From: Acidimicrobiia bacterium
Lineage (GTDB): Bacteria > Actinomycetota > Acidimicrobiia > IMCC26256 > PALSA-555
Direction: 5' to 3'
Length of the DNA: 64,000 nt
Assembly (NCBI GenBank): GCA_040881685.1
Contig: JBBECS010000054.1
Coordinates: 90,953-154,952, forward strand
The notes under the pieces were generated by a model. The model saw only the letters and a list, made by a program, of their open reading frames with translations, was not told where the DNA came from and made no database searches. A program made the position numbers and the translations under genes. This document shows, piece by piece, positions 1 through 64,000 of this stretch; position 1 is the first letter of the stretch, and each line of letters begins with the position of its first letter.

Positions 1-1
1 C

Positions 2-433
2 GACAACGCGCTCTCGCTCCCCCTGAAGCACGACGACGTTCTCGCCGGGTTGCTTGCCCGAGCGCTCGATGCGCTCGGGCCCGAACAGGCCGAGACGCTC
101 GCCAACGAGGTCGGCTACGAGTACGGCCGCGTCCTCGCGGACCGCATGGAGCCGGGTGACGGTCACCGGTCGGCTCGGACCGCGGTCGCCGCGGTGGCCG
201 ACGCGCTCACCGCGCACGGGTTCGCCGCTCATGCCGAGGCGAGCGGTGACCAGCTGTCGATCGTGTCCGAGTGCTGCCCATTCGGCGAGACCGCGCAGCG
301 CTACCCGCACGTCGTGTGCGCGCTCGACCGAGGGATGATCCGCGGGATGCTCGCCGGCCTGTACGGCGAGACGTCACCGCACTTCGCGGCGAGCCGACCC
401 GATGGCGACGCCCATTGCGTCGCCCGCGTCTAG
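2..433 (+). CDS. SufR-like iron-sulfur regulator, C-terminal part (cut by left edge)
   Basis: The frame is open at the left edge, so the N-terminal DNA-binding half lies outside the window; about 143 codons remain. The visible part has the cysteine layout of SufR-type members of the ArsR-like winged-helix regulators: a CCPF motif, a second Cys after 13 residues (YPHVVC) and a last Cys near the C-terminus (DAHC). In that family these Cys bind a [4Fe-4S] cluster and apo-protein derepresses iron-sulfur assembly genes. The next gene, 9 bases downstream on the same strand, is a cysteine desulfurase, which fits that role. The function is inferred from Cys spacing plus context, because the helix-turn-helix is not visible. 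Confidence 0.7.
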   Translation, partial: DNALSLPLKHDDVLAGLLARALDALGPEQAETLANEVGYEYGRVLADRMEPGDGHRSARTAVAAVADALTAHGFAAHAEASGDQLSIVSECCPFGETAQRYPHVVCALDRGMIRGMLAGLYGETSPHFAASRPDGDAHCVARV

Positions 434-442
434 ACATCGATC

Positions 443-1594
443 TTGCCCCGCACCTACCTCGACCACGCTTCGTCCTCACCGCTTCGTCCCGCGGCACTCG
501 ACGCGATGCTCCCGTACCTGCGGGAGCATCACGCCGACCCTGGCCGCGTGCACTCCGACGGGAAGATCACCCGAGTCGCGGTGGAAGACGCACGCGAGCG
601 TGTAGCCGCCCTGTGTGGCGCCCGCCCGCGAGAGGTCGTGTTCACTGCCACCGGCACCGAGTCGGTCAACACCGCCGTGTGGGGTGCAATCACCCGCGGT
701 CTCGAAGAGCACAGCACAACGCGTGCCCACGTCGTCACCAGCGCGGTCGAACACTCTGCCGTCCTCGATGCGTGCCGCCGGAGCCCGGTCGACGTCACGT
801 ACGTCGGTGTCGACCATCTGGGTCGGTTCTCGGCCGACGAGGTGTTGGCCGCCCTCCGTGAGGACACCGTCCTCGTGTCCGTGCAGCTCGCCAACCACGA
901 AGTCGGGACGCTTCAAACCGCGGTGCCAGAGATCGTCGCCTCGGCGCGCGAGCGGGGCGTGCTCGTCCACGTCGACGCGTGTGCGGCCGCCGGTCACATC
1001 ACCCTGGACTTCTCCGACCTGGCCGCCGACCTCTGCTCGGTCACGGCACACAAGCTCGGCGGCCCCAAAGGCGCGGCCGCGATGCTCGTGCGACGAGGCC
1101 TGCGGGTGCCGCCCCTGATCGTCGGCGGCGCTCAAGAACGGGCACGGCGCGGTGGCATCGAAGACGTGCCGGCGATCGTCGGCTTTGGCGCCGCGGCGGC
1201 TGAGCTCGCCGAGGGCGACCGGCTCGCACTGGAGGCCAAGACCGCCCGAAAGCGGACCGACCGGCTGTTGGTGGGTGCGCTCGGTGTCCCCGATGTCACC
1301 CAGCTGGGTGACCCCGATGCCCGCTTGCCGAACCTCGTGTGCCTCGGGGTGGGCGGCGTCGAGGCCGAACCCGTGCTGCTCGGACTCGACCAGCGCGGCG
1401 TGGCGGTGCACTCGGGATCGTCGTGCTCGAGCGAGGCGCTCGAGCCGTCGCCGGTGCTCGAAGCGATGGGAGTCGATGCGGACAAGTCCCTGCGGGTGAG
1501 CGTGGGCTGGAGCTCCACGGATGCTGATGTCATTGCGTTCACGGCCGCGTTCCCTGAGGTCGTCGCCAAGCTGCGAGCCCTGCGGTCGGACTGA
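443..1594 (+). CDS. Cysteine desulfurase (NifS/IscS-type class V aminotransferase)
   Basis: A PLP enzyme of 383 aa that removes sulfur from L-cysteine to supply iron-sulfur cluster or other thio-cofactor synthesis in the cytosol. It starts with the family opening YLDHASSSPLRP. The PLP lysine is in TAHKLGGPKG (Lys204) and the persulfide-forming Cys is in the loop SGSSCSS (Cys328). The start is TTG, nine bases after the preceding SufR-like gene, with no clear ribosome binding site, so translation is probably coupled. Length is normal for the family. The neighbouring regulator and NfuA at 2965-3591 suggest a dispersed iron-sulfur assembly module. Whether it is the housekeeping or a specialised desulfurase cannot be told. 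Confidence 0.88.
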   Translation: MPRTYLDHASSSPLRPAALDAMLPYLREHHADPGRVHSDGKITRVAVEDARERVAALCGARPREVVFTATGTESVNTAVWGAITRGLEEHSTTRAHVVTSAVEHSAVLDACRRSPVDVTYVGVDHLGRFSADEVLAALREDTVLVSVQLANHEVGTLQTAVPEIVASARERGVLVHVDACAAAGHITLDFSDLAADLCSVTAHKLGGPKGAAAMLVRRGLRVPPLIVGGAQERARRGGIEDVPAIVGFGAAAAELAEGDRLALEAKTARKRTDRLLVGALGVPDVTQLGDPDARLPNLVCLGVGGVEAEPVLLGLDQRGVAVHSGSSCSSEALEPSPVLEAMGVDADKSLRVSVGWSSTDADVIAFTAAFPEVVAKLRALRSD

Positions 1595-1645
1595 CCGCCA
1601 CATGGCTCGGGAAGAGATCGTCGTCTCGTCGTTGTTGGAGGTCAC

Positions 1646-2107
1646 ATGATCCCGGTGAAGCGGCTCAACCACGCAGTTCTGTACGTTCGCGACGCGGCAC
1701 GGGCCGCGGCCTTCTACCGGGAGGCATTCGGCTTCCAGGTCGTCGCGGAGATGCCAGGAGCGGCGTTCCTACGGGCGGCGGGCTCCGACAATCATCACGA
1801 CCTCGGTCTCTTCTCGGTCGGTGACGATGCCCCCGGCCCCGCGCGCGGAGCCGTCGGCCTGTACCACCTCGCATGGGAGGTGCCGTCGATCCGTGATCTC
1901 GCGAACGGTCGCGACACGCTCACCCGACTCGGCGCACTGGTCGGCGAGAGCGACCACGGCGCCACGAAGTCGCTCTACGGCCGCGATCCCGATGGCAACG
2001 AGTTCGAGGTGATGTGGCTGGTCCCGCGGGACCAATGGGGCGAGCATGAGAACGATGCGTCGATTGCTCCACTCAACCTCGATGCGGAGATCGCGCGCCA
2101 CGGCTGA
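1646..2107 (+). CDS. VOC (glyoxalase/dioxygenase fold) family protein
   Basis: A 153 aa single-copy vicinal-oxygen-chelate domain. The N-terminus (LNHAVLYVRDAARAAAFYREAFGF) is the typical first beta-alpha unit, and LYHLAWEV and DPDGNEFEVMW supply the His and Glu positions where the fold usually binds metal. Such proteins act as glyoxalases, extradiol dioxygenases, epimerases or resistance proteins, and the substrate cannot be read from sequence. The ATG is chosen because GGAGG lies 4 bases upstream (1637-1641). It sits between the cysteine desulfurase and a DUF169 gene on the same strand with no clear functional link. Confidence 0.8.
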   Translation: MIPVKRLNHAVLYVRDAARAAAFYREAFGFQVVAEMPGAAFLRAAGSDNHHDLGLFSVGDDAPGPARGAVGLYHLAWEVPSIRDLANGRDTLTRLGALVGESDHGATKSLYGRDPDGNEFEVMWLVPRDQWGEHENDASIAPLNLDAEIARHG

Positions 2108-2141
2108 CGGAACGCCAAGAGCGGCTCGCTAGTCTGGCCGC

Positions 2142-2867
2142 ATGCCGACAACCCAGAGCTGGTCCGAGCTCGCGGCGGGTCTCACCGACACACTTGCGCT
2201 CAACGCGCCACCCATCGCGATCACGTTCTCCGACGCGCCGCCCGACGGAGTCGACGCGTTCGATGCACCGATGCCCGAGCCGATGCCCGACGGCCGCACC
2301 GGACGGGTGCCCGCGGGCTGCGTGTTCTGGATGCGCGCGACCGACGCGACGTTCTCCACCGTCGCCGAGGACCACGGGAACTGCTCGGTCGGCAGCATGA
2401 CGCACGGCTTCAAGACACTCGACGAGGTTGCCGGCAACTCCGACGTCGCCGCGTTGCTCGATTCGGGCTGGGTGACGATGGACGTCGTGCCGCAGATCCC
2501 GGTGATCACCGAGCGCCCGGGCGCGGTCACGTACGGACCGCTCGCCGACTCACCGGCCGACCCCGACGTCGTGCTCCTCCGCGTCAACGCCAAGCAGCTG
2601 ATGGTGCTCTCCGATGCACTGCCCGAGCTCCGCATCGAGGGCAAACCCCAATGCCACATCGTCGCGGTGGCCAAGGAGCACGGCGAGATTGCGGCGAGTG
2701 TTGGCTGCGCCTTGAGCCGCGTCCGCACGGGGATGTCGGCCAACGAGATGACCTGCGCGATTCCCGCAAGCAAGCTGGCTGACGTGCTCGGAACCATCCA
2801 GCACAACGCCACCGCCGACACGGCGGTCGCGCGCTACGCGGCCGAAGACGCCAAGCGCTTCCAATAG
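2142..2867 (+). CDS. DUF169 family protein
   Basis: A 241 aa protein that matches the DUF169 pattern: an N-terminal APPIAITFSD strand, a Cys-containing PAGCVFW segment, the HGNCSVGSMTHGF stretch and a later GCALSRVRTGM segment. DUF169 proteins are widespread and uncharacterised, often with conserved Cys and sometimes near redox or methanogenesis-linked genes, so no activity is assigned. A TAGTCT box ends 6 bases before the ATG, suggesting a leaderless transcript and its own promoter. It converges on nfuA across a hairpin-rich gap. The identification rests on recalled family pattern, not on an alignment. Confidence 0.65.
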   Translation: MPTTQSWSELAAGLTDTLALNAPPIAITFSDAPPDGVDAFDAPMPEPMPDGRTGRVPAGCVFWMRATDATFSTVAEDHGNCSVGSMTHGFKTLDEVAGNSDVAALLDSGWVTMDVVPQIPVITERPGAVTYGPLADSPADPDVVLLRVNAKQLMVLSDALPELRIEGKPQCHIVAVAKEHGEIAASVGCALSRVRTGMSANEMTCAIPASKLADVLGTIQHNATADTAVARYAAEDAKRFQ

Positions 2868-2882
2868 CCTCGCTCGTTCGCT

Positions 2883-2927
2883 GCGGCGCAGGGTACCTGC
2901 GCCGCGGGCGCTCGCTCCCTGGCGAGC
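2883..2927. terminator. Hairpin pair between convergent genes, probable bidirectional terminator
   Basis: Two inverted repeats lie in the 97-base gap between the convergent DUF169 gene and nfuA. The first has 10-base arms at 2883-2892 and 2896-2905 around a 3-base GTA loop. The second has 6-base arms at 2910-2915 and 2922-2927. There is no T-tract, which is common in high-GC actinobacterial terminators. The core of the first palindrome also occurs at 36215-36228 in a promoter region, so an operator role cannot be excluded. Confidence 0.5.
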
Positions 2928-2964
2928 ACCTCCGCTGCGCTCCGGTGCCGCGCGGTCTTGCGAA

Positions 2965-3591
2965 CTACTTCTTGGCGGACTCGAAGTAGGGGTTCGTGCC
3001 GGACGCGTGGTCGGTGACGTCGATCACCTTCTCGATCTCGGGCACACCCTCGAGGATCGCGACCTCGATGCCCTGAGTCAGCGTGACCGCGGCCATGCCA
3101 CACCCCTGACACCCACCACCCATGCGCACGTACGCCACACCGTCCTCCACCGCCACGAGCTCGGCAAAGCCGCCGTGCGCCGCAATCGCCGGGTTGATCT
3201 CAGTGTCGAGGATGGCGAGGACCTTCTGGGGCAGCTCACCCGAGAGGTCGGGAGCGGGTCGATCTCCCCACGGCGCCGCGGGCGCGGGGACGTTCGGGTT
3301 CTGCATGATCATCCCGGCGCCGGTGAAGTCCAGCGTTGCGCCCGAGAGCTTCTCGGCGCTGTCTCGGTCGAGCACCACCGAGAGATCGTCGTGTCGCTGC
3401 ACGATCCCGCTCGACGCCGCCTCTTCGAGCGGTCGCAGCTCCATCGTGTAGGTGTAGGCGCCGTTGGCTTCGCCGCTGACCTCGATCCACAACGCGAGCG
3501 ATTCGGCGTCGGGCTCAGCCGACCGCACCTCGAGGATCTTCGTGCGCGCTTCGTCGGTCAGCGTCACCAACGGATCCACCACGTCGCTCAT
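2965..3591 (-). CDS. nfuA: NfuA-type iron-sulfur carrier protein
   Basis: A 208 aa protein with two parts. Residues 1-110 form a degenerate A-type (IscA/HesB-like) domain that lacks the cluster cysteines (it ends MIMQNPNVPAPAAPWG). Residues 115-208 form a NifU C-terminal domain with the C-x-x-C cluster site at Cys161 and Cys164 (GGGCQGCGMA). NfuA proteins carry a [4Fe-4S] cluster at a subunit interface and deliver it to targets such as aconitase and radical SAM enzymes. Both targets are encoded nearby. A TATCAT box lies 6 bases upstream of the ATG, so the mRNA is probably leaderless, and this box overlaps the promoter of the divergent ATP-grasp gene. Confidence 0.9.
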   Translation of the reverse strand: MSDVVDPLVTLTDEARTKILEVRSAEPDAESLALWIEVSGEANGAYTYTMELRPLEEAASSGIVQRHDDLSVVLDRDSAEKLSGATLDFTGAGMIMQNPNVPAPAAPWGDRPAPDLSGELPQKVLAILDTEINPAIAAHGGFAELVAVEDGVAYVRMGGGCQGCGMAAVTLTQGIEVAILEGVPEIEKVIDVTDHASGTNPYFESAKK

Positions 3592-3596
3592 GTGGC

Positions 3597-3603
3597 CATG
3601 ATA
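3597..3603. promoter_or_regulatory. Overlapping divergent -10 boxes of nfuA and the ATP-grasp gene
   Basis: Only 17 bases separate the two start codons. On the minus strand TATCAT (3603-3598) is 6 bases before the nfuA ATG. On the plus strand CATGAT (3597-3602) is 6 bases before the ATP-grasp GTG. The two boxes therefore use the same base pairs and RNA polymerase could serve only one gene at a time. The -35 regions would lie inside the opposite coding sequences. This is read from sequence pattern only. Confidence 0.5.
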
Positions 3604-3608
3604 GGCCC

Positions 3609-4799
3609 GTGGCCCGGATTCTCCTCCTTCTGCCCACGGCGACCTATCGAGCCCCCGACTTCATCGCGGCGGCCCGCTCATTGGGCGTCGAGGTGGTCGT
3701 GGCGTCAGAGGAGAAGCCGGTCCTCGCCGACACGATGGGCGACCGGGCAGTGGTGGTCCCGCTCGACGAACCCGAGGCCGGGGCATCGGCCATCGAAGCG
3801 CTCGACGCACGACGGGGGATCGATGCGGTCGTCGCCGTCGATGACCAGGGAGTACTCGTCGCCGCGCACGCCGGCGAGCGCCTCGGCTTCCCCCACAACC
3901 CGCCGGACGCGGTGGCGCGCACGCGCGACAAGGCCGCGATGAGGGCGGCCCTCCAAGCGGCAGAAGTCCCTCAACCGCGCTTCGCCGTCTTCGATGATCC
4001 CGATGTCGTCCCCGACCTGGGCTTCCCGTGCGTCGTGAAGCCCGCGGGCCTGTCCGCGAGCAGAGGCGTGATCCGCGCCGACGACTCCGATGCCGCGCGC
4101 ACAGCCGCGCGCCGAGCCCACGACATCGTCGGCGGTGGCACGTTGCTCGTCGAGGAGTACGTGCCCGGCGCCGAGCTCGCCCTCGAAGGACTGCTCCGCG
4201 TCGGCCAGCTCGAAGTGCTGGCGCTGTTCGACAAGCCCGACCCCCTGGAAGGCCCGTTCTTCGAGGAGACCATCTACGTGACGCCGGCTCGCATCAGTGC
4301 AGACACGTCGATCCGCATCGAGCGTGTCGTCGCCGACGCCGCGGCCGCGCTCGGGCTGCGCGAGGGCCCGATCCACGCGGAGGTTCGCGTCGACGGCGAT
4401 CGAGTCTGGGTGCTCGAAGTAGCCGCCCGCTCGATCGGTGGGCTCTGCGCTCGGACCCTTCGCTTCGGTGCGGGGATCAGCCTCGAGGAAGTGATCCTGC
4501 GTCATGCGCTCAGGCGCGACCTCGACGGGTTGACGCGCGAGTCGATGGCGTCCGGCGTGATGATGTTGCCGATCTCCGGCGCGGGACGCCTGGTCGCAGT
4601 CAACGGACGAGAAGCGGCGCGCGCAGTGCCCGGAATCGTCGGCTTGGAGATCACGATCCCCGTCGGCCGCGACATCCGACCCCTTCCGGAGGGCGACCGC
4701 TACCTCGGCTTCTTGTTTGCGCGGGCGGCAACGCCCGACGAGGTCGAGGCCGCGCTTCGTACCGCCCACGCCGCCTTGGAGATCGAGATCGCGGGCTGA
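3609..4799 (+). CDS. ATP-grasp domain ligase
   Basis: A 396 aa protein with an N-terminal Rossmann-like pre-ATP-grasp domain (ARILLLLPTATYRAPDFIAAA), then the ATP-grasp core: nucleotide-binding Lys segment PCVVKPAGLSASRGVI, VEEYVPGAELALEG, and the acidic metal-binding stretch GPIHAEVRVDG...VLEVAARSIGG. ATP-grasp enzymes of this layout join a carboxylate to an amine or similar nucleophile through an acyl phosphate. The substrate is unknown. The GTG start is 6 bases after a CATGAT box. The following gene, 36 bases on, is a radical SAM protein, so the two may act on the same molecule. It could also be a stand-alone carboxylate-amine ligase. Confidence 0.85.
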   Translation: MARILLLLPTATYRAPDFIAAARSLGVEVVVASEEKPVLADTMGDRAVVVPLDEPEAGASAIEALDARRGIDAVVAVDDQGVLVAAHAGERLGFPHNPPDAVARTRDKAAMRAALQAAEVPQPRFAVFDDPDVVPDLGFPCVVKPAGLSASRGVIRADDSDAARTAARRAHDIVGGGTLLVEEYVPGAELALEGLLRVGQLEVLALFDKPDPLEGPFFEETIYVTPARISADTSIRIERVVADAAAALGLREGPIHAEVRVDGDRVWVLEVAARSIGGLCARTLRFGAGISLEEVILRHALRRDLDGLTRESMASGVMMLPISGAGRLVAVNGREAARAVPGIVGLEITIPVGRDIRPLPEGDRYLGFLFARAATPDEVEAALRTAHAALEIEIAG

Positions 4800-4835
4800 C
4801 GGACGGCGACGATCGACGCACTACGGTCGTTGGTG

Positions 4836-6197
4836 ATGCGCGTGCTGCTCGTCGCTTCGTATGAACTCGGCCATCAGCCGTTGTACGTGGCGGCACCAGC
4901 CGGCCTGCTGCGCGAGCGCGGCCACCAGGTCCGGTGCCTCGACCTGTCGATCGAGCCGTGGGATCCCGAGGCCGTTGCCTGGGCCGAACGAGTCGCGTTC
5001 TCGGTGCCGATGCACACCGCCATGCGGATCGCCCGTCGGGCGATCGAACGCGTGCGAGAGCAGCAACCGGAGCTTCCGATCGCATGCTTCGGCTTGTACG
5101 CCCCGTTCATGGCGGACGTGGCCGACCGCGCTCTCGGGGGTGAGACGGATCCAGCATTGATGGACTGGATCGAACACGGTGGAGGCGAGGGTGTCATCCA
5201 CCTCGGTCGAGGTGCGGCTCGCGCCGGCGCGCCCCTCCCCGCCCGGGATCTGCTCCCGACACTCGATCGCTATGCGCACCTGGCTGTGGACGGCGAGGAG
5301 CGGTTGGTCGGCTACGTCGAGGCGAGTCACGGTTGCGCCCACCGGTGCCGGCACTGCCCGGTGCCCGTGATCTATGACGGCCGCCTCCGGGTCGTCAACG
5401 TCGACGCAGTGATCGCCGACGTGACGCAACAGGTGGCTGCGGGCGCGCAGCACATCACCTTCGGTGATCCCGATTTCCTGAATGGGGCGCACCACTCGCT
5501 GCGGGTTGTGCGCGCGCTCCACGACCGGTTCCCCGACCTCACGTTCGACTGCACCGTGAAGGTCGAGCACGTGCTGCGCCACGAGGACATCTGGTCGGAG
5601 CTCGCGGCGGCCGGTTGCCTCTTCGTGGTCTCAGCCTTCGAGTCGGTGGACGACGCCACACTGGATCGGCTCGACAAGGGCCACACGGCCGGCGACGCGG
5701 CGCGTGCGGTCACCCTGCTGCGCGCGCACGGCATCGAGGTCCGCCCGTCGTGGATGCCCTTCACGCCGTGGACGAGCCTCGATCAGATCCACGCCTTGCT
5801 CGAGTTCGTCGCCGAGCACGATCTCGTCGCCAATGTCGATCCGGTGCAGTACACGATTCGGTTGCTTCTGCCCGAGGGCTCCCTGCTGCTCGGCCACCCC
5901 GACCTCACACCGCACCTCGGGCCATATGACGCCGAACGCTCGAGCTACACGTGGCGATCGATCGACCCCGCAATGGACGACCTCCAGCAGCGCCTCGCGG
6001 CGCACGTCGAGGCGCGCGTCGGCGCCGGTGATGACATCGCGCGCATCTACCAGGGGCTTCGGGCCGAGTGCGGTCTCGGGCCGGCATCTCTCCCCGCGGG
6101 GGTGAGCCAGGGACGACCGCGGCTCACCGAATCGTGGTTCTGCTGCGCGGAACCCACCGCCCATCAGCTCGGCGGGCTGCGTCAGTCAGCGATGTAA
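4836..6197 (+). CDS. Radical SAM protein with CCAEP tail
   Basis: A 453 aa protein with an N-terminal region that looks like a cobalamin-binding-type Rossmann fold (residues 1-150) without the DxHxxG cobalamin motif, then a radical SAM barrel with the cluster motif C-x3-C-x2-C at Cys167, Cys171 and Cys174, and a C-terminal tail with CCAEP at about residue 436. That tail matches the family described as CUAEP/CCAEP-tail radical SAM (seleno)proteins, where the second position may be selenocysteine; here both codons are TGC. The reaction is not known to me. The ATG at 4836 is chosen, with GTG 4833 and TTG 4830 in frame just upstream and a TACGGT box at 4822-4827. The end overlaps the convergent gene by 16 bases. 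Confidence 0.85.
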   Translation: MRVLLVASYELGHQPLYVAAPAGLLRERGHQVRCLDLSIEPWDPEAVAWAERVAFSVPMHTAMRIARRAIERVREQQPELPIACFGLYAPFMADVADRALGGETDPALMDWIEHGGGEGVIHLGRGAARAGAPLPARDLLPTLDRYAHLAVDGEERLVGYVEASHGCAHRCRHCPVPVIYDGRLRVVNVDAVIADVTQQVAAGAQHITFGDPDFLNGAHHSLRVVRALHDRFPDLTFDCTVKVEHVLRHEDIWSELAAAGCLFVVSAFESVDDATLDRLDKGHTAGDAARAVTLLRAHGIEVRPSWMPFTPWTSLDQIHALLEFVAEHDLVANVDPVQYTIRLLLPEGSLLLGHPDLTPHLGPYDAERSSYTWRSIDPAMDDLQQRLAAHVEARVGAGDDIARIYQGLRAECGLGPASLPAGVSQGRPRLTESWFCCAEPTAHQLGGLRQSAM

Positions 6198-6658
6198 CTG
6201 ACGGACTGGACCTTCCAGCCGGCCGCCTCGGTACCGGCGAGAGCAAGGTTCACGGCGCCACCCTCGTACGTGTACGAGCACGTCGGCATCCCAGGGTCGT
6301 CAAAGCAGCCTTGCCACGTGTACTGCGCACCTGCACCGCTGTTCTCGAAGATCTTGGTTGCGGCAGCTTCCGTCGCGCAACGCCCCGCCGCGGCCTGATC
6401 TCCGGCGATCCAGGACTCGACGAACGTCTTCGCCGCTTCTTCCGCGGTCGTACAGATGATTCCTACGGTCACCGGTGTTTCCCCGCCGGTCGTGGTCACC
6501 GTCACGAGCGTCGTCGTCGTCGAGCTGCTGGTCGTCGTGGTCGCGTCGATGGCGACGCTGTTGTTGTCGTCGCCGCTGAATGCCAGCACCACGCCCGCCG
6601 CGACAAGGACGAACACGAGCGCCGCGACACCGCCGAGGAGCCACCGCTCACGATTCAT
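6182..6658 (-). CDS. Secreted or membrane-anchored hypothetical protein with Thr-rich linker
   Basis: A 158 aa protein not recognised as a named family. Residues 6-30 form one hydrophobic segment (LLGGVAALVFVLVAAGVVLAF) with a short basic N-terminus, so it is a membrane anchor or signal. A Thr/Ser-rich linker follows, then an extracytoplasmic domain of about 100 residues with several Cys (IICTTAEEAAKTF, GRCATEAA, WQGCFDD, PTCSYTYEGG) that could form disulfides. The ATG start overlaps the aconitase stop by 4 bases, so the two are translationally coupled. The fold resembles small NTF2-like or lipoprotein-type domains in layout, but I cannot assign one. Confidence 0.6.
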   Translation of the reverse strand: MNRERWLLGGVAALVFVLVAAGVVLAFSGDDNNSVAIDATTTTSSSTTTTLVTVTTTGGETPVTVGIICTTAEEAAKTFVESWIAGDQAAAGRCATEAAATKIFENSGAGAQYTWQGCFDDPGMPTCSYTYEGGAVNLALAGTEAAGWKVQSVSYIAD

Positions 6659-8955
6659 GTGCTTGCCCCTCCCGCCTCTTCGGCTCGCAGCACGTTGAGC
6701 GCGGAGCCGGCCCGGAACCATTCGACGTGTTCGGGCGACATCGTATGTGTGGTCTCGATCTCGTCGCTCGTGCCGTCGGCATGCTGAATGACGACCCGGA
6801 CCGGTCGATCTGGCGCGAGTGACGCAAGATCGACGATGTCGACCGTGTCATCAAACCGAAAGAGGTCGTAGTCAGCGGGGTTCGCAAAGGTGAGCGCGAG
6901 CACCCCCTGCTTCTTCAAGTTGGTCTCGTGGATCCGGGCGAACGACCGCACAATCACAGCCCGACCGTTCATGAACCGCGGCTCCATCGCGGCGTGCTCG
7001 CGCGAGGAGCCCTCGCCGTAGTTCTCGTCGCCGATCGCGATCCAGGCGATGCCGGCCTCCTTGTACGCCTTCGCGATCTCCGGCAGCGGCTTCACGGAGC
7101 CATCGCGAACGTCGATCCCCGTCCCGGCGCCTTCGGGCGCGAACGCGTTGTTCACGCCCATGAACAGGTTCTGGGAGATGTTCGTGAGGTGGCCGCGGTA
7201 GGTGAGCCACGGGCCCGCGGGCGAGATGTGGTCGGTCGTGCACTTGCCGACCGCCTTCATGAGCACGCGCAGCCCGGTGAGGTCTTGTCCATCCCACGCC
7301 GGGAACGGCTCGAGCAGCTCGAGTCGGTCGGAGTCGGGCTTGACCACGACCTTCACCTTCGAGCCATCGGCCGCCGGCGGGACGAATCCCGACTTGCCGG
7401 GATCGAAGCCCTTCGCGGGAAGCTCCTCGGCGGTCGGCGCGGTGAGCATCACCGTGTGGCCGTCGTCGGCCTCGATCGGCTCGCGGAGGAAGTCGTGATC
7501 GAGCCGACCGGTCAGCGCCATCGCGACGACGGTCTCCGGCGATCCGATGAACGACAGCGTGGCCGGGTTCCCGTCGTTGCGGCGGGGGAAGTTTCGGTTG
7601 AACGACGAGACGATCGTGTTCTGCATGCCTAGCTGCATGTCGTCGCGCCGCCACTGACCGATGCAGGGGCCGCACGCGTTCGCCAGCACGGTCGCGCCGA
7701 TCGCTTCGAGATCCTTGAGGTAGCCGTCGCGCTTGATCGTGGCCCGGACCTGCTCCGATCCAGGGGTGATCAGGAGGGGGGTACGGACCTTGAGCCCCGC
7801 GGCCTTTGCCTGACGCGCGACGTGAGCCGCGCGTCCGATGTCCTCGTAGGACGAGTTGGTGCACGAACCGACGAGCGCGTACGAGATCTCGACCGGGTAT
7901 CCCTCCTTCTTGGCCGCCGCCTTCACCTCGGAGATGGGGCGGTCGAGGTCGGGGGTGTGCGGCCCGACGAGGTGCGCCTCGAGCTCGTCGAGGTTGATCT
8001 CGATCACACGGTCGAAGAACCGCTCCGGGTCATCGTCGATCTCGGGATCGCACCGCAGGTGCTCGGCGCACCCATTCGCGAGCTCGGCGATATCGGACCG
8101 CTTGGTGGCTCCGAGGTACGCCGCGGCGCGCTCGTCGTACGGGAAGAGCGAACACGTGGCGCCGATCTCTGCGCCCATGTTGCAGATCGTTGCCTTGCCC
8201 GTGGCCGAGATCGACGCCGCGCCGGGACCGAAGTACTCGACGATCGAGCCGGTACCACCCTTCACAGTGAGGATGCCGGCCACCTTGAGGATCACGTCTT
8301 TCGCGGCAGCCCATCCGGAGAGCCGGCCCGTCAGGCGCACGCCGATCAGGTTCGGGACGCGCGTGTTGAACGGCCATCCGGCCATGACATCCACCGCGTC
8401 CGCGCCGCCGACACCAATCGCGACCACACCGAGGCCGCCGGCGTTCGGGGTATGGCTGTCGGTGCCAATCATCATCCCGCCGGGGAACGCGTACTGCTCG
8501 AGCACGACCTGGTGGATGATCCCGGATCCCGGCTTCCAGAAGCCGATGCCGTACCGCGACGACACGGTCCGCAGGAACTCGTACACCTCGGAGTTGGTGT
8601 CGAGTGCGCGCTTGAGGTCGCGGTCGGCGCCGACATGCGCTTGGATCAAGTGGTCGCAGTGCACCGTGGTCGGCACCGCGACAGTGGGGAGACCAGCGGT
8701 CATGAACTGCAGCAGCGCCATCTGCGCAGTTGCGTCCTGCATCGCCACCCGATCGGGGCGGTAGTCGGCATAGTCGACGCCGCGCTCGATGCCCACGGTC
8801 TCGGGATCGGCCGCGTGCGCGAAGAGCACCTTTTCGGCGAAGGTCAGTGGTCGACCGAGGCGTCGCCGAGCGGTCTCGACGCACTCCGGATAGCGCGCGT
8901 ACAGCGCCTCCACGAGCTCCACGGGCGCGGTGGGCCCGACCTGGGACTCGGCCAT
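6655..8955 (-). CDS. acn: Aconitate hydratase, mitochondrial type
   Basis: An enzyme of about 766 aa that interconverts citrate and isocitrate in the TCA cycle. It carries the [4Fe-4S] ligands in the two standard places, SCTNSSYEDIG and NACGPCIGQW, plus conserved GTDSHTPNAGGLG and KCTTDHISPAGPW segments and the C-terminal swivel domain with NYGEGSSREHAA. Length and motif order match the mitochondrial aconitase subgroup rather than the longer AcnA/IRP group. The ATG at 8955 is chosen because GGAG is 7 bases upstream; ATG 8961 and GTG 8985 are alternatives. It overlaps the start of the following small membrane protein gene by 4 bases. Confidence 0.93.
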   Translation of the reverse strand: MAESQVGPTAPVELVEALYARYPECVETARRRLGRPLTFAEKVLFAHAADPETVGIERGVDYADYRPDRVAMQDATAQMALLQFMTAGLPTVAVPTTVHCDHLIQAHVGADRDLKRALDTNSEVYEFLRTVSSRYGIGFWKPGSGIIHQVVLEQYAFPGGMMIGTDSHTPNAGGLGVVAIGVGGADAVDVMAGWPFNTRVPNLIGVRLTGRLSGWAAAKDVILKVAGILTVKGGTGSIVEYFGPGAASISATGKATICNMGAEIGATCSLFPYDERAAAYLGATKRSDIAELANGCAEHLRCDPEIDDDPERFFDRVIEINLDELEAHLVGPHTPDLDRPISEVKAAAKKEGYPVEISYALVGSCTNSSYEDIGRAAHVARQAKAAGLKVRTPLLITPGSEQVRATIKRDGYLKDLEAIGATVLANACGPCIGQWRRDDMQLGMQNTIVSSFNRNFPRRNDGNPATLSFIGSPETVVAMALTGRLDHDFLREPIEADDGHTVMLTAPTAEELPAKGFDPGKSGFVPPAADGSKVKVVVKPDSDRLELLEPFPAWDGQDLTGLRVLMKAVGKCTTDHISPAGPWLTYRGHLTNISQNLFMGVNNAFAPEGAGTGIDVRDGSVKPLPEIAKAYKEAGIAWIAIGDENYGEGSSREHAAMEPRFMNGRAVIVRSFARIHETNLKKQGVLALTFANPADYDLFRFDDTVDIVDLASLAPDRPVRVVIQHADGTSDEIETTHTMSPEHVEWFRAGSALNVLRAEEAGGAST

Positions 8956-9024
8956 GTGCATGCTCCGGAGGTGCGCGGCGGTCACCCGAGGCTACCGCCG
9001 CCAAGCGGTCGCGCTGGCACCGCG

Positions 9025-9501
9025 CTAGGAGCGAGGCACCTCCTCGACCACCACCGAGCGCATGACGTCTCCGACTTGGGTGGCCTGAGCCACATCGACG
9101 CCCTGCACCACGTGGCCGAAGAGGTTGTAGTCCTTGGAGAGCTTGCGCGTGCAGTCGTCGATGCAGATGAAGAACTGCGAGCCGTTCGTGTTGGGCCCCG
9201 CGTTCGCCATCGCGACGGCACCGAGCGTGTACTCGCCCTTCACGGGCTCGTCCTCCCACTTGTAGCCAGGACCGCCGGTGCCCGTGCCCTCGGGGCAACC
9301 GCCCTGGATCACGAAGTCGGGGACGACGCGGTGGAAGGTGAGGCCGTCGTAGAAACCCGATCGGGCGAGCCCGACGAAGTTGTTGACGCTCTCGGACGCG
9401 AGCTGCGGATCGAGGTCCATGACGATCGTGCCGCGATCAGTGGTGACCGTGGTGCGGTACAGCTTCGACGCGTCGGTCTGAGGATCGGGTTTGCTCGGCA
9501 T
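9025..9501 (-). CDS. Peptidyl-prolyl cis-trans isomerase, cyclophilin type
   Basis: A 158 aa cytoplasmic cyclophilin that speeds proline isomerisation during folding. It shows the core segments GTIVMDLDPQLASESVNNFVGLA, the catalytic FHRVVPDFVIQGG with its active-site Arg, GSQFFI, and the LFGHVVQGVDV segment. There is no signal peptide. It lies 69 bases upstream of aconitase on the same strand and directly after the ccm operon, so it may be co-transcribed with either, though nothing in sequence proves it. Confidence 0.93.
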   Translation of the reverse strand: MPSKPDPQTDASKLYRTTVTTDRGTIVMDLDPQLASESVNNFVGLARSGFYDGLTFHRVVPDFVIQGGCPEGTGTGGPGYKWEDEPVKGEYTLGAVAMANAGPNTNGSQFFICIDDCTRKLSKDYNLFGHVVQGVDVAQATQVGDVMRSVVVEEVPRS

Positions 9502-9524
9502 CGGTCGGCCTTTCGCTGGAGGGA

Positions 9525-10355
9525 TCAGAGGGCGGTCGTCGTGCGGGGTTCGAGAGCGGCGGTCACATCGGCGAGGAGCTGACGGGCCTGGTCGACGAAG
9601 CGACCTTCGGGCGCGAGGATCAGGTAGCGCTGGAGATCGCCCTGGGCCGCGGCGAAGTCCTGGAACTCGTTCGCCAAGATGATCGCACGGAAGAACCGCG
9701 CGTCGGGAAATTCGGGATCGATCTCCACTGCCGCATCGAGGCGAGTCATGGCCTCGTCCACCAGTCCGGCGGCCTGCTCAGGTGCAGCGGCGGCCGCGAG
9801 ATAGAGGACACGGCCCGACTGTGCGAACGCCTCGGCGTTGGCGGGATCGAGACGGATCACCTCGTCGTACTGCTCGAGGGCGCCTGCGAGGTCGTCGTCC
9901 TCCTCCAGGTAGCTCGCGAGCAGCAGACGGTTGTTGACGTTGGTCGGGTCACGCTCCAGCGCGGCCTCGAGCTCTTGGCGGGGGTTCCCGCGCTCGGGTC
10001 GTGTCGACGACGTGCCGGTATTTCCTGACGAGGTCTCACCCGCGCCCCTTCCTCCCAGCGCGGTGGCGAGCGCTACCGCCGACCCGATCGCGAACACCGC
10101 GATCGCTCCGATCACAGCGGCGCGGCGCCCCCAAGGGATCGACGGCGCGTTCGGACGGGCGTCGATGCCGTCTCGCAACGCGCGGATGACAGCCGCCGCG
10201 CGCGCGGTGTAGTCATCGTGCAACGCGGCGTACGACTCCTCGTCGATCCCGCCTGCCGCACGCTCTGCCTCGAGATCGTCGAGCGAGCGGAGCAAGAAGT
10301 CGCGCTCGTCCTCCAGGTGCGCGCGAGATTCGACATCAGGGCCATTGACACTCAC
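9525..10355 (-). CDS. ccmI: CcmI-like TPR protein of cytochrome c maturation
   Basis: A 276 aa membrane protein with an N-terminal cytoplasmic coiled coil (LEDERDFLLRSLDDLEAERAAGGID), one transmembrane segment near residue 75 (AAVIGAIAVFAIGSAVALATAL), and a periplasmic TPR region (NPRQELEAALERDPTNVNNRLLLASYLEE and following). That order fits CcmI/CycH, which holds apocytochrome c for heme attachment by CcmF/CcmH. The GTG at 10355 overlaps the ccmH stop by 4 bases and decides the start. It is the last gene of the ccm operon. E. coli fuses this function to CcmH; here it is separate, as in alphaproteobacteria. Confidence 0.8.
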   Translation of the reverse strand: MSVNGPDVESRAHLEDERDFLLRSLDDLEAERAAGGIDEESYAALHDDYTARAAAVIRALRDGIDARPNAPSIPWGRRAAVIGAIAVFAIGSAVALATALGGRGAGETSSGNTGTSSTRPERGNPRQELEAALERDPTNVNNRLLLASYLEEDDDLAGALEQYDEVIRLDPANAEAFAQSGRVLYLAAAAAPEQAAGLVDEAMTRLDAAVEIDPEFPDARFFRAIILANEFQDFAAAQGDLQRYLILAPEGRFVDQARQLLADVTAALEPRTTTAL

Positions 10356-10801
10356 GTTCGGCGAGCCTTGTCGACGAGGGCTTCGTCGGCATCGGTCGCG
10401 TGAAGCAATGGCTCTCGCCGCCAGCGCCGGGACGCGAGCACCAAGGTCGCCGCGCCCGCGATGACCAACACGATCGGCAGACCCCACAGCAGTACGCCAA
10501 GCCCGCTGCTCTCCGGTCTGAGCAGGATCGACTCCCCGTAGCGCTCGGCATACGCCTGCCGGATCTCGTCGTCGGACTCGCCGGCCGCGATGCGCCGTCG
10601 CAGATCGGCTCGGATCGCGCGCGACGTGGGGGCTAGTGACTGCGCCACCGACACGCCGTCACATTCGGGGCATTGGATCTCCGCGGCCAAGTCCCGCGCA
10701 CGAGCCTGCGGCGTGACTTTGCCGCCCTGCGACGCCGCGAACACGACCGCACCGGCAACGAGCACACCGAGCAGGACCCAGGCCCCTCGCCGAAGGGTCA
10801 C
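10352..10801 (-). CDS. ccmH: Cytochrome c maturation protein CcmH
   Basis: A 149 aa thiol oxidoreductase of the System I heme lyase complex. An N-terminal transmembrane signal anchor is followed by the Cys pair at Cys44 and Cys47 (IQCPECDGVSVAQSLAPTSR), the typical helical domain with DEIRQAYAERYGESILLRP, and a second transmembrane helix (LLWGLPIVLVIAGAATLVLA). Known CcmH reduces the apocytochrome CxxCH disulfide and hands it to CcmF. The GTG start overlaps the ccmG stop by 4 bases. Confidence 0.9.
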   Translation of the reverse strand: MTLRRGAWVLLGVLVAGAVVFAASQGGKVTPQARARDLAAEIQCPECDGVSVAQSLAPTSRAIRADLRRRIAAGESDDEIRQAYAERYGESILLRPESSGLGVLLWGLPIVLVIAGAATLVLASRRWRREPLLHATDADEALVDKARRT

Positions 10802-11334
10802 CGCCGGGCCTCGGCAAGGAGCTTTTCGAGGGTTCCCTTGGTCGAAGGTCCGTATTGGAACCCGACGACCCGTCCGTCCGGACTGATCGCGAATGTCTCG
10901 GGCTGGCCGCGCGTGCCGAACGCCAATGTCGTTTCTGATCCAGGATCGAGTCCGATCGTCCAGCCGAGGTTCTCCGCGTCCACGTACTCGCGTATTGCAT
11001 CCTCCGTGTCGTCACGGACGATTCCGAGCATGACGAAGTCGGCGTCGTCGGCGTGGGCAACGTAGAACGCCTTCAGCGCGGGCAGCTCCTGATGGCACGG
11101 GATGCACCAGCTGTTCCAGAAGTTCACGATCACGGCGCGCCCTGTCAGGTCCGCCTCCGTCATCACGTCACCCTCCAGCGTGCGAACCGAGAACGCCGGC
11201 ACGGCATCGCCCACGAGCGCGCTCTTCTTCGATTCAGCCTGTGGGTCCGCACCGATCTGCGTGGCGAGGACCACGGCAAACGCCAGCACGATCGCGGCGA
11301 TGCTCAGAGCAACCCAGCGTGTGGGGTGCCTCAC
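10798..11334 (-). CDS. ccmG: CcmG/DsbE-type thioredoxin-like protein
   Basis: A 178 aa membrane-anchored periplasmic thioredoxin fold. A single N-terminal transmembrane helix is followed by the thioredoxin domain with the active-site WCIPC (Cys77, Cys80) in NFWNSWCIPC and a cis-Pro region GQPETFAISPDG. It supplies reducing equivalents to CcmH and apocytochrome c. TlpA/ResA-type proteins look alike, but the position between ccmF and ccmH with 4-base overlaps on both sides supports the CcmG role. Confidence 0.9.
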   Translation of the reverse strand: MRHPTRWVALSIAAIVLAFAVVLATQIGADPQAESKKSALVGDAVPAFSVRTLEGDVMTEADLTGRAVIVNFWNSWCIPCHQELPALKAFYVAHADDADFVMLGIVRDDTEDAIREYVDAENLGWTIGLDPGSETTLAFGTRGQPETFAISPDGRVVGFQYGPSTKGTLEKLLAEARR

Positions 11335-13358
11335 ACCGGCACTTCCTCGAGCGAACGCGCCTCATGGGGACTCTCGGCGGGAGGCGGAGTTGGCATGTCG
11401 CCGCGCGGCCGACGGAGAAGCGACGGAACAAGGGCCACGAGCGTGCCGAACGCCACGACGCCGCCGCCGAACCACAGCCACACGATCATCGGATTCACCG
11501 CGACGCCGATCGTCACCCGTCCCCGCTCGCTCGGTGACGACACCAACGTGAGGTACACGTCGCGAATCAGACCCTCCTTTACGTCCGGTGTACCGATCCC
11601 CGACGTGCGACCAGGGAAGCTCGAGATCGCCGGCGTGTACGCGCCGAAGTCGTCATCACCGCGCTCGATGCGAACCCGTGCTTCTACGGTCGTCTTCTGG
11701 TCCGACGCAGTCTGGCGCGACCCGAGGTAGGTGACGGTGTAACCGGCCACCGTCGCCGACTCCCCGCGCGTGAGTCGGACCTCTCGGCGCGTGGAGTAGC
11801 TGCTCGAAGCGACAAGGGCAACCGCGATGAGAACGATCCCCGTGTGCACGATCAGCCCGCCGTACAACCGCGGGTTGGAGCGGATCGCACGGATGGTCGC
11901 CGTCGGCCACGCTTCGCCATTGGCTTGACGGCGAGCGCGAGCACCAACCGTGAATTGGCGGACGATTCCCGCCAGTGCGAATGCAGCGAGCCCGAACGTC
12001 ACGGTGTCGGTGATGCCGTTCGTGCCGATCGCGATGGCGAGCACCATCGTCACCGCGCCGATCCATGCAGGAACCAACAAGCGCCGCTGGAGGACGTCGC
12101 CACCCGCCGCCCGCCATGGCAGCGCGGGCGCCACAGCCATCAAGAACAGGAGCGCCAAGCCGAGCGGCGTGGTCATGCGGTTGAAGTACGGCTCGCCCAC
12201 AGACAGGCGCCGTCCCTGGAGCGCCTCGGCGAGCAGCGGGTACACGGTGCCGAGCAGCACGACGAACGCCAATCCCGCAAACAGCAGGTTGTTGCCGAGG
12301 AACGCCGACTCGCGTGACACGGGCGAGTCGATCCGACCAGGCGCCCGAAGTCGGTCGCCTCGCCAAGCGATCAGACCAATGCCAGCCGCGGCGACCAGCG
12401 CGAGAAAGCCGAGGAGCCACGGCCCGATCGGCGACTCCGTGAACGAGTGCACCGAGTTGAGGACGCCTGATCGTGTCAAGAACGTGCCCAGGATGGTGAG
12501 GCAGAACGTCGCGATTACCAGCGACAGGTTCCAGACCCGCAGCATCCCGCGACGCTCCTGCACGATCACCGAATGGATGAACGCGGTGCCCGTGAGCCAC
12601 GGGAGCAGCGATGCGTTCTCGACCGGGTCCCACGCCCAGTAGCCACCCCAGCCGAGCACCTCGTAGCTCCACCAACCGCCGAGGATGATGCCGACGGTGA
12701 GGAAGCCCCACGCGATGAGGGTGGCGCGCCGGATGTCGGCCAGCCATCCCTCGCCGAAGCGCCCGGTCGCCAGCGCGGCGATCGCGAACGCGAACGGCAG
12801 CGTGAACCCGACGTAGCCGAGGTACAGCATCGGCGGGTGAATTGCCATCAACGGGTGGTTCTGAAGGAGTGGATTCGGTCCGAGTCCGTCAGCCGGCGTG
12901 TTCGGGAGCCGTTGGAACGGGTTGGCCGGTCCGAGCATCAACGCGAAGAAGAACAAGGCGACGCACAGTCCGACGAGCAACGCCCACGCGACAAGCGGGT
13001 CGGTCGAGCGATCACGGAAGCGGTGCGCGGCGAACGCGAGGTATCCACCGAGCACGAGAGCCCACAGGAGGATGGATCCTTCGAGGTTCGCCCACATTCC
13101 TGCGATCGTGTAGAGCAACGGCGTCGAGCGCGCGTTGTTCTCGAACACGTAGCGGAGCGAGAAGTCGTGCGTGAGCAACGCCCATTCCATCGCGACAACC
13201 GCAATCACGGCGGCCGCCAGCACTGCAAACGCGAAACGGCGACCGAGTCGAAGCAGATTGGGGTCACGCTGCGCGAGGCCGCGTGCGAGTGTGGCGACGC
13301 CGAGCCCGGACCCTGCCGCGCCGAGCGCGATTGCGAAGACTCCGAGATACGCCTTCAT
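11331..13358 (-). CDS. ccmF: Cytochrome c heme lyase CcmF
   Basis: A 675 aa polytopic membrane protein, normal length for CcmF, that attaches heme covalently to apocytochrome c. The tryptophan-rich WWD domain is plain (WSYEVLGWGGYWAWDPVENASLLPWLTGTA, residues about 225-255), with the family His-containing helices around it and a long periplasmic region before the last helix. The ATG overlaps the ccmE stop by 4 bases and the stop overlaps ccmG by 4 bases. System I is unusual in Actinobacteria, where the CcsA/ResB System II is common. Confidence 0.95.
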   Translation of the reverse strand: MKAYLGVFAIALGAAGSGLGVATLARGLAQRDPNLLRLGRRFAFAVLAAAVIAVVAMEWALLTHDFSLRYVFENNARSTPLLYTIAGMWANLEGSILLWALVLGGYLAFAAHRFRDRSTDPLVAWALLVGLCVALFFFALMLGPANPFQRLPNTPADGLGPNPLLQNHPLMAIHPPMLYLGYVGFTLPFAFAIAALATGRFGEGWLADIRRATLIAWGFLTVGIILGGWWSYEVLGWGGYWAWDPVENASLLPWLTGTAFIHSVIVQERRGMLRVWNLSLVIATFCLTILGTFLTRSGVLNSVHSFTESPIGPWLLGFLALVAAAGIGLIAWRGDRLRAPGRIDSPVSRESAFLGNNLLFAGLAFVVLLGTVYPLLAEALQGRRLSVGEPYFNRMTTPLGLALLFLMAVAPALPWRAAGGDVLQRRLLVPAWIGAVTMVLAIAIGTNGITDTVTFGLAAFALAGIVRQFTVGARARRQANGEAWPTATIRAIRSNPRLYGGLIVHTGIVLIAVALVASSSYSTRREVRLTRGESATVAGYTVTYLGSRQTASDQKTTVEARVRIERGDDDFGAYTPAISSFPGRTSGIGTPDVKEGLIRDVYLTLVSSPSERGRVTIGVAVNPMIVWLWFGGGVVAFGTLVALVPSLLRRPRGDMPTPPPAESPHEARSLEEVPV

Positions 13359-13801
13359 TTGGTGTCGTCCGCTCCGCCCGTCTTCACCTTCGGCGGCGTG
13401 TACTCGTTCCCATGGCGGATCAGGATGCGATCGGAGTCGAAGGCCTCACCGCGGCTCCAGTTGCCTTCACAGACGACCGGCACGCCGTTCTTGAACAAGT
13501 CGGGAGGATCACCGCGGTGCACCACGACGGCGGTGCCCTTTCCGTCCGTGATCTCGAACCGAACGCCATTCGCGGTCTCCGAGACCGAACCTGGCACGAC
13601 TTCGCCGGCAAGCCGGAAGCGGTCCGTCCCTTGTTCAGATCGATCGCGCACGGCCTCGGAAACCGTGCGGAAGTAGACGACGTTCTCCGAGAGGACCACG
13701 CCGAGCACAACAATCGCGACCAAGGCTGCGGCGCAACACGCGATCGCGACAAGGGCACGACGCCGGCGGGTCTCCGCCGTAGTACTGCGGACTTCGGTCA
13801 T
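13355..13801 (-). CDS. ccmE: Heme chaperone CcmE
   Basis: A 148 aa protein with one N-terminal transmembrane helix and a periplasmic OB-fold. It holds the heme covalently before transfer to CcmF. The heme-binding motif is His-type, H-x3-Y at His130 and Tyr134 (LIRHGNEYTPP), rather than the Cys variant reported from some archaea and other bacteria. YFRTVSEA and RFRLAGEVVPGS match the family N-terminal strands. Both ends overlap neighbours by 4 bases. Confidence 0.93.
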   Translation of the reverse strand: MTEVRSTTAETRRRRALVAIACCAAALVAIVVLGVVLSENVVYFRTVSEAVRDRSEQGTDRFRLAGEVVPGSVSETANGVRFEITDGKGTAVVVHRGDPPDLFKNGVPVVCEGNWSRGEAFDSDRILIRHGNEYTPPKVKTGGADDTK

Positions 13802-13917
13802 GTGTCGGCGTCGAGCTTCTCGGCGCGCCGGATCCTGCGGCCGAGGCGCAGCCAGTAGATGAGCAAGGTCGCCGCGGTAATCACCCAGCCCGTGATCACG
13901 TACTCCGCGAACCTCAT
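13798..13917 (-). CDS. ccmD: CcmD-like small heme exporter protein
   Basis: A 39 aa protein. Residues 5-23 form one hydrophobic helix (EYVITGWVITAATLLIYW), followed by a strongly basic tail (LRLGRRIRRAEKLD). Size, single helix, basic cytoplasmic end and the place between ccmC and ccmE are those of CcmD, which helps release holo-CcmE from the CcmABC complex. The ATG overlaps the ccmC stop and the TGA overlaps the ccmE ATG, each by 4 bases, which strongly supports translation. Sequence similarity to CcmD is too short to carry the call alone. Confidence 0.82.
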   Translation of the reverse strand: MRFAEYVITGWVITAATLLIYWLRLGRRIRRAEKLDADT

Positions 13918-14669
13918 CGACCGGCCCCTACCTCAGCCGGATCGGTGGGTCGCGCGCCACGCACGCGTTCCTCGATCGCCTGTTGCAGCTCACGGTCATC
14001 CAAGCCTTCTTGCAGGCATTCGAGCCGGTAGCGCCGGTCGAGCAGGTACACGTACAGCAAGGTGAATGCCAGGACGCCGAACCAGAGAGTGAACGCCATC
14101 ACGCCGTGGATGTGGGCCTTGAGCTCCGGGTCGAAGACCGTCGCCTCCTGATGGAGCGTTCGCCACCACGTGACCGAGAAGTGCACGATCGGCACGTCGA
14201 CGAACGCGATCAGCGCAGCAATGGCGCAACGCCGCGCTCGAGCTTCGGGGTTGCCAGGAACGCGACGCAACGCGAGATACCCGAGATACAAGAAGAAGAG
14301 GACCGCGGTAGTCACGAGCCGCGCGTCCCACGCCCACCACACGCCCCACACGGGCCGTCCCCACAACGACCCCATCAAGAGGGTGATCCCGGTGAACAGC
14401 ACACCGAGCTCAGCCGACGCTCCCGCGATGCGGTCCCACACAATCGAGCGGGTGCGTGGCCACAACCACAATCCCGACGCGAGCGCGGTGACGCCGAACG
14501 CGAGGTAGGCGATCCACGCCGCCGGAACATGGAGGTACATCAGCCGCTGCGCATCGCTCTGCACCTCATCGGCTGGCGCACCCCAGAGGCCGAAGAGCGC
14601 GAGCACGACCAACGAGGCGAGCGTGACCCAACCCAGGGCCCGTGCGACCACCGGCTTCAGCAGGGTCAT
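13914..14669 (-). CDS. ccmC: Heme exporter protein CcmC
   Basis: A 251 aa six-helix membrane protein that loads heme onto CcmE. The WWD motif is present (GRPVWGVWWAWDARLVTTAVLFFLYLGYLAL, about residues 100-130), as are the flanking His (LMYLHVPAAWIAYL and VPIVHFSVTWWRTLHQ). The ATG at 14669 is chosen because it overlaps the ccmB stop by 4 bases; a longer in-frame extension runs into ccmB and is not needed. Confidence 0.94.
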   Translation of the reverse strand: MTLLKPVVARALGWVTLASLVVLALFGLWGAPADEVQSDAQRLMYLHVPAAWIAYLAFGVTALASGLWLWPRTRSIVWDRIAGASAELGVLFTGITLLMGSLWGRPVWGVWWAWDARLVTTAVLFFLYLGYLALRRVPGNPEARARRCAIAALIAFVDVPIVHFSVTWWRTLHQEATVFDPELKAHIHGVMAFTLWFGVLAFTLLYVYLLDRRYRLECLQEGLDDRELQQAIEERVRGARPTDPAEVGAGR

Positions 14670-15340
14670 GCTTCCTCCAGGAGCGACCCGAAGGCCAACG
14701 TCCCGATTGACGTGTACAGCACCGCGAAGACCGCGAGGAGTCCGATCCAAGGCCACGCTTCGGACGGGACGCCGTCGATCGCCGCTTCCCACGCTCGCGT
14801 CGCCGCGAGCAACACCGGTGACACCACCGGGAACAGCAGCACCGGCACCAACGTCTCGCGCGCGCCCGATGACGCCGCGAGCACGCCGTAGAGGGTACCG
14901 GTGGATGCCACGCCCACGGTCGCGAGCAAGGCGGTGAGCACGATCGGGGCGACCGACCCGAGCGCGACATCGAAGAGCACGATCACCCCCACGCTGAGCA
15001 CTGCTTCCAGCGCCAAGAGCTCCACGGCGACCGCGGCGGCCTTGCCCAGGAAGATCGCGGCCGGATCGAGACCCGAGAGACGCAAGCCATCGCGGGCGCC
15101 ATTCTCAGCTTCGAGTGCAAACGAGCGCGACACAGCCAGGAGGGCGGCAAGCAGCACGGTCACCCAGAAGAGGCCCGGCGCGACGTCGCGGAGCACGCCG
15201 CGGTCAGGATCGAGCGCGAACGCGAAGAGCAACAGCACCACCAACCCGAACGGCAAGATCTGCTCGGCGGTGACGCGCGAACGACGTTCGATCCGCAGGT
15301 CCTTGCCTGCGATCAGCGACGCCTCTTGCACCAGGTTCAC
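14666..15340 (-). CDS. ccmB: Heme exporter permease CcmB
   Basis: A 224 aa integral membrane protein with six predicted helices, the permease partner of CcmA in the ABC complex that uses ATP to free holo-CcmE. The N-terminus (ASLIAGKDLRIERRSRVTAEQILPFGLVVLLLFAFAL) and the later RDGLRLSGLDPAAIFLGKAAAV segment match the family. GTG start overlapping the ccmA stop by 4 bases. Confidence 0.92.
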   Translation of the reverse strand: MNLVQEASLIAGKDLRIERRSRVTAEQILPFGLVVLLLFAFALDPDRGVLRDVAPGLFWVTVLLAALLAVSRSFALEAENGARDGLRLSGLDPAAIFLGKAAAVAVELLALEAVLSVGVIVLFDVALGSVAPIVLTALLATVGVASTGTLYGVLAASSGARETLVPVLLFPVVSPVLLAATRAWEAAIDGVPSEAWPWIGLLAVFAVLYTSIGTLAFGSLLEEA

Positions 15341-16080
15341 CTCTCTGGTCGCACTCGCTCGCCGGCCGGGGTACCCGGCCGTCGCCCTTCGGGCCGCTCG
15401 TCGCTCCTGCGAGCTCCCTTGCTTCGTTCGGTCGCCGCCGCGAACGTCCCGTTGGCCTGTCCGGCGGTCAGCACCACTTCGCGACTGGCGAGTGCGCGGG
15501 TTCGATCGAGCTCGTGTGACGCCACCAACACCGTCCGATTCTCTGCCGCTGCTGCCGTCAACAGGGCATCGAGGACCGCGCGGCCCTCGGCGTCGAGCCC
15601 GGCATGGGGCTCGTCGAGCAGGAGGAGTCGCGGTTCTCGCGAGAGTGCGACGGCCAGCGCGAGGCGCCGCCGCTGCCCGGCCGAGAGCCTGGAATGCGTT
15701 ACTCCGGCGGAGCGCTCGAGGCCGACGCGCTCGAGCGCCGCATCTGCGGCCGATGTCGCCGAACCGGAAGCGCGGGCCGCAAACAGCAGGTTCTCGCGCA
15801 CGGTGAGATCGTCGTAACAGAAGGTCTCATGGCCGACGAAGGCGAGCTCTCGGCGATGTGACCCTCGATCGCGGGAGAGATCGTGCCCGAGCACTTCTGC
15901 CTGCCCCTCGTGCAAGCGCACCAGGCCGGCGATGAGCCTGAGCAACGTTGTCTTGCCCGCGCCATTGCCACCGGAGAAGAGAACGACGTCGCCGGGAGCG
16001 ACGTCGAGATCCACGCCTGCCAGCGCCGGAAACCGGCCGAGGAGGCATACGGCGGAGCGGAGACGGACAACGGGCTGCAC
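15337..16080 (-). CDS. ccmA: Heme exporter ATP-binding protein CcmA
   Basis: A 247 aa ABC ATPase, first gene of the ccm operon. Walker A is GGNGAGKTT, the signature is LSAGQRRRLALA, Walker B is LLLLDEPHAGLD, and the switch His is in VASHELDR. With CcmB, CcmC and CcmD it releases heme-loaded CcmE. GTG 16080 is chosen because GGAGG lies 4 bases upstream; an ATG at 16155 in frame would add 25 residues of weak character. The operon promoter should lie in 16081-16193, shared with the divergent sortase gene. Confidence 0.92.
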   Translation of the reverse strand: MQPVVRLRSAVCLLGRFPALAGVDLDVAPGDVVLFSGGNGAGKTTLLRLIAGLVRLHEGQAEVLGHDLSRDRGSHRRELAFVGHETFCYDDLTVRENLLFAARASGSATSAADAALERVGLERSAGVTHSRLSAGQRRRLALAVALSREPRLLLLDEPHAGLDAEGRAVLDALLTAAAAENRTVLVASHELDRTRALASREVVLTAGQANGTFAAATERSKGARRSDERPEGRRPGTPAGERVRPER

Positions 16081-16193
16081 AGCGCCTCCGAGGGAGGGTC
16101 GCCAAGTGTACGAAGCCTTACCGCCTTCGGGCGAACCGCCGTGAGAGATCACCATGTAACGAAACCGAGGCCCGTCACCCGTAGGATCGCAGG

Positions 16194-17093
16194 GTGCGGC
16201 GTGTGATCGGAGCCATCGGACGGTCGTTCGTGACCGTCGGCGTGCTCATCCTGCTGTTCGTGACCTACCAGCTGTGGGGCACCGGCCTCTACGCCTCGCG
16301 CGAACAGGACCGACTCCGCGATGAGTTCACGAGCTCGCTCGACCGACGCAGCAATGAGCCAACTCCGAGCACGTCCACCACGGGAGTCACGGCGCCGGCC
16401 GTTACGACGACGACGTCGCCGCCAGCGCGGTTGACGCCGCTCGCGCACGATGGGGAACCGATCGCTCAGATCCGCATCCCGCGCATCGCGATCGACTCGA
16501 TCGTCGTGCAAGGCGTGAGCCGCGACAACTTGCGCAAGGGTCCCGGGCATTACCCCGATTCCCCGTTGCCCGGACAGGAAGGCAACGCTGCGATCGCCGG
16601 ACATCGCACCACGTACGGAGCACCCTTCGGGAGCCTGGAGCAGCTCGAGAAAGGTGATCGAATCTTCATCCGCACCGCGCAAGGCGACTTCACGTACGAG
16701 ATCTTCCAAGCGAACCTCGTGGTGAAGCCAACCGATGTCCAGGTGCTCGAACCCGATCGCGTCCGTCCTGCGATCCTCACGCTGACCACCTGCACCCCGA
16801 AGTACTCGGCGGCACAACGTCTGGTGGTCAAAGCGGCGCTGCAGGAGGAACCGCTCCCCGCAGCCACACAGTCGCAGGCGAAGCCGACCAAGGCGGGGCT
16901 CTCGGGCGAGTCCAGCTCGAAGCTTCCCACTCTGATCGCCGGTCTGATCGCGGCAGTGATCGGCGGGCTGTGGTGGCTCATCTTCCACCGCCACCCGAGT
17001 CTGTCGAACTGGCTGATCGGTGTTGTTCCGTTCGGCATCGCGCTCTTCGCGCTCTACGCGTTGTTGGAGCGCGTCTTGCCGTCGAACTACTGA
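16194..17093 (+). CDS. Class E type sortase
   Basis: A 299 aa transpeptidase on the outer face of the membrane that would anchor surface proteins to the cell wall. An N-terminal transmembrane helix is followed by a Pro/Thr-rich linker (about 55-80) and the sortase barrel with His137 (AGHRTTYG), Cys200 (LTLTTCTPKY) and Arg209 (SAAQRL). Two further hydrophobic segments close the protein (LIAGLIAAVIGGLWWLIF and LIGVVPFGIALFALYALL), which is longer than the basic fold. A TAGGAT box ends 6 bases before the GTG, so the mRNA is probably leaderless. No LPxTG or LAxTG substrate was recognised nearby. Confidence 0.9.
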   Translation: MRRVIGAIGRSFVTVGVLILLFVTYQLWGTGLYASREQDRLRDEFTSSLDRRSNEPTPSTSTTGVTAPAVTTTTSPPARLTPLAHDGEPIAQIRIPRIAIDSIVVQGVSRDNLRKGPGHYPDSPLPGQEGNAAIAGHRTTYGAPFGSLEQLEKGDRIFIRTAQGDFTYEIFQANLVVKPTDVQVLEPDRVRPAILTLTTCTPKYSAAQRLVVKAALQEEPLPAATQSQAKPTKAGLSGESSSKLPTLIAGLIAAVIGGLWWLIFHRHPSLSNWLIGVVPFGIALFALYALLERVLPSNY

Positions 17094-17099
17094 TCAGCG

Positions 17100-17318
17100 T
17101 TACGACTCGTCGATGAGCGCGATGAGGTCGCCTTCTTGGACGACGCCGTCGGGTTCCACATGGAGCTCCCGCACGACGCCGGGGACCTCAGTGATGACCG
17201 GGATCTCCATCTTCATTGACTCGAGGACCACGATCTCGTCACCTTCGGCGACCATCTGACCCTCGTCGACCCGCACTTGCCAGACATTGGCGGTGATCTC
17301 GGCGCGGATCTCATGCAT
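17100..17318 (-). CDS. Biotinyl carrier protein, stand-alone biotin/lipoyl domain
   Basis: A 72 aa protein that is almost only a biotinyl domain: the biotin-accepting Lys is in LESMKMEIPV, flanked by the two halves of the barrel (EGQMVAEGDEIVV and VEPDGVVQEGDLIALID). It would carry CO2 between a biotin carboxylase and a carboxyltransferase. A carboxyltransferase gene lies 1.3 kb upstream on the same strand, separated by an MFS gene. The ATG at 17318 begins at MHEIRAEI, the normal domain start. No biotin carboxylase is in the window. Confidence 0.87.
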   Translation of the reverse strand: MHEIRAEITANVWQVRVDEGQMVAEGDEIVVLESMKMEIPVITEVPGVVRELHVEPDGVVQEGDLIALIDES

Positions 17319-17334
17319 GGACGGGAGCGTAGCG

Positions 17335-18657
17335 TCAGCTACCCACGGGTCGGCTGGGCGCCGCGGCCGCTTGCTCCACGCCACCGAACGAACGCAACAG
17401 CACGAACCAGAGCAGTCCCGCGGCGATTGTTACGACGCCTGCGAACAAGATGGGAACTCTCGGGCCGCCGCTCTCCGTCAAGACCCCACCCACGACGACG
17501 CCAGCAACCATTCCCGCGGCGCTCAACAACCCGAACACCCCGGTCACCCGCCCCAGCAGCGCATCGGGGACGAGGCGTTGGCGCACGCTGACCATCTGTG
17601 TGTTCGCGAGTGCGAAACCGATCCCCCACGCGGTTTGGGCGACCGCTGCGACCGCCAGCACAGGAGCTGCGCCGGTCGCGATCAAGGCGATGCCGCTGAG
17701 CGAGATCGCGCCGACCAGGACACCGCCCGTGCTGAGCTTTCGTTCCAGACGCGCGATGAAGAGGTTGCCCATCACGATGCCCACGGCCCCCGCGGTGATG
17801 ATCGCGGCATAACCGAGCTCACCGGCGTCCAGGGTGTCCACGACGAAGAGCACCAATGTCGAAAGTGTCGCTCCCAGTGTGAACCCGAGCGTTACCCACA
17901 TCACTGCCGCAGAGCGGAAGAATGGAACGCCGAACGCGAAACGGAAGCCTTCGCGCAACTCGCTGCGAACCGTGGTCCGCGTCCCGACTCGCTCAGCCCG
18001 GTAGCGCCCCCGGAGGGAGAGCAACAGCAGAACCGAGAGCGCGAAGGTTCCGGCGTCGACGGCGAACGGCAACCAGACCGCCGCTCCGAACAAGGCAGCA
18101 CCGATCGGCGGGGCTGCGAGGTCTTGCGCTCCGTCCTCCACGGCGTACAGCCAGCCGTTTGCAGTGGTCAGTCTTCGCGGCGGGACGACGTCGCGCACCA
18201 ACGCGATCGCCGACGTGTCGTAGAGGAACTCTCCGACACCGAGTAGGAAGACGACGAGGTAGACGATCGGAAAGCTCACGTCGTCTGAGGCCACGAGCGC
18301 GGCGAAGGCACCCATTGCGATGAGGCGCACGAGATCAGCCGCGATCATCACGCGGCGTCGATCACCACGGTCCACCAGCACACCACCGGCGAGTGAAACC
18401 ACGATCTTGGCGAGCGGGGTGAACACACCGATGCCTGCGATCGTGAGCGGGTCGCGCGTGAACGCCGCGGCGAGCAGCGGCATCGCGACAAGCGTGAGCC
18501 CGTCACCGAGGTTCGACGCCGCCGTCGCGCACCAGATACGCCAGTAGCGACTGCCAACCCCAGGTCGCCGGCCAGGACGTTGTCTGCGCTCGGGCAGAAC
18601 CGACGGATCGGGCGTCACCGGTGAGCCGTTCGCGGTCGAGTCAGACAGGAAGGACAC
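17335..18657 (-). CDS. MFS transporter, EntS-like
   Basis: A polytopic membrane protein of about 440 aa with a basic, Pro-rich N-terminal tail and 12 predicted helices. Its first repeat (RIWCATAASNLGDGLTLVAMPLLAAAFTRDPLTIAGI) and the LVDRGDRRRVMIAADLVRLIAMG loop match the MFS_3 group that includes enterobactin and macrolide exporters. The substrate is unknown. GTG 18657 is a weakly supported start that overlaps the carboxyltransferase stop by 17 bases; translation could begin further in. Being nested between two carboxylase parts suggests co-transcription rather than a shared role. Confidence 0.8.
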   Translation of the reverse strand: MSFLSDSTANGSPVTPDPSVLPERRQRPGRRPGVGSRYWRIWCATAASNLGDGLTLVAMPLLAAAFTRDPLTIAGIGVFTPLAKIVVSLAGGVLVDRGDRRRVMIAADLVRLIAMGAFAALVASDDVSFPIVYLVVFLLGVGEFLYDTSAIALVRDVVPPRRLTTANGWLYAVEDGAQDLAAPPIGAALFGAAVWLPFAVDAGTFALSVLLLLSLRGRYRAERVGTRTTVRSELREGFRFAFGVPFFRSAAVMWVTLGFTLGATLSTLVLFVVDTLDAGELGYAAIITAGAVGIVMGNLFIARLERKLSTGGVLVGAISLSGIALIATGAAPVLAVAAVAQTAWGIGFALANTQMVSVRQRLVPDALLGRVTGVFGLLSAAGMVAGVVVGGVLTESGGPRVPILFAGVVTIAAGLLWFVLLRSFGGVEQAAAAPSRPVGS

Positions 18658-20242
18658 CGTGCTTTCGCCACGGCCGCTCGACCTGCTTGTCGGCGGAGAG
18701 CTCCAGCCCACGCCAGATCGCGAGCCGGGTCTCGGCCGGATCGATCACGTCGTCCACGAGGGCATGTCCCGCGGCCACGTACGGGGTGATGTTCGCCCTG
18801 ATCTCCTCCGCGAGCTCCAAGCGGCGTTCCGCTCTCTCCTCCTCGGGAACGGCCTCGAGCGTCTTGCGGTGGATGATGTTCACCGCGCCGTCGGGTCCCA
18901 TGACGGCGATCTCCGCGGTTGGCCACGCCACGAGGTAGTCGGGCTCGTAGGCATACCCGTTCATCACGAAGTATCCGGCGCCGTAGCTCTTGCGCATCAC
19001 CACGCTGATCTTCGGCACCGTGGCCTCGGACACGGCGAACAGCATCTTGGCGCCATGGCGGATGATGCCCTGCTTCTCGACGGCTGATCCGACGATGAAG
19101 CCGGGCACATCGTGAAGGAACACGAGCGGGATGTTGAAGGCGTCGCAGAGCCACACGAAGCGCGCGGCTTTGTCTGCCGCATTCACGTCGAGTGCACCTC
19201 CGAGGACCATCGGCTGGTTCCCGACGATGCCAACAGGTCGACCCCCCACTCGCGCGAGACCCGTCACGAGGTTCTTCGCCCAATCGGGCTTGATCCAGAG
19301 CACATCCCCGTCGTCGACGACGGCGTGCACGACCTTGCGCACGTCGTACGCACGTCGGGGTGCGGTCGGAACGATGTCGTAGAGCTCCGGGACACGTCGG
19401 TCGACCGGGTCGTTGGTCGGCTTGATCGGCGGAGCTTGCCGATTATGCGAAGGAAAGAAGGAGAGATACGAGCGCACAACCGCGAGGCATTCCGCGTCGT
19501 CAGCCACCTCCAAGTCAGCGCAGCCCGAGACCTTCGTGTGCACCGCGGAGCCGCCCATCTCCTCTTCGGTGACGTCTTCGCCCACGGCCGCCTTCACCAG
19601 GTGACGTCCACCGAGTGCCATCGAAGACGTTCCCTTCACCATCGGAACGAAGTCGGCCAGACCGGGGATGTACGCAGTGCCCGCGGCGCAGTGTCCGAGC
19701 ATCGCCGTGACCATCGGCACGACACCGCTCATCGCTACCTGCTCGCGGAAGAGGTCACCTGCGCCTGCAAACACCGACCCAGACGCTGATTGAATACGAG
19801 CGCCGGCGGAGTCGAGCAACCACACCATCGGGATCCGCTGGCGCAGCGCGAGCTCGCGCATCCGCTTGATCTTCTGCTCGCCGATCCGCCCCATCGATCC
19901 CGCGAGCACCGTGAAGTCATACGCCGCGATCGCGACACGCCTCGCGTCGATCTCACCGACTCCGGTGACTGCGCCGTCGGCCGCGAGGAAGCGGCCCTTG
20001 TAGGCCAGATCCATGCTGTCTGCGAGCAACCCGTACTCGACCCAGGTTCCAGGATCGAGCAAGAGGTCCAGCCGTTCCCGCACGGTCAGCTTGCCGAGAG
20101 AATGTTGCCGCTTTACGAGGTCATCGCCGCCCATCGCGAGGCCCTGCTCCCGGCGATCCCGAAGGTCGTCCACGAGCGGCGCCCAATCGTGCACGTCGCC
20201 ACCACCGGTCGTGCCGGCTTCATCGCGCGGGCGGTTGCTCAT
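18641..20242 (-). CDS. Acyl-CoA carboxylase carboxyltransferase subunit
   Basis: A 533 aa carboxyltransferase of the AccD/PccB group, which moves a carboxyl group from biotin to acetyl-, propionyl- or another acyl-CoA. It shows the N-terminal GKLTVRERLDLLLDPGTWVE, the first oxyanion segment (LLDSAGARIQ and GHCAAGTAYIPGLADFVPMV), the second half (FLHDVPGFIVGSAVEKQGIIRHGAKMLFA) and SYGAGYFVMNG. Length is normal for a fused alpha-beta carboxyltransferase. The ATG at 20242 is used; a longer upstream extension in frame is not gene-like. It likely works with the small biotinyl carrier at 17100-17318. Confidence 0.92.
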   Translation of the reverse strand: MSNRPRDEAGTTGGGDVHDWAPLVDDLRDRREQGLAMGGDDLVKRQHSLGKLTVRERLDLLLDPGTWVEYGLLADSMDLAYKGRFLAADGAVTGVGEIDARRVAIAAYDFTVLAGSMGRIGEQKIKRMRELALRQRIPMVWLLDSAGARIQSASGSVFAGAGDLFREQVAMSGVVPMVTAMLGHCAAGTAYIPGLADFVPMVKGTSSMALGGRHLVKAAVGEDVTEEEMGGSAVHTKVSGCADLEVADDAECLAVVRSYLSFFPSHNRQAPPIKPTNDPVDRRVPELYDIVPTAPRRAYDVRKVVHAVVDDGDVLWIKPDWAKNLVTGLARVGGRPVGIVGNQPMVLGGALDVNAADKAARFVWLCDAFNIPLVFLHDVPGFIVGSAVEKQGIIRHGAKMLFAVSEATVPKISVVMRKSYGAGYFVMNGYAYEPDYLVAWPTAEIAVMGPDGAVNIIHRKTLEAVPEEERAERRLELAEEIRANITPYVAAGHALVDDVIDPAETRLAIWRGLELSADKQVERPWRKHGVLPV

Positions 20243-20285
20243 GGCGCAATCCTCGCACGGCGCGCGAGGGGCTGCGCGGTGAGCG

Positions 20286-21455
20286 TCAGTGCGACGAGGT
20301 CGGCAGGCTGCGGCCCTCGACGACGGCCCGCTCGAGTGCCGCGGCAATCCGATGATCATCGGCGCTGACACGGATCTGGTGACGTCGGAGACGCCTCGAC
20401 ACGACATGTGTGAGTGCCAGCGCAATGCCCAGGCCCGCCGCGCCAACCCAGATCCCCGCAACCTCGGCGAGCACTCCTGCCAGGGCGAACACGGCCGGCA
20501 GAGGAGCGTCGACGACCGCCATTCCGAATGCGAGGTGTCGATCCCAGATTCCCGTGGCGCGATGAACCCGAACCAACGCAACCACAAAGGTGATCAACAG
20601 GACGCTGGCCAAGACCGCACAGACGGCACCCACGACGCCAAGTCGCGCAGCAATCAAGACGCCAAGAGCTGCGGAGCTGAACACGAGGATGCTGTGCCAA
20701 ATAGCTCGTTGGAACGACGCAAGCCTCGTGTCCCGAGGTCTTGATGCGATCATCAACACATCAACAAGGACGAGCAACGACACGATCGAAACCGAGCCCA
20801 CCACGAATCCGTGGTTCAGAAGCACGAACCCACACAAACCACCCAAGATCGCGAGGCCGAGCATCGGGACCTCAGATCTGATCAGCAGGCGCACGTTGTC
20901 GCCGAAGGCCGCACCGCGTAGCAGCGAAAGGGCTGCCGCCAAGGCGCAAGTGTTTACAACCCAATACATGACAGCGACTGGTGCTACCAGGATCGCAAGC
21001 TGAGCGATCGACATGCGTTCGCCGTCGTAGGCAAGTGTGAATGTCCCCGCGGCGGCTAGCGCGGATAGACCAATTGCCGATGCGTTCACGACAATCTTGG
21101 CGTAACTTCGTTCTCTGAGGTGTGGCCAGTAGATCCCAGCGCACATAGCGCAGAGGAGAGGGCCAAAGAGGGGCGATGAGTCGCGGAATGCCACGACTGA
21201 GCCGATCGCCACGATGATGCTGCTACTCATTGAGGTTTCGTCTCCGAAGAGACGATCGCGGTTCTCCGTTGCGACTACCAGGACAACGAAGAAGAGGAGC
21301 AGGCCGAGAGGAGGCATGCTCTCAGACGTCGACAAGACCCCGGCTGCAGCAACGAGCATGAGCAGGAGCAGTGCAACCAACATTCGGTATCCGAGCGTGT
21401 GCGCTGGTTGAGCGTGTGATCGGACTGCTTGCAGATCTGCGACTGGATCGGTCAT
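20286..21455 (-). CDS. Membrane protein coupled to an ECF sigma factor, MASE-like domain
   Basis: A 389 aa protein with about ten hydrophobic helices and no soluble output domain. Residues about 60-170 (ATENRDRLFGDETSMSSSII, FGPLLCAMCAGIYWPHLRER, IVVNASAIGLSALAAAG) are clearly related to the N-terminal membrane domain of the HD-domain protein at 24878-26224 (NTSVVLPNDSAMSASFML, LGPLLVGIAGGMYFPHIRER, VFFNAGSLGLAALAAAG). The ATG overlaps the sigma factor stop by 4 bases, so the protein may be the membrane sensor or anti-sigma partner. Part of the gene (about 20.6-21.3 kb) has visibly lower GC than its neighbours. It is not a named family to me. Confidence 0.72.
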   Translation of the reverse strand: MTDPVADLQAVRSHAQPAHTLGYRMLVALLLLMLVAAAGVLSTSESMPPLGLLLFFVVLVVATENRDRLFGDETSMSSSIIVAIGSVVAFRDSSPLFGPLLCAMCAGIYWPHLRERSYAKIVVNASAIGLSALAAAGTFTLAYDGERMSIAQLAILVAPVAVMYWVVNTCALAAALSLLRGAAFGDNVRLLIRSEVPMLGLAILGGLCGFVLLNHGFVVGSVSIVSLLVLVDVLMIASRPRDTRLASFQRAIWHSILVFSSAALGVLIAARLGVVGAVCAVLASVLLITFVVALVRVHRATGIWDRHLAFGMAVVDAPLPAVFALAGVLAEVAGIWVGAAGLGIALALTHVVSRRLRRHQIRVSADDHRIAAALERAVVEGRSLPTSSH

Positions 21456-22162
21456 TCGGAGGACCCTCTCCCAATCCGATGCCCGTACAGCTCGATGAGC
21501 TGCTCGTAGCACGATTGGCACGCTGCGCATGCCGCCAGGTGCGCACCAACGTCGGCCCGCGTCTTCTGACTCAGGAGTCCGCGGTGAAACCGTCCGAGCC
21601 TGGTGCGGATCGGCTTGCATTCCCCTAAGCCTGCCTGTGCGGCACTGTCCATGCACGCGCCCACGAGCTCCTCGCGCGCGCGATGGGCTCTCTGGCGAGC
21701 CGCGACCGACGTGATGGTCAGCAGCTCGGCCACGTCGGGAAAGCTCATGCCGTCGATGTAACGCAGCCGGATGATCTCCTTGCTCGTTGGCGACAGCATT
21801 TCGAACGCGGCTCGAGCAATGGTGAGATCGATGCCGATCACCACCTGATCGTCAGGCGGAACATCTGTAGACGGCATGCCTTCCGCGTAGCCGGCGCCAA
21901 TGAACCGTCGTCCACCCCGTGCACGCAGCTGGTTGCGCCACGCATTTCGTACCGCAGTCAGTAAATAGGGGCGAACGTGCTCTGCGTCGGAGATGTTCTC
22001 CGCTCTTCGCAACACGTTGAGGATCGCCGTGTGCGCGAGGTCTTCGGCTTCGGCCTGGCTCCGCACGAGATGCCTTGCCAAGCGATAGGCATCCTCTCGG
22101 TATCGAGCGATGAGGAGGTGGATCTCCCCGGGTTGCTGAGCTGCGTCGCCCCGACCCGCCAT
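21452..22162 (-). CDS. ECF sigma factor with C-terminal zinc-finger extension
   Basis: A 236 aa RNA polymerase sigma factor. Region 2 spans about residues 17-85 (YREDAYRLARHLVRSQAEAEDLAHTAILNVLRRA) and region 4 about 112-168 (EMLSPTSKEIIRLRYIDGMSFPDVAELL and the recognition helix). A tail of about 65 residues follows and holds H-x3-C-x2-C at His208, Cys212 and Cys215, the zinc motif normally found in ZAS anti-sigma factors. Thus sigma and an anti-sigma-type motif are on one chain. The ATG at 22162 is the most likely start. It is followed by a translationally coupled membrane protein. The trigger and regulon are unknown. Confidence 0.85.
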   Translation of the reverse strand: MAGRGDAAQQPGEIHLLIARYREDAYRLARHLVRSQAEAEDLAHTAILNVLRRAENISDAEHVRPYLLTAVRNAWRNQLRARGGRRFIGAGYAEGMPSTDVPPDDQVVIGIDLTIARAAFEMLSPTSKEIIRLRYIDGMSFPDVAELLTITSVAARQRAHRAREELVGACMDSAAQAGLGECKPIRTRLGRFHRGLLSQKTRADVGAHLAACAACQSCYEQLIELYGHRIGRGSSE

Positions 22163-22324
22163 GCCGCCGTCCCACTGTCCGCCCCGAGGCTTGGTCCTCG
22201 GCCCGCTCGGAACGTACTGACGGGCGCGGTGACTGTCGACCCCTCCAATACAGAATCTTGCGGCCAACAACGACAGGAAAACAACGTCACCGCTTGCGGC
22301 AGTTGCTGTCGCAGCGAATCGCCT

Positions 22325-23098
22325 TCAGCGACCCTTCCATGAGGCTGGTCGCTTCTCGATGAACGCAGCGATGCCCTCGGCGGCGTCCTCGGTGACGGCT
22401 GTGAGACTCAACATCGACTGGAGGTAGTCGAGCGCATCATCGGATCTCATCTCGAGCGCCCGGTAGAACGATTGTCGGCCCCAGCGCAGCACCAGAGGCG
22501 ACTTCGACGCGAGCTCGGCCGCCAATGATTCGACTTCGGCATCGAGCTGACCGACGGGCACAACCCGATTCACGATGCCCAAACGAAGTGCTTCCGCAGC
22601 ATCTACTCGGCGTCCGGTCGCCATGAGCTCATACGCAACTCGCGGTGGAAGCACGCGCAGCATCGGGACGGTGACCATGTACGGCCACAGGCCGACATCG
22701 ACCTCCGGCGTCCCGAACTGGGCGTCGTCGGCCGCCACGACGAAGTCGCAGGCCAACGCGAGTCCGAAGCCTCCGGCCAGTGCGTAGCCGCGCACGCGGG
22801 CAATGGTTGGCTTCCCGAGTCGCCACAGGTCACGAAACAGCTCCGCGAGCTCCCCTCGTCCTTCGTGGGTCGAAGCAACATCGCTGCCGGCCATCCCCGA
22901 GAGGTCGGCACCGGCACAGAACGCCCGATCTCCTGCACCCGTCAGCACCACAACCCGCACGGCGTCGTCGGATCGCGCGCGCTCCACCGCGTCGCGCAGT
23001 CCCTTCATCACGGCGAATGACATCGCATTACGCAGTTCGGGCCGGTTGATGGTGACACGCGCCATCGCTCCGACAACCTCGTACTCGAGCTCGCTCAC
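22325..23098 (-). CDS. Enoyl-CoA hydratase/isomerase family protein
   Basis: A 257 aa crotonase-fold protein. The oxyanion-hole segments are AFCAGADLSGM and YALAGGFGLALACDF, and the region where hydratases carry a catalytic Glu reads FGTPEVDVGLWP. Members hydrate or isomerise acyl-CoA esters in fatty acid or amino acid breakdown. The exact substrate cannot be read. GTG start. The 160 bases between its stop and the sigma factor gene hold no other gene and should contain the sigma factor promoter. Confidence 0.88.
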   Translation of the reverse strand: MSELEYEVVGAMARVTINRPELRNAMSFAVMKGLRDAVERARSDDAVRVVVLTGAGDRAFCAGADLSGMAGSDVASTHEGRGELAELFRDLWRLGKPTIARVRGYALAGGFGLALACDFVVAADDAQFGTPEVDVGLWPYMVTVPMLRVLPPRVAYELMATGRRVDAAEALRLGIVNRVVPVGQLDAEVESLAAELASKSPLVLRWGRQSFYRALEMRSDDALDYLQSMLSLTAVTEDAAEGIAAFIEKRPASWKGR

Positions 23099-23155
23099 CC
23101 TCGCATCGTAGGCAATCCGATTCGGGAACGAAGGACCTCGCTAGCGTTGACCGGC

Positions 23156-23737
23156 GTGTGGCTTTTGGTGCTGACCATCGTGAGCGCCGCGCTCGTCGTT
23201 GTGGTCACGCTCGGGAGCATCTCGCAGCTCTCACGTCTCGCTGTAACTGGCGGCTGGATGTTGGCTGTCGGGCTCGGCATCCAGATCCTCCTGGATGTTG
23301 TCGACGTTCCAGCTGATCAACTCGAGACTGTTGGCTACGGCCTGCTCATGGCTTCGTTCGCGTTCATCCTTGCTTTCTGTCTGGCCAACTTCCGAACAGC
23401 AGGTTTCGGTGTGATTGCGATCGGCGTGGCGATGAACGCGCTGGTGATCGGTCTCAATCAGGGAATGCCGACCATCGACATCGGCAACGACGCTGAGGGC
23501 AACCGAATCCAGAAGCCGATCGCCGTCTCCGTCAAGCACCGGCCGGAGCAGCCCGACGATCTCTTGCGGATCCTCGACGACAGGATCCTGTTCCCCGAGC
23601 CGTTCGACGCGGTCGTGTCGTTCGGAGACCTAGTCGTCACGGTCGGGATCTGTGAGCTCGCGTACTTTGCGAGCCGGCGTCGACGCAGTCGCCGGGGAGG
23701 CGTCAGTCGTCCACTGTCAGCAACCCGCGGCGCGTGA
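23156..23737 (+). CDS. DUF5317 family membrane protein
   Basis: A protein of about 193 aa with four hydrophobic segments and the DUF5317 hallmarks: a middle MNALVIGLNQGMP segment, a short outside loop with VKHRPEQPDDLLRILDD, and the closing PFDAVVSFGDLVVTVGI helix. The family is found mostly in Actinobacteria and Firmicutes and has no known function. GTG 23156 is preferred because a TAGCGT box lies 8 bases upstream; TTG 23147 is possible and has AAGGA 11 bases upstream. The 3' end overlaps the convergent gene by 35 bases. Confidence 0.75.
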   Translation: MWLLVLTIVSAALVVVVTLGSISQLSRLAVTGGWMLAVGLGIQILLDVVDVPADQLETVGYGLLMASFAFILAFCLANFRTAGFGVIAIGVAMNALVIGLNQGMPTIDIGNDAEGNRIQKPIAVSVKHRPEQPDDLLRILDDRILFPEPFDAVVSFGDLVVTVGICELAYFASRRRRSRRGGVSRPLSATRGA

Positions 23738-24881
23738 GCACGCGCTCCAGCGCGCCGAGCACCCGCCCGTCGTAGACGTAGCCGGGTCCCGTGTAGAGCG
23801 CTTCGACCGCCCAGGACGCGTGCTCGTCCTGGCCTTCGGTGAGCTCGTCGAACGCGCTTGCCACCTTGAGTACCTGACCCTCGAGCGCCGCGGGCAGCGC
23901 GGCGGCGACGCCGGGCGGGCGATGCAACGATGGTTCTGAGGCCACGATGTCACCGGCAGGCGCGAGTGCGGGGCTGGCGCGCAACATCGCTGCCCCCGAA
24001 CGCGCGACCTCGATCGGATCGTGTGGCGTACCGGGCGGCGGCTCATCGAGACATACCGCGCCAAGGTGATGAAGAAGCGCTGCGGTCTCGAGATGCTCGA
24101 GATCCGTCGGCGGAAGCTCGAGCTCCCGGCCGAGCTCCACCGCGAGCTCGGCTACCCGCTCCACATGGCCAGCGCGGACCAGGCCTCCCAGCTCCGGTGC
24201 AGTTCCGAGTGCAGACACGGTTTGGCGGAATCCGCGTCGCGTTGTAGCCAGCAGCTCGAACGAGTACCAGGCTGCGAGGAGCGGAATGCAGAACAACAAC
24301 GGGCCCCACAGACCAAGACGACCCTCGCCGTCAATCCCTGCATAACCCAATGCCATCAACATGGCGCTCGTCACCAGGGCGAGGTCAGCGCCGCGGGCGC
24401 GGGCCGGTGCAACACGGTGCTCCCGGACCGCCGTCACGAGATCGGCGACGACCACGGGTGCGATTGCGGCAGCTGCGAGCGCTCCGAGCACGAGTGCTCG
24501 TTGCTCTGCATGCTCCGTGGCATCGACGACCAGCCGATACGCAGCCCGGATCACGTACCCCTCTGCGATCCGTTCGGCGAGCAGCAGCGTGCGGTCCCAC
24601 CACCCTGACGGTTCCATCCGGATCGCGACCGCAACGAGATAGCCGACGCCAACGACAATCGCATATTGCGATGGCGTGGAGGCAGGAACGAGCACGACCG
24701 CGACCGCGAGCGAGAGCGGGAGTGGAGCGCGACCAATGGGACGGAGCTCGAACAGCTCGCCCGCCACCAGCGCCGCACCCAAGATCGCAAGATCCGGGCT
24801 CCCCCACGAGAACGCCTCCAAGGCTCCAGCCGCAATCGCGCCGGCAGCCGCGACCAGCGCCACCCGCCGAAGTCGACTCAC
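23703..24881 (-). CDS. Membrane protein with degenerate HD domain
   Basis: A 392 aa protein. The first 240 residues are a multi-helix membrane domain, and the C-terminal 150 residues keep the outline of an HD phosphodiesterase domain: HVERVAELAVELGRELELPPTDLEHLETAALLHHLGAV. The metal-binding HD pair is replaced by HH and there is no GYP motif, so cyclic di-GMP hydrolysis is unlikely and a binding or scaffold role is more plausible. GTG 24881 overlaps the stop of the upstream HD-domain gene by 4 bases, so the two are made together and may form a heteromer. Confidence 0.72.
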   Translation of the reverse strand: MSRLRRVALVAAAGAIAAGALEAFSWGSPDLAILGAALVAGELFELRPIGRAPLPLSLAVAVVLVPASTPSQYAIVVGVGYLVAVAIRMEPSGWWDRTLLLAERIAEGYVIRAAYRLVVDATEHAEQRALVLGALAAAAIAPVVVADLVTAVREHRVAPARARGADLALVTSAMLMALGYAGIDGEGRLGLWGPLLFCIPLLAAWYSFELLATTRRGFRQTVSALGTAPELGGLVRAGHVERVAELAVELGRELELPPTDLEHLETAALLHHLGAVCLDEPPPGTPHDPIEVARSGAAMLRASPALAPAGDIVASEPSLHRPPGVAAALPAALEGQVLKVASAFDELTEGQDEHASWAVEALYTGPGYVYDGRVLGALERVLTRRGLLTVDD

Positions 24882-26224
24882 GGCCGCACCCGCCGATCCT
24901 CGGCTTCCAGGTCTCCCAACCCTGCCGAGCCCGTGCCAACGACCGGAGGCGGAATGGCGAAGGAGGCGACATCGGTCTCGTGCCCGGCGCCGTACCGCTC
25001 GCCGCGACGTTCGAGAACACTGATGAGCGCGTCCACACACGTGGGCTCGAACTGTGAGCCCGCCTTGTCTCGAAGCTCTGCGAACGCAACTTCCTGGGGA
25101 AGGGCCCGTCGATAGGCACGCGTTGATGTCATCGCGTCGAAGGCATCCGCAACCGCGACGATCCGCGTCTCGATGGGCGCGAGCTTCAGCGCCTCGTTCT
25201 TCTGGCCTTCGGCCTCGAGGCTCAGAACGACGGGAGCGAGGAAGTCGATCTGCCGGAGGAGCTCGATCGAGACCCGTTCGTGATCGCGCATCCGAGCGAA
25301 TTCTGCTTCGGTGAGGAGACCGGGCTTGTTGAGGATCTGGTTCGGCACGATGAGCTTCCCGATGTCGTGCATCAGCGAGCTGTAGCGGAGACGTTCGAGC
25401 GTCGTGGAGCGGAGTCCGAGCTCGAGGCCAACCAGGTGTGCGAATCGCGCCACCCGTTCAACGTGGCCCGCCGTGTACTTGTCCTTGGCTTCGAGCACTC
25501 GAATGAGCGTGGACAGTGTCGCTTCCTGCGCTTCCCGGAGCGCGAGGTACGAGGCGAACGCCTGTCGGGCGATCAGGATCGGTGCAACAAACAGGGGAAT
25601 GATCCATGCACCGACGTCGACATACAGACGACCGAGCAAGACCCCCATTAAGGCGAACGGATAGATCTGAAGATCGCCGAGCCACAGCTCTTTTGCAACT
25701 TCGTTGATTGGGCGATTCTCGTGCAGTGCCAGCGCAAGCGTAAGGAGAACGAAGTTCACAAGTGAGTAAGTGAGTGCGGTGGGAATCGCAACCGCAAGCT
25801 GCCCAGGAATAGATCGCAGAACATTGTCCGGAAAAATTGAATAAACGCCTGCCGCTGCCAATGCGGCAAGTCCAAGGCTTCCTGCATTGAAGAAAACCTT
25901 GCGCCATTGGCGTTCGCGAATGTGCGGGAAGTACATACCCCCCGCAATCCCGACGAGAAGCGGCCCCAGAAAACGAGCGTCCTCATGAAACACGACGATT
26001 GACGACACTGCGAGCATGAAGCTCGCGCTCATCGCGGAATCGTTTGGAAGGACGACGCTTGTATTTGCAGCGAACGCGCACAACACGCCGAGGATGACGA
26101 GCGCGGCTACGTTCGGCGAAGGGCTTTCGACCGACAAATAGGCACAAGCCAACAATGCAAGAATCGCCACTCCTGCGCACAGGGCGGCCAATCCGAGACT
26201 CTCGCTTCGCTGCAACCTACGCAT
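24878..26224 (-). CDS. Membrane-bound HD-domain protein, HD-GYP-like without GYP
   Basis: A 448 aa protein. Residues 1-225 are a membrane domain related to the one in the protein at 20286-21455. A short linker (LREAQEATLSTLIRVLEAKDKYTAGHVERV) leads to an HD domain with LMHDIGKLIVPNQILNKPGLLTEAEFARMRDHE and VADAFDAMTSTRAYRRALP, all typical of HD-GYP cyclic di-GMP phosphodiesterases. The usual HHERxDGxGYP stretch is missing: the region between DHERVS and RIVAVADAFDAM reads VVLSLEAEGQKNEALKLAPIE. Activity may therefore be altered. ATG 26224 is chosen over TTG 26239. Roughly 25.6-26.2 kb has lower GC than nearby genes. Confidence 0.8.
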   Translation of the reverse strand: MRRLQRSESLGLAALCAGVAILALLACAYLSVESPSPNVAALVILGVLCAFAANTSVVLPNDSAMSASFMLAVSSIVVFHEDARFLGPLLVGIAGGMYFPHIRERQWRKVFFNAGSLGLAALAAAGVYSIFPDNVLRSIPGQLAVAIPTALTYSLVNFVLLTLALALHENRPINEVAKELWLGDLQIYPFALMGVLLGRLYVDVGAWIIPLFVAPILIARQAFASYLALREAQEATLSTLIRVLEAKDKYTAGHVERVARFAHLVGLELGLRSTTLERLRYSSLMHDIGKLIVPNQILNKPGLLTEAEFARMRDHERVSIELLRQIDFLAPVVLSLEAEGQKNEALKLAPIETRIVAVADAFDAMTSTRAYRRALPQEVAFAELRDKAGSQFEPTCVDALISVLERRGERYGAGHETDVASFAIPPPVVGTGSAGLGDLEAEDRRVRP

Positions 26225-26277
26225 GCGAAAAGAGGACAAACGGATCGGGCAGGACCCCGGTTAACTCTCTTCATTGG

Positions 26278-26367
26278 TTACCGCCAGATGCGGCTGGCAC
26301 CGCCGGCAAGTACCAGCGCGGCGATGCTTGAACCGATGATGGCAAGACGGGTCATCACCCTCTTCAC
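26278..26367 (-). CDS. Short hydrophobic peptide (29 aa) upstream of the HD-domain genes
   Basis: A 29-codon frame from GTG 26367 to TAA. It begins with basic residues (KRVMTRL) and continues with one hydrophobic stretch (AIIGSSIAALVLAGGA) and a short SRIWR end, so it looks like a tiny membrane or secreted peptide. A purine-rich AGGGGG sits 7 bases upstream, a good ribosome binding site. It is 53 bases before the HD-domain start, on the same strand. It resembles no family known to me and could instead be a leader peptide. Confidence 0.5.
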   Translation of the reverse strand: MKRVMTRLAIIGSSIAALVLAGGASRIWR

Positions 26368-26694
26368 GTGAATCCCCCCTCTCTTGAGGGAACTCTCGCC
26401 GGCTTCGCTGATGTGCCGGATGAGGCGACGCTTCGCTAAGGGCTCTTCAGCCCAACCGTTTCGCCGAGGCCCTGCCCGCTCCGTTCGTCCTGGTGATCAC
26501 CTCCTCGCGCGCGTCGGCCCAGCCGTGGGCCGCATGAACCACATGAGTCACAGAAGTTTCGTGCCTCCTCGGCTGCGGCGCAAGAGGTAATGTGCTGGCG
26601 TAACCACTCTCCGCGCGAAGCCCTATCCCTGTCACAGCAACCCGCTCTCCGTATCCTCAGTGCAGCCCTCACGGGGACTCGGGGGGACTTGGGG
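26368..26694. other. Intergenic region between divergent genes
   Basis: A 327-base stretch with no convincing gene. The left part is the candidate leader RNA of the minus-strand genes. A 10-base perfect palindrome, GGTGATCACC, lies at 26492-26501 and could be an operator or part of a promoter region. The right end must hold the promoter of the plus-strand gene starting at 26695, which has G-rich sequence directly upstream. No tRNA or terminator was seen. Confidence 0.5.
26374..26465 (-). promoter_or_regulatory. Candidate structured leader RNA before the small peptide and HD genes
   Basis: In transcript sense, an outer stem (26465-26461 with 26428-26424) encloses a perfect 5-bp hairpin with a 4-base loop at 26440-26453. 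A second hairpin pairs 26419-26415 with 26403-26399. Last, a 5-bp hairpin at 26390-26377 covers the start of the AGGGGG ribosome binding site. The layout is that of a cis-acting RNA that masks a ribosome binding site. The known cyclic di-GMP-I riboswitch consensus was compared by eye and does not fit. Confidence 0.35.
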
Positions 26695-27378
26695 ATGATT
26701 ATCGACGAACAGCAGACGGCTGAGCCGAACTTGAGTGACGTGGAGGCGGAGCTCTGCCGCCTCCCCGATGTCGTCGCGGTGCGAATCGTGTCCGACGACG
26801 CGCACCGCCCGGTCGAGGTCCACGTCCTCGCGCACACTGGCAAGCACGCCAAACAGGTCGTCCGCGACGTCCAATCCGTTGCACTTGCGTCATTCGGCCT
26901 CGACATCGACCGGCGCATCGTGTCGGTAGTACAGCTCCAACCCGACGACGAGGCCGCCGTCGGATTCGCGCCGAGCGCGACCGTTCGACCACGGATCATG
27001 GCTGTGGACTCGCACATCTCCGGTGCGCGGATCACGGTCCACGTGTCGCTGCGCACCGGCGATGACGAAGCCACCGGCTATTCCGAGGGTTCGGCTGCTG
27101 TGGCCACTCGTCCCCGCCTCGTCGCCGCCGCCACCATCGACGCGCTCGCGCAGCTCGGCACGCTGCGCGGCGTCGACGTCGGCGCAGCCGAGACGGTGCG
27201 CGTCGGCACCGACGACGTCGCTGTCGTCACACTCATCTGCGTCAACCCGCCATACGAGCTTCGCCTCTGTGGGTCCGCACTCGTGCGGCAACATCCCGAC
27301 GACGCAACCGTGCGAGCCGTGCTCGACGGCCTGAATCGGCGGTTGCCCACGCTCGCGCCGGAGCGCGGGGCCAGCTGA
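26695..27378 (+). CDS. Hypothetical protein, unknown family
   Basis: A 227 aa soluble protein with no signal or membrane segment. The N-terminal 65 residues look like a small alpha-beta domain (DVEAELCRLPDVVAVRIV, VEVHVLAHTGKHAKQVVRDVQSVALASFGLDIDRRIVSVVQL), of the ACT or BON-like size that often pairs with DNA- or ligand-binding partners. The rest has a repeated strand-helix pattern (ITVHVSLRTGDDEATGYSEGS...LVAAATIDALAQL and DDVAVVTLICVNPPYELRLCGSALV). The ATG follows a G-rich stretch. No function is assigned. A glycosyltransferase follows 23 bases later. Confidence 0.6.
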   Translation: MIIDEQQTAEPNLSDVEAELCRLPDVVAVRIVSDDAHRPVEVHVLAHTGKHAKQVVRDVQSVALASFGLDIDRRIVSVVQLQPDDEAAVGFAPSATVRPRIMAVDSHISGARITVHVSLRTGDDEATGYSEGSAAVATRPRLVAAATIDALAQLGTLRGVDVGAAETVRVGTDDVAVVTLICVNPPYELRLCGSALVRQHPDDATVRAVLDGLNRRLPTLAPERGAS

Positions 27379-27401
27379 ACTCGGCGTCGGACAACGACGC
27401 C

Positions 27402-28487
27402 ATGAGCATGCCGACCGCGGTTCTCTTGTCATTCCGGCTCGGCGGGGTTGACGGGGTTTCTGTCGAGGCGCGCAAGTGGGAATGGGCATTCCGCGAGCTG
27501 GGGTTCAGCACGCGCCGTGTCGCGGGTGAGCTCGCAGACGGGCTCAGACCCGACGACACCTGGCTCCCATTCCTCGCGATCGAGCCAGCCGCCGGCGCCC
27601 CACTCGAGCCAGACGCCCTCGCGGCCTGTCTCGCTGGCGCCGACCTGGTGGTGGTCGAGAACCTCTGCTCGCTGCCACTCAACCCGATCGCGTCAGCCGC
27701 GGCCGCGCAGGTGCTTGCCGATCACGATGGTCGAGTCGCCTTTCACCACCACGATCTCCCCTGGGAGCGACCGCACCTCGCGCATCTGGTTGAGTTTCCA
27801 CCCAGACGACCGGACTCGCTCCACGTCACGATCAACGAGCTCGCGCAACGCGAGCTGGCGCAGCGCGGGATCGAGGCACAGCTCGTCCGAAACGCGTTCG
27901 ACCTCGATCCACCTGCGGGCGACCGCGCCGAGACGCGTTCGTCGCTCGGGTTTGCACCCGATGACGTCGTCGTCCTCCAGCCCACTCGTGCGATCCCGAG
28001 GAAGGAAGTGGGCCGAGGGATCGCCTTTGCCGCCTCCCTTCAGGAGCACTTTCCGGGCACCGTCGTTCGCTACTGGCTGACCGGGCCAGCGGAAGATGGC
28101 TTCGATGCTGAGCTCGGAGAGCTCGTGAGCAAGGCGAGCGTCCCGGTGATCGAAGGCCGGGCCCGGCGACCCGAGGATGCGTACGCGGCCGCGGATGTCG
28201 TGGTGTTCCCGTCGAGCTGGGAAGGCTTCGGCAACCCGGTCATCGAGGCAACCATTGCTGGGAAGCCTGTTGCCGTTTCCCACTACCCGGTGCTCGACGA
28301 GCTCACGGGCCTCGGTCTTCATGTGATGTCGATCGAGGACCCCGCGAACCTCGCCGACATCCTGCGAACACCGGACACTCGAATCGCGGATGCCAACCGA
28401 ACGTGCCTGCGCGCGCACTTCGACCTCAACGACCTTCCGTCCCGGCTCCACGCCGCGATCGCATCGGTAGGTTGGGACACGTGGTGA
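27402..28487 (+). CDS. Glycosyltransferase, GT4-like
   Basis: A 361 aa GT-B fold enzyme. The N-terminal domain opens with AVLLSFRLGGVDGVSVEARKWEWAFRELGF, the acceptor-side GG motif of GT4 enzymes. The C-terminal domain has a strand-plus-basic segment VLQPTRAIPRKEVGRGIAFA and the donor-binding motif ADVVVFPSSWEGFGNPVIEA, with the conserved Glu pair. It would move a sugar from a nucleotide sugar to an unknown acceptor in the cytosol. The stop overlaps the next small gene by 4 bases. Confidence 0.85.
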   Translation: MSMPTAVLLSFRLGGVDGVSVEARKWEWAFRELGFSTRRVAGELADGLRPDDTWLPFLAIEPAAGAPLEPDALAACLAGADLVVVENLCSLPLNPIASAAAAQVLADHDGRVAFHHHDLPWERPHLAHLVEFPPRRPDSLHVTINELAQRELAQRGIEAQLVRNAFDLDPPAGDRAETRSSLGFAPDDVVVLQPTRAIPRKEVGRGIAFAASLQEHFPGTVVRYWLTGPAEDGFDAELGELVSKASVPVIEGRARRPEDAYAAADVVVFPSSWEGFGNPVIEATIAGKPVAVSHYPVLDELTGLGLHVMSIEDPANLADILRTPDTRIADANRTCLRAHFDLNDLPSRLHAAIASVGWDTW

Positions 28488-28750
28488 GTCAGCCAGATCC
28501 AGTCCACGACCAGCGGGCCCGCATTGCGCTCGTGGTCAAGATCGCGAAGCGTGTGGGATACAGCGCGCTGCTGGTCGCGATCGTGGCGTTCGCCATCGGA
28601 GCCTCGTCTGACTTCCCCGATTGGTCTGTGGCGGTCTCGATCGTCGGGTTGGCTGCTGCGATCGTGATCCTGCCGATCCCCATCGTGCTGGGCTACGGCG
28701 TGCGTGCGGCCGAGCATGAAGAGCGTCAAGGTCCGACGCACCCGCGGTGA
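28484..28750 (+). CDS. Small membrane protein, two helices
   Basis: An 88 aa protein with two hydrophobic helices (YSALLVAIVAFAIGASS and VAVSIVGLAAAIVILPIPIVLGYGV) and charged ends. GTG 28484 overlaps the glycosyltransferase stop by 4 bases (GTG 28481 is also in frame), so the two are translated together. Such small proteins in Actinobacteria are common and mostly uncharacterised. Confidence 0.68.
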   Translation: MSQPDPVHDQRARIALVVKIAKRVGYSALLVAIVAFAIGASSDFPDWSVAVSIVGLAAAIVILPIPIVLGYGVRAAEHEERQGPTHPR

Positions 28751-28852
28751 GCGGTTCGCCGCTGCGAAGGACGACCATCTACGGTGGTGGCCAGCGGGCA
28801 AAACGTCGCGACCACCCGCACACCTTCCCTCTGCGCCACGAGGAGACGAGTC

Positions 28853-29860
28853 ATGCGCTACCGCCGCTTCGGTGAGTCGGAGCTCGAGGTCTCCGAGATC
28901 GGGTTCGGCACGTGGACACTCGCGAGCGACTGGTGGGGCAAGGTCGACGACCAGCAAGGCATGCTCCACGCCGCTCTTGACGCCGGTATCACCTTCATCG
29001 ACACAGCGCCGGTATACGGATCCGACGGCGTGGGCGAGACGTTGCTCGCCGACGTTCTGAAATCACATCGCAACGAGCTCGTGCTCACCACGAAGTGCGG
29101 CTACGACATCGACGCGGCTCGAAAGTTCCCCGGACAGTCCGAACGACCGCATGACTGGCAGCCGGAATCGATTCGCCGTCAGCTCGAGGACTCACTTCGA
29201 CGCCTCGGAACCGACTACATCGACCTGTACCAGCTCCACAACGCGCGCATCGAGCCGATCCTCGAAGACTCACTCTGGGAAGAGCTCGAACGCATGGTCT
29301 CGGAGGGCAAGGTGCGGGCACGGGGCGTGGCGCTCGGTCCCGCGATCGGCTGGGTCGAAGAGGGCCTGACTTCGGTTCGGAACCGGCCGATTGCGACGCT
29401 CCAGACCGTGTTCAACGTGCTGGAGCAGGAACCTGGCCTGACGTTTGCGGCAGATCCCAACGTGGCCGAAGGTCGCGTTTCGCTCATCTCTCGCGTGCCG
29501 CACGCGTCCGACACGTTGTCGGGCAAGGTCACACCCGATACCGAGTTCGCCAAGGACGACCATCGTTCGCACCGCAACCGCGACAACATGCTCGACAACT
29601 TCGAGAAAGCCGAGACGATCGCATTCTTGTGGCAGGAAACCGGCCGCACGATCGGGCAAGCCGCGATCGCAGGGATCTTGGCGAATCCCGCGTTCGCAAC
29701 CGTGCTCCCCACGTGCGTGACCCCGGACGAAGTACGGGAGTACGCGGCGGCATCGGACCTCCCGCTCGCGGCCGACGAAAGCGCTGCGCTCCACGATCTC
29801 TGGACGCGCAACTTCGACCACGCTGACCGCTACGAGATGCCCCTCAAGTCGAGCGCTTGA
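28853..29860 (+). CDS. Aldo/keto reductase
   Basis: A 335 aa TIM-barrel oxidoreductase using NAD(P)H. It has the family opening YRRFGESELEVSEIGFGTW, the catalytic Asp-Tyr region DTAPVYGSDGVGETLLADVL, the Lys in LTTKCGY, the His in YQLHNARIEP, and a C-terminal cofactor-binding part. GAGGAG lies 6 bases upstream of the ATG. The substrate is unknown. The stop overlaps a TetR-type regulator gene by 4 bases, so that regulator may control this gene. Confidence 0.9.
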   Translation: MRYRRFGESELEVSEIGFGTWTLASDWWGKVDDQQGMLHAALDAGITFIDTAPVYGSDGVGETLLADVLKSHRNELVLTTKCGYDIDAARKFPGQSERPHDWQPESIRRQLEDSLRRLGTDYIDLYQLHNARIEPILEDSLWEELERMVSEGKVRARGVALGPAIGWVEEGLTSVRNRPIATLQTVFNVLEQEPGLTFAADPNVAEGRVSLISRVPHASDTLSGKVTPDTEFAKDDHRSHRNRDNMLDNFEKAETIAFLWQETGRTIGQAAIAGILANPAFATVLPTCVTPDEVREYAAASDLPLAADESAALHDLWTRNFDHADRYEMPLKSSA

Positions 29861-30468
29861 GTCGCCCGGTGTCCACCCGTCTCCCGGCAGAACAGCGTCG
29901 ACGCCAGCTCCTGGATGTTGCGTGCGTGGAGTTTGCCGAGCGCGGCTTTCACGCGACATCCATGGACGACGTCGCGGCCGCGGCCGGCGTGACGAAGCCC
30001 GTGCTGTATCAGCATTTCCCGTCCAAGCGGGCGCTCTTCGTCGAGCTCCTCGTGGACGTCGGCCACCAGCTGCGGCGCGAGCTCGCCGTGGCAACCGCCG
30101 CCGCGCACACTGGTCGCGAACGGGTCGAGGAGGGCTTCGCCGCGTACTTTCGCTTTGTGACCGGCAATGAAGCCGCGTTCCGCGTGCTGTTTGGCGCGTC
30201 AGCCAGGAACGACCCGGAGTTCACGGAGATCGTGGAGCGGGTGCTCGATGAGTCCGCCGACGCGATCAGTCAGCTCATCGAGATCGAGGGCACAACCGAG
30301 CACCGCCGTGTCCTCGCTCACGCCTTGATCGGGATCGCCGAGGCGACCAGTCGCGACGCGCTCACCGACAACGGATCCGATCCAGTTCTCCTCGCGCGCT
30401 GGGTCAGCGAGCTGGTCTGGTTCGGTTTGCGCGGCGTTCGCGCCGAGGAGCCGGCTGCCCGACCCTGA
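29857..30468 (+). CDS. TetR family transcriptional regulator
   Basis: A 203 aa regulator with an N-terminal helix-turn-helix (RRRQLLDVACVEFAERGFHATSMDDVAAAAGVTKPVLYQHFPSKRALF, residues about 13-60) and an all-helical ligand-binding domain. TetR proteins are usually repressors released by a small ligand. The start is TTG overlapping the aldo/keto reductase stop by 4 bases; GTG five codons on is an alternative. It is the last gene of the unit that starts at 28853. Confidence 0.9.
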   Translation: MSRPVSTRLPAEQRRRQLLDVACVEFAERGFHATSMDDVAAAAGVTKPVLYQHFPSKRALFVELLVDVGHQLRRELAVATAAAHTGRERVEEGFAAYFRFVTGNEAAFRVLFGASARNDPEFTEIVERVLDESADAISQLIEIEGTTEHRRVLAHALIGIAEATSRDALTDNGSDPVLLARWVSELVWFGLRGVRAEEPAARP

Positions 30469-30482
30469 GTACTGTCCCCGCC

Positions 30483-31595
30483 ATGGATCGAGTCCGGCTC
30501 GGATTGGTGGGAATCGGCAACATCGCGCCGCTCAACGCACAGGGTTACCTCGACCATCCTGACTGCGACGTGGTCGCGCTCTGCGAACCGCGCGAGGAAA
30601 AGGCGCTTCGTGTGGCCGCGGAGTGGGACGTTCCGAAGGTCTACACGAGCCTCGACGCGCTGTTGGGCGACGACGAGATCGACGCCGTCGAGATCCTCAC
30701 GCCCACGCACATGCATCGCGACCACGTCGTGGCCGCGGCAAGAGCCGGTAAGCACATCTCGTGTCAGAAGCCCATCGCGAACTCGGTCACCGAGGCACGC
30801 GAGATGATCGCCGCGGCCGACGACGCCGGCGTCGTGTTCCGAGTCAGCGAGTGCGCTTTGCACTACCCACCACTGATGAAGGCGCGCGAACTCATTGCCG
30901 AAGGCGCGATCGGCACACCCAACATGATCAGGGTCAAGACCCTCGTCGGCGGCAAGACCAACTCGAAGTTTGGGGACACGCTCGAGGTCGAGGGCTACAT
31001 CTGGCGGTTCAACGAGCTGAGCCCCGGCGGACACCTGTTCGACGACGTGTGGCACAAGTACGCAGCAGCGCTCTGGCTCGCCGGCGAGAACGTGCGCAGC
31101 GTGCAGGCCGTCGTGCGCCAAGGGCCGCTTTTCTTCGAAGCGCCGACCGCCGCACTCTGGGAGTACGAACGCGACGACCTCCTCGGTCTCATGGAGGTCA
31201 CGTACGCGCCGAACATGTTCCTGCGCAGCGAGTTCTTCGGCGCCGACGAGTTCTTCGAGATCCAGGGCTCGGACGGCTTCATCTGGGTGACTCGCTACAC
31301 CGGCCAGATGCTCGACCTCCCGCCGGTGATGCTCTATCGGGCTGACGGCACGACCACGTCGTTCGGTGACATCGATGCAAGTTGGACCAGCAGCATGGCT
31401 GGCGCGTCAAAGCACTTCGTCGACTCGTTGCTTGCCGGGACGCAGCCCGACATGGACGGCGAGCTCGCCATCCAGACGCTCCAGCTCGCATTCGCCGTCT
31501 ATCAAGCCTCGAATGAGCGACGTCCAGTTGATCCGAGCACGATCGAGACCGCGGTGTCGCCGCCGTGGTGGCCGATCTACCCGTCGAAGGCCTGA
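30483..31595 (+). CDS. Gfo/Idh/MocA family oxidoreductase
   Basis: A 370 aa NAD(P)-dependent dehydrogenase of the glucose-fructose oxidoreductase group. The Rossmann start is RLGLVGIGNIAPLNAQGYL, the conserved EILTPTHMHRDHVVAAARAGKHISCQKPIA holds the family EKP-like Lys (here QKP), and a C-terminal beta-sheet domain follows. Substrates are often sugars or cyclitols. A TACTGT box ends 7 bases before the ATG. A sulfatase gene follows only 5 bases on, so they are likely one transcript. Confidence 0.88.
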   Translation: MDRVRLGLVGIGNIAPLNAQGYLDHPDCDVVALCEPREEKALRVAAEWDVPKVYTSLDALLGDDEIDAVEILTPTHMHRDHVVAAARAGKHISCQKPIANSVTEAREMIAAADDAGVVFRVSECALHYPPLMKARELIAEGAIGTPNMIRVKTLVGGKTNSKFGDTLEVEGYIWRFNELSPGGHLFDDVWHKYAAALWLAGENVRSVQAVVRQGPLFFEAPTAALWEYERDDLLGLMEVTYAPNMFLRSEFFGADEFFEIQGSDGFIWVTRYTGQMLDLPPVMLYRADGTTTSFGDIDASWTSSMAGASKHFVDSLLAGTQPDMDGELAIQTLQLAFAVYQASNERRPVDPSTIETAVSPPWWPIYPSKA

Positions 31596-31600
31596 CGCGC

Positions 31601-33121
31601 ATGACCTTCGATCCCATCGCCACCGCGACCATGCCGATAGCGGAACATCGAGAACCGATGTTCGTCCACGACGATCAGAACGCCGGGGCCCGCCAACGCC
31701 TCGACGACTACGTACGCATGCACGACCGTCGACCCAACGTGCTCGTGATCCTCTTCGACGACGTCGGCTGGGGCGACTTCGGTTGTTACGGCGGTGGAAT
31801 CGCGGTCGGAGCGCCCACGCCGAACATCGATCGACTGGCGCGGGACGGACTGCTCCTCACGTCCTGCTACTCCGAGCCCTCCTGCAGCCCGTCACGCGCG
31901 TCGCTGATGACGGGGCGACTGCCGATGCGACACGGGTTGCTCCGCCCGCCGATGTACGGCGAACCGGGCGGACTCGCGGGTGAGGTGACGCTCCCGCAAC
32001 TCCTCAGTGCGGCGGGATATGCGACGCAGGCCGTCGGCAAGTGGCACATGGGTGAGAACCGCGACTCCCAGCCTCAGCACGTTGGGTTCGACGACTTCTA
32101 CGGCTTCCTGTCGGTCTCGGACATGTACAGCGAATGGCGCGACCCGAACTTCTTTCCCGAGATCGTCTACTCCGACGAGCGCACGCGCTGGATCGAGAAC
32201 CAGCCGTTCAACCGCTGCTTCGTCCACGCGACAAAGGACGGCGATACCGAAGACGTCGAGGAAGTGACGATTCCGGTGCTCTCGACCCTCGACGACAAGT
32301 GGGCGGGGTACTCGATCGACTTCATCCGGCAGAGATCGGGCAACCAGCAACCGTGGTTCCTCTACCACTGCACCCGCGGTGCGCACTTCGACAACTACCC
32401 GCTCGAGAAGTACCTCGGATCATCACCTGCGAAGCACCCCTACAAGGACACCCTCGTCGAGCTCGACGACATCGTGGGCAGGCTCGTGGGTGAGCTCCGG
32501 GAGACGGGGCAGCTCGAGCACACGCTCGTGTTCGTGTCATCGGACAACGGTCCGAACATGGAGACCTGGCCCGACGCGGCCTACACACCGTTCCGGTGCG
32601 CCAAGGGATCAACCTGGGAAGGCGGCGTGCGGGTGCCCGGCGTGTTCGCATGGCCGGGGATGATCGAGGCCGGCCGTGCGTCGGACGGCTTGTTCGCATT
32701 CACCGATCTCTTCCCTACTGCGCTTGCGCTCGCCGACGCCGACACTGCGGTTCCCACCGACCGATTCATCGACGGCGTCGATCAGACATCGTTCCTGCTG
32801 ACGACCGACGGCCGCTCGAACCGCAAGTATCAGTACTACTGGCTGCTCAACCAGTTCTCGGCGATCCGCGTGGGCGAGTACAAGCTGATGCTCGCGTCGA
32901 TCTCCGACGACGACACCGACGTCCACAGCCAGGGCGGATTCGAAGGCGTGTCTCAGCGGTATCCGTACGGCCGTCTCTACAACCTCTATCTCGATCCGAA
33001 AGAGTCGCGCAGCTACCTGGTTCGCAAGCTCGCCTATATCGACTCATTCACCAGCGGGATCAGAGCGCACCTCGCGACGTTCGGTCAGTATCCGCCGAAG
33101 AACGCGTTTGCACGGCGCTGA
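31601..33121 (+). CDS. Sulfatase, arylsulfatase type
   Basis: A 506 aa sulfatase. The modification site CSPSRASLMTGR has Cys95, which must be turned to formylglycine by a separate enzyme not in this window. Metal-ligand segments NVLVILFDDVGWGDFG, AVGKWHMG and FVSSDNGPN are present. There is no signal peptide, so it appears cytoplasmic unless exported otherwise. The ATG is 5 bases after the Gfo/Idh/MocA gene, suggesting joint handling of a sulfated, sugar-like substrate. It is inferred from the family, and phosphonate or other ester substrates are possible. Confidence 0.9.
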   Translation: MTFDPIATATMPIAEHREPMFVHDDQNAGARQRLDDYVRMHDRRPNVLVILFDDVGWGDFGCYGGGIAVGAPTPNIDRLARDGLLLTSCYSEPSCSPSRASLMTGRLPMRHGLLRPPMYGEPGGLAGEVTLPQLLSAAGYATQAVGKWHMGENRDSQPQHVGFDDFYGFLSVSDMYSEWRDPNFFPEIVYSDERTRWIENQPFNRCFVHATKDGDTEDVEEVTIPVLSTLDDKWAGYSIDFIRQRSGNQQPWFLYHCTRGAHFDNYPLEKYLGSSPAKHPYKDTLVELDDIVGRLVGELRETGQLEHTLVFVSSDNGPNMETWPDAAYTPFRCAKGSTWEGGVRVPGVFAWPGMIEAGRASDGLFAFTDLFPTALALADADTAVPTDRFIDGVDQTSFLLTTDGRSNRKYQYYWLLNQFSAIRVGEYKLMLASISDDDTDVHSQGGFEGVSQRYPYGRLYNLYLDPKESRSYLVRKLAYIDSFTSGIRAHLATFGQYPPKNAFARR

Positions 33122-33128
33122 CCTCTGG

Positions 33129-34073
33129 CTACGACGCGAGCGCGGAGCGCAGCGGGGGAAGCACGGCGTCACCGAGCACGGCGATCTGCTCACGGACCAC
33201 TTCGGTTGAGACGCCCGGCACGTGCACCCGGAGGTTCAACGCATCGGCGCCAGCACGGCCAGCAACGTCCGCAAGACCGCTGGCGACTGCCGCAGGATCC
33301 GTCGAGCCGATCAGCTCGTTCCCTCCCCAGTGCAGCTGCGCGGCGCGTGACGAGTACCCGCGGTACACATCGAGCTGCTGGTCCACCTTCTCCTGCGGCG
33401 GCTCACCGAGCCAGGCCCGCCGGATCATGATCACCGGACCGCCGCCGCCAGCTTCGCGGTAGGCGTCGGTGAGCTCCCGGCACCGCTCCGCGAGCGACAG
33501 CGAGTCGAACAGGATCCCGACGTCGAGCGCGGCGGCGCGTCGCACCGCGGTGAAGCCCATGGCCGCGCTGATGACCGGGATCGGATGTTCGGCGCAGGCC
33601 TTGATCGCCGGGTCGTCGGCCAGCGCACCCGGGTTGCTTCCTGACAACATGCCGACGAGGGCCTCGAGCCCGTCGGTGAAGCGCTCGGCGAGTCGGTGCA
33701 TCGTGAGTCCCATGACCTCGAAGTCATCCTGCAACGCGCCTGACGCGACACCGATGCCGACGCGGCCCGGAAAGCGCGCCGCCAACCATGAGACTTCTTC
33801 TGCGACCAGCGCGGGCGGCCGCAGCGGGAGGAGCAGCGGTGACGGCGCGGCCCAGCCCGTCGCCATCGCCTCGAGACACCATCCCGCGGCCTGGAGCGGG
33901 TTCGGGAGATAGCCATGGAAGCCCGCGTGGTGCTCGCTCGTCATCACCCCGTCGAAGCCGTGCTCGGATGCGAGCGCGGCTTGCGCGCGCAGCTCCTCGA
34001 CGATCGCCGACGCGGGCAGCTCGTTGTGCGGATACAGGCGGAGCGACACCGAGCCCCGCGCGAACGGCGTCAT
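33129..34073 (-). CDS. LLM class flavin-dependent oxidoreductase
   Basis: A 314 aa luciferase-like TIM-barrel enzyme that uses F420H2 or FMNH2. The typical N-terminal VSLRLYPHNELPASAIVEELRAQAALASEHGFDGVMTSEHH and the VAEEVSWLAARFPGRVGIGVASG segment are visible. Whether it uses F420 or FMN cannot be decided by eye. Its ATG overlaps the cupin stop by 4 bases, and it converges on the sulfatase with 7 bases between the stops. Confidence 0.85.
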   Translation of the reverse strand: MTPFARGSVSLRLYPHNELPASAIVEELRAQAALASEHGFDGVMTSEHHAGFHGYLPNPLQAAGWCLEAMATGWAAPSPLLLPLRPPALVAEEVSWLAARFPGRVGIGVASGALQDDFEVMGLTMHRLAERFTDGLEALVGMLSGSNPGALADDPAIKACAEHPIPVISAAMGFTAVRRAAALDVGILFDSLSLAERCRELTDAYREAGGGGPVIMIRRAWLGEPPQEKVDQQLDVYRGYSSRAAQLHWGGNELIGSTDPAAVASGLADVAGRAGADALNLRVHVPGVSTEVVREQIAVLGDAVLPPLRSALAS

Positions 34074-34528
34074 CCGGTGCGCGTGTCCTCGAGCCAGTCA
34101 GGCAGGTCGATGGGCGGGTTCGGCAGCTGCTGCACGCCGCGCTCGGTGAGGAGTCGCTCCCAGCCCTCGGGGTCGGCGGCGAAGGAACGCGGGTCGCCCA
34201 TCATCACTTCGAACAGAAGGGCCCCCTCGGGCCCCGCGATGAACGGCCCGAACGTGTCGCCGTGGTCGAGTGCGATGTGCGTGCCCGCTGTGCAGTGAAC
34301 CTCGCCGCACATGATGTCGCCTTCGATCACGAAGACGATGTGATCGCTGTTGTGACCGTGAGCGTGCACCATCATTCCTGGTTCGTACTTTGCATAGACG
34401 GTGAGGTAGCGGTCGGAGAACTCCGGCCACTTCTCGAACACCGACACGGTGCGGTCACCGTGCTGTTGGCGTCGCACCTCCTGCCACTGCAAGTCGTCCA
34501 GGTGCTTGATCCGCGGACCGCCGGCCAT
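34070..34528 (-). CDS. Cupin domain protein
   Basis: A 152 aa single beta-barrel protein with a cupin metal motif: GMMVHAHGHNSDHIVFVIEGDIMCGE (two or three His and a Glu) and ALDHGDTFGPFIAGPEGALLFEVM as the second half. Proteins of this type are dioxygenases, isomerases or binding proteins. An AAGGAGG lies 6 bases upstream of the ATG. It is coupled to the LLM oxidoreductase, so the two may act on the same compound. Confidence 0.85.
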   Translation of the reverse strand: MAGGPRIKHLDDLQWQEVRRQQHGDRTVSVFEKWPEFSDRYLTVYAKYEPGMMVHAHGHNSDHIVFVIEGDIMCGEVHCTAGTHIALDHGDTFGPFIAGPEGALLFEVMMGDPRSFAADPEGWERLLTERGVQQLPNPPIDLPDWLEDTRTG

Positions 34529-34591
34529 GTCACGCCTCCTTGCCCGTTCTCTGCAGTCAGGATTCCTGCGCGCAGCCTGTCACGAACCCGC

Positions 34592-35362
34592 TCAGTGCGG
34601 CACGAGCCCACCGTCGGCGATGAGTACCTGACCGGTCACGAAGCTGGCTGCGTCCGAAGCGAGGAAGAGCGCAGGGCCGACCATCTCGTCCGTCGATGCG
34701 GCTCGCGCTTGGTGACTCGCCGCGGCCATGCTCGCCTGCGCCTCAGGCGCGGTCTTGCGCATCATGTCGGTATCGACGCTTCCCGGCGCGAGGGCGTTCA
34801 CTCGTATTCCTCGCGGCGCGAAGTCGGCGGCCATCGCGCGCGTGAAGGACATCAACGCTGCCTTTGCGGCGGCATACATCGAGACGTTCGGCGAGAACAA
34901 GAACGCACCCGCCGAGATCACGTTGACGATTGCCGCGCACGGGCTGGCTTCGAGGTGCGGAAGCGCGTCCTGCACGAGGAACACCGGGCCGCGCAGGTTG
35001 ACGTCGAACGACTTCTGCCAAGCCTCCGGCGTGAGCTGACCGATCGGCATCGTCAGGGGTGTCGCCGCGTTGTTGACGACGATGTCGAGTCGGCTGAACC
35101 GGTCCATGGTCCGCCCCACGAGTGCTGCCACCGCGTCGAGATCGCCGAGATGGGTCGGGACACCCAGGGCTTCACCCCCGAGCGCAATGAGGTGAGCCTC
35201 GGTCTCGGCGCAAGCATCGGCCTTGCGGCTCGCGACGACGACGTTCGCGCCCGCGGCCGCGAAGCCCTCAGCGATCGCGCGTCCAATGCCACGGGTCCCG
35301 CCGGTGACGACCGCCACCCGGTCCGTGAGGTCGAAGAGCGCGCGCAGTGCGTCTCGGTCCAT
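34592..35362 (-). CDS. SDR family oxidoreductase
   Basis: A 256 aa Rossmann dehydrogenase with the cofactor motif VVTGGTRGIGRAIAEG, NNAAT, the catalytic Ser in VNVISAGAF, the YAAAKAAL tyrosine-lysine pair and the C-terminal VTGQVLIADGG. It would oxidise or reduce an alcohol or ketone, probably on an acyl-CoA or a steroid-like substrate given neighbours. The ATG overlaps the last base of the upstream enoyl-CoA hydratase stop (TGATG), so the two are coupled. A longer frame upstream is not used. Confidence 0.9.
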   Translation of the reverse strand: MDRDALRALFDLTDRVAVVTGGTRGIGRAIAEGFAAAGANVVVASRKADACAETEAHLIALGGEALGVPTHLGDLDAVAALVGRTMDRFSRLDIVVNNAATPLTMPIGQLTPEAWQKSFDVNLRGPVFLVQDALPHLEASPCAAIVNVISAGAFLFSPNVSMYAAAKAALMSFTRAMAADFAPRGIRVNALAPGSVDTDMMRKTAPEAQASMAAASHQARAASTDEMVGPALFLASDAASFVTGQVLIADGGLVPH

Positions 35363-36189
35363 CAGATCTGCGGCCAGGCGGGGAAGTCGGTCGACACGCG
35401 CTGACGCCAGTTCGGCGCTCGTCCTTCCAGGAACGCCACCGGTCCTTCGCGCACGTCGGGCCCGTCCATGAGATGCAGGTGCAGCGCGCTCTCGAGCCGT
35501 TCCACCTCTTGCGGGGTCCGCCCGAGCGCGTCCCACAGCAGTCGCTTGCTCATGGCGACCGAGACGGGTGCCGCGTTGACCGCGATGTCGTTCGCGACCT
35601 CCAACGCCGTCGGCAGCACCTCGTCTGCTGGCAGGCAGCGACTGGCGAGGCCCATCGCGTGTGCTTCGTGCCCGTCGAACATGCGTCCCGTCAGCAGGAT
35701 GTCAGCGGCGTTCGCAAGGCCGGCGATGCGCGGCAGCGTCCAGTGCGAGTACGCGTCACCGAGCATCCCGCGCCGTGCCTGCACGATGCCGTACTTCCCG
35801 TCTGCGGCGATGAACCGGAGATCGCACTGCAGTGCCAACGTGAGGCCGATGCCGATGGCGTGGCCGTTCACCGCGGCGATCACCGGCTTGCGGATCGCGA
35901 ATGCCGGCGGGTCGACGCCGGCCGCACTGAAGTCGGCGCTCTGCACATCTCGGGCGACCCCGCCGGTGAAGGTGTCGGCGCCGCTTGACATATCGGCCCC
36001 GGCGCAGAACGCAGGCGGCGTGCCGGTGAGCACGACCGCGCGCACGTCGTCATCGGCATCGCACCGGCGATAGGCGTCGCCGAGCTCCGTGCCCATGCGC
36101 CCGGTGAAGGCGTTACGGACCGCGGGCCGATCGAGCGTGATCACCGCCACGCCGTCGCTCACCTCGAAGCGAATGTCCTCGTAACCCAC
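35362..36189 (-). CDS. Enoyl-CoA hydratase/isomerase family protein
   Basis: A 275 aa crotonase-fold enzyme: oxyanion segments AFCAGADMSSGA and GHAIGIGLTLALQCDLRF, and YGIVQARRGML where hydratases usually have a catalytic Glu, so it may be an isomerase or another crotonase rather than a true hydratase. A C-terminal alpha-helical trimerisation segment is present. GTG start. Coupled to the SDR at 34592-35362 and divergent from a second crotonase gene. Confidence 0.85.
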   Translation of the reverse strand: MGYEDIRFEVSDGVAVITLDRPAVRNAFTGRMGTELGDAYRRCDADDDVRAVVLTGTPPAFCAGADMSSGADTFTGGVARDVQSADFSAAGVDPPAFAIRKPVIAAVNGHAIGIGLTLALQCDLRFIAADGKYGIVQARRGMLGDAYSHWTLPRIAGLANAADILLTGRMFDGHEAHAMGLASRCLPADEVLPTALEVANDIAVNAAPVSVAMSKRLLWDALGRTPQEVERLESALHLHLMDGPDVREGPVAFLEGRAPNWRQRVSTDFPAWPQI

Positions 36190-36251
36190 AGACTCTCCCG
36201 CTGGGCCAAGGAGGGCAGGGTACCTGCGGCGCTGTCGGTAGCCTCTGCGCC
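36190..36251. promoter_or_regulatory. Divergent promoter region with palindrome and -10 box
   Basis: Sixty-two bases between two divergent crotonase genes. A TAGCCT box at 36239-36244 ends 7 bases before the plus-strand GTG. A short perfect palindrome, GCAGG-GTA-CCTGC, lies at 36215-36227, well placed for a repressor acting on both genes. The same core occurs at 2888-2900. No binding protein is identified, although TetR regulators are frequent in such catabolic sets. Confidence 0.45.
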
Positions 36252-37031
36252 GTGACCGACCGCCTCCATCTGAGCATCGACGGGCTGATCGCGACGATCA
36301 CGAACGACAACCCCGACAAGCACAACGCCTTCGACGACGAGATGGATCTGAGGCTCTTCGACATCCTCGGGGAGATCAAAGAGCACCCAGAGGTGCGCGC
36401 CGTTATCTGGCGAGGTGAAGGAAAGTCGTTCTCCTCAGGCCGCGACGTGGGCTCGATCGGCAACCTCACGGTCGAGCTCTCGCACCACGAGCTCATGCGC
36501 CGCGGTCACCGGGGCATCCAACAGCTCTGGGAACTCGACGCGCCGGTGATCGTGGCCTGCAAGGGCTGGGTGATGGGTGGCTCGTTCCAGCGCGCGCTGC
36601 TCTGCGACCTTCGCATCGCCTCGGAAGATGCCAAGTTCCGGCTGCCCGAGACGACCTACGGCGTCATCCCCGACACAGGTGGCGTCGCGGTGCTGTACGA
36701 GATGTGCGGTCATGGCGTGGTGAGCGACATGGTCCTCACCGGTCGGGTCCTCACCGCCGACGAAGCGCTTGCGCACGGCATCGTCAGCCGCGTCGTCCCC
36801 GCGGCGGAGCTCGATGCAGTGACGCGCGAGATCGCGGAGCAGATCGCTGCGGCACCTGCGGTCACGATCAAGATGGCTCGCGAGGTGATCCGGCACCTCG
36901 CAGTGCCACAGATCCGAACGTCGATGGCCGACGAGATGATCTACCAGACCTTCATCAACAAGAGTGACGACGTCGCCGAGATGCGCGCGGCCCGCGATGA
37001 GGACCGTGCGCCCGGGTACACGGGGAGCTGA
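36252..37031 (+). CDS. Enoyl-CoA hydratase/isomerase family protein
   Basis: A 259 aa crotonase-fold enzyme with oxyanion segments SFSSGRDVGSIG and GWVMGGSFQRALLCDLRIA and FRLPETTYGVIPDTGG, where a Glu is kept. It has the usual C-terminal helices. It probably hydrates or isomerises an unsaturated acyl-CoA and is the first gene of a catabolic unit with an SDR, an epimerase-like protein and a CoA transferase. The GTG start appears leaderless, 7 bases after TAGCCT. Confidence 0.88.
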   Translation: MTDRLHLSIDGLIATITNDNPDKHNAFDDEMDLRLFDILGEIKEHPEVRAVIWRGEGKSFSSGRDVGSIGNLTVELSHHELMRRGHRGIQQLWELDAPVIVACKGWVMGGSFQRALLCDLRIASEDAKFRLPETTYGVIPDTGGVAVLYEMCGHGVVSDMVLTGRVLTADEALAHGIVSRVVPAAELDAVTREIAEQIAAAPAVTIKMAREVIRHLAVPQIRTSMADEMIYQTFINKSDDVAEMRAARDEDRAPGYTGS

Positions 37032-37039
37032 ACCCGCAC

Positions 37040-37927
37040 ATGACCGATCCCATCGGATTGCCCGCACCACCGCCAGTTGGCGAGACCGCACTGAAGCCCG
37101 GCACGTTCGACGGCGCCTGCGTGTTCGTGACCGGCGGCGGCACCGGGTTGGGCAAAGCGATCGCCTCGGAGTTCGCCCGGTTGGGCGCGTCGATCGTCAT
37201 CGCGAGCCGGAAGGACGAGCACCTCGATGCTGGACGGGTCGCGATCGAGGCGCTCGGAACGAAGGTGGCCACCGTGATCTGCGACATCCGTGACGCCGAG
37301 AGCGTCACCGCCGCATTCGACGCGGCCGAGAGCGCCTTCGACCTCCCAGGCGTGCTGATCAACAACGCCGCGGCCAACTTCCCGGTGCCGGCGGAGGACA
37401 TGTCGCCGAACGCGTGGCGGACGGTGGTGGACATCACGCTGAACGGCACGTTCTTCTGTGCCAGAGAGTTCGCGCGTCGTCATCTCGTCGCGGGGACGCC
37501 GGGATCGATCATCAACGTGGGTGCGTCGTACGCGTGGACGGGCGGCCCCGGGTTCGTGCACTCGGCCGCAGCCAAGGCGGGCGTGAAGAACCTCACGGAG
37601 TCGTTGGCAGTCGAATGGGGCCCGTACGGCATCCAGGTGAACGGGCTCGTCCCAGGACTCTTCCCGCACGAGGACATGACCGCCGACATCAAGGGCAACC
37701 TCGAGCGCACGAGCGACAAGGACGCATGCCAGCCCGCGATGCGAGTCGGCCAGCGTCAAGAGCTCGGATGGGCGGCAACGTTTCTGGCCTCGCCCTACGG
37801 CCGTTTCATCTCGGGTCACACGCTGGTGGTCGACGGGGCCAACTGGCAGCGGCGCAGCCTCACGAACCCGGAGGTCGTCACCGTGCGCGAGCAGATGGGC
37901 AAGGGTCCGTTCGCGGCTGATGGCTAA
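37040..37927 (+). CDS. SDR family protein, 2,4-dienoyl-CoA reductase-like
   Basis: A 295 aa Rossmann enzyme with VFVTGGGTGLGKAIASEFARLGASIVIASRK, NNAAANFPVPAEDMSPNAWRTVVDI and a C-terminal VVDGANWQRR. The active-site segment reads HSAAAKAGVKNL: the Lys is kept but the usual Tyr four residues before it is Ser. That is the layout of 2,4-dienoyl-CoA reductases, which use a different Tyr, and NxxA-N-F-P here also matches them. It would reduce dienoyl-CoA from unsaturated fatty acids. It sits 8 bases after a crotonase gene and overlaps the next gene by 8 bases. Confidence 0.85.
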   Translation: MTDPIGLPAPPPVGETALKPGTFDGACVFVTGGGTGLGKAIASEFARLGASIVIASRKDEHLDAGRVAIEALGTKVATVICDIRDAESVTAAFDAAESAFDLPGVLINNAAANFPVPAEDMSPNAWRTVVDITLNGTFFCAREFARRHLVAGTPGSIINVGASYAWTGGPGFVHSAAAKAGVKNLTESLAVEWGPYGIQVNGLVPGLFPHEDMTADIKGNLERTSDKDACQPAMRVGQRQELGWAATFLASPYGRFISGHTLVVDGANWQRRSLTNPEVVTVREQMGKGPFAADG

Positions 37928-39032
37928 ACGCGCGCTCGTCGTCGGCGGGACCGGCCCGACCGGCATGCCGATCGTTCGCGGGTTGGTGCAGCGGGGCTAC
38001 GACGTCACGATCCTGCATCGCGGTGAGCACGAGCGTGATGAGACACCCGCTGCCGTCGACCACCTCCACTTCGATCCATACGACGACGCGTCGCTCACCG
38101 AAGGGCTCGGCCAGCTGACGTTCGATGTGGTCGTCGCGATGTACGGACGACTGCGCTCGGTCGCTCGACTCCTGGCCGGACGCACCGGGCAGTTCGTGTC
38201 GGTCGGCGGCGTGCCTGCGTACCGGGGCTGGATGAACCCGTGGCTGCACAACCCGGCTGGGTTGCCCGTGCCGGTAGCCGAGGACGCGCCGACCGTCGGA
38301 GAGCCGGGTGAGGATGAGAAGGGCTTTCGCATCGTTCGCACCGAGGACGCAGTGTTCGAGCAGCACCCGAACGCGGCGCACTTCCGCTACCCGTACGTGT
38401 ACGGCCCGTACCAGCTCGTACCCCGCGAGTGGTGCATCGTGCGACGCATCCTCGACGGACGCGATTCCATCGTGGTTGCCGACGACGGACTCACGCTCCA
38501 TCACCACGGCTACACGGAGAACCTCGCGCACGCGGTGCTCCTCGCAATCGGCGCACCCGACGCGGCCGCTGGCCTGGTCTTCAACGTCGGCGACGAGGAA
38601 GTGCTGACCGTGCGACAAGTGATCGAGCTCGTCGCGGTGGCACTCGGTCACCGGTTCGACATCGTGTCGATGCCGTTCGACCTCGCGGTGCCTGCCCGCC
38701 CACTCCTCGCGCAGCCGCTGCCCACACACCGCGTGCTCGACCTCACCCGGGTGCGCAGCGTGCTCGGCTACCGCGACGTCATGCCCGCTCGAGAGGCCAT
38801 CGCTCGCACGGCGCGCTGGCTCGCCGACCACCCACCCACGCCCGGCGGGATAGAGGAGCAGGTGCTCACCGACCCCTTCGACTACGACGCCGAGGACCGA
38901 CTTGTCGACGCTTGGTGCCGAGCTCGCACCGAGATCGGAGCTGCCGCCCACTTCGACCCGGAGCCCGGCTACGGGCTCGCGTACAGCGGGCCCGGAGGTC
39001 GACCGCGATCGAACCCGGAGTTCGACGCATGA
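37920..39032 (+). CDS. NAD-dependent epimerase/dehydratase family protein
   Basis: A 370 aa extended SDR. The N-terminal KRALVVGGTGPTGMPIVRGLVQRGYDVTILHRG is the cofactor site, FRYPYVYGPYQLVPREW corresponds to the substrate-side Y-x-x-x-G-P, and DEEVLTVRQVIELVAVALGH follows as in sugar epimerases. The canonical YxxxK is not obvious, so it could be an atypical reductase or an NmrA-like protein. It is in a lipid-catabolic unit, which suggests a non-sugar substrate. Its stop overlaps the CoA transferase start by 4 bases. Confidence 0.75.
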   Translation: MAKRALVVGGTGPTGMPIVRGLVQRGYDVTILHRGEHERDETPAAVDHLHFDPYDDASLTEGLGQLTFDVVVAMYGRLRSVARLLAGRTGQFVSVGGVPAYRGWMNPWLHNPAGLPVPVAEDAPTVGEPGEDEKGFRIVRTEDAVFEQHPNAAHFRYPYVYGPYQLVPREWCIVRRILDGRDSIVVADDGLTLHHHGYTENLAHAVLLAIGAPDAAAGLVFNVGDEEVLTVRQVIELVAVALGHRFDIVSMPFDLAVPARPLLAQPLPTHRVLDLTRVRSVLGYRDVMPAREAIARTARWLADHPPTPGGIEEQVLTDPFDYDAEDRLVDAWCRARTEIGAAAHFDPEPGYGLAYSGPGGRPRSNPEFDA

Positions 39033-40225
39033 CGGTCAGCACGGGCCCGCTTTCTGGCGTGCGCGTCCTCGATCTCTCGATCGCGGCGACTGGCCCGTAT
39101 GCCGTGACCCTCCTCGCCGACCAGGGTGCTGACGTGGTCAAGGTCGAACGACCGGGCATCGGTGACATCGGTCGCTGGGTCGGGGTGTCGGTGAACGGCA
39201 TGAGTGCGCTGTTCCTCATGTGCAACCGCGGGAAGCGATCGATCTCCGTCGATGTCCACACCGACCAGGGACGCGACATTGTCCGCGCGCTCGCTCGGGA
39301 TGTCGATGTCGTCGTGCAGAACTTCCGACCTGGCGTCGTCGAGCGTCTGGGCGTCGGGTACGACGATCTGCGGTCGGAGAACCCCGATGTCGTCTACGCG
39401 TCGCTGTCAGGCTTCGGACCCGAAGGGCCCTATGCATCCAAGAGCGCGTACGACACGGTGATCCAGGCATACGGAGGCTTCGCGGGCAACCAGGCTGACC
39501 CGGCCACTGGTGAGCCCCAGTTCCTCCGCCAGACCGCAGCAGACAAGGTCACCGCGCTCTACGCCGCGCAAGCGATCACCGCTGCACTGCTCGCCCGCGA
39601 ACGCGGCGCCGGCGGTCAACACCTCCATCTTTCGATGCTCGATGCGGTGGTGTCCTTCCTTTGGGTCGATGCCGCCGGCAACGAAGTGCTGATGATGGCC
39701 GACGGGTCGCAGCCGTCGAGCTTCGTGTCGACCTTCCGACCGTTGCAGTTCACCGACGGATGGGGCATCTGCACTCCCACCTCTGATGCCGACTTCGCCG
39801 GCATGTGTCGCGGATTCGACGTCGACGGATTCGACGATCCGCGGGTCGCCACGATCGGGCAGCGCATCCAACATCGCGAGCTCACGAACGCGCTCGTCGA
39901 GCGTTGCTACGACGCGGCCGCGAAGATGTCGACGGCCGAGGCGATGGCGCGACTGGAAGCCGAGCGGGTTCCGTGCGGTGTGGTCGTGCGTCCCGAGGAG
40001 CTCGCCGCGGATCCCCACGTCAAAGCGATCGGGCTGCTCGTGGAGTCTGAGCACCCCACCGTGGGTCTCGTACGTCAGCCTCGCCATCCAGCCCAATTCG
40101 CATCCACGCCCGCGAGTCACGGCTCACCTGCTCCCGACCTGGGTCAGCACACCGATGAGATCCTGCGCGAGCTCGGGTTGGGCGATCAGATCGACGCGCT
40201 CCGCGCCGACGGTGTCGTCAGCTGA
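39029..40225 (+). CDS. Class III CoA transferase (CaiB/BaiF family)
   Basis: A 398 aa enzyme that moves CoA from one acyl-CoA to a carboxylic acid. It has the family opening LSGVRVLDLSIAATGPYAVTLLADQGADVVKVERPGIGD, the SGFGPEGPYASKSAYDTVIQAYGG segment with the catalytic Asp, and a C-terminal part typical of the interlocked dimer. It is the last gene of the 36252-40225 unit and likely activates the acid that the crotonase and reductases then process. A CoA ligase is not in this unit. Confidence 0.93.
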   Translation: MTVSTGPLSGVRVLDLSIAATGPYAVTLLADQGADVVKVERPGIGDIGRWVGVSVNGMSALFLMCNRGKRSISVDVHTDQGRDIVRALARDVDVVVQNFRPGVVERLGVGYDDLRSENPDVVYASLSGFGPEGPYASKSAYDTVIQAYGGFAGNQADPATGEPQFLRQTAADKVTALYAAQAITAALLARERGAGGQHLHLSMLDAVVSFLWVDAAGNEVLMMADGSQPSSFVSTFRPLQFTDGWGICTPTSDADFAGMCRGFDVDGFDDPRVATIGQRIQHRELTNALVERCYDAAAKMSTAEAMARLEAERVPCGVVVRPEELAADPHVKAIGLLVESEHPTVGLVRQPRHPAQFASTPASHGSPAPDLGQHTDEILRELGLGDQIDALRADGVVS

Positions 40226-40376
40226 GCGAGGTCAACCCGAGCCGCGTCCACGGCGTGCAATGCCGTCACGGAGAACCGTGTGGCGTCCGCCGAGTGCTGC
40301 ATCGTCCAGGGAGTCCACCCAGTTGTAGGGATCGGTGCAGGGACACTCCAAGTCTGCGACAACTAGCCTGCGCGCC

Positions 40377-41060
40377 GTGCCCCAGCCGCCGCCCCGCCGC
40401 TCGCCGGGCCCTCCGGGGCCGGGAGCGCAACCCTCCCCGCCGCCGTCGCGCGCCTTGAAGAAGCGGCGCAAGAAGCCGGGCCAGCGCACGGTCGGCACCT
40501 ACCTCTTCTTCGTGGTCATCGCCGTGATCGTCGCGTTCGGCCTGCTCCAGCTGGCGGTCGGCATCTTCGGCGACACGACCCCGGCGATCGGCGACCACAT
40601 CCACGCCGCGCTCGGCGTCAACATCTGTGGCGAGTTCGAGGACAACGCGCCGACGTTCCTCACGCGTGCCGGATCGGAGGAGTCAGCCGGCATCCACTCC
40701 CACAACGACGGCCTCATGCACATCCACCCGGAAGCCGACGATGAAACAGGGATCGACGCCACCGTCGGGAAGTTCTTCGAGGAAGGTGGCTGGGAGCTCT
40801 CGGAGGACCGCATCAACCTTGTGAACGGCTGGTCGAACACCGACGTCACGAACGGCGGCACCTGTCCGGACGGCCAGGTCGCCAGCGTCCGTTGGATGGT
40901 CAACGGCACCGAGAAGGACGGCAACCCCGCCGACTTCGCACCTGAGGACGGCGATCGGATCACGATCGCGTTCCTCCCCGACGGCGACGCGATCCCTGAG
41001 CCGCCCGCCGACGCCCTCACGACGCTCGCGAGCGCGCTCGCGGGCAAGGGCAACGACTGA
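40377..41060 (+). CDS. Membrane-anchored hypothetical protein with His-rich motif
   Basis: A 227 aa protein with a Pro-rich, basic cytoplasmic N-terminus (PQPPPRRSPGPPGPGAQPSPP, then KKRRKKPGQRT), one transmembrane helix (TYLFFVVIAVIVAFGLLQLAVGIF) and an external domain. The domain contains DHIHAALGVNICGEFEDNAP and GIHSHNDGLMHIHPEADDETG, with clustered His that could bind metal. I do not recognise the family. A TAGCCT box ends 7 bases before the GTG, so it appears leaderless. The 151 bases upstream hold no gene. Confidence 0.68.
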   Translation: MPQPPPRRSPGPPGPGAQPSPPPSRALKKRRKKPGQRTVGTYLFFVVIAVIVAFGLLQLAVGIFGDTTPAIGDHIHAALGVNICGEFEDNAPTFLTRAGSEESAGIHSHNDGLMHIHPEADDETGIDATVGKFFEEGGWELSEDRINLVNGWSNTDVTNGGTCPDGQVASVRWMVNGTEKDGNPADFAPEDGDRITIAFLPDGDAIPEPPADALTTLASALAGKGND

Positions 41061-41080
41061 GTTGACAGCCGCGCTCGCTC

Positions 41081-42628
41081 CTAGCGGGTGAACGCCAGGA
41101 TCGCCTCGCACGTGCGGACGAGGAGACGGGCGGCGGCCGTCGTTTCGCGACTCGCCATCGGGCTCTCGGCGCGCTTCTGCCACCTGGCGAGCTGCTCCGA
41201 CGCGGCGGCCCGAATCGCCGCGGCGTCGGCGTCGGCCGGAAGGCCGAGGCGAGCGTTGACGGCCGCCCCGTCGCCACCGGCGAGGCGCTCCATAGGCGCG
41301 AGTTCGTCGGGCTTCGCGTCAACGGCGCCACTACGGAGCAGGGTGAGGAGGCGCAGCTCGGCGAGCTCGTGCGCCCCCGCGGTGAGCTGTTCCGCGGTCG
41401 ACAGCAGCTCCTCGCTCCCTGGCACCGGCTCAGAGAGGGCGAGCGTCTCGACCGCGAGGATCCCGGAGCGGGCCTTGAGCAGATCGCGCCGCTCGGTGAA
41501 CTGCGCGAGCAGCACCCTCCGGAGCGCGGGCAGACCGCTGCGCGCCACTAGCTCCTTGGCCAGCGCGTCCGCGTTGGGTGCCGTGCTGTCACGGACGAGG
41601 GCGATGGCAAGGCGCACGCCGAACAGGCCCAGCCGTTCGAGCAGCGCCTGGCGCTCCATCGTGGTGAGACCGACGTGCGCGTCGGCGTTGGCGAATCGGT
41701 CGGCCGACACGAGCAGCCGGTCCACATCGGCGGCGGGGGCCTTCGCGAGCGTCGCGATCGCCTGGTACTCGGCCTCGCGCAGCGTCTCCCCGGTCTGGGC
41801 GAGCAAGCCGGCCACGGGGAGCACCGTCTGCGCGAGTCGGCGTACCTTCTCGTCGCGTGCGTAGCGAGCGGCGATCCGCGCCGCCGACTCGAGCGAATCG
41901 AGCCGTCCGCCGCCGATCTCGTCGGCCCGCGAGAGCACGGCGATCGCGTTCACCGGCGTGGCCTGGGACACCTCCTCGTCGTGGAAGGTAGAGAGGAAGT
42001 CGACGTCGGTCGCGTGGAGGTGCTTCATGAGGTAGAGGACGGCGTCGGCCGCCGTCTCGCGGTGGTCGCCGGGCGTGAGGAAGTCCGCGGTGCGCGCTGA
42101 TGGCGCGCCCGAGAGCGCGGCGATCCCCGGCGTATCGATCAGCGTGATCGTTCGCAGCGCTGACGATGGCCACTCGACGTCGAGCCGTTCGACGGCATCG
42201 GGCGCGACGCCGTCAAGGTCAACGTCGAGTCCGTCGTCGACCCGGTGGAACTTCAGCGAGCGCGGCTCGCCGTCGCGGGGGTGGAGCGTGACTCTGTAGG
42301 TCACCCCGTCGTGGTACCAAGTCACGATCTGCGTGCACTCGCCCTCGTCGGTCGGTGCGAGTGGCTCGCCGACGAGCGCGTTGAGGAGGGTCGACTTGCC
42401 CGCCTTCACACGTCCCGCGATAGCGACGCGGAGTGGCTCGTCGAGGCGCTTGCGCTGCTCCTCCAGGTACTCGGCCGAGGCGCCGCGACCTGCGTAGACG
42501 CCGGCCGCGTCGTCGAGGAACGCCCGGACCCGCTCGAGGAGACCGGCTCCTCCGCCGCCTGTCTTGGTCGACGTCGCAAGCGACGTCTCCTCCGGCGCCG
42601 ACCGTTCACGCCGCTCGGCGCCGGTCAC
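41081..42628 (-). CDS. Dynamin-like GTPase, smaller paralog (IniC-like)
   Basis: A 515 aa protein with a P-loop GRVKAGKSTLLNAL (about 72-80), a DTPG switch (LIDTPGIAALSGA), and SRADEIGGG where the guanine-specificity motif is expected. A long helical region follows. It lacks an obvious membrane-insertion segment, as in IniC of mycobacteria. Dynamin-like proteins bend or fuse membranes. GTG 42628 overlaps the larger GTPase stop by 4 bases, and such pairs typically act together, so this is the IniC-position gene of an iniBAC-like set. Assignment by gene order and motifs. Confidence 0.8.
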   Translation of the reverse strand: MTGAERRERSAPEETSLATSTKTGGGGAGLLERVRAFLDDAAGVYAGRGASAEYLEEQRKRLDEPLRVAIAGRVKAGKSTLLNALVGEPLAPTDEGECTQIVTWYHDGVTYRVTLHPRDGEPRSLKFHRVDDGLDVDLDGVAPDAVERLDVEWPSSALRTITLIDTPGIAALSGAPSARTADFLTPGDHRETAADAVLYLMKHLHATDVDFLSTFHDEEVSQATPVNAIAVLSRADEIGGGRLDSLESAARIAARYARDEKVRRLAQTVLPVAGLLAQTGETLREAEYQAIATLAKAPAADVDRLLVSADRFANADAHVGLTTMERQALLERLGLFGVRLAIALVRDSTAPNADALAKELVARSGLPALRRVLLAQFTERRDLLKARSGILAVETLALSEPVPGSEELLSTAEQLTAGAHELAELRLLTLLRSGAVDAKPDELAPMERLAGGDGAAVNARLGLPADADAAAIRAAASEQLARWQKRAESPMASRETTAAARLLVRTCEAILAFTR

Positions 42629-44511
42629 GACGTCGGAGCGGAAGCCAGGGCGAGGTCACGCGACTCGACGATCTGCTTGCGCAGCATCGCGATCCGTTGG
42701 ATCTCGGCCTGCACGTCCTTGAGACGCTTCGTCCGCGTCTGCTGGTCGGCCTGCACCGCCTGCGCGGCTGCCTGCTTCGACTCGTTCACCGATCGCTGGA
42801 GCTCATCGGCGCGTGTGGTGTAGTGGTCGCGCAGCTGACGCTGCACCCGCCGGAGGGTGTCACGGCTCTCCTTGCCGGAGAGGAACGACGCCTCGTCGAG
42901 GTACTTCCGGATCGCGTTCTTGGCGTTCTGACGGCGCATGGTGATCTGGCGTGTTTCTTCGTCGCGCAGCGCCTTGCGCCCCATCATGAGACCGGCCGCC
43001 ACAGGGAGCGCGCCGATCGCGAGTCCGACCATGCTGCCCAGGGCGCCGAACATCAAGACGCCCATGTAGCCGCCCCGAACGCCGGTCATCGCCTTCTGAC
43101 CCTTCCCCATCGTCGAGAAGTCGACGTGCGCCTCGGTGCTCTCCCGGCGAAGCGATGCCCCGGCCCCCCCGAGATCGGGGTGGTACACCGCCGCCTCGCT
43201 GTCGAGCGCGAAGTGCTCGGCGACCTGGGCGCTCAGCTCCTCGGCCCGGGTCTGGAGGAAACGGAAGTTGTTCACGACGTCCTCCGCGGAGCGACGGTAG
43301 AGCCAGGGCTCGAACTCGGCCCAGATCTCGACCGGGTCGTCGTTGTCGATGACCTCGTCGGCCTCCTTCGTGATCTGCCGGAGCCGACCCCGCAGATCGT
43401 GGTCGACGTCGGAGGTGAGGTCGCCGATCCCGTCCGCGAGCGTCACCGCCCACCGCGCCGCCTGGCTGTGCAACTGCTCGGCCCGCTGGTTCGCCCGCTC
43501 GAGACCCTCCCGGAGCGGCCCGGCATCCTCGGGTGCTTTGAGCGCGGCCTCTTCGGTGTTGAACTGCGCCTGGAGCTGATCCGTCACCGTGAGCAGCTCG
43601 GCGCACACGCCGGCCACGCCGCGGCGCTCGCCGTCGCCCACGATCTCGGCGCGCAGCGTCTCGATCAGCTGCGGGAAGCCCGACTCCTCGTCCAGCTCGG
43701 GATCGCCGAGCTCGAGCGCCTGGGTCCGCAGGGTCGACGATACCGAGATGATCGACGTGGCGATCTTGGCCTCGGCGAGGTGCCCCTGATCGAGGTCCAC
43801 GATCTTGCGCCACGCCGGGTAGAAGTCGATCTTCGTCACGACGCAGCAGACGTTCGGGCAGAGCGAGATGGCCTGCTTCAAGAAGGTCATCTCGGGCTCG
43901 GAGAACTCCTGGGACGCGTCGGAGAGGAAGAGGACCCCGTCGGCGGTGGGCAGCGCGGCGGCGGTGATCGCGCCGTGGACCGACCCGAGACCGCCGACGC
44001 CCGGCGTGTCGACGAAGACGAGCCCGTCTTCGAGCATGGGCGACGGAACTCCCACCTCAACCCATTGCACCCGCCGCTCGTTCGCGGGGTTCGCGGCCTC
44101 GGTCACGTACTCGCGGATCCGGTCGACAGGGATCTCCTCGACATCGGGCTCGGCGTCGGGGTCCTCGCTCATGGGGCTGTACAGCACCCGCGCGGTCGGC
44201 GGATCCGCGAAGCCGACCGCGGTGGGGGCCGAGGTGGCGATGTCGTCGTCGACCGGGCACACGCTTGTGTTCAGGAGCGCGTTGACCAGCGAGCTCTTGC
44301 CCTGCTTGAACTCGCCGACCACGAGCACCCGGAACGCTGGGTCCTCGAGGCGCTGGCGGGCGGCGGCGATCCGCGCCGCCAGGTCCTCCCGTCCGTAGGC
44401 CGTGACCGCCTTCGTCACGAGGTGGATCGCGGCGAGGGTCGCGTCGACCGCCTCGCTCGACTCGCTCGGCTCGGCCGCCGCGCCCCCTGCCATCGGTTCC
44501 CCGGTCGTCAC
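42625..44511 (-). CDS. Dynamin-like GTPase, larger paralog (IniA-like)
   Basis: A 628 aa membrane-remodelling GTPase. The P-loop is GEFKQGKSSLVNAL (66-74), the switch is FVDTPGVGGLGSVHG, and TKIDFYPAWRKIV holds the guanine motif. A long helical stalk surrounds a hydrophobic double segment (YMGVLMFGALGSMVGLAIGALPVAAGLMMG, about 470-500) that fits the membrane-insertion paddle of bacterial dynamin-like proteins; the C-terminus is coiled coil. Mycobacterial IniA has this shape and is induced by cell-wall stress. GTG 44511 is used, with ATG 44493 possible. Confidence 0.82.
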   Translation of the reverse strand: MTTGEPMAGGAAAEPSESSEAVDATLAAIHLVTKAVTAYGREDLAARIAAARQRLEDPAFRVLVVGEFKQGKSSLVNALLNTSVCPVDDDIATSAPTAVGFADPPTARVLYSPMSEDPDAEPDVEEIPVDRIREYVTEAANPANERRVQWVEVGVPSPMLEDGLVFVDTPGVGGLGSVHGAITAAALPTADGVLFLSDASQEFSEPEMTFLKQAISLCPNVCCVVTKIDFYPAWRKIVDLDQGHLAEAKIATSIISVSSTLRTQALELGDPELDEESGFPQLIETLRAEIVGDGERRGVAGVCAELLTVTDQLQAQFNTEEAALKAPEDAGPLREGLERANQRAEQLHSQAARWAVTLADGIGDLTSDVDHDLRGRLRQITKEADEVIDNDDPVEIWAEFEPWLYRRSAEDVVNNFRFLQTRAEELSAQVAEHFALDSEAAVYHPDLGGAGASLRRESTEAHVDFSTMGKGQKAMTGVRGGYMGVLMFGALGSMVGLAIGALPVAAGLMMGRKALRDEETRQITMRRQNAKNAIRKYLDEASFLSGKESRDTLRRVQRQLRDHYTTRADELQRSVNESKQAAAQAVQADQQTRTKRLKDVQAEIQRIAMLRKQIVESRDLALASAPTS

Positions 44512-44542
44512 GGCCCCATCCTCGCGGATATTCGAGCGGACG

Positions 44543-44578
44543 CGACGAGGCCCCAGGCGTTCGCCTGGGGCGTCGTCG
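44543..44578 (-). terminator. Long hairpin between iniB-like and iniA-like genes
   Basis: Sixteen-base arms at 44543-44558 and 44563-44578 pair at 15 of 16 positions around the loop 44559-44562. It sits in the 84-base gap between the IniB-like stop and the dynamin start, with no clear T-tract. It may be a partial terminator or a processing or stability element that lets more of the small protein be made than of the GTPases. Confidence 0.6.
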
Positions 44579-44595
44579 TGTTTCGAGTCGTCGGA

Positions 44596-45183
44596 CTAGT
44601 TGAAGTCCGGGTCTGCCTCCTCCGGACCGTTCGCAACCTCGGCCCGAAGGAGCGGCGGACGACCGAGGTCGACGTCGACGTCGATGTTCTCGCTCTCGTC
44701 GATGGCCTGCTGGTTGTCGTCCCCGGTGGCCACGTTCGAGTCGGTGATGTCGCCGCCGCCGGTCTGGACGCCGTCGCCGGTCTGGACATCGCCGCTGATG
44801 TCGTCCCCGGCCAGGACGTTCCCGTCACCGTGTACCTGCTGCACGTCCTGGTCGAAGTCGATGTTGCCTTCGGCCTGCAGGTTGTTGGTGATCGAGTTGT
44901 CCTCGATGTAGGTGTTGTAGACGATCGGGTTCAGCTGCGCCGCAACACCGGCGACACCAGCTGACGCTGACGCTGACGCCGACGCCGACGCCACGCCGCC
45001 CGCCGCGCCACCCGCGTAGTTGGCGCCGCACTGGGCGACGGCCTCGGGGTTGACGTTCGCGTAGCCGTGCTCCTGGAGCCACTGCTCGGGAGCCCTGCTG
45101 TAGTCCGCGGCGGCTTGCTGGTTGCCAAGGAGCTCATCGAGGAGCTTCTCAGCGTCGTTGATGTCGACCTGCGTGATGGGCAT
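44596..45183 (-). CDS. IniB N-terminal domain-containing protein
   Basis: A 195 aa protein. Residues 1-55 resemble the IniB N-terminal domain (LLDELLGNQQAAADYSRAPEQWLQEHGYANVNPEAVAQC), a short helical module found in mycobacteria and relatives. A Gly/Ala/Ser run (GGAAGGVASASASASASAG) and an acidic, Gly/Asp/Asn-rich region with repeats such as GDDISGDVQTGDGVQTGGGD follow, ending in an acidic tail. There is no signal peptide. The start is fixed by AAGGAGGG 4 bases before the ATG. It is the first gene of the set that continues with two dynamin-like GTPases. Its role is unknown even in mycobacteria. Confidence 0.8.
   Translation of the reverse strand: MPITQVDINDAEKLLDELLGNQQAAADYSRAPEQWLQEHGYANVNPEAVAQCGANYAGGAAGGVASASASASASAGVAGVAAQLNPIVYNTYIEDNSITNNLQAEGNIDFDQDVQQVHGDGNVLAGDDISGDVQTGDGVQTGGGDITDSNVATGDDNQQAIDESENIDVDVDLGRPPLLRAEVANGPEEADPDFN
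44963..44992. repeat. Tandem hexanucleotide repeat inside the iniB-like gene
   Basis: Five units of GACGCT/GACGCC in a row on the plus strand encode the alternating Ser-Ala run at about residues 66-75 of the IniB-like protein. Units of six bases keep the frame, so slippage would change the length of the run without breaking the gene. Confidence 0.8.
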
Positions 45184-45490
45184 GGTTCCCTCCTTGAGGT
45201 CGCGGCCCCGACTCTCGGGGCTACGACGCAGTGTGGACGTCCCCCGCCTCGGCGAATCGGGGATCCCCCTCATGTTTCGTGCCGACGATACGGGACGCGA
45301 CCGGCGCGCGTCGAGGGGGGGAGAGGGAAGCACTCGGTGAACGGTGCCCCCCGGCGACGCGGTCCCGATCCCCTCCGCCGCGGGATCCGCGAATCGGGGC
45401 CTCCCCGAGACAAGCAGGTCCCCCGTCGCCTAACGTCCGCGACCTTCGGAGTTGCGCCGCCCGCGGGGCGACCGGACGAGACGAGGGGCT
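45184..45490. promoter_or_regulatory. Divergent intergenic region between iniB-like and Hsp70-like genes
   Basis: A 307-base gap with no convincing gene. It should hold both promoters. A perfect 11-base direct repeat, GCGAATCGGGG, occurs at 45252-45262 and 45389-45399, and a 10-base palindrome GGGGATCCCC overlaps the first copy at 45259-45268. These are candidate regulator sites because the two divergent genes may share control. No -35/-10 pair is clear. Confidence 0.45.
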
Positions 45491-47086
45491 GTGGGGTACG
45501 CGCTCGGTGTCGACCTCGGCACCACGTACACGGCAGCCGCGACCTACCGCGACGGCAGGGCCGAGATGGCGACGCTGGGAAGTCGCACCGCGGCCATCCC
45601 CTCCGTCATGTACCTGCATGACGACACCGTCCTCGTCGGCGAGGCCGCCGAGCGCCGGGCCGCGAGCGAACCCGAGCGCGTCGCGCGCGAGTTCAAGCGC
45701 CGTGTCGGCGACACCACCCCGATCTTCCTCGGTGGCTCGCCGTATTCGGCCGAGGCACTGATGAGTGCCATGCTGCGCTGGGTCGTCGACGAGGTCGCAA
45801 AGACCGAAGGTGGCGCGCCGGACGAGGTAGCGGTCAGCTATCCCGCGAACTGGGGTCCCTACAAGCGCGAGCTGCTCGACAACGCCATTCGCCAAGCGAA
45901 CCTCGACCACGCGATCAAGGTCACCGAGCCTGAGTGCGCGGCCATCCACTACTCCACGACCGAGCGGGTCGAGGTCGGCGACGTGATCGCCGTCTACGAC
46001 CTCGGAGGCGGGACCTTCGACGCCGCGGTGCTCCGCAAGACCGCGGACGGCTGGGAGACCCTGGGCACGCCGGAGGGCATCGAGCGCCTCGGCGGCATCG
46101 ATTTCGACGCCGCCGTCTTCGCCCACGTGCAGCGGTCGATCGGCGATGCGCTCACCGGCCTCGACGAGGACGACGAGACCGCGATGGCCGCAGTCGCGCG
46201 CCTGCGGGACGAGTGTGTCGATGCCAAGGAGGCGTTGTCGTCCGACACCGACGCGTCGATCCCGGTGCTCTTGCCGAACGCCCAGACTCAGGTCCGGCTG
46301 ACCCGGGGCGAGTTCGAGGACATGGTGCGTCCCCAGATCGCGTCGACGATCGACGCGCTCGGGCGATCGCTCGCGAGCGCGGGAGTCGAGGCCACTGCTG
46401 TGAAGGCCGTGCTCCTCGTGGGCGGCTCGTCGCGCATCCCGCTGGTGGCCCAGATGGTCACGGAGGCCCTCGGCCGCCCGGTCAACGTGGACGTGCATCC
46501 CAAGCACTCGATCGCGCTCGGCGCGTCGATCGCGCTCGGTGCAGCACAGGCTGCCGCGGCCGCGGCGCCGGGCGGCAGGGCCGGGGCTGCGCCCGACACG
46601 CCGAAAGTCGTCATCGGTTCGGCTGCCGCAGCCGTCGGTGTGGGTGCGGCGGCCGCCGCGGCCGATGCGGGCGGTGCCGCCGCCAGTTCGGGCGAACCGA
46701 CCGCGGCCGCCACGCACGTGGGCCCGGGCGGCGCAGCGCCACCAGGTTCGGGGGAGCAGTTCGGAGCCGGTGGTGGTGGTGGTGGCTACGAGCCGCCCCG
46801 CCGCGGCCAAGGGCGGAGCGGCGGCAATGGGAACAATGGCGACGGCGTTCGCCGCAAGGCCCTGCTCGCCGGCGCGGCCGCGCTGTGCGTCGGGCTCCTC
46901 GTGGGTGGCGCGGCAGTGGTCGCTTCCTCCGGCGGTAGCAGCGACCCGACGGACGAGACGACGACGAGCTCGTCGAGCACGACCACCACCACAGCGCCCC
47001 GCCCCGTCCAGACGCGGCCGCAGAACACGACCACCAGCTCGTCCACGACGACGAGCTCGACGACGACGACGACCGAGCCGCCGTAG
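45491..47086 (+). CDS. Hsp70-like protein with C-terminal membrane anchor
   Basis: A 531 aa protein. Residues 1-370 are an Hsp70 ATPase domain: ALGVDLGTTYTAAATY, the phosphate-2 loop YDLGGGTFDAAVL, and LLVGGSSRIPLV. The usual substrate-binding domain is missing. Instead there is an Ala/Gly-rich stretch, a basic segment, one transmembrane helix (ALLAGAAALCVGLLVGGAAVVAS, about 456-478), and an external Thr/Ser/Pro tail of about 50 residues. The ATPase would be inside and the tail outside. GTG 45491 is chosen for fit with the Hsp70 start. It is divergent from the iniB-like gene, and the pairing suggests a common stress role. Confidence 0.85.
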   Translation: MGYALGVDLGTTYTAAATYRDGRAEMATLGSRTAAIPSVMYLHDDTVLVGEAAERRAASEPERVAREFKRRVGDTTPIFLGGSPYSAEALMSAMLRWVVDEVAKTEGGAPDEVAVSYPANWGPYKRELLDNAIRQANLDHAIKVTEPECAAIHYSTTERVEVGDVIAVYDLGGGTFDAAVLRKTADGWETLGTPEGIERLGGIDFDAAVFAHVQRSIGDALTGLDEDDETAMAAVARLRDECVDAKEALSSDTDASIPVLLPNAQTQVRLTRGEFEDMVRPQIASTIDALGRSLASAGVEATAVKAVLLVGGSSRIPLVAQMVTEALGRPVNVDVHPKHSIALGASIALGAAQAAAAAAPGGRAGAAPDTPKVVIGSAAAAVGVGAAAAAADAGGAAASSGEPTAAATHVGPGGAAPPGSGEQFGAGGGGGGYEPPRRGQGRSGGNGNNGDGVRRKALLAGAAALCVGLLVGGAAVVASSGGSSDPTDETTTSSSSTTTTTAPRPVQTRPQNTTTSSSTTTSSTTTTTEPP

Positions 47087-47151
47087 CCGAACCTGTCCTT
47101 GGCACGTTGGCTGTTCCCCGCAGCGAAACCCCACGAGCTGAGCCTTCGGCG

Positions 47152-48366
47152 TCAGTCGATGTGCATACCTGAGATCGCTCGGGCGATGACCAGCCGCTGG
47201 ATCTCGGAGGTGCCCTCGAAGATCGTGTAGATCTTCGCATCGCGGTGCCAGCGCTCGACGGGGTACTCGCGCGTGTAGCCATAGCCACCGAGGATCTGGA
47301 TCGCCTCCTCGGTGACCTTGACCGCAACCTCGCCCGCCTTGAGCTTGCTCATCGAGCCCTCACCCGACTCGAACGGCTTCTTGGCGCCTGCCATCCAACA
47401 TGCCCGCCACACGAGCAGGCGAGCCGCGTCGATCTCGGTCTTCATGTCGGAGAGCTTGAAGGCGATGCCTTGGTTCTCGATGATCGGGCGTCCGAACGCC
47501 TTGCGCTCCTTGGCGTATTCGAGCGAGTACTCGAATGCCGCGCGGGCGATGCCGATGGCCTGCGCGCCAACGAGCGGTCGCGTTGCCTCGAACGTGCTCA
47601 TCGCGGCCTGCGTCTTGGTCTTGGCGCCCTCGCGAGCGCGCGCGAGGCGCAGGTCGAGCTTGTCCTTGCCACCGAGCAGGTTGGCGCCAGGGATACGACA
47701 GTCGTCCAGGATCACCTCGGCGGTGTGACTCGCGCGGATGCCGTGCTTCTTGAACTTCTGCCCCTGGTTGATGCCGGGCGTGTCCGGACCCACGACAAAG
47801 GCAGCGTGACCGCGGCCCTTGAGCTCCGGGTCGACCGCGGCGACGATCACGTGCACGTCGGCGATGCCGCCATTCGTGATCCAGGTCTTGGTGCCGTCGA
47901 GCACCCACTCGTCGGACTTCTCGTCGTACACGGCGCGCGTCCGCAGGCTCGACACGTCGCTGCCGGCGTCGGGCTCGCTGACGGCGAACGCGCCGAGTTG
48001 AATCTTTTCGGGCGTGCCGAAGCACTGCGGCAGCCACTCGCCGTGCTGTTCCGGCGTGCCGCTGGCCAGGATGCCGCTCACGGCGAGCGTGCTCCCGAGG
48101 ACCGCGAGCGTGATGCCGGCATCGCCCCACGCCAGCTCCTCGCTCGCGAGCGCGAGCATCAGTCCCGCGGGGTCGGCTGCGCACTGGGCGAAGAAGTCGA
48201 GCGAGTAGAGGCCGACCTTGGCGGCCTCCTCGATGATCGGCCAGGGGGTCTCTTCCCGCTCGTCCCACTCGCTGGCGGCGGGGCGCACGACGTCTTCGGC
48301 GAAGTCGTGGACCCATTTCTGGACCTGGAGCTGATCTTCGTTGAGGTCGAGGCTGAACTCGGCCAT
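47152..48366 (-). CDS. Acyl-CoA dehydrogenase
   Basis: A 404 aa flavoenzyme that forms the trans-2 double bond of an acyl-CoA. FAD-binding and substrate segments include FAVSEPDAGSDVSSLRTRA and WVLDGTKTWITNGG; the catalytic Glu is in YTIFEGTSEIQRL. The length is typical. GAGGAGG lies about 6 bases upstream of the ATG. Electrons would go to ETF. A 16-base palindromic site lies 40 bases upstream of the start and may be the operator of a TetR-like regulator that is not in this window. Confidence 0.94.
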   Translation of the reverse strand: MAEFSLDLNEDQLQVQKWVHDFAEDVVRPAASEWDEREETPWPIIEEAAKVGLYSLDFFAQCAADPAGLMLALASEELAWGDAGITLAVLGSTLAVSGILASGTPEQHGEWLPQCFGTPEKIQLGAFAVSEPDAGSDVSSLRTRAVYDEKSDEWVLDGTKTWITNGGIADVHVIVAAVDPELKGRGHAAFVVGPDTPGINQGQKFKKHGIRASHTAEVILDDCRIPGANLLGGKDKLDLRLARAREGAKTKTQAAMSTFEATRPLVGAQAIGIARAAFEYSLEYAKERKAFGRPIIENQGIAFKLSDMKTEIDAARLLVWRACWMAGAKKPFESGEGSMSKLKAGEVAVKVTEEAIQILGGYGYTREYPVERWHRDAKIYTIFEGTSEIQRLVIARAISGMHID

Positions 48367-48405
48367 GGGTGCCTCCTCGGCGCCGGGGGGCCCGGTCGCC
48401 TGTAA

Positions 48406-48421
48406 GTTACTGACCGGTAAC
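48406..48421. promoter_or_regulatory. Palindromic operator candidate upstream of the acyl-CoA dehydrogenase
   Basis: GTTAC-n6-GTAAC, an inverted repeat with arms of 5 bases (48406-48410 and 48417-48421) whose centre is TGACCG. It lies 40 bases upstream of the acyl-CoA dehydrogenase ATG. The size and AT-rich arms fit binding sites of TetR regulators of lipid genes, but no regulator was matched to it. Confidence 0.5.
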
Positions 48422-48545
48422 CACCTTACCCGAGTCGCGCCTCGGAATCACCAATCCGGCCCGCGGAGGCCTCAGGCCAAGGTGCTCTCCGGGGCCACTC
48501 GCCCCGATCTCGTGCGCCACCCGGCACGAGCCGGAGCCGTGCGTC

Positions 48546-48713
48546 ATGGAAGTGGGCTGTGCGCTCCGCGAAACGTGGGCCGACGTGCGCGATGCCACGA
48601 TCGCCATCCTCGACGCCACCACGTTCGCCGACCTCGCCGCCCGCTCCGGCGGCCGCTGGCTCGAGCCAACCCCGATCCCCGAACCTCGCCGTCGCGAGGC
48701 CGCAATCCCCTAA
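48546..48713 (+). CDS. Possible small gene, 55 aa, unknown
   Basis: A short ATG-to-TAA frame with codon third positions as GC-rich as neighbouring genes (it encodes RETWADVRDATIAILDATTF and LAARSGGRWLEP). There is no clear ribosome binding site, and the frame continues open upstream of the ATG for some codons, so it could be a remnant of a longer gene. No family recognised. Low confidence. Confidence 0.25.
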   Translation: MEVGCALRETWADVRDATIAILDATTFADLAARSGGRWLEPTPIPEPRRREAAIP

Positions 48714-48723
48714 CGCCCGCAAT

Positions 48724-48751
48724 TGCAAGGATTCGTGCTATTTTCCTTGCA
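48724..48751. promoter_or_regulatory. Inverted repeat over the -10 box of the mod operon
   Basis: Perfect 8-base arms TGCAAGGA (48724-48731) and TCCTTGCA (48744-48751) with a 12-base spacer. The spacer and second arm contain TGCTATTTT, an extended -10 box (TATTTT at 48739-48744) that ends 6 bases before the ATG at 48751. A protein bound here would block RNA polymerase. The first gene encodes an HTH-Mop regulator, so autoregulation by molybdate is the simple reading. Confidence 0.6.
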
Positions 48752-49149
48752 TGAGCGGGTTTCGCATCGGCGAAGCGGCGCAGCTGCTGGGCGTCAGCGC
48801 CGACACCGTGCGGCGGCTGGCCGACGATGGCGAGCTCGAGACCCAGCGCACGGAGGGCGGACAACGGATCGTCGACGGCGTGTCCCTGGCGAGGTTCGTC
48901 GCCGCGCAGACGACCACCCCCGAGGCGGGGTCGATCGTGGCGCAGTCGGCCCGCAACCGCTTCAGCGGGATCGTCACCCGCGTCGTGAAGGACAACGTTG
49001 CCGCCCAGGTCGAGATCCAGGCCGGTCCACACCGCCTGGTCTCGCTGATGACGGCGGAGGCGGTGGACGACCTCGGGCTCGAGCCCGGCATGCTCGCCGT
49101 CGCCGCGGTGAAGGCCACAAACGTCGTGGTTGAGGTGCCAGGACCTTGA
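48751..49149 (+). CDS. Molybdate-responsive HTH-Mop regulator
   Basis: A 132 aa protein. Residues 1-50 are a MerR/excisionase-type helix-turn-helix (FRIGEAAQLLGVSADTVRRLADDGELETQRTEGGQRIV). Residues about 65-130 are a Mop/TOBE molybdate-binding domain (NRFSGIVTRVVKDNVAAQVEIQAGPHRLVSLMTAEAVDDLGLEPGMLAVAAVKATNVVVEV). This pair of domains is found before modA in many Actinobacteria. It likely represses the operon when molybdate is bound. The mRNA seems leaderless and its promoter is overlapped by an inverted repeat. The stop overlaps the modA start by 4 bases. Confidence 0.88.
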   Translation: MSGFRIGEAAQLLGVSADTVRRLADDGELETQRTEGGQRIVDGVSLARFVAAQTTTPEAGSIVAQSARNRFSGIVTRVVKDNVAAQVEIQAGPHRLVSLMTAEAVDDLGLEPGMLAVAAVKATNVVVEVPGP

Positions 49150-49919
49150 GACGCATGTTCCTTGCGGTCGCGCTCGTCGCCGCGATCGCAACCCCTGCCT
49201 CGGCCGGTGAGCGCATCAAACCGGTCGGCGGACCGCTGAACGTGTTCGCTGCGTCATCGCTCACGGAGGCCTTCGCCGCCATCGGCGAGAAGTTCGAGCG
49301 CAAGAACCCGGACGCGGACATCACCTTCAACTTCAGCTCGTCATCGACGCTCGCGACGCAGATCGAGCAGGGCGCCCCTGCTGATGTGTTCGCGTCCGCC
49401 GACGTTCGCACGATGGACAGGCTCGTGGCCGGCGGGCAGGTCCCCGAGGGCGGTGGGCGCGGCGGTGACGTGCCCGTGTTCGCGCGGAACCGCCTCGCGA
49501 TCGCCGTTGCCCTAGGGAACCCGAAGAAGATCAAGACGCTCGCTGACACCCTCGACGGTCGCGTGACGCTCGTGTTGTGCGCACCGGAAGTGCCGTGCGG
49601 GAAGTACGCGATGCAGGCATACGAGAACGCGGGGCTCACCGTCCCGCAGGTACCGACCGGTGCCAGCGCCAAGGACACGTTGGCGAAGGTCTCGCTCGGC
49701 GAGGCGGACGCGGCGGTCGTGTACGTGACCGATGTCGAAGCCGCGAGCGGCGATGTCGACGGAGTGAAGATCCCCGATCGCGACAACGTGAACGCGCTGT
49801 ACCCGATCTCACCGATCGTCAACTCGCCAAACGAACGGGGCGGGAAAGCGTTCATCATCTACGTGCAGTCCAAGGCTGGCCAGAGGATCCTGCGCAGGTT
49901 CGGCTTCCTCGAACCATGA
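49146..49919 (+). CDS. modA: Molybdate ABC transporter substrate-binding protein ModA
   Basis: A 257 aa periplasmic-type binding protein. After a signal peptide (MFLAVALVAAIATPASA) it has the ModA fold: LNVFAASSLTEAFAAIGEKFERKNPDADITFNFSSSSTLATQIEQGAPADVFASAD, with the Ser residues that hold the oxyanion, and DAAVVYVTDV. It has no lipobox Cys, so retention at the membrane is not obvious. TTG 49146 overlaps the regulator stop by 4 bases; ATG 49155 is an alternative. It binds molybdate, possibly tungstate. Confidence 0.93.
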   Translation: MRRMFLAVALVAAIATPASAGERIKPVGGPLNVFAASSLTEAFAAIGEKFERKNPDADITFNFSSSSTLATQIEQGAPADVFASADVRTMDRLVAGGQVPEGGGRGGDVPVFARNRLAIAVALGNPKKIKTLADTLDGRVTLVLCAPEVPCGKYAMQAYENAGLTVPQVPTGASAKDTLAKVSLGEADAAVVYVTDVEAASGDVDGVKIPDRDNVNALYPISPIVNSPNERGGKAFIIYVQSKAGQRILRRFGFLEP

Positions 49920-50719
49920 GCGTTGGGACGAGGCGGGCGCGCCGCGGCCCCCCTGTCTTCGTCGGTGTCGTTGCCGCCGTCGCCATCGCGTTCTTCGCGC
50001 TCCCGCTCATCGGGATGCTGGAGCGCGCGCCGTGGAGTGACGTCTGGGGCGATCTCACCGCTGACACCACGGTCGACGCGCTCCGGCTGTCGCTGGTCTG
50101 CTCGCTCGCTGCGACGGCGCTATCACTGCTGTTCGGCGTACCGCTAGCGTGGGTGCTGGCCCGAGCCGAGTTTCCCGGCCGGCGCCTCGCGCGCGCCCTC
50201 GTCACCTTGCCGATGGTGCTGCCGCCGGTGGTGGGAGGCGTCGCACTCTTCCTCGCCTTCGGACGGAACGGCTTCGTCGGTCAGCACTTGGACGCATGGT
50301 TCGGACTGCGCTTGCCCTTCTCGACCGGCGGTGTGATCGTCGCCGAGACCTTCGTCGCGATGCCATTCCTCGTCGTTGCCGTGGAGGGTGCGCTCCGAAG
50401 TGCCGACATTCGCTACGAGGAGGCGGGGGCGGTGCTCGGGGCCCGCCGGATGACCGTGTTCCGCCGGGTGACGCTCCCGATGATCGCGCCCGCGGTCGCG
50501 GCGGGCGCCGTGCTGAGCTGGGCCCGCGCCATCGGAGAGTTCGGGGCGACGATCACGTTTGCCGGCAACTTCCCCGGTACGACGCAGACGATGCCGCTCG
50601 CGATCTTCGGACGGTTCGAGGCCGGCGATCTCGATGGCTCGATCGCGTTGAGCCTCGTGCTCGTCGGAGTGTCGATCGCGGTGCTGGTCGGGCTGCGCGA
50701 CCGGTGGCTGCACGCATGA
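49916..50719 (+). CDS. modB: Molybdate ABC transporter permease ModB
   Basis: A 267 aa membrane permease with about six helices and the ABC-interaction EAA loop (RYEEAGAVLGARRMTVFRRVTLPMIAPAVAAGAVLSWARAIGEFG). AFGRNGFVG and FAGNFPGTTQTMPLAIF match ModB. The ATG overlaps the modA stop by 4 bases and its stop overlaps modC by 4 bases. Confidence 0.93.
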   Translation: MSVGTRRARRGPPVFVGVVAAVAIAFFALPLIGMLERAPWSDVWGDLTADTTVDALRLSLVCSLAATALSLLFGVPLAWVLARAEFPGRRLARALVTLPMVLPPVVGGVALFLAFGRNGFVGQHLDAWFGLRLPFSTGGVIVAETFVAMPFLVVAVEGALRSADIRYEEAGAVLGARRMTVFRRVTLPMIAPAVAAGAVLSWARAIGEFGATITFAGNFPGTTQTMPLAIFGRFEAGDLDGSIALSLVLVGVSIAVLVGLRDRWLHA

Positions 50720-51771
50720 CTCTCACCGCGACCCTCGGGGTCGACCTGGACCGATTCACGCTGCACGACATCGCGCTGCGCATCGCCGACCGCGAGACGG
50801 TCGCGCTCCTCGGCCCGAACGGGGCTGGCAAGACAACCATTCTGCGAACCTTGATGGGTCTTGTCCCCGTGACCCGCGGGCAGGTGAGGCTCGACGATGT
50901 CGTTCTCGACGACCCGACCGACGACCGATGGGTCCCGCCCGACCGGCGCCGAATCGGCACCGTCTTCCAGGACCTGCTCCTCTTCCCACACCTGAGCGCG
51001 CTCGAGAACGTTGCATTCGGCGTGCGCTCCCGCGGCGTACGGCCACGTGACGCTCGGCGCCGCGCTGCCGAATGGCTCGAGCAGCTCGGCATCGTCGATC
51101 TCGCTTCGGCGCGGCCGCGAACACTCTCCGGAGGTCAAGCGCAGCGCGTTGCACTCGCTCGCGCGCTCGCCACCGAGCCCAGGTTGCTCCTTCTCGATGA
51201 ACCCTTGACCGCGCTCGATGTGAGCACGCGACCCGAGATCCGGCGCGAGCTCGCCCGGCACCTCGAGACCTTCGACGGCGGTGCGCTCGTCGTGACGCAC
51301 GACCCGGTCGAGGCGATGGCGCTCGCCGACCGCATCGTGGTGCTGGAGGACGGGCGCGTGACGCAGGAAGGCACCCCAACCGAAGTCCGTGAGCAGCCCC
51401 GGACTCGCTACGTCGCCGACGTGGCCGGCCTCAACCTCTACCGCGGTACCGCCGGAACCGACGGGCTCGTCCTCGAGAGCGGGGCACATCTCGTCAGCGC
51501 GCAACGGCTCACGGGGCCCGCGTTCGCGGTTGTGCACCCGCGTTCCGTGGCACTGCACGAGCGCCGACCCGAAGGCACACCGCGCAACGTGTGGCAGGGA
51601 GTTGTCCGGCATCTCGATCCCGAAGGCGATCGGGCCCGAGTGCACGTCGACGCACCGGTGCCGATGACCGCCGAAGTGACCTCGGCTGCCCTCGCCGAGC
51701 TCAGGCTCGCGGAAGGGAGCGCCGTGTGGGTGAGCGTGAAGGCAACCGAGGTGACGCTCTACCCCGCGTGA
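50716..51771 (+). CDS. modC: Molybdate ABC transporter ATP-binding protein ModC
   Basis: A 351 aa ABC ATPase. Walker A is LGPNGAGKTTIL, the signature is LSGGQAQRVALA, Walker B is LLLLDEPLTALD, and VVTHDPVEAM holds the switch His. The last 120 residues form the molybdate-sensing TOBE-type domain seen in ModC. It powers uptake with ModB. It ends 13 bases before a convergent stop. Confidence 0.92.
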   Translation: MTLTATLGVDLDRFTLHDIALRIADRETVALLGPNGAGKTTILRTLMGLVPVTRGQVRLDDVVLDDPTDDRWVPPDRRRIGTVFQDLLLFPHLSALENVAFGVRSRGVRPRDARRRAAEWLEQLGIVDLASARPRTLSGGQAQRVALARALATEPRLLLLDEPLTALDVSTRPEIRRELARHLETFDGGALVVTHDPVEAMALADRIVVLEDGRVTQEGTPTEVREQPRTRYVADVAGLNLYRGTAGTDGLVLESGAHLVSAQRLTGPAFAVVHPRSVALHERRPEGTPRNVWQGVVRHLDPEGDRARVHVDAPVPMTAEVTSAALAELRLAEGSAVWVSVKATEVTLYPA

Positions 51772-51784
51772 CGAACGCGGCGCT

Positions 51785-52423
51785 CTAGGTCGACGGGGTC
51801 GTGGTCGGCGGGAGGATCCCCTGGATCACGATCTGATCCTGCACCTTCTGGCCGTTCTGACCGTTGGCCGTGAGCAGGTACGTGTGCTGACCAGCCGGAC
51901 AGGTGAACGGGAACTGCTTGTTGTCGGTGGGTCCGAAGTTTCCGAACGGCGCGGGGCCGTCGATGCTGATCGTCACGCCCGTCGTGTTCGTCGTGGCCCA
52001 CACGAGGTTCACGTTCACGACGCCGCCGCCGTCGGGGCAGTTCACGGGCGACGGGCTCGCGGTGAACTGGAGGATCCGAGGGCCGGCCGCAGTCGTCGTC
52101 GACGACGTGCTGGTCGACGTGGACGAGCTCGTCGACGTAGACGAGCTCGATGTGGAGGTGGAACCCCCGTTTTTCTTGTCACCACCACCGGCTGCGAGCG
52201 CGATCACCGTGCCGACGAGGATGCCCAGCACGAGCACGCCGCCCGCGATGAACCACAGCCGCCGCCGATCAGCGTCACCTTCGTCGTCCCACATCCCGCC
52301 ACCGCCGCCCGGAGGCTGCCCGCCGCCCCCTCCGGCCGGGATGTCCGGACGCGTGACCGGAGCGGTGGCATCGGCGCCGAAACCCCGCGCAGGGAGGGTG
52401 GCGTCTGGATCCTGGGTCGACAT
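51785..52423 (-). CDS. Membrane-anchored hypothetical protein with Ser/Thr linker
   Basis: A 212 aa protein. A Gly/Pro-rich cytoplasmic N-terminus (IPAGGGGGQPPGGGGG) precedes one transmembrane helix (LWFIAGGVLVLGILVGTVIALAAGG) and a long Ser/Thr linker. The external domain (RILQFTASPSPVNCPDGGGVVNVNLVWATTNTTGVTISIDG and FTCPAGQHTYLLTANG) has two Cys and looks like an immunoglobulin-like beta sandwich. It would be a cell-surface protein of unknown role. The ATG start begins MSTQDPDATLP. Confidence 0.68.
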   Translation of the reverse strand: MSTQDPDATLPARGFGADATAPVTRPDIPAGGGGGQPPGGGGGMWDDEGDADRRRLWFIAGGVLVLGILVGTVIALAAGGGDKKNGGSTSTSSSSTSTSSSTSTSTSSTTTAAGPRILQFTASPSPVNCPDGGGVVNVNLVWATTNTTGVTISIDGPAPFGNFGPTDNKQFPFTCPAGQHTYLLTANGQNGQKVQDQIVIQGILPPTTTPST

Positions 52424-52508
52424 CGCGAGGACGGTAGTGGACGCCGACAGCGGCATCTCGGCACCGAGACGCGACCCACCCGGAGTGGTCGTGCATACTG
52501 CCCGCGCC

Positions 52509-53258
52509 GTGACTGACCACGATGACGCCGCTCGATACGCCGCGACCGCCGGCGCGCGGTTGCTCGAATTGCGCGCCCAGGACAACCGCGACGAATGGCG
52601 GCGCTACGCGCTCGGTGACGCCGGCGATCTCGCTGCCAACCGGCAGCTGCTCGAGCTGCTCCACGCCGAGCACCCCGACGATGCAGTGCTCTCGGAAGAG
52701 TCCGCCGATGATCTGGGTCGGCTCGACGCGGATCGAGTGTGGATCGTGGACCCGCTCGATGGCACGCGAGAGTTCACAGAAGCCGGACGCTCCGACTGGG
52801 CCGTGCATGTTGCGCTGTGGGAGCGGGGCGTCGGTGTGCGCGTCGGTGCAGTTGCGCTCCCGGCGCGACAGCGCGTGCTTTCGACCGCGGAGCCACCAAT
52901 CGTCCCGGCCTCGACCGACCGACCCCCACGCGTCGTGGTGAGTCGTACGCGCCCGCCCACTGCAGCCCGAAAGGTTGCCGCCGCGCTCGACGGAGAGCTC
53001 GTTGCGATGGGTTCCGCCGGCGCGAAGGCGATGGCCGTCGTCACCGGCGAGGTCGACGCGTATGTACATGCCGGCGGGCAATACGAGTGGGACTCTGCTG
53101 CTCCGGTGGCGGTGGCCGCCGCCGCGGGCCTGCACGTGTCACGGCTCGATGGATCGCAGCTCGAGTACAACCAACGAGACCCCTGGCTTCCCGATCTGAT
53201 CGTGTGTCGCCTCGACCTCGCCGAGGCGATCGTCGCGGCAGCTGCGGGTGAGCAGTAG
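52509..53258 (+). CDS. Inositol monophosphatase family, CysQ-like
   Basis: A 249 aa phosphatase. The metal motifs are SEESADD (first Glu site), DPLDGTREF and WDSAAPVAVAAAAG (third site). CysQ-type enzymes split 3-phosphoadenosine-5-phosphate in sulfate assimilation, while others act on inositol phosphate; the RDEWRRYALGDAGD region is not diagnostic. The GTG start is 7 bases after a TACTGC box and appears leaderless. No cys genes are adjacent. Confidence 0.85.
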   Translation: MTDHDDAARYAATAGARLLELRAQDNRDEWRRYALGDAGDLAANRQLLELLHAEHPDDAVLSEESADDLGRLDADRVWIVDPLDGTREFTEAGRSDWAVHVALWERGVGVRVGAVALPARQRVLSTAEPPIVPASTDRPPRVVVSRTRPPTAARKVAAALDGELVAMGSAGAKAMAVVTGEVDAYVHAGGQYEWDSAAPVAVAAAAGLHVSRLDGSQLEYNQRDPWLPDLIVCRLDLAEAIVAAAAGEQ

Positions 53259-53279
53259 CGCCTATGGCGCCGCATCCCA

Positions 53280-54107
53280 CTATTCGGCTTCCCACCACCA
53301 CGCGACGCCGGCCAGCCCCGGACCGGTGTGCACGACCATCACCGGTCCGAACTCCCCCACGAACGCCGTCGTCGGGTGTTCGAGCTCCGACACCCGCGCC
53401 AGCAGCTCGTTTGCCGTCTCGACGGCGAGCGCGTGCAGCGCGGCGACGTGCAGTCGAGAGCGTGGGGGTCGAGAGCGGTGCACGAGCGCGACGATCCGAT
53501 CGAGGGCCGTCGCTCGACTCAGCGCGGGGCGCAGCCGGCGGACCGCGCCGCCGCGAAACTCGAAGAGCGGGTTGATCCCGAGACGACGCCCGGCCCAGCC
53601 CGCGACACCCGGGACCCGGCCGCTGCGAACGAGATGGTCGAGGGTGGGGACGGTGGCGACGAGTCGAACCCGTTCGATCACCGCACGCGCCCGGTTCTCC
53701 ACGTGCTCGAGCGACGCGCCGCCGCGCGCGGCTTCGGCCGCCGCAAGGACGACGAGGGCCTCCGCGCCACCAGCTGTGGCCGTGTCGATGACGCGCACCG
53801 GTCCGTCGACCGCCTGTGCTGCGACGCTCGCGGCGTGATACGTCGCGCTCATCGACGACGCGATCGTCAGCACGACGGCTCCGCCGTTGCCAGCACATGC
53901 CTCTTTGATCGCGGTCTCGAACTCTCCTGGAGTTGGAGCTGAGGTCGTGACGTCGCATTCGTGGAGGAGCTCGTCGAGCGGACGACCGCCCTCCGGCTCG
54001 GGCACGCCGCGAACGGTGAGCCACATCGGCACGACCGCGATCCCCTGCTCGCGTGCGAGGTCGGGCGGCAGCGCGGCAGCGCTGTCGGTGACGATGGCGA
54101 CGGTCAC
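53280..54107 (-). CDS. DegV family protein
   Basis: A 275 aa fatty-acid-binding protein of the DegV/FakB fold: TVAIVTDSAAALPPDLAREQGIAVVPMW, TSAPTPGEFETAI, VVLTIASSMSATYHAASVAA and VRVIDTATAGGA are all family segments. FakB-type proteins present exogenous fatty acids to FakA kinase for phosphorylation; no FakA is in the window. Its ATG overlaps the MFS gene stop by 4 bases, and a PlsY-like protein, also of phospholipid synthesis, is the next gene up, so the three may be a lipid-use unit. Confidence 0.88.
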   Translation of the reverse strand: MTVAIVTDSAAALPPDLAREQGIAVVPMWLTVRGVPEPEGGRPLDELLHECDVTTSAPTPGEFETAIKEACAGNGGAVVLTIASSMSATYHAASVAAQAVDGPVRVIDTATAGGAEALVVLAAAEAARGGASLEHVENRARAVIERVRLVATVPTLDHLVRSGRVPGVAGWAGRRLGINPLFEFRGGAVRRLRPALSRATALDRIVALVHRSRPPRSRLHVAALHALAVETANELLARVSELEHPTTAFVGEFGPVMVVHTGPGLAGVAWWWEAE

Positions 54108-55330
54108 GACCGCACCACGTTCTCCGCGGTGACGCGAACCAACAAGGACGCCAGCAGCACGAGGAGGCCCGACCCGAGCAGCACGACTCGGGCCGGTTCG
54201 AGGCTTCCCAGCAGATGCGCGTCTCCGAGCAGATCGCCGGCAAGACCGGCCGCGATCGCGGCGACGCCGAGCCCGAGCCGGATGACCACGTGGAAGGCCG
54301 CGAACGCGAGCACGCGCTGGTGGCCGTCGATCGACGACTGGATCGCTCCCATGCCCGACGCGAGCGTGAACGCGGCTGCGGCCCCGAACACCAGCGCGCC
54401 CGCGAACGCGAGGCTGATCGACGACGCCAGGCTGAAGACCGCGACGATCAGGCCGATCGCGGCGACGCCGAGGCGCGCCTCTTGGATCGAGTCACGCGCC
54501 CGACGCACGTGGAGCAGACCGAGGCCGGCACCGGCGCCGACACCGAACAACGCGATGAGCACTCCGAACTCGGTGTCAGACGCATCGAGAACGTCGCGGA
54601 CGAACACGATCCCGAGCGAGAACAGGGCGCCGAGCCCGAGCGCGACGGCCGCCGCCGCGGGCATGACGGCGCGTACAAGAGGGATCCGAAACGCCTCGAT
54701 GAACCGCGCATCCTCCGAGGTCGGACGACCACCGATTGGTGCTCGCAACATGTGCAGGCGAGAGACGAAGGCGAACGAGACCAGGAAGGTGACGGCGTCG
54801 ATCCAGAACACGAGCGCAAGCGGGCGATCGAAGAGATCGACGAACGGCAGCGCGGCGCACGCCGCGAACAACGCCGCCCCGAGCGGGATGGAACCGTACG
54901 ACGAGCCGAGCACGAGACCGTTGGCGAGCGGAAGGTCATCCGCGGACTCCACCAGATCAGGGATCGACGCGTCGCGCGCCGGCAGGAACACGAGGCTGGC
55001 GACCTCGAGCAGCACTGCACACAGATAGACCCACCAGATCTCGCGCACGAGGGGGACGGTGGCGATGATCACCGCACGCGACGCATCCATGGCCAGCATG
55101 GTCCGACGTCGGTCCCACCGGGACACGGCCCGCGCCGCGAGCGGGCCGCCAAGCGCAGCCGGGAGAAGACGCAGGGTCAGGATCCCGCCAACCGCCGTTG
55201 GTGAGTCCGTGAGCTCGAGTGCGAGTGCCATGAACGCGACCGTGCCCATCCAGTCACCGAGGCTGGAGACCAGCTGGCCGATGAGGAGGTCACGGAACCC
55301 ACCGCGGCGCACCAGCGAAGTGACGGTCAC
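54104..55330 (-). CDS. MFS transporter
   Basis: A 408 aa membrane protein with about 12 helices: LVRRGGFRDLLIGQLVSSLGDWMGTVAFMALALELTDSPTAVGG, and ARAVSRWDRRRTMLAMDASRA in the first loop, of the MFS_3 type. The substrate is unknown. The GTG at 55330 overlaps the PlsY-like stop by 4 bases, and its stop overlaps the DegV start by 4 bases, so it is the middle gene of a coupled trio. A longer upstream frame reads into the PlsY gene and is not used. Confidence 0.85.
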   Translation of the reverse strand: MTVTSLVRRGGFRDLLIGQLVSSLGDWMGTVAFMALALELTDSPTAVGGILTLRLLPAALGGPLAARAVSRWDRRRTMLAMDASRAVIIATVPLVREIWWVYLCAVLLEVASLVFLPARDASIPDLVESADDLPLANGLVLGSSYGSIPLGAALFAACAALPFVDLFDRPLALVFWIDAVTFLVSFAFVSRLHMLRAPIGGRPTSEDARFIEAFRIPLVRAVMPAAAAVALGLGALFSLGIVFVRDVLDASDTEFGVLIALFGVGAGAGLGLLHVRRARDSIQEARLGVAAIGLIVAVFSLASSISLAFAGALVFGAAAAFTLASGMGAIQSSIDGHQRVLAFAAFHVVIRLGLGVAAIAAGLAGDLLGDAHLLGSLEPARVVLLGSGLLVLLASLLVRVTAENVVRS

Positions 55331-55935
55331 CTGGTGGGTGTGTCGGGATCGCGGTCGAACAGCAACCGGCGCGCATAGGGCTCGAAGCCGGGGGTGGGGG
55401 GCGGCGCGTTGGCGACCACGCGTTTCGCCAGCATCGGCACCGCGACGGCCCCACCGGCCGCCGCGCCGAACGCGCTGTTCGTGATGGCAAGCACCGGGGC
55501 GAGCAGTACCTCGCCGAAGAAGCCACCGAGGCCGGTCTCGCGCACCGCTTTCCCGAGCACGAGGCTTCCGAGGAGCACGACCATGCCGGGCCACGCATTG
55601 ACCGCCAGGGCACCGAGCGCCGGAGCGACACCGCGTCCGCCCTTCCCACCCAGGAAGGGCGACCAGTTGTGACCGGCGACAGCGACGCCACCCGCGAGTG
55701 AAGCAAGCAACCATCGGTCGCCGGCAACGAGTGGACCGAGCGCGCCCTTGGCCATGTCGAGGATGCCCGACACCGCGAGTGGCCAGAAGCCGCCAACGCG
55801 GTAGATCGACGTGCCTGACACCGTTCCGTACGGCGTGTCCCGCAGATCAACACCCTTGACCCAGCGCGCCACAAGGTTCGAGAAAGGAATGGCGCCTGCG
55901 ATGAACGCGAGCGCCAGCACTCCCCCCTCGATCAT
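55327..55935 (-). CDS. PlsY-like glycerol-3-phosphate acyltransferase, divergent
   Basis: A 202 aa membrane protein with five predicted helices. The second and third PlsY motifs are clear (DMAKGALGPLVAG and GHNWSPFLGGKGGRGVAPALGAL). The first motif, normally with GS-x-NPGATN, reads GTVSGTSIYRVGGF, so the phosphate-binding loop is changed. PlsY transfers an acyl group from acyl phosphate to glycerol 3-phosphate. This may be a second, specialised copy. The ATG start at 55935 is supported by the fold; the downstream gene is coupled by a 4-base overlap. Confidence 0.75.
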   Translation of the reverse strand: MIEGGVLALAFIAGAIPFSNLVARWVKGVDLRDTPYGTVSGTSIYRVGGFWPLAVSGILDMAKGALGPLVAGDRWLLASLAGGVAVAGHNWSPFLGGKGGRGVAPALGALAVNAWPGMVVLLGSLVLGKAVRETGLGGFFGEVLLAPVLAITNSAFGAAAGGAVAVPMLAKRVVANAPPPTPGFEPYARRLLFDRDPDTPTR

Positions 55936-55952
55936 CCGGTCATTCTGCCGGG

Positions 55953-56495
55953 TTACCCACCGAGAGGTTTGATGACTTGGTTGAAGGCCTCGCCGAGCGC
56001 GGTTTGGCTCGCGATCACCGATTCGCTCATGACGACGCGCCCCGCCGGTGGGCAGGGTTCGTTCAGCGTCGTACCTCCGGTCGCCGTCTTGGGCGTCGGC
56101 GCGACCGTCGTGCCGGCTGCGACCACCTCGAAGCTCGTGCACACACCCCTGATCACGCGCCGTCCCGTCGTGTCAGATACGTAGCAGATCAAGCGAACGA
56201 AGGCGGTGCCTGGTGCGGCAGTGTCGGGAACGATGATCGTGTCGGCGCCGGTCGTGAGTCGGACACCGTCGGACGTGAGCAACTCCGTTGCGAAGGCGCT
56301 CGACGCGCGACACTCCGAGTCTGCGATCGGGCTGCCGACGACCGTGTAATGGATCTCCGTGCCGGGCGCACCCGAAGAGGGATCCAGCGACCCGATGCCC
56401 ACGCCGTCATCTGCGCTCGGCTGGGCCGCAGTCTGGGCAACCAGCGCGACGAGGACGACGATCGCGAGCAGAGAGATTCGGAGCACGCGGTTCAC
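55953..56495 (-). CDS. Secreted hypothetical protein
   Basis: A 180 aa protein with a signal peptide (VLRISLLAIVVLVALVAQTAA). The body has IGSLDPSSGAPGTEIHYTVVGSPIADSECRASSAF, resembling an immunoglobulin-like IPT/TIG-type repeat, then further strands and Cys pairs (RLICYVSD, GVCTSFEVV). It lacks a lipobox. GAGGAGG about 3 bases before the GTG supports the start. Function unknown. Confidence 0.65.
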   Translation of the reverse strand: MNRVLRISLLAIVVLVALVAQTAAQPSADDGVGIGSLDPSSGAPGTEIHYTVVGSPIADSECRASSAFATELLTSDGVRLTTGADTIIVPDTAAPGTAFVRLICYVSDTTGRRVIRGVCTSFEVVAAGTTVAPTPKTATGGTTLNEPCPPAGRVVMSESVIASQTALGEAFNQVIKPLGG

Positions 56496-56560
56496 GGGCC
56501 TCCTCGGAGATCGGGTACGCCCAGTCTGCCCAATGAGGCGCCCTCGACGGGAACTCGAAC

Positions 56561-58519
56561 TCACGATGCGGGAAGTTGGGGTAGCACCCACTGGAAGATC
56601 AGCTCGGCCGCATCGGGGTTGAAATGCACGCCGTCGTAGCGCAACTCGACCCCGTTCAACGTGTTCGTGTACACGCCGTCGGGTGACACGTATGCGTTGA
56701 GATCTACCAATGTCACGCCCGCATCCGCGCGCTGTCGCACGAAGCGCGTCAGGAGCGCGTTCCAATGATCGATGCGCGCTGGATCGTCCTCGTCCCATTT
56801 CGACGGTTGACCCACGACCTCGGGTCGGTGGTTGTACGGAGCGGTGAGCAGCACGACCTTCCCGCCATGGGCGCGCAGGGTGTCAACGCCGCGTTCGAGC
56901 TGCGCGAGCAGATAGCGGTCCGACTTCTTGCTTCCGAAAGGCAGGCTCTCACCGTCGACTTCGAGATCCTGGACGACGAACACATCGAAGACCACGACCG
57001 AGACGACCGGCGCCGTCTCGGACACAAATCCCTCCCACTGTGCGGGCCAGTCGTCGCAAGTCGTCTCCGTCGGTGCCGAGCGCCCGCCGTGCTCGATCAC
57101 GGCGCGCTGCGCGAGTCCGCACGCGAGCTCCCCACGGTTGAAGAGCTCCACTCCCGCTGCGTGCGAACCCCGGTCGAAGCCGTCGCCGAGGGTCTTGGCC
57201 ACCGAGTCGCCGACGACGAGGACGCGTGCGGGCACGGGTGCCGGTGTCCCTGGCAAGGTCGTCACCGGTGGCGATGCGACCGCAATCTCGTCCGGCGTGC
57301 CCCGGACGACGGGAACCAGGAGGAACACGGCCGCAAGCACCGCGGCCAAGCCCGGCACCACGACGACCGCGCGCCGCGCGAGCTGCGGCCAGTCACCCCG
57401 GCGCACCGGCATCTCCACGAAGAAGTAGGAAGCCGCCGCGAGCCCAGCGCTCACCGCGATCCGCAAGATGAGCAGCGCCGTCCCGTGCAGACCCGAGCGG
57501 TCCTCGGTCAACGTCAAGTACACCGGCCAGTGCCATAGGTAGAGCCCGTACGACACCTTGCCGACGGCGCGCAGCGGCTTCGGTGACAGCGCCGACCGCA
57601 CGAGGTTGCGCCGCGGCTGCACTGCCGCACCGATCACCAGCGCGCACGCGACTGCCGCCAGGAGGTAGCCACCGCGGTACATCCATTCAGCCGTGTCTCT
57701 TGTGACAATGAGCATCACGAGCAGAACAACGGATCCCGCGAGACCCGCACGCACCCACGGAGCGGCGCGCGGCGCGCGACGGCGGCGTGTGCGCTGACGC
57801 AGGAGAACGGCCGCGAGCACCGCCCCCGCGAGGAGCGCCTGCGCGCGGGTATCGGTGCCGTAGTACACACGTGACGGGTCCGACCCGGATTTGTAAAGCG
57901 CGGCCATCAGCAACGCTGAGACCACTGCACCGATCACGAACACCCGCGTGACGAGCCGCAGCTGTGGACGCCAACGGAGCAGCACCAGCACGAGGAACGG
58001 CCATAACAGGTAGAACTGCTCTTCGATCGCGAGCGACCACATGTGCCGGAACGGCGACGGCGCCGCGAACTGCTCGAAATAGCTTTGGTCCGACAGGACG
58101 AAGCGCCAGTTGGCGACGTAGCCGATGGCGGCCAGCCCGTCGTCTCGTATTCGCTCGAGCTGCGAAGCCTTTGCGATTGCGAGCGCATAGACGGCGATGC
58201 CCAACAGCACGAGCGCGAGTGCCGGCAGTAAGCGGCGCGCTCGGCGGATCCAGAAACCCCGAAGGTCGATTCGGCCATGTCGGCCCCACTCGGCGAGCAG
58301 CAACGTCGTGATCAAGAAGCCACTCAGCACGAAGAAGAGGTCGACACCGAGGAAGCCGCCGCGCATCCACGTGGCACCGCCGTGATACAGGAGGACCGCG
58401 ATGACCGCGACCCCGCGGAGCCCGTCGAGCGCGGGCTGATGCGGGATCGACGGCGCGCTCGGAGTGGAAGGGTCCCCGTGCGCCTCCGGCGTCCCGTCGG
58501 CGCGGGCGCGGGTGTCCAA
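56561..58519 (-). CDS. Acyltransferase 3 with C-terminal SGNH domain, OafA-like
   Basis: A protein of about 652 aa. The membrane part opens with the acyltransferase-3 motif PALDGLRGVAVIAVLLYHGG, continues with GGFLGVDLFFVLSGFLITTLLL and RRARRLLPAL, and has about ten helices. The C-terminal 230 residues are an SGNH-type hydrolase domain (VLVVGDSVAKTLGDGF, DGVHFNPDAAELIFQW). Such proteins O-acylate surface sugars or peptidoglycan. The start is uncertain: TTG 58519 is used because the region upstream is not gene-like and the divergent gene begins at 58580. Confidence 0.85.
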   Translation of the reverse strand: MDTRARADGTPEAHGDPSTPSAPSIPHQPALDGLRGVAVIAVLLYHGGATWMRGGFLGVDLFFVLSGFLITTLLLAEWGRHGRIDLRGFWIRRARRLLPALALVLLGIAVYALAIAKASQLERIRDDGLAAIGYVANWRFVLSDQSYFEQFAAPSPFRHMWSLAIEEQFYLLWPFLVLVLLRWRPQLRLVTRVFVIGAVVSALLMAALYKSGSDPSRVYYGTDTRAQALLAGAVLAAVLLRQRTRRRRAPRAAPWVRAGLAGSVVLLVMLIVTRDTAEWMYRGGYLLAAVACALVIGAAVQPRRNLVRSALSPKPLRAVGKVSYGLYLWHWPVYLTLTEDRSGLHGTALLILRIAVSAGLAAASYFFVEMPVRRGDWPQLARRAVVVVPGLAAVLAAVFLLVPVVRGTPDEIAVASPPVTTLPGTPAPVPARVLVVGDSVAKTLGDGFDRGSHAAGVELFNRGELACGLAQRAVIEHGGRSAPTETTCDDWPAQWEGFVSETAPVVSVVVFDVFVVQDLEVDGESLPFGSKKSDRYLLAQLERGVDTLRAHGGKVVLLTAPYNHRPEVVGQPSKWDEDDPARIDHWNALLTRFVRQRADAGVTLVDLNAYVSPDGVYTNTLNGVELRYDGVHFNPDAAELIFQWVLPQLPAS

Positions 58520-58579
58520 GCGCGTCAAGTCTGACCGCCCGCTTCCTGCCCGTGTAGGTCGCGCGGGTACGTTGGGCCG

Positions 58580-59146
58580 ATGCGCCGTGGCACCCGGGCT
58601 CTGGCCTTCGCCGTCGCCACTGCGACGCTCCTCGCGATGGCGCCCACGGTCGTGAGCGCGAGCGCACCCGCGAAGGCCAAGCCCGCGGCGTACGCCAAGA
58701 GCGTGTGCAGCAGCTTGGACAGCTGGCTCACCAAGATCGAGAGCGCGAGCGCGCAAGCCTCCGCGGCGCCGCCAACGACTCCGGCGCAGGGCAAGAAAGC
58801 CTTGCTGAAGCTGGTCGGCTCGGCCGTCAACGCGACGAAGGCGCTCGTGGGCAAGCTGAAGAAGACCGGACCACCGGCGGTCGAAGGCGGGGCAGACGTG
58901 CAGTCGATCGTGGTCGGGCAGTTCAAGCAGGTGCAATCGACGCTGACGAACGCGCGCAAGTCACTGAAGCAGCTCCCAGCCGACGATCCGGTGGCGTTCG
59001 TGGCTCAATCACGGACGGCTCAGGACGCAGTGGAAGCCGGGCTCGAGAGCGTGCAAGCCGCGCTGAACGCGGCCAGCGCGCTCGACGTGGCGCCACTCGT
59101 GAAGGCATTCAACGCACAGGCAACCTGCCAACAGCTCACCGACTGA
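58580..59146 (+). CDS. Secreted helical hypothetical protein
   Basis: A 188 aa protein with a signal peptide (RALAFAVATATLLAMAPTVVSASA) and a body rich in Ala, Lys and Ser with a helical pattern and two Cys (SVCSSLDSW and ATCQQLTD). It resembles no named family. A TACGTT box lies 6 bases before the ATG, so it is likely leaderless. The 3' end overlaps the convergent alpha/beta hydrolase by 11 bases. Confidence 0.68.
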   Translation: MRRGTRALAFAVATATLLAMAPTVVSASAPAKAKPAAYAKSVCSSLDSWLTKIESASAQASAAPPTTPAQGKKALLKLVGSAVNATKALVGKLKKTGPPAVEGGADVQSIVVGQFKQVQSTLTNARKSLKQLPADDPVAFVAQSRTAQDAVEAGLESVQAALNAASALDVAPLVKAFNAQATCQQLTD

Positions 59147-60014
59147 CCACGTCGGCCGCGTGCCGGCGGCGCCACCAGCGACGGATACGCCCCGCGGGCT
59201 CGAGCCACTTGGCTCGCTCCGCCACCTGCACGACGTTGGTCATCACCTCCCCGAAGTGGTCGGGACGGGCGAGCAGCCAGCTGTGCCCACCCGGGACGGA
59301 GATCGTCGGCGCATCGCCGAGCGCGTCGCGCAATGCATCGATCGACGCGTCGGTCACCACCCGATCTCGCGGCGACCACACCACCACTACGGGGAGTCCG
59401 CGCTTGCGGAGCGCGCCGAGCTCATCGGTGAGGTCGGCGTCGCGAGCAAGGCGCGCCGAGCGCCAGAAGGAACGCGGGTCGAGCACGATGTTCGGGAGTG
59501 CCTCGGTGAACACCACCGGAAGTACCCGAGAGAGCTGGATCGCGCCGCGCAGATCACGCGAGAGGTGCAGACCCCAATCCCAGATCGGCCGATCCGTCAT
59601 CGGTCGAACCAGCTCGCCGTCGTCTGCCCACACTGCTCCGCCGATCGAGTTCACGAGTACGAGGGCGCCGACACGATCGGGATGGTCGTGCGCGGTCACG
59701 ATGGACACGCCGCCGCCGAACGAATGCCCCACGAGAAGCACCGGTTCGGTGACGCCCAGCTCGTCGAGGAACGCGACCAGCCACGTCGCGTAGCCGCGCA
59801 GCGTGCATTCCTCGGCGGGCAACCCGGCGCTCCCGCTGAACCCGGGCATGGCCGGCGCGATCACGCGCACTCCCATCGCGGCGAGGCGCTTCACCGCGCC
59901 CCGATAGGCCCGGTGGCTGAGCCCCCATCCGTGCAGGAACACGACCGTGCGCCCGCGTCCAGCCTCGAGATACGACACCGACCGCCCGGCGACGCGGCGA
60001 CGGTGCCAACGCAA
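59136..60014 (-). CDS. Alpha/beta hydrolase
   Basis: A 292 aa hydrolase: oxyanion region VVFLHGWGLSHRAYRG, nucleophile elbow LVGHSFGGGVSIV, acid in VVVVWSPRDRVVTD and the His in PGGHSWLLARPDHFGE. It is the last gene of the minus-strand run with a PLP decarboxylase, Coq4-like protein and amidohydrolase. The substrate is unknown. TTG 60014 is chosen, 7 bases after the decarboxylase stop; a start further up would lie inside that gene. Confidence 0.82.
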   Translation of the reverse strand: MRWHRRRVAGRSVSYLEAGRGRTVVFLHGWGLSHRAYRGAVKRLAAMGVRVIAPAMPGFSGSAGLPAEECTLRGYATWLVAFLDELGVTEPVLLVGHSFGGGVSIVTAHDHPDRVGALVLVNSIGGAVWADDGELVRPMTDRPIWDWGLHLSRDLRGAIQLSRVLPVVFTEALPNIVLDPRSFWRSARLARDADLTDELGALRKRGLPVVVVWSPRDRVVTDASIDALRDALGDAPTISVPGGHSWLLARPDHFGEVMTNVVQVAERAKWLEPAGRIRRWWRRRHAADVVSR

Positions 60015-60021
60015 CCCGGGT

Positions 60022-61239
60022 TTAGGAATAGCGGGCCTCGACTCCCTTGGACTCGCCGTGGTTCGCGACCGCGTCGACGAAGTCGGAGAGCAGCGCATCG
60101 GCGACGTTGGCGTGCGCGGGCGACAGGACCATGTGCAGGCCGCGCGGCTCCACGTTGCGATTGAGATTCCAACCCCGTTCGTCCATCACGTCGCCGACCG
60201 CGTACAGGTCGAGGCTGCTCGACTCCAGCGCGAGCACGGGCCCGATCGGCGCGCCGACGATCTCGATTCCGGAGATGCCTTCGAGTCCTGTGCGGATCTT
60301 CTCCACGGTCGTCATCAGCCCGCGCATGATCTCGGTGTACCCGTCGACCCCGAGATAGCGCATCGCGGCCCATGCGCTGGCAATGGGGGCCGCGGGTCGT
60401 GCTCCCATGATCGCCGGCGATCCGTACACACCCGCCGGCCACTGGTCGTAGAGGAAGACCTGGTGCGAGGACCAGTCGGGGTCGCGGTGCAGCACCACCG
60501 ACGCGCCCTTCGGCACGTATCCGAACTTGTGCACATCGGCCGAGATCTCGGTCACACCCTCGACGCGGAAGTCCCACGGCGGCACATCGCGGCCAAGTCG
60601 TTCGAGGAAGGGCAGCACGAATCCGCCGAGGCACCCATCCACATGACATCCCGCGCCGTGCTCGGCCGCGAGCGCGGCAATGTCCGCCACCGGGTCCATG
60701 ACCCCATGGGGATACGAGAACGCCGACGCGACCAGCACCGCCGTCGACGGTCCGACGAGGCGCGCGGCCTCGCGCACGTCCACACGCCATTGGTCATCCA
60801 GCGGGACTGAGACGAGCTCCATGCCGAAGTAGTGGGCCGCCTTCGCGTAGGCCGGATGCGCCGAGTGCGGGGCAAGGATTTGAGGACGCTCGACGCCGCG
60901 CGCACGCGCGCGCTCGCGATTGACGAGCATCGACATGAGGATCGACTCGGTGCCACCCGAGGTCATCGTCCCGCCACCGGGCTCGGGTGCGTGCAGGAGG
61001 TCGCCGGTCATCTGCACAACCTCGGCTTCGAGCGCGGCGACTTCGGGGAACTTGAAGGGGTTGAGCGCGTTGTGGAACAGGTATCGACGTTGGACCTCGA
61101 GGAACAGCTGCTCGAGGTCGTCGCGGCCCGAGGGATACACGAGGCCGAAGAGCCGAGCGCCGAGGACGTCCGGTTCGACTGCACGGCGTCGGTCGAGCTC
61201 GGCGAGCACGTCGTCCGCTGGGGTGCCCCCGTCCTGCAT
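60022..61239 (-). CDS. PLP-dependent decarboxylase (group II / sphingosine-phosphate lyase-like)
   Basis: A 405 aa PLP enzyme. GGGTMTSGGTESILMSM is the cofactor phosphate loop, HVDGCLGGFVLPFLERLG holds the Asp, and the PLP Lys is in SADVHKFGYVPKGASVVL. The GTSGGTES pattern and the layout after the Lys look more like sphingosine-1-phosphate lyase and related amino-acid decarboxylases than like glutamate decarboxylase. The substrate is not known. The ATG at 61239 is 13 bases after the Coq4-like stop. A longer upstream frame is not used. Confidence 0.85.
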   Translation of the reverse strand: MQDGGTPADDVLAELDRRRAVEPDVLGARLFGLVYPSGRDDLEQLFLEVQRRYLFHNALNPFKFPEVAALEAEVVQMTGDLLHAPEPGGGTMTSGGTESILMSMLVNRERARARGVERPQILAPHSAHPAYAKAAHYFGMELVSVPLDDQWRVDVREAARLVGPSTAVLVASAFSYPHGVMDPVADIAALAAEHGAGCHVDGCLGGFVLPFLERLGRDVPPWDFRVEGVTEISADVHKFGYVPKGASVVLHRDPDWSSHQVFLYDQWPAGVYGSPAIMGARPAAPIASAWAAMRYLGVDGYTEIMRGLMTTVEKIRTGLEGISGIEIVGAPIGPVLALESSSLDLYAVGDVMDERGWNLNRNVEPRGLHMVLSPAHANVADALLSDFVDAVANHGESKGVEARYS

Positions 61240-61252
61240 CAGCTGGTGTGCA

Positions 61253-62368
61253 TCAGCTGCTGACGTGCTGCGCGGCGAGCCGTCCAGCCTCGCGCTGGTA
61301 CTCCGTGATTCCCGCGGGTTCGAACGGCCCGACCGAGCCGGCCGCGATCGCTTCGGGCGACTTCTCCGGGATCTCGAGCAGCTCGGCGAGCAAGCTGACC
61401 GGGTGCTCGGCCACCGAGTGGTAGTCGACCGTGAACAGGTCGCGGCCCAGCTTCTCCGCCACTGCCTTGCCACGGCGGATGGCATCGGCCAGGCGAACAT
61501 CGACGCCCGGGTTGTCGAGGAGCCGATCACGGACATCCACGCGGAAGAATCCTTGCCGGTCCACGTAGCCCGTCTCGAAGAGCCCGATCATGGTGGCGAG
61601 CCACGCGAAGCCCTTCGGGTCGGGATCGGCGCGGCCGAGGAACGCGAACACCTCGAGCTCGCCCTCCATGGTCGTGCCGTAGTCGGCGAGTACATGCACG
61701 AAGTCGTGCTGCGCGAGGTACGCCGAGGCCGCACTGCGCGTCCCAGGGAGGAAGAAGCCGCGCTCCCGGTACATGTCGGAGACGCATCGGCCGAGGCTTC
61801 CCTCCGGGAGTTCGGCGAGCTGGCGCCATCGAAGCTCGAGGTCGGGCTCGGGCGGGCCTTCCTCCCACGGGTCTTCGAGCGCGGCCTTGGAATGCAACGT
61901 CTCCATCGACGTCTCGTCGAAGTGCTCGGCGAAGCCGCTGCGACGAAGGTCGTTCCAGGCAAGGCCGAGTGCGCCCCTCGCATACTTGCGCGCGATCCCG
62001 ACGAAGTCGTCGGCGATCCCCAGCACCTCGGCACATTCGGCGACGCGACGCGCGACGTCCTCCGGGATCGGCGTGAGCACCATCTCGGCGAGGACCATGT
62101 GGTGCACGATCCGCTGGCGGTACTGGTGCCCGCGGCGCGCCAGCACCTTGCCGAGCTCGGCGGCATCGAGTGGCTCGAGCGACCGGTAGTCGATGTCGAC
62201 TTCGGTGACCGCCTTCGTCACCGCCCGTAGCAAAGACACCTGCACATCGGTGAGCCCGCCATCGGGCGCGACCGCCGTTGCCATCCCGCGCGAGACCGCA
62301 TGGACCTCTTCGTATTCGGGCTTCGACGTGTCGACGTCGGCGGACGGGTCCGAGAATGGACCGGTCAC
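61253..62368 (-). CDS. Coq4-like protein
   Basis: A 371 aa protein with no membrane segment. The region at about 221-237 is the Coq4 metal motif, His-Asp-x-x-His followed by 11 residues and Glu (HDFVHVLADYGTTMEGE), preceded by RERGFFLPGTRSAASAYLAQ and followed by EVFAFLGRADPDPKGFAWLATMIGLFETGYV. In eukaryotes and proteobacteria Coq4 works in ubiquinone synthesis, decarboxylating and hydroxylating the ring. Actinobacteria make menaquinone, so another substrate is likely here. The N-terminal 200 residues are not recognised and may be a separate domain. GTG 62368 overlaps the amidohydrolase stop by 4 bases. Confidence 0.7.
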   Translation of the reverse strand: MTGPFSDPSADVDTSKPEYEEVHAVSRGMATAVAPDGGLTDVQVSLLRAVTKAVTEVDIDYRSLEPLDAAELGKVLARRGHQYRQRIVHHMVLAEMVLTPIPEDVARRVAECAEVLGIADDFVGIARKYARGALGLAWNDLRRSGFAEHFDETSMETLHSKAALEDPWEEGPPEPDLELRWRQLAELPEGSLGRCVSDMYRERGFFLPGTRSAASAYLAQHDFVHVLADYGTTMEGELEVFAFLGRADPDPKGFAWLATMIGLFETGYVDRQGFFRVDVRDRLLDNPGVDVRLADAIRRGKAVAEKLGRDLFTVDYHSVAEHPVSLLAELLEIPEKSPEAIAAGSVGPFEPAGITEYQREAGRLAAQHVSS

Positions 62369-63564
62369 GGCAGACAGCGCTCCGGCAACGGATGCTGGAA
62401 CAGCTGCGCCGCGTTCTGGTGGAGCATCTTGCGCAGCTCGTCGACGGGAAGGTCGCCCCAGAAGCGCTCGACGACAGCCTGCGAGTCGGGCCACGTACCG
62501 TCGCCGTGCGGGTAGTCGGTCTCGAACATGATGTGGTCGACGCCGATCGCGTAGCGCGTCGCGATCGTCGACGGGTCGTCGATGGTACAGAACCAGAAGT
62601 TGCGCCGGAGCACCTCGGCCGGACGCATCCCGCCGAAGCCGTCGAGGCCATAACCCGAGCGGTCGACGATGTTGTCGAGTCGGTCGATAAGCATGCCGAC
62701 CCAGCCGATGCCACCTTCCGACATCGCGATCTTCAGCGTCGGGTAGCGCGCCCCCCACGCCGACCACACCCACTCCGCGCACGCCGTGAGCGAGAGTTGG
62801 CCGAACAAGGTCGCACCGAGCTGGAGAGGCGGGCAACCCGCCGGGAAGTCGGGCATGCCTGACGAGCCCACGTGCAGGCAGATGACCGTCTCGGTCTCCG
62901 CGCACGCGGCGATGATCGGCTCCCAGTAGTCGCTGAAGATCGCCGGGAAGTCGATGCGGTGCGGGCGTTCGGGCAGCGTGACCGCTCGGAACCCGCGTGC
63001 GGCGTTGCGACGGATCTCCTCAGCGCCGATCTCGGGATCGGAGAGCCAGGTGATTCCCATCGGGATCGTGCGGTCGGGGTACGGCTGCCACCACTCCTCG
63101 TACATCCAGTCGTTCCACGCACGCGTGACCGCAAGCCCGAGCTCCGGGTCCTGCGCCTGCGAATACACGCGGCCACAGAATCCCGTGATCATCGACGGGA
63201 AGTTCAGGGACGCCCACACGCCGTTGATGTCCATGTCGCGGACTCGGGCGTCGATGTCCCAACAGCCCCGCCGCATCTGGTCGAAGCGGAACGGCTCGAT
63301 CTTCACCGTCTCGGGCCGTCGCCCCGCCACCGCGTTCTGACCCACCTGGAAATGGCGAGCGCCCTCGAACTCCCAGACCTCGTGACCGCTCTCGTCCTCG
63401 ATGATGCGCGGCGCGCGCTCCTGGAGCGCCTTCGGCAGCCGGCCCTCGAACATGTGGCGTGGCTCCACGAGGTGGTCGTCCACCGAGATGATCGTGTACT
63501 TCACCTCGCGGGGTTCGGGCTCAGGAAGGAAGAGGTCCGGGCGGGGCTCGGCGGTCGTCGTCAT
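62365..63564 (-). CDS. Amidohydrolase family protein (amidohydrolase-2 type)
   Basis: A 399 aa TIM-barrel metal enzyme. It has the N-terminal IISVDDHLVEPRHMFEGRLPK, the HVGSSGMPDFP segment, and VDHIMFETDYPHGDGTWPDS with the last metal Asp. Related enzymes decarboxylate or hydrolyse aromatic or acyl compounds (ACMSD-like). A TAGATT box ends 7 bases before the ATG 63564, so the mRNA is likely leaderless. It is the first gene of the run that includes the Coq4-like protein, decarboxylase and hydrolase. Confidence 0.88.
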   Translation of the reverse strand: MTTTAEPRPDLFLPEPEPREVKYTIISVDDHLVEPRHMFEGRLPKALQERAPRIIEDESGHEVWEFEGARHFQVGQNAVAGRRPETVKIEPFRFDQMRRGCWDIDARVRDMDINGVWASLNFPSMITGFCGRVYSQAQDPELGLAVTRAWNDWMYEEWWQPYPDRTIPMGITWLSDPEIGAEEIRRNAARGFRAVTLPERPHRIDFPAIFSDYWEPIIAACAETETVICLHVGSSGMPDFPAGCPPLQLGATLFGQLSLTACAEWVWSAWGARYPTLKIAMSEGGIGWVGMLIDRLDNIVDRSGYGLDGFGGMRPAEVLRRNFWFCTIDDPSTIATRYAIGVDHIMFETDYPHGDGTWPDSQAVVERFWGDLPVDELRKMLHQNAAQLFQHPLPERCLP

Positions 63565-63606
63565 ACCCAAGAATCTACGGCACCCCCCGTTCTGGAGATC
63601 CAGGGG

Positions 63607-64000
63607 CTACTGCTTCGGTCGCTGTGGGGCTCCAGAAGGGGGGTTGGCGGTGGGGCCGAGCCGACCGCGCTGGTCGAGCACATACAGCAGAACGAGCGCC
63701 GGCAGACAGGTCAGCACCGCCACGCCGAACACCGCGAGGACGGCGGTGAGCGTCGCGTCCGGGGCGGACGCCGCGTCGAGCGTCAGGTGCGTCCCGAGGA
63801 GGTGCGGGTACTGCGCGACGCCCCATCCACCGACCACGGTGGCCACCGCGCCGACCGCGAGCACGCGCGCAACCGATGGTGTGCGCCGCACGAGTGCGAC
63901 GAGTGCCGACACCCCACAGAGGGCGGAGAGTACGACGAGCGGCAGCGCCTGGTGGGTCAGCCGGTTGAACAGGTGAGGCGAGTCGGAGTCGAGGATGGCG
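63607..64000 (-). CDS. cydB: Cytochrome bd ubiquinol oxidase subunit II, C-terminal part (cut by right edge)
   Basis: The frame is open to the right edge, so the N-terminal part lies outside the window. The visible residues include two hydrophobic helices and the CydB closing segments VGGWGVAQYPHLL and LTAVLAVFGVAVLTCLPALVLLYVL, with the basic Pro-rich end typical of actinobacterial copies. Cytochrome bd reduces oxygen with quinol as donor. Upstream cydA and downstream transport genes would be outside. The visible 3' end is 42 bases from the amidohydrolase ATG. Confidence 0.85.
   Translation of the reverse strand, partial: AILDSDSPHLFNRLTHQALPLVVLSALCGVSALVALVRRTPSVARVLAVGAVATVVGGWGVAQYPHLLGTHLTLDAASAPDATLTAVLAVFGVAVLTCLPALVLLYVLDQRGRLGPTANPPSGAPQRPKQ

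Follow-up and report, generated by a model that had tools for sequence, protein, structure and literature searches.

An ECF sigma factor gene overlapping the gene of a MASE9-like membrane protein in one family of Acidimicrobiia: a putative receptor and sigma factor pair

Organization of the locus

The window, that is, the whole stretch of DNA that was analysed, comprises 64,000 nucleotides from a member of the Acidimicrobiia, and the features of the locus considered here are listed in Table 1. The gene of an ECF sigma factor (SIG) is followed by that of a polytopic membrane protein (MEM), and on the other side of an enoyl-CoA hydratase gene lie the genes of two HD proteins predicted to be membrane-bound (HDA and HDB).

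Table 1. Features of the SIG-MEM and HDA-HDB locus (positions within the window)
Feature	Position	Strand	Remarks
MEM	20286-21455	-	389-aa polytopic membrane protein; start inside the SIG stop codon (ATGA)
MEM, C-terminal membrane extension and short cytosolic tail DDHRIAAALERAVVEGRSLP	20289-20738	-	AlphaFold2 confidence low here
MEM, MASE9-like membrane domain with predicted S-component fold	20748-21398	-	residues 20-236; FGDET hairpin, YWPHLRER...VNA motifs
SIG, ECF sigma factor with C-terminal zf-HC2/ZAS zinc finger	21452-22162	-	Pfam
SIG, zf-HC2/ZAS zinc finger	about 21515-21619	-	Pfam zf-HC2 6.3e-7, above cut-off
SIG, sigma70 region 4	about 21665-21814	-	Pfam Sigma70_r4_2 1.9e-11, above cut-off
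SIG, sigma70 region 2	about 21914-22114	-	Pfam Sigma70_r2 5.6e-12, above cut-off
Enoyl-CoA hydratase	22325-23098	-	between HDB and SIG
DUF5317 membrane protein	23147-23737	+	convergent with HDB; Pfam PF17248 1.4e-16
HDB	23703-24881	-	MASE9-like domain and degenerate HD domain; HdgB-like
HDA	24878-26239 (alternative start 26224)	-	MASE9-like domain and HD domain; counterpart of Streptomyces HdgA
HDA, HD domain	25040-25510	-	without HHExxDGxGYP
HDA, MASE9-like domain	25544-26215	-

SIG contained sigma70 regions 2 and 4 but no region 3, as is characteristic of ECF sigma factors, and matched TIGR02937 with an E-value of 1.9e-21. The zinc ligands of its C-terminal finger (C...HxxxCxxC) were kept in those relatives that cover this region. 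The SIG chain stops about 20 residues past the zinc finger, and the membrane part is encoded by the overlapping gene MEM. Both the coupling of MEM to a sigma factor and the positions of MEM and HDA given in the original prediction were confirmed.

MEM gave no credible match in Pfam or NCBIfam; a match to Kinocilin (E=0.019) was under the cut-off and was dismissed as implausible. The protein has no sizeable cytosolic domain; at its C-terminus there are just membrane helices followed by a short tail. An acidic, helical tail with the conserved pattern DDxxLxxAxxxAxLxG was common to the MEM proteins of six genomes (G000, G036, G037, G038, G040 and G041) and was missing from MEMs of the G032/G033 type. 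In the sensor domain the polar residues R66, D72, T74, H112 and N124 were invariant. The profiles of the N-terminal and C-terminal halves of MEM resembled each other weakly (E=1.5e-4, P=52%), most clearly in the versions of 493 and 502 residues (L072 and L074), which suggests that the MASE9-like domain may be present a second time, in decayed form, in the C-terminal half.

The start of HDB overlaps the stop of HDA as GTGA. In HDA the metal ligands H...HD...D were kept (YTAGH, LMHDxGK and ADAxDAMT), while HDB has HHLG where HDxGK is expected. The motif HHExxDGxGYP was missing from HDA and from the whole aligned HDA family of the order, while it was kept in 70 of 80 more distant relatives. Having lost this motif, HDA should not be named an active HD-GYP phosphodiesterase. 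Two relatives, L130 and L132, carry HHSRFDGGGYGG and look like intermediates. A DUF5317 gene also neighbours the HDA/HDB cluster at six further loci from this order. An anti-phage role was considered for the locus and discarded, as PADLOC gave just a weak Cas3g match, to the HD domain.

The tandem arrangement is known from Streptomyces, where hdgA-hdgB encodes a 6TM-HD-GYP protein and a 6TM protein with a degenerate HD-GYP domain (PMC6205966), and a tandem of this type was present in most Streptomyces loci retrieved. HDA and HDB stand in the same order, HD followed by degenerate HD, and both are predicted to be membrane-bound. They differ in that HDA of this order also lacks HHExxDGxGYP and in that the SIG-MEM pair lies nearby. 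No match to SIG or MEM occurred in the retrieved flanks of the 80 relatives, which were mostly from Streptomyces or other bacteria.

Relationship of the membrane domains

Residues 16-216 of MEM and 10-210 of HDA were 31% identical over 202 residues with 1% gaps (BLASTP, E=1e-19). The local alignment score of 271 was far above the maxima obtained in 500 full shuffles (67) and in 500 shuffles within blocks of 12 residues, which preserved the hydrophobic pattern (84). Comparison of family profiles built from 9 MEM and 32 HDA sequences gave a probability of 100% (E=4.9e-40), and in a genome-wide search with HDA all proteins found had an HD domain except MEM (E=6e-24). The long membrane region that MEM and HDA had been predicted to share is thus confirmed. 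DUF5317 and MFS were rejected as relatives of this domain, as their control profiles gave probabilities below 1%.

HDB had seemed unrelated when 6 sequences were used, but with 30 orthologues its membrane part matched MASE9 with a probability of 95.7% (E=8.8e-9). Three copies of the shared domain of about 210 residues, in MEM, HDA and HDB, therefore lie within 6 kb. Two more are located elsewhere in the 3.1-Mb genome: L002, an HD paralogue with 52% identity about 2.5 kb past the end of the window, and L001, with a GGDEF-EAL output. The pattern scan of genome contigs was carried out with the HDA alignment, the MEM alignment having no conserved stretch of 7-10 columns. The original prediction that one domain serves two outputs within 6 kb, a sigma factor and an HD domain, holds, but the number of copies was too low, HDB having been missed.

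The gathering cut-off of Pfam MASE9 (PF20972) is 24.3 bits. It was passed by the paralogues L002 (24.8) and L001 (27.0) of the same genome; HDA remained below it with 20.9 bits, and MEM gave no match. When 22 Pfam-positive MASE9 domains, taken from other genomes in the phylum, were combined in a profile and compared with hhalign, the N-terminal part of HDA reached a probability of 99.7% (E=1.4e-26) and that of MEM 98% (E=1.7e-13), the match spanning about 220 columns. The domain shares with MASE9 an S/T-rich hairpin, a positively charged loop and the (F/V)N motif, with homology across the full length, and it occupies the same place ahead of HD and GGDEF-EAL outputs. It differs by an FGDET hairpin instead of LPxxG and, in MEM, by standing alone, by being extended with membrane segments at the C-terminus and by having a sigma factor as partner; HDA and HDB carry the domain N-terminal to an output in the same chain, as is usual for MASE9, and MEM does not. 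Judged from these profiles, the membrane domain is a divergent branch of MASE9, with MEM and HDA as relatives and not as formal Pfam members. The domain had originally been described as an unnamed sensory domain, a description that was to be given up if a well-described MASE family matched, and it falls with the match to MASE9. Throughout the class the outputs of the domain were mainly HD and otherwise GGDEF-EAL, the latter in some proteins together with GAF-like segments.

In a tree of 49 sequences MEM formed one clade (support 100/99), which grouped with the HDA proteins of its own family, f1 (95/95). The order-wide HDA group including MEM was separated from MASE9 and from other sequences of the class with 99/95. 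Monophyly of HDA without MEM was not rejected by an approximately unbiased (AU) test (p=0.317). The tree thus favours, without proving it, that MEM originated within HDA; MEM may have arisen as a copy of the sensor domain of the neighbouring HDA or of a close relative's.

Predicted fold of the membrane domain

An AlphaFold2 model of MEM, calculated with 29 sequences, had pLDDT values of mostly 85-98 for residues 20-236. With Foldseek this model matched the S-components RibU, FolT and HmpT in the PDB with probabilities of 0.95-0.98, and ThiT with a probability above 0.5; TM-scores by target were up to 0.71. Among the best 50 matches, only S-components or the transition-metal transporter 4m5b had probabilities above 0.5. 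An independent model of HDA matched RibU, FolT and BioY (probability up to 1.00), plus HD-GYP domains. As the Foldseek E-values to S-components were weak (0.07-1), the assignment is based on the probabilities and on the specificity of the matches. A pooled profile of MASE9, HDA and MEM aligned with the S-components of PF12822 over 192 columns with a probability of 49% (E=1.8e-4), the controls giving less than 0.5%. The N-terminal part of MEM alone gave no signal against PF12822 (P=0.3%), so for MEM itself the fold is based on the model and on the MASE9 relatives. The MASE9-like domain is thus predicted to have the fold of ECF-transporter S-components.

Such a fold in receptors has been described for 5TMR histidine kinases in a study without mention of MASE domains or sigma factors (PMC11109136), and no report of it for MASE9 or for sigma factor pairs was found among open-licence papers. 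The predicted fold of six to seven helices resembles that of the 5TMR-LYT receptors (LytS, BtsS/YpdA) and of the S-components RibU and ThiT, including a loop motif between early helices (PMC11109136). The domain differs from 5TMR in showing no significant sequence match (one alignment member, E=0.05), and the output of MEM would be a sigma factor in trans instead of a kinase. Only one 5TMR-LYT member was present among 150 genomes of the phylum, too few for a profile comparison. According to the rule given in PMC11109136, AxxxA in helix 1 marks transporter S-components and not receptors. Inspection of MEM residues 20-64 revealed no AxxxA coupling motif, and none of the neighbour genes compared encoded an EcfT/EcfA-like module, which argues against transport.

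Conservation and distribution of the SIG-MEM pair

SIG and MEM were adjacent at all nine loci with a visible junction (8 genomes), and at eight of these the genes overlapped or were at most 2 nt apart. The junction was ATGA in G000, G039 and one copy of G041, GTGA in G036 and G037, and TGATG in the other copy of G041; gaps of 1 nt occurred in G033 and G035, and one of 6 nt in G038. In three further genomes (G032, G040 and G042) the junction was hidden by contig ends. The pairing was also kept in G033 and G035, where the locus lies away from HDA/HDB among different genes. SIG and MEM are therefore a conserved and translationally coupled pair.

SIG, MEM or both were carried by 11 of the 12 genomes of family f1; the exception was G034, a genome 84% complete, which had neither. 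Orthologues of SIG (E<=1e-20) occurred in 10 genomes of this family and in one other among 198 genomes of the class, and full-length matches to MEM were confined to the family among 395 genomes of the class. The one SIG match outside the family, a sigma factor homologue in G007 with 37% identity, was rejected as evidence of the pair there, as it had neither a zinc finger nor a membrane partner. The SIG-MEM pair is restricted to one family of Acidimicrobiia.

Upstream of SIG no shared autoregulatory ECF-type promoter was found, only scattered AAC/CGT matches.

Discussion

Sigma factors with a zinc finger and a membrane part are known from Actinobacteria: in ECF48, ECF52 (SCO4117) and ECF53 the sigma domains, a C-terminal ZAS and the transmembrane part form one chain (PMC5826349, PMC8999054). 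SIG resembles them in having sigma domains followed by zf-HC2 (PF13490) and in being tied to a membrane part. It differs from ECF52 in that this part is a separate, overlapping gene encoding a polytopic, probably receptor-like protein, and it lacks both the one or two transmembrane helices and the carbohydrate-binding module that ECF48, ECF52 and ECF53 have in the same chain. The reading preferred here, to which we assign a probability of roughly 0.6, is that MEM is a membrane receptor which senses a ligand and acts on SIG by way of the zinc finger of SIG; the ECF52 architecture would here be divided between two genes and re-wired. What we infer is that a ligand is bound, that the two proteins touch physically, and in which direction SIG is regulated. 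The copied sensor would have lost its HD output, acquired additional membrane helices together with a short tail in the cytosol, and been recruited as the dedicated partner of SIG. The anti-sigma-like ZAS/zf-HC2 domain, fused to SIG in cis, may keep the sigma domains inactive or tether them to MEM at the membrane. A small ligand would bind MEM on the outer side, the C-terminal helices and tail would shift, and the contact between ZAS and sigma domains would open, thereby freeing the sigma factor for RNA polymerase. That MEM controls SIG directly seems somewhat probable. Against direct control stand the missing sizeable cytosolic anti-sigma domain of MEM, the G032/G033-type MEMs without the conserved tail, and the lack of a conserved autoregulatory promoter upstream of SIG.

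MEM could instead be a mere membrane anchor for SIG, with zinc or redox state sensed by the ZAS domain and no ligand sensed by MEM. The complete and conserved ZAS motif and the missing cytosolic output domain of MEM agree with this, and zinc-finger anti-sigma domains can be redox-sensitive, as the account of HHCC reactivity relayed in PMC8999054 indicates. A full conserved sensor domain with invariant polar residues is, however, more than an anchor needs, and elsewhere domains of this family stand ahead of enzymes. An anchor is unlikely. Rather improbable is that SIG and MEM are co-transcribed with separate functions, MEM being for example a small-molecule transporter or permease subunit under the control of SIG. 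The S-component fold predicted for MEM and HDA would suit this explanation, as would the fact that ECF sigma factors often control neighbouring genes. It conflicts with the missing EcfA/EcfT-like gene and AxxxA motif mentioned above, with the grouping of MEM among signalling proteins and not transporters, and with the persistence of the pairing where the locus has moved.

A link to c-di-GMP signalling, in which MEM would mix with HDA and HDB via the shared domain and tie sigma factor activity to the state of the HD proteins, appears very improbable. It draws on the presence of the domain in three adjacent genes and has a precedent in the Streptomyces c-di-GMP phosphodiesterase RmdB, which binds the sigma factor WhiG and antagonises its anti-sigma factor (PMC13232838). 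Turnover of c-di-GMP is nevertheless doubtful with an HDA that lacks HHExxDGxGYP and an HDB that lacks the HD pair, and in G033 and G035 SIG-MEM lies apart from HDA/HDB.

The MASE9 domain, the HD tandem and fusions of sigma factor, ZAS and membrane part are each already known. A MASE9-type receptor of S-component fold that is separated from its enzyme and linked in trans with a sigma factor carrying ZAS was not found in open-licence papers, and the coupling of a MASE9-type domain to a sigma factor looks new. With the receptor reading, the pair might represent a new class of sigma factor control, in which an ECF sigma factor that already has a zinc-finger anti-sigma domain is the direct target, in trans, of a MASE9/S-component receptor. 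Such control would have evolved when a sensor of the c-di-GMP type was separated from the HD output and connected to transcription instead; for this wider claim we consider the chances even. MASE domains are widespread, and few have known ligands or mechanisms. The fold predicted for MASE9 leads to the concrete hypothesis that a cavity within the membrane takes up a ligand about as large as a vitamin or metabolite. With this sensor freed from second-messenger enzymes and combined with a sigma factor, the signal would be uncoupled from the response, and the pair suggests a route by which ECF sigma factors acquire polytopic receptors. The SIG-MEM pair is small enough for a heterologous host.

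Domain arrangements and neighbouring genes

In Acidimicrobiia the MASE9-like domain is also followed by a GAF-like segment, with or without GGDEF-EAL, which is a further output combination of this domain. The longer versions of the membrane protein MEM appear to carry another S-component-like domain in their second half, which would make them tandem sensors. Genome G041 carries two differing copies of the sigma factor-MEM gene pair, both at contig ends. As these copies have near-identical stretches in common, a tandem duplication that broke the assembly is suggested.

The HdgA-like HD proteins of the whole order (window and loci L015-L067) lack the HHExxDGxGYP segment and retain H/HD/D. The relatives at L130 and L132 contain HHSRFDGGGYGG, an apparent intermediate stage in this loss.

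DUF5317 was repeatedly found adjacent to MASE9-type signalling genes; the distant genomes with DUF5317 near HD proteins include one Syntrophomonadaceae MAG. DUF5317 is a possible partner of the MASE9-type sensor.

Unusually long open frames containing PF12822 S-component domains occurred in other Actinomycetota (L284, 846 aa; L285, 944 aa; L287, 553 aa) and could be fusions.

Locations of the features
Feature	Position	Strand	Remark
MASE9-like, GAF-like	L245:1-1070	-	Acidimicrobiia
MASE9-like, GAF-like, GGDEF-EAL	L239:1475-4126	-	Acidimicrobiia
Longer MEM	L072:6561-8042; L074:4913-6421		493-502 aa
Sigma factor-MEM copies	L069:9484-11186; L068:1-1374		G041
Segment of HD protein lacking HHExxDGxGYP	window 25169-25228	-	HdgA-like
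DUF5317	window 23147-23737	+	adjoins HdgB-like gene
DUF5317	L001:508-1512	-	adjoins GGDEF-EAL paralogue, same genome as window
DUF5317	L130, L140		near HD proteins, distant genomes
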